Assembly: GCA_020350725.1 (NCBI GenBank)
Contig: CP070719.1
Coordinates: 1,302,202-1,316,346 of the forward strand
From: a bacterium
Lineage (GTDB): Bacteria; BMS3Abin14
Direction of reading: 5' to 3'
DNA length: 14,145 nucleotides
A model generated the notes under the pieces. That model had not been told where the DNA came from and did no database searches. It was given only the letters and a program-made list of their open reading frames with translations. The position numbers and the translations under genes are program-made. This document shows positions 1-14,145 of this stretch, one piece after another; positions within the stretch are counted from its first letter, which is position 1, and every line of letters begins with the position of its first letter.

Positions 1-101
1 ATAAAACCTTTGTTTTAATTCCTCTAAACAACCATACCTCGTTACACTTATACTCACCCGACGTTCGGGAGCCTCATTATTCTGCCGGGGGGACGCGGAG
101 A
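1..101 (-). repeat. Dispersed repeat R, copy 1 (inverted partner at 4548-4650)
   Basis: Read on the minus strand, this stretch matches 4548-4650 on the plus strand. Both contain TCTCCGCGTCCC, then AATGAGGCTCC, then TATCAGTGTAACGAGGTATGG or a near variant, then GAGGAATT, in the same order and with similar spacing. Roughly four fifths of the bases match by eye. The two copies face each other across the purD-purE-tsaC block. No ORF with coding character lies in it. The copy may continue beyond the left edge of the window. Confidence 0.75.
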
Positions 102-151
102 CATAGCGGTGGGGGCGTGGGGGATTTGGGGCGTGGGGGCGAACAAGTGTT

Positions 152-187
152 TGTCATTGCGAACAGTAAACCGCGTGAAGCAATCTG
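152..187 (+). repeat. ATTGCG...GCAAT imperfect hairpin repeat, copy A
   Basis: TGTCATTGCGAACAG is followed after a short spacer by CGCGTGAAGCAATCT. ATTGC can pair with GCAAT. Further copies are at 396-433, 4344-4378 (minus), 5685-5718 (minus), 9286-9320, 9503-9538 and 9588-9625. The form resembles REP-type palindromes mobilised by RAYT transposases in other bacteria, but no such transposase lies in the window. Confidence 0.7.
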
Positions 188-395
188 GGGAGACCCCGCT
201 CGGGGGACGCGCCTTGGAAAAAGGAGCCAGGAGTCAGGGGCCAGGAGTCGGAATAAAGGAGAAAGAACTTTACCACAGAGGACCACAGAGGCGTCCCTGG
301 AGACGCCGCCACCCCTCGACAGGCTCCGTTCAACAAGCTCACGGCAGGCGGGGCAGGCAGAGGGCCACAGTAATTGCGAGGGGGCGAACAAGCGG

Positions 396-433
396 TTGTC
401 ATTGCGAACCGATACTTGAGTGAAGCAATCTCG
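396..433 (+). repeat. ATTGCG...GCAAT imperfect hairpin repeat, copy B
   Basis: TTGTCATTGCGAACCG and GAGTGAAGCAATCTCGGG flank a variable centre. Outer arms match the other copies; the middle differs in sequence but keeps nearly the same length, as expected for a hairpin arm pair around a loop. Confidence 0.7.
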
Positions 434-623
434 GGAGGCCCCGACGCGGGGACTACCCTTTGAAAAAGGAGTCAGGAGCCAGGAGACAGAATTAAGGAGA
501 AGGGATTTACCACAGAGGACCACAGAGATGTTTTCAGTTTTACATTTTGGATTTGGGACCTTGGATTGATCCCTAATGTCTAATGCTCTGATTATTACTG
601 TGAACTGTGAACTAGTCTTTTCG

Positions 624-693
624 AATCACAAATCACGAATCACTAATCACGGCCGTCCCAACTGTGAACCGTGAGCTGTGAACTGTGAACTAG
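624..693 (+). repeat. (AATCACN)x4 + GCSGTYYCAAC + GTGAAC-word module, copy 1
   Basis: Four 7-nt units (AATCACA, AATCACG, AATCACT, AATCACG) occupy 624-651. They are followed by GCCGTCCCAACTGTGAACC and several GTGAACTG words. The same architecture appears near 4222-4258, 4265-4314, 5590-5642, 6713-6775, 7629-7697 and 9731-9789. Confidence 0.8.
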
Positions 694-701
694 AATTTAC
701 C

Positions 702-729
702 AATCACGAATCACGAGTCACGAATCACG
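702..729 (+). repeat. (AATCACN)x4 block, copy 2
   Basis: AATCACG, AATCACG, AGTCACG and AATCACG run without interruption in a perfect 7-nt period. Unlike the other copies, this one is not followed by the GCSGT linker; it runs into GATGTTTACCAACCC and a TTCGACTAAGCTCAG word. Confidence 0.75.
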
Positions 730-792
730 GATGTTTACCAACCCTTCGACTAAGCTCAGGGCAGGCCGTGAACCGGAAACTGAAAACCCTCC

Positions 793-1452
793 CTACAACC
801 TCGATTCCCGCCAGGACAGTTCGTTCAGAAAAGCGGTCACCCGCGAGGCCAGCGTCCCGTCCCGGAGGATGACCGGTGGAGTGGGGACCAGGTTCAGGAT
901 GGTGGGAGGCTGGTAGCCCGGCGTCCACCCGCCGTCCAGGGTCAGGTCGACCCCGAGCTTGATCTCAGGGTGGATCTCGGCCGTCGCCCTGGGGGAGGGC
1001 GAGCCGTTGAAGTTGGCCCCCGTGGCCGTCAGGGGCCGGCCGTAGATCCTGGCCAGTTCCAGGGCCACCGACCAGCCCGGCACCCGGATGCCGACGTTTC
1101 CCGTACCGGCGGTGACCCCCGGCGGGAACCCCTTCGCCGCTTTCAGGACCATGATGAGGGGGCCCGGCCAGAACTCCCGGGCCAGGTCGTCGAAAATGGG
1201 CGGGATATCGGTGGTGACGTCTCTGATAATGCGGACGCTGCCTGCAATCAGGGGAACGGGCTTGCCGTAATCCCAGCTCTTGAGCTTCACCAGGCGAGAG
1301 ATGGCCTTCTGCGACCAGGCATCCCCTAAGATGGCGTAAAAGGTCTCGGTGGGAGCAATGACCAACCCCCCCTTCCGGAGAAGGCCTTTGGCCATTTCCA
1401 GGGCCGGCGTCAGGGCGGGGGGCATTTTCCCCTTCTTTTCATCCTGTGTCAT
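793..1452 (-). CDS. Divergent Sua5/YciO/YrdC-family protein (degenerate tandem paralogue)
   Basis: The 219-residue product has the YrdC fold signature: LRKGGLVIAPTETFY at residues 25-39, GKPVPLIAG at 63-71, FWPGPL at 94-99 and GIRVPG at 121-126. By eye it is about half identical to the neighbouring paralogue at 1572-2204. Family enzymes make threonylcarbamoyl-AMP from threonine, bicarbonate and ATP for tRNA t6A, using a KRSN residue tetrad. Here the KxR motif reads K58-S-W60 and the SxN motif reads G145-A-N147, so R and S are lost while K and N remain. The reading frame is intact and full length, so it is not an ordinary pseudogene; activity or substrate has probably changed. Last gene of the purD-purE operon, 119 bp after its paralogue. 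The start lacks a clear ribosome binding site; Met10 is an alternative. Confidence 0.8.
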   Translation of the reverse strand: MTQDEKKGKMPPALTPALEMAKGLLRKGGLVIAPTETFYAILGDAWSQKAISRLVKLKSWDYGKPVPLIAGSVRIIRDVTTDIPPIFDDLAREFWPGPLIMVLKAAKGFPPGVTAGTGNVGIRVPGWSVALELARIYGRPLTATGANFNGSPSPRATAEIHPEIKLGVDLTLDGGWTPGYQPPTILNLVPTPPVILRDGTLASRVTAFLNELSWRESRL

Positions 1453-1571
1453 GGGACTGTTTTCGACTCACACTCTGCCTCGGGCCGGCTCCACCGGGCC
1501 GGACATCCTGTACCGGCGGTTCCGCCCATTCCTGCTGGCCGGAACCTTCCCCCGTCGGCATCCAGTGGACC

Positions 1572-2204
1572 TCACCGAAGGCCGGACAGGAGAAATTTCG
1601 CCACCTGTTCGTCAAGGGGGCCGGGCCTGACGATGGCCGGCGGGGCAAGGGTCAGATCCAGGACCGTCGAGGGCAGGCCGCCGGGCGTGACCCCCCCGTC
1701 CACAACCAGATCCACCCCCCGTGCTGTTTCAAGGTCTATCTCTCCGGGTGATCTGGGTGGCGGCTGACCGGCGACGTTGGCGCTGGTGGCCGTGATCAAT
1801 CCCCCAAACGCCCGGGCAAGCTCCAGGGCGAAGGACTCCCCCGGAATACGCACTCCAATGGTCGAGGTCCCGGCCGTGATCTCCCCCGGAAAGATGGATC
1901 GGGCGGCCAGCACCAGGGTCAGGGGTCCTGGCCAGAAGGCCCCGGCCAGGGATTGGAACAGGGGCGGCAGTTCCGAAACCGCCTCACGTATCGCCCCGAC
2001 GCTCCCGGCAATGAGCGGGATCGGCTTTCCCCTTTCCCTCGCCTTGAGGAGGGCCAGCCGCCCGACGGCGCCCGGATCAAGGGCGTCACAGGCTATCCCG
2101 TAGAAGGTCTCTGTGGGGACAATGACCAGACCGCCGTTCCTGAGAAGGGCGACCGCCGTCCTCAGGGAATCGGTCCCCGCCGGAACTGGCCCCGACCCTT
2201 CCAT
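1572..2204 (-). CDS. L-threonylcarbamoyladenylate synthase (Sua5/YrdC/TsaC family)
   Basis: The 210-residue protein makes threonylcarbamoyl-AMP, the activated intermediate for t6A at position 37 of ANN-decoding tRNAs; TsaD and partners then transfer the group. The sequence shows LRNGGLVIVPTETFYG at residues 21-36, the KxR motif as K54-A-R56, FWPGPLTLVL at 90-99, GVRIPG at 117-122 and the SxN motif as S141-A-N143. The KRSN tetrad is therefore complete. The length fits the short TsaC-type form without the extra Sua5 C-terminal domain. It starts 12 bp after the purE stop, and AAGGGAG overlapping that stop can serve as the ribosome binding site, so the two genes are probably co-transcribed. With its altered paralogue next door, this is the better candidate for the essential t6A function. 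Confidence 0.9.
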   Translation of the reverse strand: MEGSGPVPAGTDSLRTAVALLRNGGLVIVPTETFYGIACDALDPGAVGRLALLKARERGKPIPLIAGSVGAIREAVSELPPLFQSLAGAFWPGPLTLVLAARSIFPGEITAGTSTIGVRIPGESFALELARAFGGLITATSANVAGQPPPRSPGEIDLETARGVDLVVDGGVTPGGLPSTVLDLTLAPPAIVRPGPLDEQVAKFLLSGLR

Positions 2205-2216
2205 GGGAGGCTCCCT

Positions 2217-2690
2217 TTACCTTTTCCGGTCTTCTGCCAACAGTCGTCTGTGCTCGGACAGCTTTCGGGCGACCTCCTCCCGTTCCAGAGCGAGAATGGA
2301 GACCGCGAGAAAACCCGCATTCTTCGCCCCTCCACCTCCCAGGGCCACCGTGGCCACGGGGATGCCGGCCGGCATCTGGACGGTCGACAGAAGGGAGTCC
2401 AGGCCCTGCAGGGGAGAGGAGGGAATGGGGACCCCAATGACCGGCTTGACGGTCAGGGCCGCCACCGCCCCCGCCAGATGCGCGGCCCATCCCGCTCCGG
2501 CGATGAAGACCGAGCAGCCCTGGCTGTCGGCCTCCTGGACGAGCCTCCGGACGAGGTCCGGGCTGCGGTGGGCCGAGGCCACCTCCATCCGGTGGGGAAT
2601 GCCGAAGTCGGCAAGGACCCGCGCGGCCTCGGACATGACCTCCATGTCCGAGGAGCTGCCCATGAGAATCAGTACGTCGATCTTCTTCAT
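2217..2690 (-). CDS. purE: 5-(carboxyamino)imidazole ribonucleotide mutase PurE
   Basis: PurE moves the carboxylate of N5-CAIR to give CAIR in de novo purine synthesis. The 157-residue protein carries MGSSSDM (residues 10-16), ASAHRSP with the catalytic-region His41 (38-44), a glycine-rich AGAGWAAHLAG segment, and LDSLLSTVQMPAGIPVATV. This is the class I (mutase) pattern and nearly the usual length. PurK, which supplies N5-CAIR in that route, is not in the window. The start has no convincing ribosome binding site: the 15 bases before ATG are AT-rich, with only GGAAA upstream. A 153-bp gap separates it from purD, and the downstream tsaC-type gene follows after 12 bp. Confidence 0.95.
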   Translation of the reverse strand: MKKIDVLILMGSSSDMEVMSEAARVLADFGIPHRMEVASAHRSPDLVRRLVQEADSQGCSVFIAGAGWAAHLAGAVAALTVKPVIGVPIPSSPLQGLDSLLSTVQMPAGIPVATVALGGGGAKNAGFLAVSILALEREEVARKLSEHRRLLAEDRKR

Positions 2691-2843
2691 ATTTATTATT
2701 TTCCGATGCTAGTGAAATTAGAAGGAATATCGTGAACCGATATGATCATCAGAATAATCTCCGTTCTCAGTACCCGGTTCCTATCCCTCAGTCCTCGGTT
2801 CTCTCTCTTAGCCCTTAGTCCTCAGCACTCAGCCCTGCTTTAA
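2691..2843. repeat. purD-purE intergenic spacer with CTCAGTCCT-type words
   Basis: From about 2769 to 2836 the sequence is built from degenerate 7-10 nt words such as CTCAGTCCT, CTTAGCCCTTAG and CTCAGCACTCAG. Similar words occur at about 9203-9229 (ACTTAGTACTTAGGACTCAG). The part next to purE is AT-rich. I see no hairpin with a T tract, so the two pur genes may still be co-transcribed. Confidence 0.5.
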
Positions 2844-4121
2844 CTATTTCAAGTACTTCAGCGCCTTGGCGCCGATATCCCTCCGGTACTGGGCACCATC
2901 CCAATGGATGGCGTCGCAGGCCCTGTAGGCCCGGGAGATGGCGTCGGGGATATCGCTGCCGCGGGCGGTGACCCCCAGGACCCTTCCCCCCGAGGTGACG
3001 ACCCGGCCGTCCTTCTCGGCTGTGCCGGCGTGGAAGACCTTAACATCCTCCATGGCCTCGGCCTCCTCCAGGCCGGAGATGACTTTTCCCTTCTCGTAGG
3101 ATCCCGGGTAGCCGCCGGAGGCCATGACCACGCAGATGGACGCATCGTCGTGCCAGTTGAGGGACACCTCGTCCAGCCGCTCGTCGATCACCGCCTCCAT
3201 GATGCTCTCCAGGTCTCCGTCCAGGCGCATGAGAAGGGGCTGGGCCTCGGGGTCCCCGAAGCGGGCGTTGAACTCAAGGACCCTGGCCACGCCGTCCTCG
3301 ATCATGAGGCCCGCGTACAGAACCCCCTTGTAGGGACGGCCCTCCGCGGCCATGGCCTGTATGGTGGGGATCATGATCCTGTCCATGACCTGGTGGAAGA
3401 GTTCGTCCGTGACGACGGGGGCCGGGGAGTACGCTCCCATCCCACCGGTGTTCGGCCCCTTGTCCCCGTCGAAAATGGGTTTGTGGTCCTGGGACGTGGC
3501 CAGGGGGAGGACTGTTCTGCCGTCCGAGAAGGCCAGGAAGGATGCCTCCTCACCGGTGAGGAACTCCTCGACGACCACCCTGTCTCCGGCGTCCCCGAAC
3601 TGACGGTCCTCCATGATGATCTTCACCGCCTCGTCGGCCTCCTCTATTGTCTGGCAGACGATGGCTCCCTTTCCGGCGGCCAGGCCGTCGGCCTTGACCA
3701 CGATCGGCGCCCCCATCTTCCGGATGTACTCCCGGGCCGGACCGGGAGTATCGAAGACCTCGTAAAAGCCGGTGGGGATGTCGTACTTGGCCAGGAGATT
3801 CTTGGTGAAGACCTTGCTGCCCTCGATCTCGGCCGCCTTCCTCGAGGCCCCGAAGATCCGGAGCCCCGCATCCTCGAAGGCGTCCACGATACCGAGGGTG
3901 AGGGGTAGTTCGGGACCGACGGCCGTGAGGCCGATCTCCTCCTTCCTGGCGAAATCCACCAGGGCCGGAATGTCGGTCACCTCGATGGGGACCACTTCGG
4001 CCTCCCGCGAGATGCCCGCGTTCCCCGGCGCGCAGTACACCTTGTCCACTCCCGCCGACTGGTTGAGCTTCCACACCAGACTGTGCTCCCGTCCACCTCC
4101 GCCCACGATCAACACCTTCAT
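2844..4121 (-). CDS. purD: Phosphoribosylamine--glycine ligase (GAR synthetase) PurD
   Basis: PurD couples glycine to phosphoribosylamine with ATP, the second step of purine synthesis. The 425-residue protein has the N-terminal MKVLIVGGGGREHSL loop, the ATP-grasp segment VVKADGLAAGKG (residues 141-152), the hallmark DHKPIFDGDKGPNTGGMGAY (212-231), and the metal-binding FNARFGDPE (284-292). Length is normal for the family. An in-frame upstream Met at 4223 would add residues encoded by intergenic repeat words; the start at 4121 is preferred because GGGAGG lies 6 bases before it and the family begins with this motif. It is the first gene of a minus-strand cluster with purE and two Sua5/YrdC genes. 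Confidence 0.96.
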   Translation of the reverse strand: MKVLIVGGGGREHSLVWKLNQSAGVDKVYCAPGNAGISREAEVVPIEVTDIPALVDFARKEEIGLTAVGPELPLTLGIVDAFEDAGLRIFGASRKAAEIEGSKVFTKNLLAKYDIPTGFYEVFDTPGPAREYIRKMGAPIVVKADGLAAGKGAIVCQTIEEADEAVKIIMEDRQFGDAGDRVVVEEFLTGEEASFLAFSDGRTVLPLATSQDHKPIFDGDKGPNTGGMGAYSPAPVVTDELFHQVMDRIMIPTIQAMAAEGRPYKGVLYAGLMIEDGVARVLEFNARFGDPEAQPLLMRLDGDLESIMEAVIDERLDEVSLNWHDDASICVVMASGGYPGSYEKGKVISGLEEAEAMEDVKVFHAGTAEKDGRVVTSGGRVLGVTARGSDIPDAISRAYRACDAIHWDGAQYRRDIGAKALKYLK

Positions 4122-4221
4122 GAATACCTCCCGAAATCGTTTCCCACGTATGCAAGATTTAATTTTTGGTGGTTCTTTAATGAATCCAAAATCCAAAGTC
4201 CAAAGTCCAAAAGGACAGGTC

Positions 4222-4258
4222 ACGGTTCACGGTTGGAACCGCCGTGATTCGTGATTCG
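4222..4258 (-). repeat. AATCAC-GCGGT-GTGAAC module, short copy
   Basis: On the minus strand this reads TTCGAATCACGAATCACG, then GCGGTTCCAACCGTGAACCG. It has the module architecture but only two AATCACN units. It lies just inside the full copy at 4265-4314 and nearer purD. Confidence 0.65.
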
Positions 4259-4264
4259 AAAAAA

Positions 4265-4314
4265 CTAGTTCACGGTTGAGACCGCCGTGATTGGTGATTC
4301 GTGATTAGTGATTA
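4265..4314 (-). repeat. (AATCACN)x4 + GCGGTCTCAAC + GTGAAC module, copy 3
   Basis: On the plus strand 4287-4314 is GTGATTG, GTGATTC, GTGATTA, GTGATTA: four units in a 7-nt period. Read on the minus strand, these are followed by GCGGTCTCAACCGTGAACTA. It points towards the purD start. Confidence 0.8.
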
Positions 4315-4343
4315 GTAAATACTAGTTCACCGTTCACAGTTAT

Positions 4344-4378
4344 AGATTGCTTCACCCAGGACGCGGTTCGCAATGACA
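4344..4378 (-). repeat. ATTGCG...GCAAT imperfect hairpin repeat, copy C
   Basis: The plus strand reads AGATTGCTTCACCC, then GCGGTTCGCAATGACA, which is the reverse complement of the form at 152-187. It lies upstream of purD in the same module order as in mosaic I. Confidence 0.7.
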
Positions 4379-4547
4379 ACCGTCTCTTCCCCGCGTCCGC
4401 TCCTCGCCTGCACTGCCTGCCGTGAGCTTGTCGAACGGAGCCTGTCGAAGGGCCCCCTCGCCCATGCGCCCCCTCTGGACTCTGGCCCCTGGGCTCTGGA
4501 CTCATTTCGCCCCCTCGCCCCATCTCCCCCTCGCCCCCTCGGATAGG

Positions 4548-4650
4548 TCTCCGCGTCCCCGCGTCAGAAGAATGAGGCTCCAGACTATCGGGTCAGTATC
4601 AGTGTAACGAGGTATGGAGGTATCGAGGAATTCAACCTCAGGTTCTTTTG
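4548..4650 (+). repeat. Dispersed repeat R, copy 2 (inverted partner at 1-101)
   Basis: It shares TCTCCGCGTCCC, AATGAGGCTCC, GTGTAACGAGGTATGG and GAGGAATTC, in that order, with the reverse complement of 1-101. Together the copies bracket the purD-purE-tsaC cluster as a roughly 100-bp inverted repeat pair about 4.4 kb apart. Confidence 0.75.
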
Positions 4651-4790
4651 CTATTGATCTAAACACCTCGATACTTCGCTACATCGATACTTCGGCACCA
4701 TTAACTTTAAATCGTTCCCTCTGGACGCTGGCCTCTGGGCTCTGGACTCATTTCTCCTCGCGTCCGTTTTTATTCACCCGGTACCTGAGA

Positions 4791-5483
4791 CTATCCCCTG
4801 AACCACTCCACGCCGGTCAGGTGCTCCGCCATGTCCACGACCCTGGACACGACGAGGTCGGCCTCCTCGAGGGGTTCGGCTCCTACGTACACGGTCTTCA
4901 TCCCGAGGGAGCTCCCCACTCTCACGTTCACGTCCAGATCGTCGATGAAAAGGGTGTCGTCAGCGGACGCATTGAGCAGGTCGGCCGCCATCCGATAGGC
5001 TTCCCTGTGGGGTTTGCCCCGGTACCCGACGGCTTCCAGGGCGCAGATACCGTCGAACTGGTCACCGACGACCAGCGCGTCCAGGACCCTCACAGCATGG
5101 CTGGAGGAGGCGTTGGTGAAGATCACCTTGGGGAGGTCGATACGCGACAGAAAATCCCTGAGGGCCTCGTCCGGGGAGAGCAGGTCGGTCAGGGGTACAT
5201 CGTGGACAAACTCGAGGAATTCCGAGGGCTGGACCCCGTGATTCTCCATGAGGCCGCAGAGCGTGGTCCCGTACCTCTGGACATAGTCCCTCCTGAGGTC
5301 CTTCACTCCGGGAGGGGGGAGGGTCGTCAGGACCGAGACGAACCGGTCGATCCTCTCGTTGACCCGATCGAAAACGCCCTTTTCCCTGGGATAAAGAGTG
5401 TTGTCCAGATCGAACAGGATGCCCCGGGCACGGGCGATCTTTTCCGTAAATGTCCTGGCCATCGGTTCAGGCTGCCTTGTCAT
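4791..5483 (-). CDS. HAD-superfamily hydrolase, pyrimidine 5'-nucleotidase-like
   Basis: The 230-residue protein has the HAD motifs in order: ILFDLDNTLYP with nucleophile Asp25 and Asp27 (residues 22-31), VIFTNASSS as motif II, the motif III lysine in GYRGKPHREAY, and TLFIDDLDVNV as motif IV. The DLDNTLYP form with a helical cap (DRVNERIDRFV and following) is typical of the SDT1/PYRNUCASE branch, which dephosphorylates pyrimidine nucleoside monophosphates; phosphoglycolate-phosphatase-like activity cannot be excluded. It is a lone minus-strand gene with repeat mosaics on both sides. No good ribosome binding site precedes Met1; Met8 (5462) is an alternative start since residues 1-7 are not family sequence. 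Confidence 0.85.
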   Translation of the reverse strand: MTRQPEPMARTFTEKIARARGILFDLDNTLYPREKGVFDRVNERIDRFVSVLTTLPPPGVKDLRRDYVQRYGTTLCGLMENHGVQPSEFLEFVHDVPLTDLLSPDEALRDFLSRIDLPKVIFTNASSSHAVRVLDALVVGDQFDGICALEAVGYRGKPHREAYRMAADLLNASADDTLFIDDLDVNVRVGSSLGMKTVYVGAEPLEEADLVVSRVVDMAEHLTGVEWFRG

Positions 5484-5589
5484 CGGTTAAAGGAACGTTG
5501 AGCAGTTAACGGTTCACGGCGAAAAATCAGAGCATTAGAGATTAGAGTATTAGATATAGGGATCAATCCAAAGTCCAAAAAGATGGTTT

Positions 5590-5642
5590 ACAGTTCTCGG
5601 TTCACAGTTGAGAAACCGCCGTGATTCGTGACCTGTGATTCG
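5590..5642 (-). repeat. AATCACN + GCGGTTTCTCAAC + GTGAAC module, copy 5
   Basis: On the minus strand, AATCACA, GGTCACG and AATCACG (three 7-nt units) are followed by GCGGTTTCTCAACTGTGAAC and further GTGAAC-like words. This copy has three units where most others have four. Confidence 0.65.
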
Positions 5643-5684
5643 AAAAGATTAGTTCATCGTTCACCGTTCACAGTTCACAGTCAT

Positions 5685-5718
5685 AGATTGCTTCACTTGG
5701 AAAGCGGTTCGCAATGAC
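5685..5718 (-). repeat. ATTGCG...GCAAT imperfect hairpin repeat, copy D
   Basis: The plus strand reads AGATTGCTTCACTTGG, then AAGCGGTTCGCAATGACA. It has the same outer arms as the copy at 4344-4378 and a different centre. Confidence 0.7.
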
Positions 5719-5891
5719 AACCGCTTGTCCGCCCCCTCTCCCCCTCGCCTCTGCGCCCCCTCGGGTTCCCGCGTCCCCGTATCTGCCTTCCCCCCCGGTA
5801 ACCGGGAACTGATCTGGATTCTGGAACGTTTTACGTTGTCCTATGTTAATATGGTCCTCCAATCACGGCAACCCTTTCAGGGAGGAATGCG

Positions 5892-6611
5892 ATGGAAATG
5901 CAGTGGATGACGATGCCGGAGGTCCGCGAGGAGATCGAGGCCGGGACACCTGTCATCATCCCCTTCGGTTCCACCGAGCAGCACGGGTCCCATCTGCCCC
6001 TGGCAACGGATACGCTGCAGGCCTACGGTGTGGCCGTCCGGGCCGCCCGAAAGGTAAGGGTCGTCGTCGCTCCGCCGGTCCACTACGGTCAGTGCAGCAG
6101 CACCCGGAATCACCCGGGTACGGTTACTATCTCCGCCGACACCCTTCGGGCACTGGCGAAGGACATCCTCCGGTCCCTGTTGGGGCACGGTTTTACCCGG
6201 TTCGTTCTCTTTTCCGGCCACGCAGGACGTATCCACATGGCATCCCTGCGGGAATCCGCCGAGGCGGTCATCCGTGACAACCCGGCCATCAGGATCGCTC
6301 TCGTCAGCGACCTGGACCTGGTCAGGGAAACCTCGGAGGATCTCGTGGCGACCCCCGGCGATGGACACGCCGGAGAGGTCGAGACCTCGCGGATGCTCCA
6401 CCTTCACCCCGATTCCGTCCGCGAGGCGAGGCCCGCGGAGGAGTACCCCTCCCTTCCCAGACACAGGATCGTCCCTGACCCGGAGAGGTACTGGCCGGGG
6501 GGCGTCTGGGGGGATCCGTCCCGGGCAGACGAAGCAAAGGGCAGGGAATTGATCGAACGGTCCGCGGAGGCGCTGGCGGAGATCGTCAGGAAAATGGTGG
6601 AAGAGGGATAG
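5892..6611 (+). CDS. Creatininase-family metal-dependent amidohydrolase
   Basis: The 239-residue protein belongs to the creatininase / creatinine amidohydrolase / MftE superfamily of metal-dependent hydrolases that cut cyclic or peptide-like amide bonds. The signature IPFGSTEQHGSHLPLATD (residues 23-40) carries likely metal ligands Glu29, His31 and Asp40. The usual NGHGGN is replaced by SGHAGR (108-113), and GHAGEVETS (158-166) supplies His159, Glu162 and Glu164. The start has GGGAGG six to seven bases upstream. It stands alone on the plus strand between two minus-strand genes, with no MftA/B/C-like peptide-modification genes beside it, so the substrate cannot be named. It is unlikely to act on creatinine itself in this setting. 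Confidence 0.85.
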   Translation: MEMQWMTMPEVREEIEAGTPVIIPFGSTEQHGSHLPLATDTLQAYGVAVRAARKVRVVVAPPVHYGQCSSTRNHPGTVTISADTLRALAKDILRSLLGHGFTRFVLFSGHAGRIHMASLRESAEAVIRDNPAIRIALVSDLDLVRETSEDLVATPGDGHAGEVETSRMLHLHPDSVREARPAEEYPSLPRHRIVPDPERYWPGGVWGDPSRADEAKGRELIERSAEALAEIVRKMVEEG

Positions 6612-6780
6612 GGTAAGAACAAGTTTTCAGTTTCCAGTTCACGGTTTACAGTTGAAAACCTGCTTACGCCGGATTTACGGGAGTCAGACGCGGGGACGCG
6701 GTGAAAAGTGCTGATCACGAATCACAAATCACTAATAACGGCGGTTCCCTAACCGCAACCTGTGAACTGGAAACTCCAAA
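6612..6780 (+). repeat. Composite intergenic repeat mosaic IV with AATCACN module copy 6
   Basis: TTTTCAGTTTCCAGTTCACGG words are followed by GACGCGGGGACGCGG, then the units GATCACG, AATCACA, AATCACT and AATAACG (6713-6740, four units with a 7-nt period), then GCGGTTCCCTAACCG and GTGAACTGG. The module points at the 3' end of the methyltransferase gene and ends a few bases before its stop codon. This stretch separates two convergent genes, yet I see no classical terminator hairpin. Confidence 0.75.
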
Positions 6781-7563
6781 CTAGTTCCTCTCCATCATCG
6801 CCTCCAGGATGATCGACCCGGCCACCACGACGTTCAGGGAATCTGCATCCCCTGCCATGGGGACACCGACAGGCTCACCCACGTCCAGGAGCCAATCCGA
6901 AAATCCCCTTGCTTCGTTCCCCACAGCCAGGATCGCCCGGGGTGAAAACTCCGCCTCTCGGTGGGACCGTCCGCCCGCCTGGGCGATGTAAATTGTGAAG
7001 CCCTTTGCTGTCAGTGCAGAAGCCCCTTCGACCCCGAAGTCCGGATACCAGGGGAGGTGGAACACACCACCGGCTGAGGCGCGTACAGCCTTCTGCCCGA
7101 AGGGGTCGGCCGTCCCAGGCCCCAGAAGGACCCCCGACACCCCCAGACTCCAGGCGGACCTGATGAGGCCTCCCACGTTACCGGGATCCTGCACGGCGTC
7201 GAGAAGGAGGAGAACGGACCGTTCTCCTCCCGGCGCGAAACCCACCAGGTCCAGGGGAAGAGGTATTCTCGCCACACCCAGAGCGCCCTGGCTCTGCTCG
7301 ACATCGGTTATCTCGCCGAAGAACTCCCCCGCTGCCGAGAACACAGGACCCTCCAGGCTGTCTTCAATCTCCCCGGAAAAAGCTCTCTCCATTGCCGCCC
7401 GAGGATGAAGGACCGTGAACTCGAGGAGCCCCGCTCTCCTCGCCTCTTCGATCACGCGGGGACCTTCGAGGACACAGAGGCCCTTGCGCCGGCGGATCTT
7501 TCTCGACGCCAGAGACCGGATAAGCTTTCTCTTTTCCTTCGAGAGGGGAGGAGTATGATCCAT
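6781..7563 (-). CDS. SpoU/TrmH-family RNA 2'-O-methyltransferase
   Basis: The 260-residue protein transfers methyl from SAM to a ribose 2'-OH in rRNA or tRNA. An N-terminal substrate-binding region (LCVLEGPRVIEEARRAG, residues 29-45) precedes the SPOUT trefoil-knot domain with all three SpoU motifs: motif 1 DAVQDPGNVGGLIRS with Asn129 and Arg135, motif 2 AVGNEARGF (213-221) with Glu217, and motif 3 VGVPMAGDADSLNVVVA (232-248). The extra N-terminal domain suits RlmB/TsnR-type rRNA methylases, but the target nucleotide cannot be read from sequence. There is no ribosome binding site: the bases before ATG are AACTGAAAACTGGAAC, a word type from the neighbouring repeats. It stands alone, flanked by inward-facing repeat modules. 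Confidence 0.88.
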   Translation of the reverse strand: MDHTPPLSKEKRKLIRSLASRKIRRRKGLCVLEGPRVIEEARRAGLLEFTVLHPRAAMERAFSGEIEDSLEGPVFSAAGEFFGEITDVEQSQGALGVARIPLPLDLVGFAPGGERSVLLLLDAVQDPGNVGGLIRSAWSLGVSGVLLGPGTADPFGQKAVRASAGGVFHLPWYPDFGVEGASALTAKGFTIYIAQAGGRSHREAEFSPRAILAVGNEARGFSDWLLDVGEPVGVPMAGDADSLNVVVAGSIILEAMMERN

Positions 7564-7850
7564 GTTCCAGTTTTCAGTTTTCCGTAGGCGTTTCGCAACC
7601 GGGAAGTCGTTGTGATTCCTTAACGAACGGTTCCCAGTTCACGGTTCACAGTTCGCAGTTGAGACCGCCGTGATTAGTGATTCGTAATTTGTGATTCGTT
7701 TTTTCTCCGTGTCTCCGCGTCCGCTCTTTCGCCCCCTCGCCCCATCGCCCTACCGCCCCCTCGGGCCCCCGTGTCCCCGCGTCCCCGCGTCTCCGCGTCC
7801 GCTTTTCACCCCCTCGGGGGGCATCGAGTTCGTTAATTTATTCTAATATT
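7564..7850 (-). repeat. Composite intergenic repeat mosaic V (gene-free)
   Basis: Read on the minus strand towards the methyltransferase start: GAGGGGGTGAAAAGCGG, GGACGCGGAGACGCGGGGAC words, GAGGGGGCGGTAGGGCG words, another GGACGCGGAGACACGG, then four AATCACN-type units (7697-7670), GCGGTCTCAACTGCGAAC and GTGAACCGTGAACTGG words (to about 7629). The order is that of the other mosaics without an ATTGCG element. Nothing gene-like. Confidence 0.8.
7629..7697 (-). repeat. (AATCACN)x4 + GCGGTCTCAAC + GTGAAC module, copy 7
   Basis: On the plus strand 7670-7697 reads GTGATTA, GTGATTC, GTAATTT, GTGATTC, four units with a 7-nt period. On the minus strand they lead into GCGGTCTCAACTGCGAACTG and GTGAACCG words. 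Confidence 0.78.
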
Positions 7851-7860
7851 CAAATATCAA

Positions 7861-7889
7861 TTGACAGCCATGGTGTTGAAGGTTACTAT
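7861..7889 (+). promoter_or_regulatory. Sigma-70-type promoter for the thioredoxin operon
   Basis: A perfect -35 TTGACA (7861-7866) is followed by a 17-bp spacer and the -10 hexamer TACTAT (7884-7889). Transcription would start near 7896 and give a leader of about 208 bases before the thioredoxin ATG. The spacer contains ATGGTGTTGA (7870-7879), whose inverted copy is at 7939-7948. Confidence 0.65.
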
Positions 7890-8103
7890 CACTTATATCA
7901 CAGGTGGAGGGCAAGATTGATGGATGGATCCTGATCCATCAACACCATCGTTGGTCATACGAAAAGAACCCAGGGCGGGGTGAGATGCCCCGCTGATCTT
8001 TTGAGTTCACACAGGACGCCCGGCGTCAAGATCACCGCTGAGCGTATGCTATTAGGACATTTTCAGACTCACCTGAATTCCTGAGAAAATTAAGGAGGTT
8101 GCA
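7890..8103 (+). promoter_or_regulatory. Long structured 5' leader of the thioredoxin operon
   Basis: Several pairings can be seen. Hairpin I: TTGATGGAT (7917-7925) with ATCCATCAA (7934-7942), 9 bp, 8-base loop. Hairpin II: GCGGGG (7975-7980) with CCCCGC (7988-7993), followed by TGATCTTTT. Hairpin III: GACGC (8015-8019) with GCGTC (8023-8027). A distal pairing CATACG (7956-7961) with CGTATG (8043-8048) would enclose hairpins II and III in a closed multistem. It matches no riboswitch class I can recognise. Hairpin II with its short T run might act as an attenuator. A strong TAAGGAGG binding site closes the leader five bases before ATG. Confidence 0.45.
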
Positions 8104-8433
8104 ATGGCAGAGAGCAAAAACGTCAAGGAGTTCACCGACGCTAACTTCGAACAGGAGGTTCTCCAGTCCGACAGACCCGTTCTGGTGGATTTCTGGGCGG
8201 TCTGGTGCGCCCCCTGCAGGACGATTGCTCCCGTAGTCGATGAGATCGCCGACACCTACGGCACGAAGATCAAAGTGGGCAAGATCAATGTTGATGAGAA
8301 CGCCAAGACGCCCAGCGAGTACGGGATTCGGAGCATTCCCACGATCATGCTCTTCAAGGACGGCAAGGTCGCCGAACAGGTCATCGGTGCCAACGCCGCG
8401 GAGATAAAGCGGATCGTGGAACAGAACACCTGA
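8104..8433 (+). CDS. trxA: Thioredoxin
   Basis: This 109-residue cytoplasmic dithiol oxidoreductase reduces protein disulfides and can serve ribonucleotide reductase, whose gene lies in this window. It has the thioredoxin fold signature [19 protein letters not shown] with active-site Cys35 and Cys38, and the cis-proline Pro79 in SIPT. The active site is WCAPC rather than the classical WCGPC; Ala at this position occurs in natural thioredoxins and may shift the redox potential. No signal peptide. TAAGGAGG lies five bases before the ATG. A zinc-ribbon gene follows 18 bp after the stop, and a strong terminator closes the pair. A thioredoxin reductase gene is not in the window. Confidence 0.95.
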
Positions 8434-8451
8434 TGCCGCCGGAAGCCCGGG

Positions 8452-8634
8452 ATGAGTTACGCCATCTTTGAGCTGAAATGCGCCGGCTGCGGCCTGGAGT
8501 ATGCACAGCTTCTCTCCGAGGAGGAAGGTGAACTGCCCATACCCTGCCCCACCTGTGATACCGACCTCGAAAAAGGGAGGAAGATTAGCGGCGAGGAACT
8601 TCTGTCCTGCGGGTTCAGCTCCGGAGGCGGGTGA
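8452..8634 (+). CDS. Small zinc-ribbon protein
   Basis: The 60-residue protein has two CxxC knuckles, Cys10-Cys13 (CAGC) and Cys32-Cys35 (CPTC), spaced as in FmdB-like or rubredoxin-like zinc ribbons, then a charged stretch and a flexible C-terminal FSSGGG tail with Cys53. It probably binds one zinc. I do not recognise a named family and assign no reaction. It is co-directional with thioredoxin, 18 bp downstream, with a weak GGAAG upstream of the ATG and before a common terminator. This suggests co-transcription and possibly a redox or regulatory partnership. Confidence 0.75.
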   Translation: MSYAIFELKCAGCGLEYAQLLSEEEGELPIPCPTCDTDLEKGRKISGEELLSCGFSSGGG

Positions 8635-8676
8635 TAGATCGGTTTGCCGGCGGTCGCCGGTACCGGGTCAAATGGA

Positions 8677-8709
8677 AAAGGGGGCGGCTTTCGCCGCCCC
8701 CTTTCTTTT
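8677..8709 (+). terminator. Bidirectional rho-independent terminator
   Basis: GGGGGCGGC (8680-8688) pairs with GCCGCCCCC (8693-8701) around the loop TTTC; AAA and TTT add three more pairs. TTTCTTTT follows on the plus strand. On the minus strand the loop is GAAA and the stem is followed by CTTTTCC. It sits between the converging thioredoxin pair and ferredoxin gene and can end both transcripts. Confidence 0.9.
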
Positions 8710-8728
8710 CGTGGTGAAACCTGCCGTA

Positions 8729-8899
8729 TTAATCGGCGGGGAAGATAGCCTCAACCGGACAGACGGCCACGCAGTCTCCACAGTCGGTGCAGAGTTCGGG
8801 GTCGATCACGTAGATCTCACCCTCGCTGATAGCCTCAACCGGGCATTCGTCGACACAGCTTCCACAGCCTGTACAATCCTCATTAATCACGTGAGCCAA
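8729..8899 (-). CDS. 2x[4Fe-4S] ferredoxin, TTG start
   Basis: This 56-residue electron carrier has two classical cluster motifs: [11 protein letters not shown] with CP (Cys9, 12, 15, 19) and [11 protein letters not shown] with CP (Cys37, 40, 43, 47). It is a clostridial-type bacterial ferredoxin, cytoplasmic, donating low-potential electrons. The protein begins MAHVINEDC. The start is read as TTG at 8899 because a complete AAAGGAGGTGA ribosome binding site ends eight or fewer bases before it. The only in-frame alternative, GTG at 8908, lies inside that site, and the ATG at 8903 is out of frame and soon stopped. A gene caller restricted to ATG would miss it. It converges on the thioredoxin pair at a shared terminator. 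Confidence 0.93.
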
Positions 8900-8904
8900 G
8901 GCAT

Positions 8905-8915
8905 TCACCTCCTTT
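8905..8915 (-). promoter_or_regulatory. Extended ribosome binding site deciding the ferredoxin TTG start
   Basis: The minus strand reads AAAGGAGGTGA, the full complement of the usual 16S rRNA tail. The distance to TTG at 8899 is appropriate, while the upstream GTG overlaps the site. Confidence 0.85.
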
Positions 8916-8948
8916 AGACGTTAAAAGTTCCCCTCAACAAACAGAGCT

Positions 8949-8977
8949 TCTGTAACCCCCACGGTTGGAAAAGTCAA
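8949..8977 (-). promoter_or_regulatory. Candidate promoter for the ferredoxin gene
   Basis: On the minus strand TTGACT (8977-8972) is followed by a 17-bp spacer and TACAGA (8954-8949). The -35 has five of six consensus bases; the -10 is weak. Its position 50-80 bases before the start codon fits a short leader. Confidence 0.4.
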
Positions 8978-9285
8978 CCACAAAAACGCCGGTTTCCCGG
9001 CCGTGACCCGATAACCCACGGCGAGGCGGGGAGGAAATGCGGACGCGGGGAGAAAAGAGTCCAGAGGCCAGAGGCCAGTGTCCAGAGGGGGCGCATGGGC
9101 GAGGGGGAGATAGGGCGATGGGGCGAAGGGGGAAGGATGTATAGTTCTGAGAGATAAGTGATAAGAGATAAGTATACTGAGCTGTTACTCATCACATATC
9201 ACTTAGTACTTAGGACTCAGCTCTCAGTTAGCACCTCAAACGTGGAACGTGCATCACCGGACGCGGGGACGAGGAGAGTAACAAA

Positions 9286-9320
9286 GTCATCGCGAGCTGT
9301 GTGTGAGCGAAGCGATCTCG
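9286..9320 (+). repeat. ATCGC...GCGAT hairpin repeat, variant copy E
   Basis: GTCATCGCGAGC is followed by GAGCGAAGCGATCTCGG. Compared with the other copies, ATTGC has become ATCGC and GCAAT has become GCGAT, so one T-A pair is replaced by C-G with pairing kept. Confidence 0.65.
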
Positions 9321-9397
9321 GAAAAACCTTTACCACAGAGGACCACAGTGGCGCCCCTTGGGACGCCGCCACAGAGAGCCACAGTAATTGTGAGGGT

Positions 9398-9480
9398 GCG
9401 AGGGGGCGAGGGGGAGAAATGAGTCCAGAGCCCAGAGGCCAGTGTCCAGAGTGGGGCTAAAGGCGTACGCGGGGACGCGG
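9398..9480 (+). repeat. 83-bp perfect direct repeat, copy 1
   Basis: It is identical base for base to 9637-9719 by direct comparison. It contains the GAGGGGGCGAGGGGGAGAAA, CCAGAGCCCAGAGGCCAG and GGCGTACGCGGGGACGCGG words as one unit. The next base differs (A at 9481, G at 9720). Confidence 0.92.
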
Positions 9481-9502
9481 AGACACGGTGAGAAAAAGCG
9501 TC

Positions 9503-9538
9503 TGTCATTGCGAACAGGAAACCGCATGAAGCAATCCC
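9503..9538 (+). repeat. ATTGCG...GCAAT imperfect hairpin repeat, copy F
   Basis: CTGTCATTGCGAACAGG, then ACCGCATGAAGCAATCCCG. It lies between the two 83-bp direct repeats. Confidence 0.7.
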
Positions 9539-9587
9539 GATGGCCGAGACTGCTTCGGCTCTGAAACAGCCTCCCAGTGACTGTTGC

Positions 9588-9625
9588 AGTCATTGCGAAC
9601 GGGAAACCGCGTGAAGCAATCTCGG
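9588..9625 (+). repeat. ATTGCG...GCAAT imperfect hairpin repeat, copy G
   Basis: AGTCATTGCGAACGGG, then ACCGCGTGAAGCAATCTCGG. It is closely similar to the copies at 152-187 and 9503-9538 and lies just before the second 83-bp repeat. Confidence 0.7.
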
Positions 9626-9636
9626 GAAATGCGGAC

Positions 9637-9719
9637 GCGAGGGGGCGAGGGGGAGAAATGAGTCCAGAGCCCAGAGGCCAGTGTCCAGAGTGGGGCTAAA
9701 GGCGTACGCGGGGACGCGG
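9637..9719 (+). repeat. 83-bp perfect direct repeat, copy 2
   Basis: It is identical to 9398-9480, with a start-to-start distance of 239 bp. The lack of any mismatch points to recent duplication or gene conversion. Confidence 0.92.
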
Positions 9720-9730
9720 GGAAAAAGACG

Positions 9731-9789
9731 AATCACAAATTACGAATCACTAATCACGGCAGTCTCAACCGTGAACGGTGAACTGTGAA
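9731..9789 (+). repeat. (AATCACN)x4 + GCAGTCTCAAC + GTGAAC module, copy 8
   Basis: Units AATCACA, AATTACG, AATCACT and AATCACG (9731-9758) are followed by GCAGTCTCAACCGTGAACGG and two more GTGAAC words. It points to the 3' end of nrdJ. Confidence 0.8.
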
Positions 9790-9900
9790 CTATTCTATTG
9801 GATTTTGGATTCGCAACTTTGGACCGGTCTCTAATCTCTAATTTCTAATCCTCTAATGCTCTGCTTCCCAACTGTGAACCGTGAACTATTATTCAGTTGT

Positions 9901-12258
9901 TTAGCTGCACTTCGAGAACCCGCACGCGTGGCAGGTGGCGCACCCCTCGGCGAACTCCAGGGAGCCGCTGCAGTCGGGACAAAGCCGTCCCAGGGAGGCG
10001 ATGAGGTCCGCGTTCGACTGATCGGTCTTTCGTCTCCTGGGCGGGACCGGAAGCTCCACCACCTTCACTCCGCCGCCCTCCTGCTCCCGGACGTCCTTGT
10101 ACTGCCTCAGGGCCTTGGCGATGGCATCGGAGCAGGAGAGGACCATCTCGCCGTTCTGCCACAGCGGCTGGGGACACCTGATGCCGGAGAGCTGCTTGAG
10201 GACCGCGTCCACGTCGATCCCGGACCGGAGGGCGAGGGAGACCATGCGGCTGACCGACTCCGACTGTGAGGCGGCACAGCCGCCCGCCTTCCCCATCTGG
10301 GTAAAGACCTCACTGAGGCCCTTTTCGTCCTCGTTGATGGTGACATAGAGGTTGCCGCATCCGGTCTTCATCTTGACCGTCATGCCCCTGGTGACAGCCG
10401 GACGGGCGCGGGGAGTGGGCAACGCGCCTCCGGGGGCGGCTTCCGCGGATCTTTCACCGGCCCTGCCGAAGGAGAGTACCTGCTCGTCGCGGCTGCCGTC
10501 CCGGTACACGGTGACGCCCTTGCAGCCCAGCTCGTAGGCCAGGAGATAGACCTCCTCGATGTCGCGCTCGGTGGCCTCGTTGGGGAAATTGACCGTCTTG
10601 GAAACGGCGTTGTCCGTGGATTTCTGAAAAGCGGCCTGCATCCGGACGTGCCACTCGGGGCTTATGTCGTGGGAGGTGACGAAGATGCGCTTGACCCATT
10701 CGGGGATGCCGGCGATGTGCTGGATGGAACCCTCCTCGGCGATCCTCTCCATGAGGTTCTCGCTGTAGAAACCCTCCCGCTTGGCCACCTCCTCGAAATA
10801 GGGGTGGACCTCCACGAGCCTCTGGTTGTCCAGGACATTCCGGTGATAACAGATGGCGAAGAGCGGTTCGATGCCGCTGGTTGTGTTGGAGATGATGCTG
10901 ATGGTGCCCGTGGGGGCGATGGTCGTCACGGTGGCGTTCCTCATGGGCGGCCGGCCCGGGATGTCCAGTGCGCTCCCCTCGAAGGCCGGAAACGCCCCTC
11001 TCTCCTCGGCCAGCTTCTGGGACGCCTCGACGGCTTTCTCGTGGATGAAGCCCATCACCTTCTCGGCGAGGGCGACGGCCTCCTCGGAATTGTAGGGGAT
11101 CCCCAGCCGGAAGAGCATATCGGCCCAGCCCATGATACCGAGCCCGATCTTGCGGTTGGCCCTCGTCATCTCCTCGATCTGGGGCAGGGGATAACGGTTC
11201 ACCTCGATGACATTGTCCAGGAACTGCACGGAATGATCGATCACCACTTCGAGCTTGCCGTAATCGATGGCCACCCGGCGGTCCTCGTAGCGGAGCATCC
11301 GCGCCAGGTTGATGGAGCCCAGATTGCAGGACTCGTATGGGAGCAGGGGCTGTTCGCCGCAGGGATTGGTGCTCTCGATCTCTCCCTGGGCCGGAGTGGG
11401 GTTGTCCCGGTTGATGCGGTCCAGGAAAATGATGCCGGGCTCGCCGTTCCTGTGAGCCCTCTCGACGATGAGCCTGAAAACCTCGCCGGCCTTGAGCCTC
11501 TGGACCTCCTCGCCGGTCCTTGGATTGACCAGGGGGTACTCCTCGTCCTTGGCCACCGCCTTCATGAACTCCTCCGTCAGTCCGACGGATATGTTGAAAT
11601 TGGTGAGCTGATCGTTCTGCTCCTTGCACTTAATGAAATTGAGGACGTCGGGGTGGTCCACCCGGAGGATGCCCATGTTGGCCCCCCTCCGCGTGCCTCC
11701 CTGCTTGATGACCTCCGTGGCCTGGTTGAAGACTTTCATGAAGGAGATGGGCCCGGAGGAAACGCCGGAAGTGGACTTGACCACGTCCCTGGACGGCCGC
11801 AGCCGGCTGAAGGAGAATCCGGTACCTCCACCGCTCTTGTGGATCATGGCGGTATGCTTGACGGCGTCGAAGATGCTCTCCATGGAATCGCCGACGGGGA
11901 GGACAAAACAGGCCGAAAGCTGCTGAAGCTCCCGTCCGGCGTTCATAAGGGTCGGGGAATTGGGCATGAACGAAAGGGATGCCATCAGGTTGTAATAGAG
12001 GTCGGCTGTCTGCCGGATCTCCTCCGGGCCGGCCCCGAATCTTCCCTCGGCCTCGGCGATATTCTCCGCCACGCGGCGGAAGAGGTCCTCGGGGGTCTCG
12101 AGGGGATTTCCCTCCTCGTCTCTCTTGAGGTAGCGTTTCTCGAGGACGACCCCGGCGTTTCCGGAAAGCTCCACAGGGCTGAGACCCTGCTCGATGTCGC
12201 TCGACCCCTGCCTGTCCTTCGTGCTCTTTCCGGCGCTGTCCGTCGTCTTTACCGGCAT
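9901..12258 (-). CDS. nrdJ: Adenosylcobalamin-dependent (class II) ribonucleoside-diphosphate reductase
   Basis: NrdJ makes deoxyribonucleotides using a thiyl radical generated from coenzyme B12, with or without oxygen. In the 785-residue protein the redox cysteine Cys117 lies in [12 protein letters not shown], the thiyl-radical motif NPCGEQ gives Asn298, Cys300 and Glu302, and Cys311 in [11 protein letters not shown] is the second redox cysteine. [15 protein letters not shown] and [18 protein letters not shown] are class II hallmarks. The C-terminus (residues 760-785) holds six cysteines, Cys760, 763, 773, 776, 779 and 784, fitting the zinc-ribbon tail with a shuttle cysteine pair. The start at 12258 is preferred over in-frame Met at 12354 because GGAGG lies five bases upstream and the longer form would run through the promoter. 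Two NrdR-box-like sites lie upstream. No class I or III reductase genes are nearby. Confidence 0.95.
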
Positions 12259-12291
12259 GATCCCCTCCAGCAAGTGCTTAATAATACTTAA

Positions 12292-12297
12292 ATTATA
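12292..12297 (-). promoter_or_regulatory. -10 element of the nrdJ promoter
   Basis: The minus strand reads a perfect TATAAT 34 bases before the chosen nrdJ ATG. No good -35 hexamer lies 16-18 bases upstream; the proximal NrdR-like box starts at that position. Confidence 0.5.
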
Positions 12298-12319
12298 TCC
12301 GAGAAATTTTGAGAGAAGA

Positions 12320-12335
12320 CTCCCATATCTTGTGT
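12320..12335 (-). promoter_or_regulatory. NrdR-box-like site, proximal
   Basis: The minus strand reads ACACAAGATATGGGAG, with about 10 of 16 positions agreeing with the NrdR consensus (ACACWATATATWGWGT type). It lies exactly 31 bp from the distal box, the spacing known for paired NrdR boxes, and next to the expected -35 position. Confidence 0.45.
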
Positions 12336-12350
12336 TGGAAAGTGAATTTA

Positions 12351-12366
12351 GCACAACATATTGAGG
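12351..12366 (-). promoter_or_regulatory. NrdR-box-like site, distal
   Basis: The minus strand reads CCTCAATATGTTGTGC, with about 12 of 16 positions agreeing with the NrdR consensus. NrdR is the ATP/dATP-sensing zinc-ribbon repressor of ribonucleotide reductase genes. The match together with the 31-bp spacing supports regulation of nrdJ by NrdR. Confidence 0.5.
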
Positions 12367-12439
12367 CTTTCAAGGCTTTTCCCCTGTTCAGGACCAATTC
12401 ATTGAAAAAATTCCGATCCCGTGCTAACTATTTAAATAA

Positions 12440-12468
12440 TTGATACACCTTATTGAAAACGGCTATGA
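12440..12468 (+). promoter_or_regulatory. Candidate yedF promoter
   Basis: TTGATA (12440-12445) is followed after 17 bp by CTATGA, or after 18 bp by TATGAA. The -35 is good and the -10 moderate. The leader to yedF would be about 110 bases. Confidence 0.35.
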
Positions 12469-12585
12469 ATTGCGGCCCGTCCTGCCCCGGCAAAAGGGCC
12501 GGTTGAGGAACGGACAATACGACTCCCCTCACCTCCGATCCTCTCCCCTGAGGGCGGAGGAACAACTGGGAAAGGATGTCACCTT

Positions 12586-13164
12586 ATGAAAGTCGTCGAC
12601 TGCCGAGGGATGGCCTGCCCGGGACCTGTCATCCAGGCGAAAAAGACCCTGGAGGGGCTCGGGGGTGGTGAGGCGTTCGTCATCGAGGTCGATTCCGAGG
12701 CGAGCAGGGAGAACGTGCGTCGCTTCGCGGAGGGAAGGGGGGCAGGTGTCCGGATCGACGAGCTCACCGGCGGGGCGTACAGGCTCACCATCACCTCGGG
12801 GCGGAGCGCGGGGGGGGAGGCCCCGGACCATCCCCCGGTGGTCTTCATAACCGGTGACGCCCTCGGCCGGGGCGATGACAGGCTGGGGGGGATCCTCATG
12901 GAGGGGTTCATCAACACCCTGATCGAACAGGACCCGGTACCGGACAAGGTCCTGATGATGAACTCAGGGGTCCGGCTCGCCGTGGACGGCTCACCCGTTC
13001 TGGACGCCCTGCGCACCCTCATGGACAGAGGCTGTGAGGTCCTCGTCTGCGGAACATGCCTCGACTTCTTCTCCCTGACGGAGAGGCTGGCGGCGGGGTC
13101 GGTCTCAAACATGTACGACATCCAGGGAGCGCTCCTCAGGGCCTCGAGCGTGATCAGGCCCTAG
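12586..13164 (+). CDS. yedF: YedF-type selenium-metabolism protein (TusA-like + DsrE-like)
   Basis: The 192-residue protein has an N-terminal TusA/SirA-like domain with VDCRGMACPGPVI (residues 4-16) and the conserved Cys11, and a C-terminal DsrE-like domain with NSGVRLAVDGSPVLDAL and EVLVCGTCLDFF (Cys155, Cys158). This two-domain layout is the YedF family linked to selenium use in bacteria that carry selD. It is thought to bind or deliver selenium or a persulfide-type species, but its exact chemistry is not settled. AAAGG lies 10 bases before the ATG. selD follows 328 bp downstream in the same direction, which is the expected neighbourhood. Confidence 0.92.
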   Translation: MKVVDCRGMACPGPVIQAKKTLEGLGGGEAFVIEVDSEASRENVRRFAEGRGAGVRIDELTGGAYRLTITSGRSAGGEAPDHPPVVFITGDALGRGDDRLGGILMEGFINTLIEQDPVPDKVLMMNSGVRLAVDGSPVLDALRTLMDRGCEVLVCGTCLDFFSLTERLAAGSVSNMYDIQGALLRASSVIRP

Positions 13165-13199
13165 GAGCTTGCGGTTCCCGGTCTCGAGTCAATTGCACT

Positions 13200-13349
13200 G
13201 GATTGCCCATTCAGCCCCTTCCGGAAGGGGTTGATCTCAAGGATCCTGATTACCTTGACAAAGAGACATTGGATCGACTGGATGAATATGACACCGAAAA
13301 CAGGCCGTCTTCTGTCAGATCCCATTTTCTGCCTGAGAAGATCGGATAA
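13200..13349 (+). pseudogene. Possible gene remnant or small ORF
   Basis: An open frame translates as a plausible acidic segment (EGVDLKDPDYLDKETLDRL, then RPSSVRSHFLPEKIG) ending in TAA at 13347-13349. There is no ATG in the plausible part; upstream the frame runs into the shadow of yedF. Codon use is more AT-rich than in neighbouring genes. It may be the tail of a lost gene or a short gene starting at TTG near 13203. I do not recognise the family. Confidence 0.25.
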
Positions 13350-13385
13350 AAAGGGACGGAAATTTACCGATACATGACGTGAACT

Positions 13386-13408
13386 CCCAGACGAAAGTCT
13401 GGTATGAT
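13386..13408 (+). promoter_or_regulatory. Candidate extended -10 promoter for selD
   Basis: TATGAT at 13403-13408 is preceded by TGG, giving an extended -10 form, and a hairpin-forming CCAGACGAAAGTCTGG fills the spacer. A recognisable -35 is lacking. Distance to the selD ATG is about 85 bases. Confidence 0.3.
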
Positions 13409-13492
13409 CTGTTTGGATCACCCGCGACCCGGGATCTTGAACCCGGGAGGTGGGACTTGGGACCTGGAACCTGAACCCCGGAACACGGTACA

Positions 13493-14145
13493 ATGAATAA
13501 ACGCAAGGACATCTACCGCCTGACCTCCCTGGTCCAGGCAGCCGGTTGAGCGGCCAAGCTGGGTCCGGCGGACCTGCACGAGCTCCTCAAGCCTTTGGCC
13601 GCCAGCAGTGAGCGCGACCCCCGCCTCCTGGTGGGATCGGAGACGGCCGACGACGCCGCGGTCTTCCGTCTCGACGACAGGACCGCCCTGGTCCAGACCC
13701 TCGACATCATAACGCCCATCGTGGACGACCCCTTCGACTTCGGCTACATCGCCGCGGTCAACGCCCTGTCGGACGTGTACGCCATGGGAGGCACACCCCT
13801 GACGGCCCTGACCTTTCTCGCCTTCGACACCTGCGACCTCGACATCACGGGGGCGGGGTACATCCTGATCGGGGCCCTGGCGGCCCTGGCAGAGGCTCGA
13901 TGCGCACTGATCGGGGGGCACACCGTCATGGACCCGGAGATCAAGTTCGGTCTGTCCGTCACGGGTACCGTTCATCCGGACCGGGTGCTGACCAACGCAG
14001 GCGCCCGGGACGGGGACCTGATCTACCTGACCAAGCCCCTCGGAACCGGCATCACGGCGACGGCCCTGAAGGCGCAGCTGGCCCCGGACGAGCTGGTGGA
14101 GAAGGCCACGGGGTGGATGAAGACCCCGAACCGGGAGGCCGCGGC
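13493..14145 (+). CDS. selD: Selenide, water dikinase SelD, selenocysteine-containing (3' end beyond window)
   Basis: SelD makes selenophosphate from selenide and ATP, the selenium donor for selenocysteine. The frame reads MNKRKDIYRLTSLVQAAG, then TGA at codon 19 (13547-13549), then AAKLGPADLHELLKPL and on without another stop for about 200 codons to the window edge. The family has Cys or Sec at exactly this place (Cys17 of the E. coli enzyme), followed by the essential lysine (here Lys22), so TGA encodes selenocysteine. Further family motifs are SETADDAAVFRL, TLDIITPIVDDPFDFGYIAA, NALSDVYAMGGTPLTAL and IGGHTVMD. About 217 codons of a usual 340-350 are present. No strong ribosome binding site precedes the ATG; an in-frame TGA at 13472-13474 rules out much earlier starts. 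A stop-respecting caller would start this gene late or miss it. Confidence 0.93.
13547..13590 (+). promoter_or_regulatory. Sec UGA codon with candidate bacterial SECIS hairpin
   Basis: Directly after the TGA (13547-13549), GGTCC (13562-13566) pairs with GGACC (13570-13574) around GGC. AGCT on either side (about 13557-13560 and 13582-13585) can close a lower stem with internal mismatches. The apical stem starts within 12-17 bases of the UGA and contains GGUC, as expected for a SelB-bound bacterial SECIS. The fold was judged by eye. Confidence 0.6.

Follow-up and report, generated by a model that had tools for sequence, protein, structure and literature searches.

The gaps between genes of this uncultured bacterium (2.78 Mb, 113 contigs), whose nrdJ has relatives scattered across many phyla, carry a composite repeat in about 180 copies genome-wide (at least 148), flanked by unrelated genes. 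These mosaics are copies of one ancestral polarized composite, varied by heptamer gain and loss, duplication, and deletion, and free reordering is rare. The composite is probably a lineage-specific interspersed repeat whose parts were joined once, copied between intergenic sites, and then altered by heptamer and unit changes. Six mosaics lie in the window, the 14,145-nucleotide stretch under analysis and one of those contigs (Table 1).

The vocabulary of the repeat consists of about 12 words, mostly tandem units of 7 or 8 bp, together with H, a 32-bp hairpin-like (REP-like) element. Genome-wide, word density was 10 to 250 times higher in intergenic than in genic DNA, with the exception of Q (1.9 times), and tandem runs of period 7 were found at 0.58 per kb in intergenic DNA, compared to 0.007 per kb in genes and 0.006 per kb in shuffled intergenic DNA. 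The 7-bp periodicity of intergenic DNA showed harmonics at 14 and 21. A search of the published literature for the words themselves returned nothing relevant.

In the initial annotation, six gene-free stretches were described as assembled from one module set and as making up about a quarter of the window. The named words were present at or near the positions proposed for them in all six, and the stretches sum to 3522 bp, or 24.9% of the window. The nearly identical module order proposed for 1-792 and the reverse complement of 4122-4650 was also recovered, with three colinear blocks (139 bp, 82%; 120 bp, 77%; and 77 bp, 87%) between 1-792 and the reverse complement of 4122-4790, and a common subsequence of 8 in the word strings of I1 and I2 (5.4 in shuffles, P = 0.007). 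Mosaic I6 contains the most words of any copy in the genome, and the spacer of the short mosaic I4 separates the convergent creatininase and rlmB-like genes.

Table 1. Mosaics of the window, their selected parts, and the adjoining promoter
Feature	Position	Strand	Description
Mosaic I1	1..792	+	Words M H C S H C U E F Q E F S E; contig start cuts mosaic
Mosaic I2	4122..4790	-	Upstream of purD; 5' to 3' on -: P D M P S H E U F Q F Q E W
Mosaic I3	5463..5830	-	Divergent HAD/creatininase spacer; D M H E F E W U E on -
Short mosaic I4	6612..6780	+	D, F on +; E inverted at left end
Mosaic I5	7564..7825	-	Between rlmB-like start codon and thioredoxin promoter
Thioredoxin promoter block	7837..7889	+	TATTCTAATATTC...TTGACA-17-TACTAT; conserved, adjoins I5, outside mosaic
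Mosaic I6	9040..9890	+	P M K k B D C M P D H H M P D F Q E W U E
K-k-B foldback in I6	9153..9216	+	GATAAGTGATAAGAGATAAG ... TATCACTTAGTACTTAG; fold z -1.8
P-D block in I6	9417..9489	+	AAATGAGTCCAGAG...ACGCGGGGACGCGG
H element in I6	9504..9536	+	TCATTGCGAAC...TGAAGCAATC; REP-like
Second H element of I6	9589..9621	+	
P-D block, local duplicate	9656..9720	+	Almost exact match to 9417-9489
F-Q-E block in I6	9731..9790	+	AATCACN heptamers, GCAGTCTCAAC, GTGAACN; 1-nt spacers join parts

Word order and orientation both exceeded chance by far genome-wide, the comparison that the initial annotation had proposed, and its view that the mosaics are not random satellites was borne out. Adjacent different words lay on one strand in 1220 of 1320 cases (1220:100; about 662 at random), and order asymmetry reached 3785 against 594 ± 69 in shuffles, with a maximum of 855. 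Orientation was concordant for the individual words M (182:0), D (118:0), P (179:2), F (210:2), C (53:0), and H (143:6). The layout, in one orientation, comprises a left part P-M-D-(K-k-B), a middle H-(C), and a right part of repeating W-F-Q-E(-U-E) units. With P, M, D, K, and B taken as the left block and W, F, Q, E, and U as the right block, the exact left-to-right order was kept in 138 of 148 two-block mosaics; many copies consist of the left or the right block alone. By inspection, left words resemble inverted right words (P and W, K and U or F) at 6 of 7 positions, a likeness without folding support. The earlier suggestion that the element grows, loses, and reorders units held for gain and loss, as the higher-order units differ mostly by 7 bp (F-QE, 57/64/71/78 bp; F-EW, 98/105 bp; some other lengths occur), and mostly failed for reordering.

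Spacers between words were constant in length, namely, 1 nt for F-Q (28 of 28) and Q-E (22 of 23), 11 nt for E-F (64 of 71), 8 nt for W-F (58 of 65), and 7 nt for H-E (52 of 64), and spacer identity was about 56 to 85%. Alignments of 200 to 475 bp connect mosaics with each other, 59% of mosaic length falls within alignments of at least 200 bp to another mosaic, and alignment ends lie inside words in 64% of cases compared to an expected 52%. The copies share a head, GACGCGGGGAGAAATGAGTCCAGAG, and a short tail after GTGAACYGTGAAC, and their flanks are not conserved. The exact left-right order together with the fixed spacer lengths identifies one ancestral polarized composite, and the fixed lengths, the conserved spacer sequence, and the long alignments establish common descent, which explains order and orientation without functional constraint. 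The idea of units that assemble freely and are kept in order by a constraint acting today was therefore not supported. Dispersal was mostly not very recent, because only six interior pairs were near-identical (at least 94% over at least 100 bp).

The median distance of mosaics was 27 to 38 bp from gene 3' ends and 95 to 154 bp from 5' ends. Co-orientation with flanking genes was weak (88:49 and 86:52), a bias that pure neutrality does not predict, and so was leading-strand orientation, with 36 of 53 agreeing with local GC skew (P = 0.013) on contigs that are short. Mosaic density was uneven, 19 per 100 kb on contigs below 15 kb versus 1.3 per 100 kb on those above 60 kb, and assembly breaking at repeats accounts for part of this.

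In the related genomes, where the initial annotation had suggested a search, most single words were recovered and the assembled composite was not. The head junction (138 copies) and the F-Q junction (34 copies) of this genome had no copy in 11 family genomes, where most words occur singly, often as inverted pairs, with W, P, F, and H each present in several. In related genera, orthologous spacers hold other words, drawn from a vocabulary that is shared in part, the words of the orthologous purH-purD, purD-purE, and creatininase-rlmB spacers differ from those of this genome, and some of the words are also present in unrelated genomes. Mosaic I5 is absent at rlmB-trx in three relatives with the same gene order (G009, G007, and G006), and the promoter is intact at the empty site; the rlmB-trx spacer of a fourth (G003) also lacks I5 and carries another insertion. 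The short forms of the words are old and widespread, and the assembled composite was found in one lineage only. A plasmid- or phage-borne composite was rejected, as no plasmid match was found and the six F-Q junction matches in viral contigs came without other words, at about chance expectation.

Under the preferred reading of a composite joined once and then copied, heptamer arrays would have been generated in a 7-nt register, through slippage or duplication, with short foldback arrays as their earliest form, and a single joining event in this lineage would have linked several of them. Copying would then have carried the composite to other intergenic sites, with homology-driven events as the likeliest route; gene conversion, ectopic recombination, and template switching between similar spacers are candidates. 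Copies may have been tolerated mostly just downstream of genes, and arrays may later have lengthened and shortened in heptamer steps as well as through unequal exchange of 60- to 105-bp units. A host function would not be required. Entry into the mosaic-free rlmB-trx spacer is hard to explain by homologous recombination and counts against homology-driven copying.

Movement of the whole composite by a transposase acting in trans, as a nonautonomous MITE- or BOX-like element, is possible and rather unlikely. The defined head, short tail, and strict polarity, the lineage-specific expansion, the gain at rlmB-trx beside an intact promoter, and two genomic genes for Y1 (IS200/REP-type) transposases are compatible with it. 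However, the head GACGCGGGGAGAAATGAG and the tail GTGAAC..TGT are not complementary and form no terminal inverted repeats, many copies are single blocks, and no target-site duplication was found, the longest flank matches being no longer than those of mismatched pairs, although the ends are fuzzy and a short duplication could be missed. No dedicated transposase was found. Neither H elements nor composite heads flank the Y1 genes, and a RAYT origin was not supported; H and P are both missing from their vicinity, and F/E/S words lie about 500 bp from one of the two. Repeats written by a telomerase-like enzyme or reverse transcriptase were not supported either, as the genome gave no PF00078 match.

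An undescribed process shared by many unrelated bacteria and phages, which would write 7-nt foldback arrays in spacers from a recurrent vocabulary and whose words would in this lineage have been built into a polarized, higher-order satellite-like element spreading as a unit, appears improbable; GATTTTG and its inverted partner are an example of such vocabulary. Slightly more doubtful is a host role (RNA hairpin, terminator, insulator, nucleoid or protein binding) that maintains order and orientation. The weak co-orientation with genes agrees with such a role, as do foldback arrays of relatives, whose folding surpassed that of shuffled sequences in 7 of the 10 spacers tested (z about -1.9 to -4.3). 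Against it, whole mosaics had a median fold z of -1.2 compared to -0.8 for other spacers and no Rfam match, so that structured RNA was rejected as their basis, the gene context is mixed, and orthologous spacers of relatives carry other words or none. Independent assembly of mobile words in each spacer under sequence or structural constraint, the idea of the initial annotation, is very unlikely. Solitary words do occur in this genome (U, 40; B, 31; W, 28) and some are shared with unrelated genomes, but H is almost never solitary, nearly always lying within the composite, and the spacer result, with its common descent, already largely refutes this idea. An artefact of the metagenome assembly is scarcely credible: contig ends come within 150 bp of a word in 59% of cases (8% at random) and some identical copies resemble contig-end overlaps, yet the mosaics adjoin a wide range of unique genes and often sit well inside contigs, the words recur in relatives that were assembled independently, codon usage is alike in mosaic-rich and mosaic-poor contigs (r = 0.999), and the genome is 100% complete with 0.98% contamination; two organisms in one bin were ruled out by codon and tetranucleotide identity.

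In their parts and arrangement the mosaics resemble known heptanucleotide repeats, BOX elements, and BIMEs, to which the polarized many-word composite adds a new variant. Heptanucleotide repeats (SSRs or STRRs) are described in Calothrix and Nostoc, as GGGAATC in Xanthomonas (PMC4692102), and as TAACTGA in Beggiatoaceae (PMC4679880), with polymerase slippage in a 7-nt register proposed for them (PMC4692102, PMC4679880); they are also treated by Mrazek 2007, as cited in papers on such repeats. Like STRRs, the mosaics have degenerate 7-bp tandem units, an intergenic location with an excess of 7-bp periodicity, convergent inverted pairs, array lengths in steps of 7 nt, and variation at the same gene pairs, whereas STRRs are described word by word and here about 12 words form one polarized composite with fixed spacers. 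With BOX of Streptococcus pneumoniae (PMC3049150), they share a dispersed, modular composite structure with distinct modules in fixed order and an internal tandem module of variable copy number, but BOX consists of three modules and has both inverted ends and target-site duplications, and ends of this kind were not found here. Likewise, BIMEs and NIMEs (described in PMC3049150) are interspersed composites of several regularly arranged short motifs; BIMEs, however, are built on palindromic units, while tandem heptamers and octamers dominate here. H alone recalls the CGTC-tagged REPs, including rickettsial RPE-4 and RPE-6 (PMC3733652), in its TGTC/CGTC-like start, complementary AT at the stem base, and lack of a dedicated transposase. 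Those REPs have an 8- to 9-bp stem and a 4- to 5-nt loop, from which H deviates by an imperfect stem, a variable middle of 12 to 16 nt, and its confinement to the composite.

Composite repeats of this kind help explain the fragmentation of such genomes into many contigs. The origin and movement of 7-bp repeats, by slipping, recombining, or transposing, become testable, and bacterial heptanucleotide repeats can build a hierarchical polarized composite that fills many spacers of a compact genome.

The genome (2,777,163 bp; completeness rated at 100%, contamination at 0.98%) consists of 113 contigs linked by 100-N spacers, and the window is exactly one of them, 14,145 bp long. Gene calling over the whole genome with a simple trained model gave 2428 genes (82.7% coding), and repeats were quantified in intergenic versus coding DNA throughout. 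Period-7 tandem runs reached 0.58 per kb between genes, compared with 0.007 in genes and 0.006 after local shuffling of the intergenic sequence; harmonics of the genome-wide intergenic signal appeared at periods 14 and 21, and another intergenic repeat class had a period of 8. The most frequent tandem units, here called words, were W (AATCCAA/AGTCCAA), F (AATCACN), P (AGTCCAG/AGGCCAG), E (GTGAACN), U (CTAATCT), K (GATAAGW), B (CAGTATT), M (GGGGCGAG), D (ACGCGGGG), and C (CCACAGAGGA). Joining the tandem units are the 32-bp hairpin-like element H (TCATTGCGAAC..GTGAAGCAATC), Q (GCGGTYTCAAC), and the dispersed element S (TTCGACAGGCTCAGG). Words were 10- to 250-fold denser between genes than in them, with the sole exception of Q (1.9-fold). 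The six stretches that the initial annotation had described as modular mosaics sum to 3522 bp, or 24.9% of the window, matching its estimate of about a quarter.

In H, the outer arms were constant and the middle variable genome-wide; the inner pair seems to co-vary across family genera (AC/GT, GC/GC, and GGC/GCC), a pattern that suggests that the hairpin is conserved and has GA/GAA as its internal loop.

Module order and orientation exceeded chance genome-wide. Order asymmetry was 3785, against 594 ± 69 (maximum, 855) in within-mosaic shuffles, and adjacent different words lay on the same strand in 1220 of 1320 pairs, against a mean of 662 (maximum, 716) under random flips. Orientation was near-perfect for M (182:0), D (118:0), C (53:0), P (179:2), F (210:2), and H (143:6), with a notable inverted minority only for E (246:22) and W (122:10). 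Of the 179 mosaics with at least four words, 148 combined a left block (P, M, D, K, and B) with a right block (W, F, Q, E, and U), and in 138 of these 148 the left block strictly preceded the right one, so that the suggested reordering of units mostly fell away, while growth and loss were retained, as mosaic array lengths varied mostly in heptamer steps. The right block formed a higher-order tandem repeat with a unit of about 57 to 106 bp.

Spacers between words were of fixed length, namely, 1 nt for F-Q (28/28) and Q-E (22/23), 11 nt for E-F (64/71), 8 nt for W-F (58/65), and 7 nt for H-E (52/64), with a sequence identity of about 56 to 85%. Alignments between mosaics extended up to about 475 bp at 82 to 96% identity, and in 240 segments of at least 200 bp, 59% of the length aligned with another locus over stretches of 200 bp or more. 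Mosaics had a head in common, GACGCGGGGAGAAATGAGTCCAGAG, and a short tail following the final GTGAACYGTGAAC; the flanks outside these were unconserved. The fixed spacers, long alignments, and common head and tail together show that a single composite was copied; the mosaics are thus copies of one ancestral composite rather than products of convergence.

Mosaics lay closer to gene 3' ends (median, 27 to 38 bp) than to 5' ends (95 to 154 bp), with a modest bias towards flanking-gene direction (88:49 and 86:52). Their density was very uneven, at 19 per 100 kb in contigs below 15 kb versus 1.3 in contigs above 60 kb. A mixed bin is unlikely, since codon usage was the same in mosaic-rich and mosaic-poor contigs (r 0.999). 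Words were strongly enriched at contig ends (59% of ends versus 8% at random), showing that the repeats break assembly; some identical copies are probably mere contig-end overlaps, and near-identical interior pairs were few (n = 6).

Counting this genome, H occurred in 11, W in 9, F in 7, and P in 5 of 12 family genomes; single words are old and shared between family genomes. The head and F-Q junctions, with 138 and 34 copies here, were absent from the 11 relatives searched. Orthologous spacers of relatives carried differing words: at purH-purD, P in genomes G009 and G003, W-type in G011 and G006, C in G007, and a CGATACTT word in G008; at purD-purE, P, U, and GTTGGAC words; and at creatininase-rlmB, CGAAGTAT, W, D+M, and GTTCAGR words. 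An array paired with an inverted array was a frequent layout, and 7 of 10 tested spacers of relatives folded better than shuffles (z about −1.9 to −4.3). Solitary W arrays in this genome had this inverted layout too (16 of the 17 close pairs within small clusters), but the folding of whole mosaics was unremarkable. An S element within a P array of G003 is an apparent nested insertion.

The spacer between the rlmB-like and thioredoxin genes is short in G009, G007, and G006, which all share this gene order, and it contains a conserved promoter block (TATTCTAATATTC..TTGACA-17-TACTAT). In the window, this promoter is present as well, also found by promoter calling for thioredoxin, and a mosaic separates it from the rlmB start codon. 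The short promoter-bearing spacer in three relatives marks this mosaic as a gain, inserted into a formerly short spacer. In G003, the promoter block is accompanied by a different, unrelated element, so this spacer was entered independently by another repeat.

Outside the family, the W word TTGGAYTTTGGAYTTTGGA was detected in 15 of 374 genomes; its reversed control pattern occurred in 5 of 386 genomes overall, 3 of them in the family. A 23-bp form was present in 20 viral-contig stretches, several with an inverted partner about 30 to 150 bp away, and among short periods, 7 was also the most frequent in 80 loci drawn from many phyla. The selD gene of the window probably encodes a selenocysteine-containing protein, as read from its in-frame TGA.

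Coordinates of features in the window and in loci of other genomes or viral contigs
Sequence	Position	Strand	Feature
Window	793-2204	-	Tandem pair of adjoining Sua5/YciO/YrdC-family paralogues (146.7 and 170.8 bits)
Window	7564-7825		Mosaic of ~260 bp at rlmB-thioredoxin
Window	13418-13490		Degenerate array (GGGACTTGGGACCTGGAACCTGAACC) immediately upstream of selD; word not in composite vocabulary
Window	13493-14145	+	Partial selenophosphate synthetase gene (selD), overlooked by standard ORF calling; codon 19, in-frame TGA in motif GUAAK
L222 (G003)	1366-1420		S element (CCTGCCCTGAGCCTGTCGAAGG) within P array
L235 (G003)	2366-2690		Element repeated twice (TGATGACTTCGCAAAAAGTCATCAATGCGCC..) in rlmB-trx spacer
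L263 (G040, outside family, 45 W hits)	1500		W word apparently within rRNA-methyltransferase-like coding region
L290 (viral contig)	2605 and 12287		Perfect (ATTTTGG)n arrays; array directly precedes ATG
L304 (viral contig)	1648-1710		Perfect (ATTTTGG)n arrays; tight inverted pair, very short loop

The words behave like the heptanucleotide repeats known from cyanobacteria, Xanthomonas, and Beggiatoaceae (PMC4692102, PMC4679880, PMC2670836): in both, inverted pairs are convergent and the same gene pairs show variation. H is similar to CGTC-type REPs (PMC3733652), yet does not fit the stem-loop by which these are defined. The architecture of the composite works like that of BOX elements and BIMEs (PMC3049150).

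The main rival account of the spread is transposition in trans, which fits the composite's polarity, its defined head, and its expansion in a single lineage. However, the inverted ends that define BOX elements were absent from the composite, target-site duplication, likewise BOX-defining, was undetectable at mosaics, and no transposase linked to the composite was found. No reverse transcriptase was found in this genome. We favor homology-driven copying, by which the composite would spread, while arrays would grow through slippage in a 7-nt register, a proposal of Mrazek et al. 2007 that PMC4679880 and PMC4692102 cite. Internal variation of the composite arose mostly by heptamer steps. The composite is a lineage-specific expansion, and a host function is not needed to explain the mosaics.
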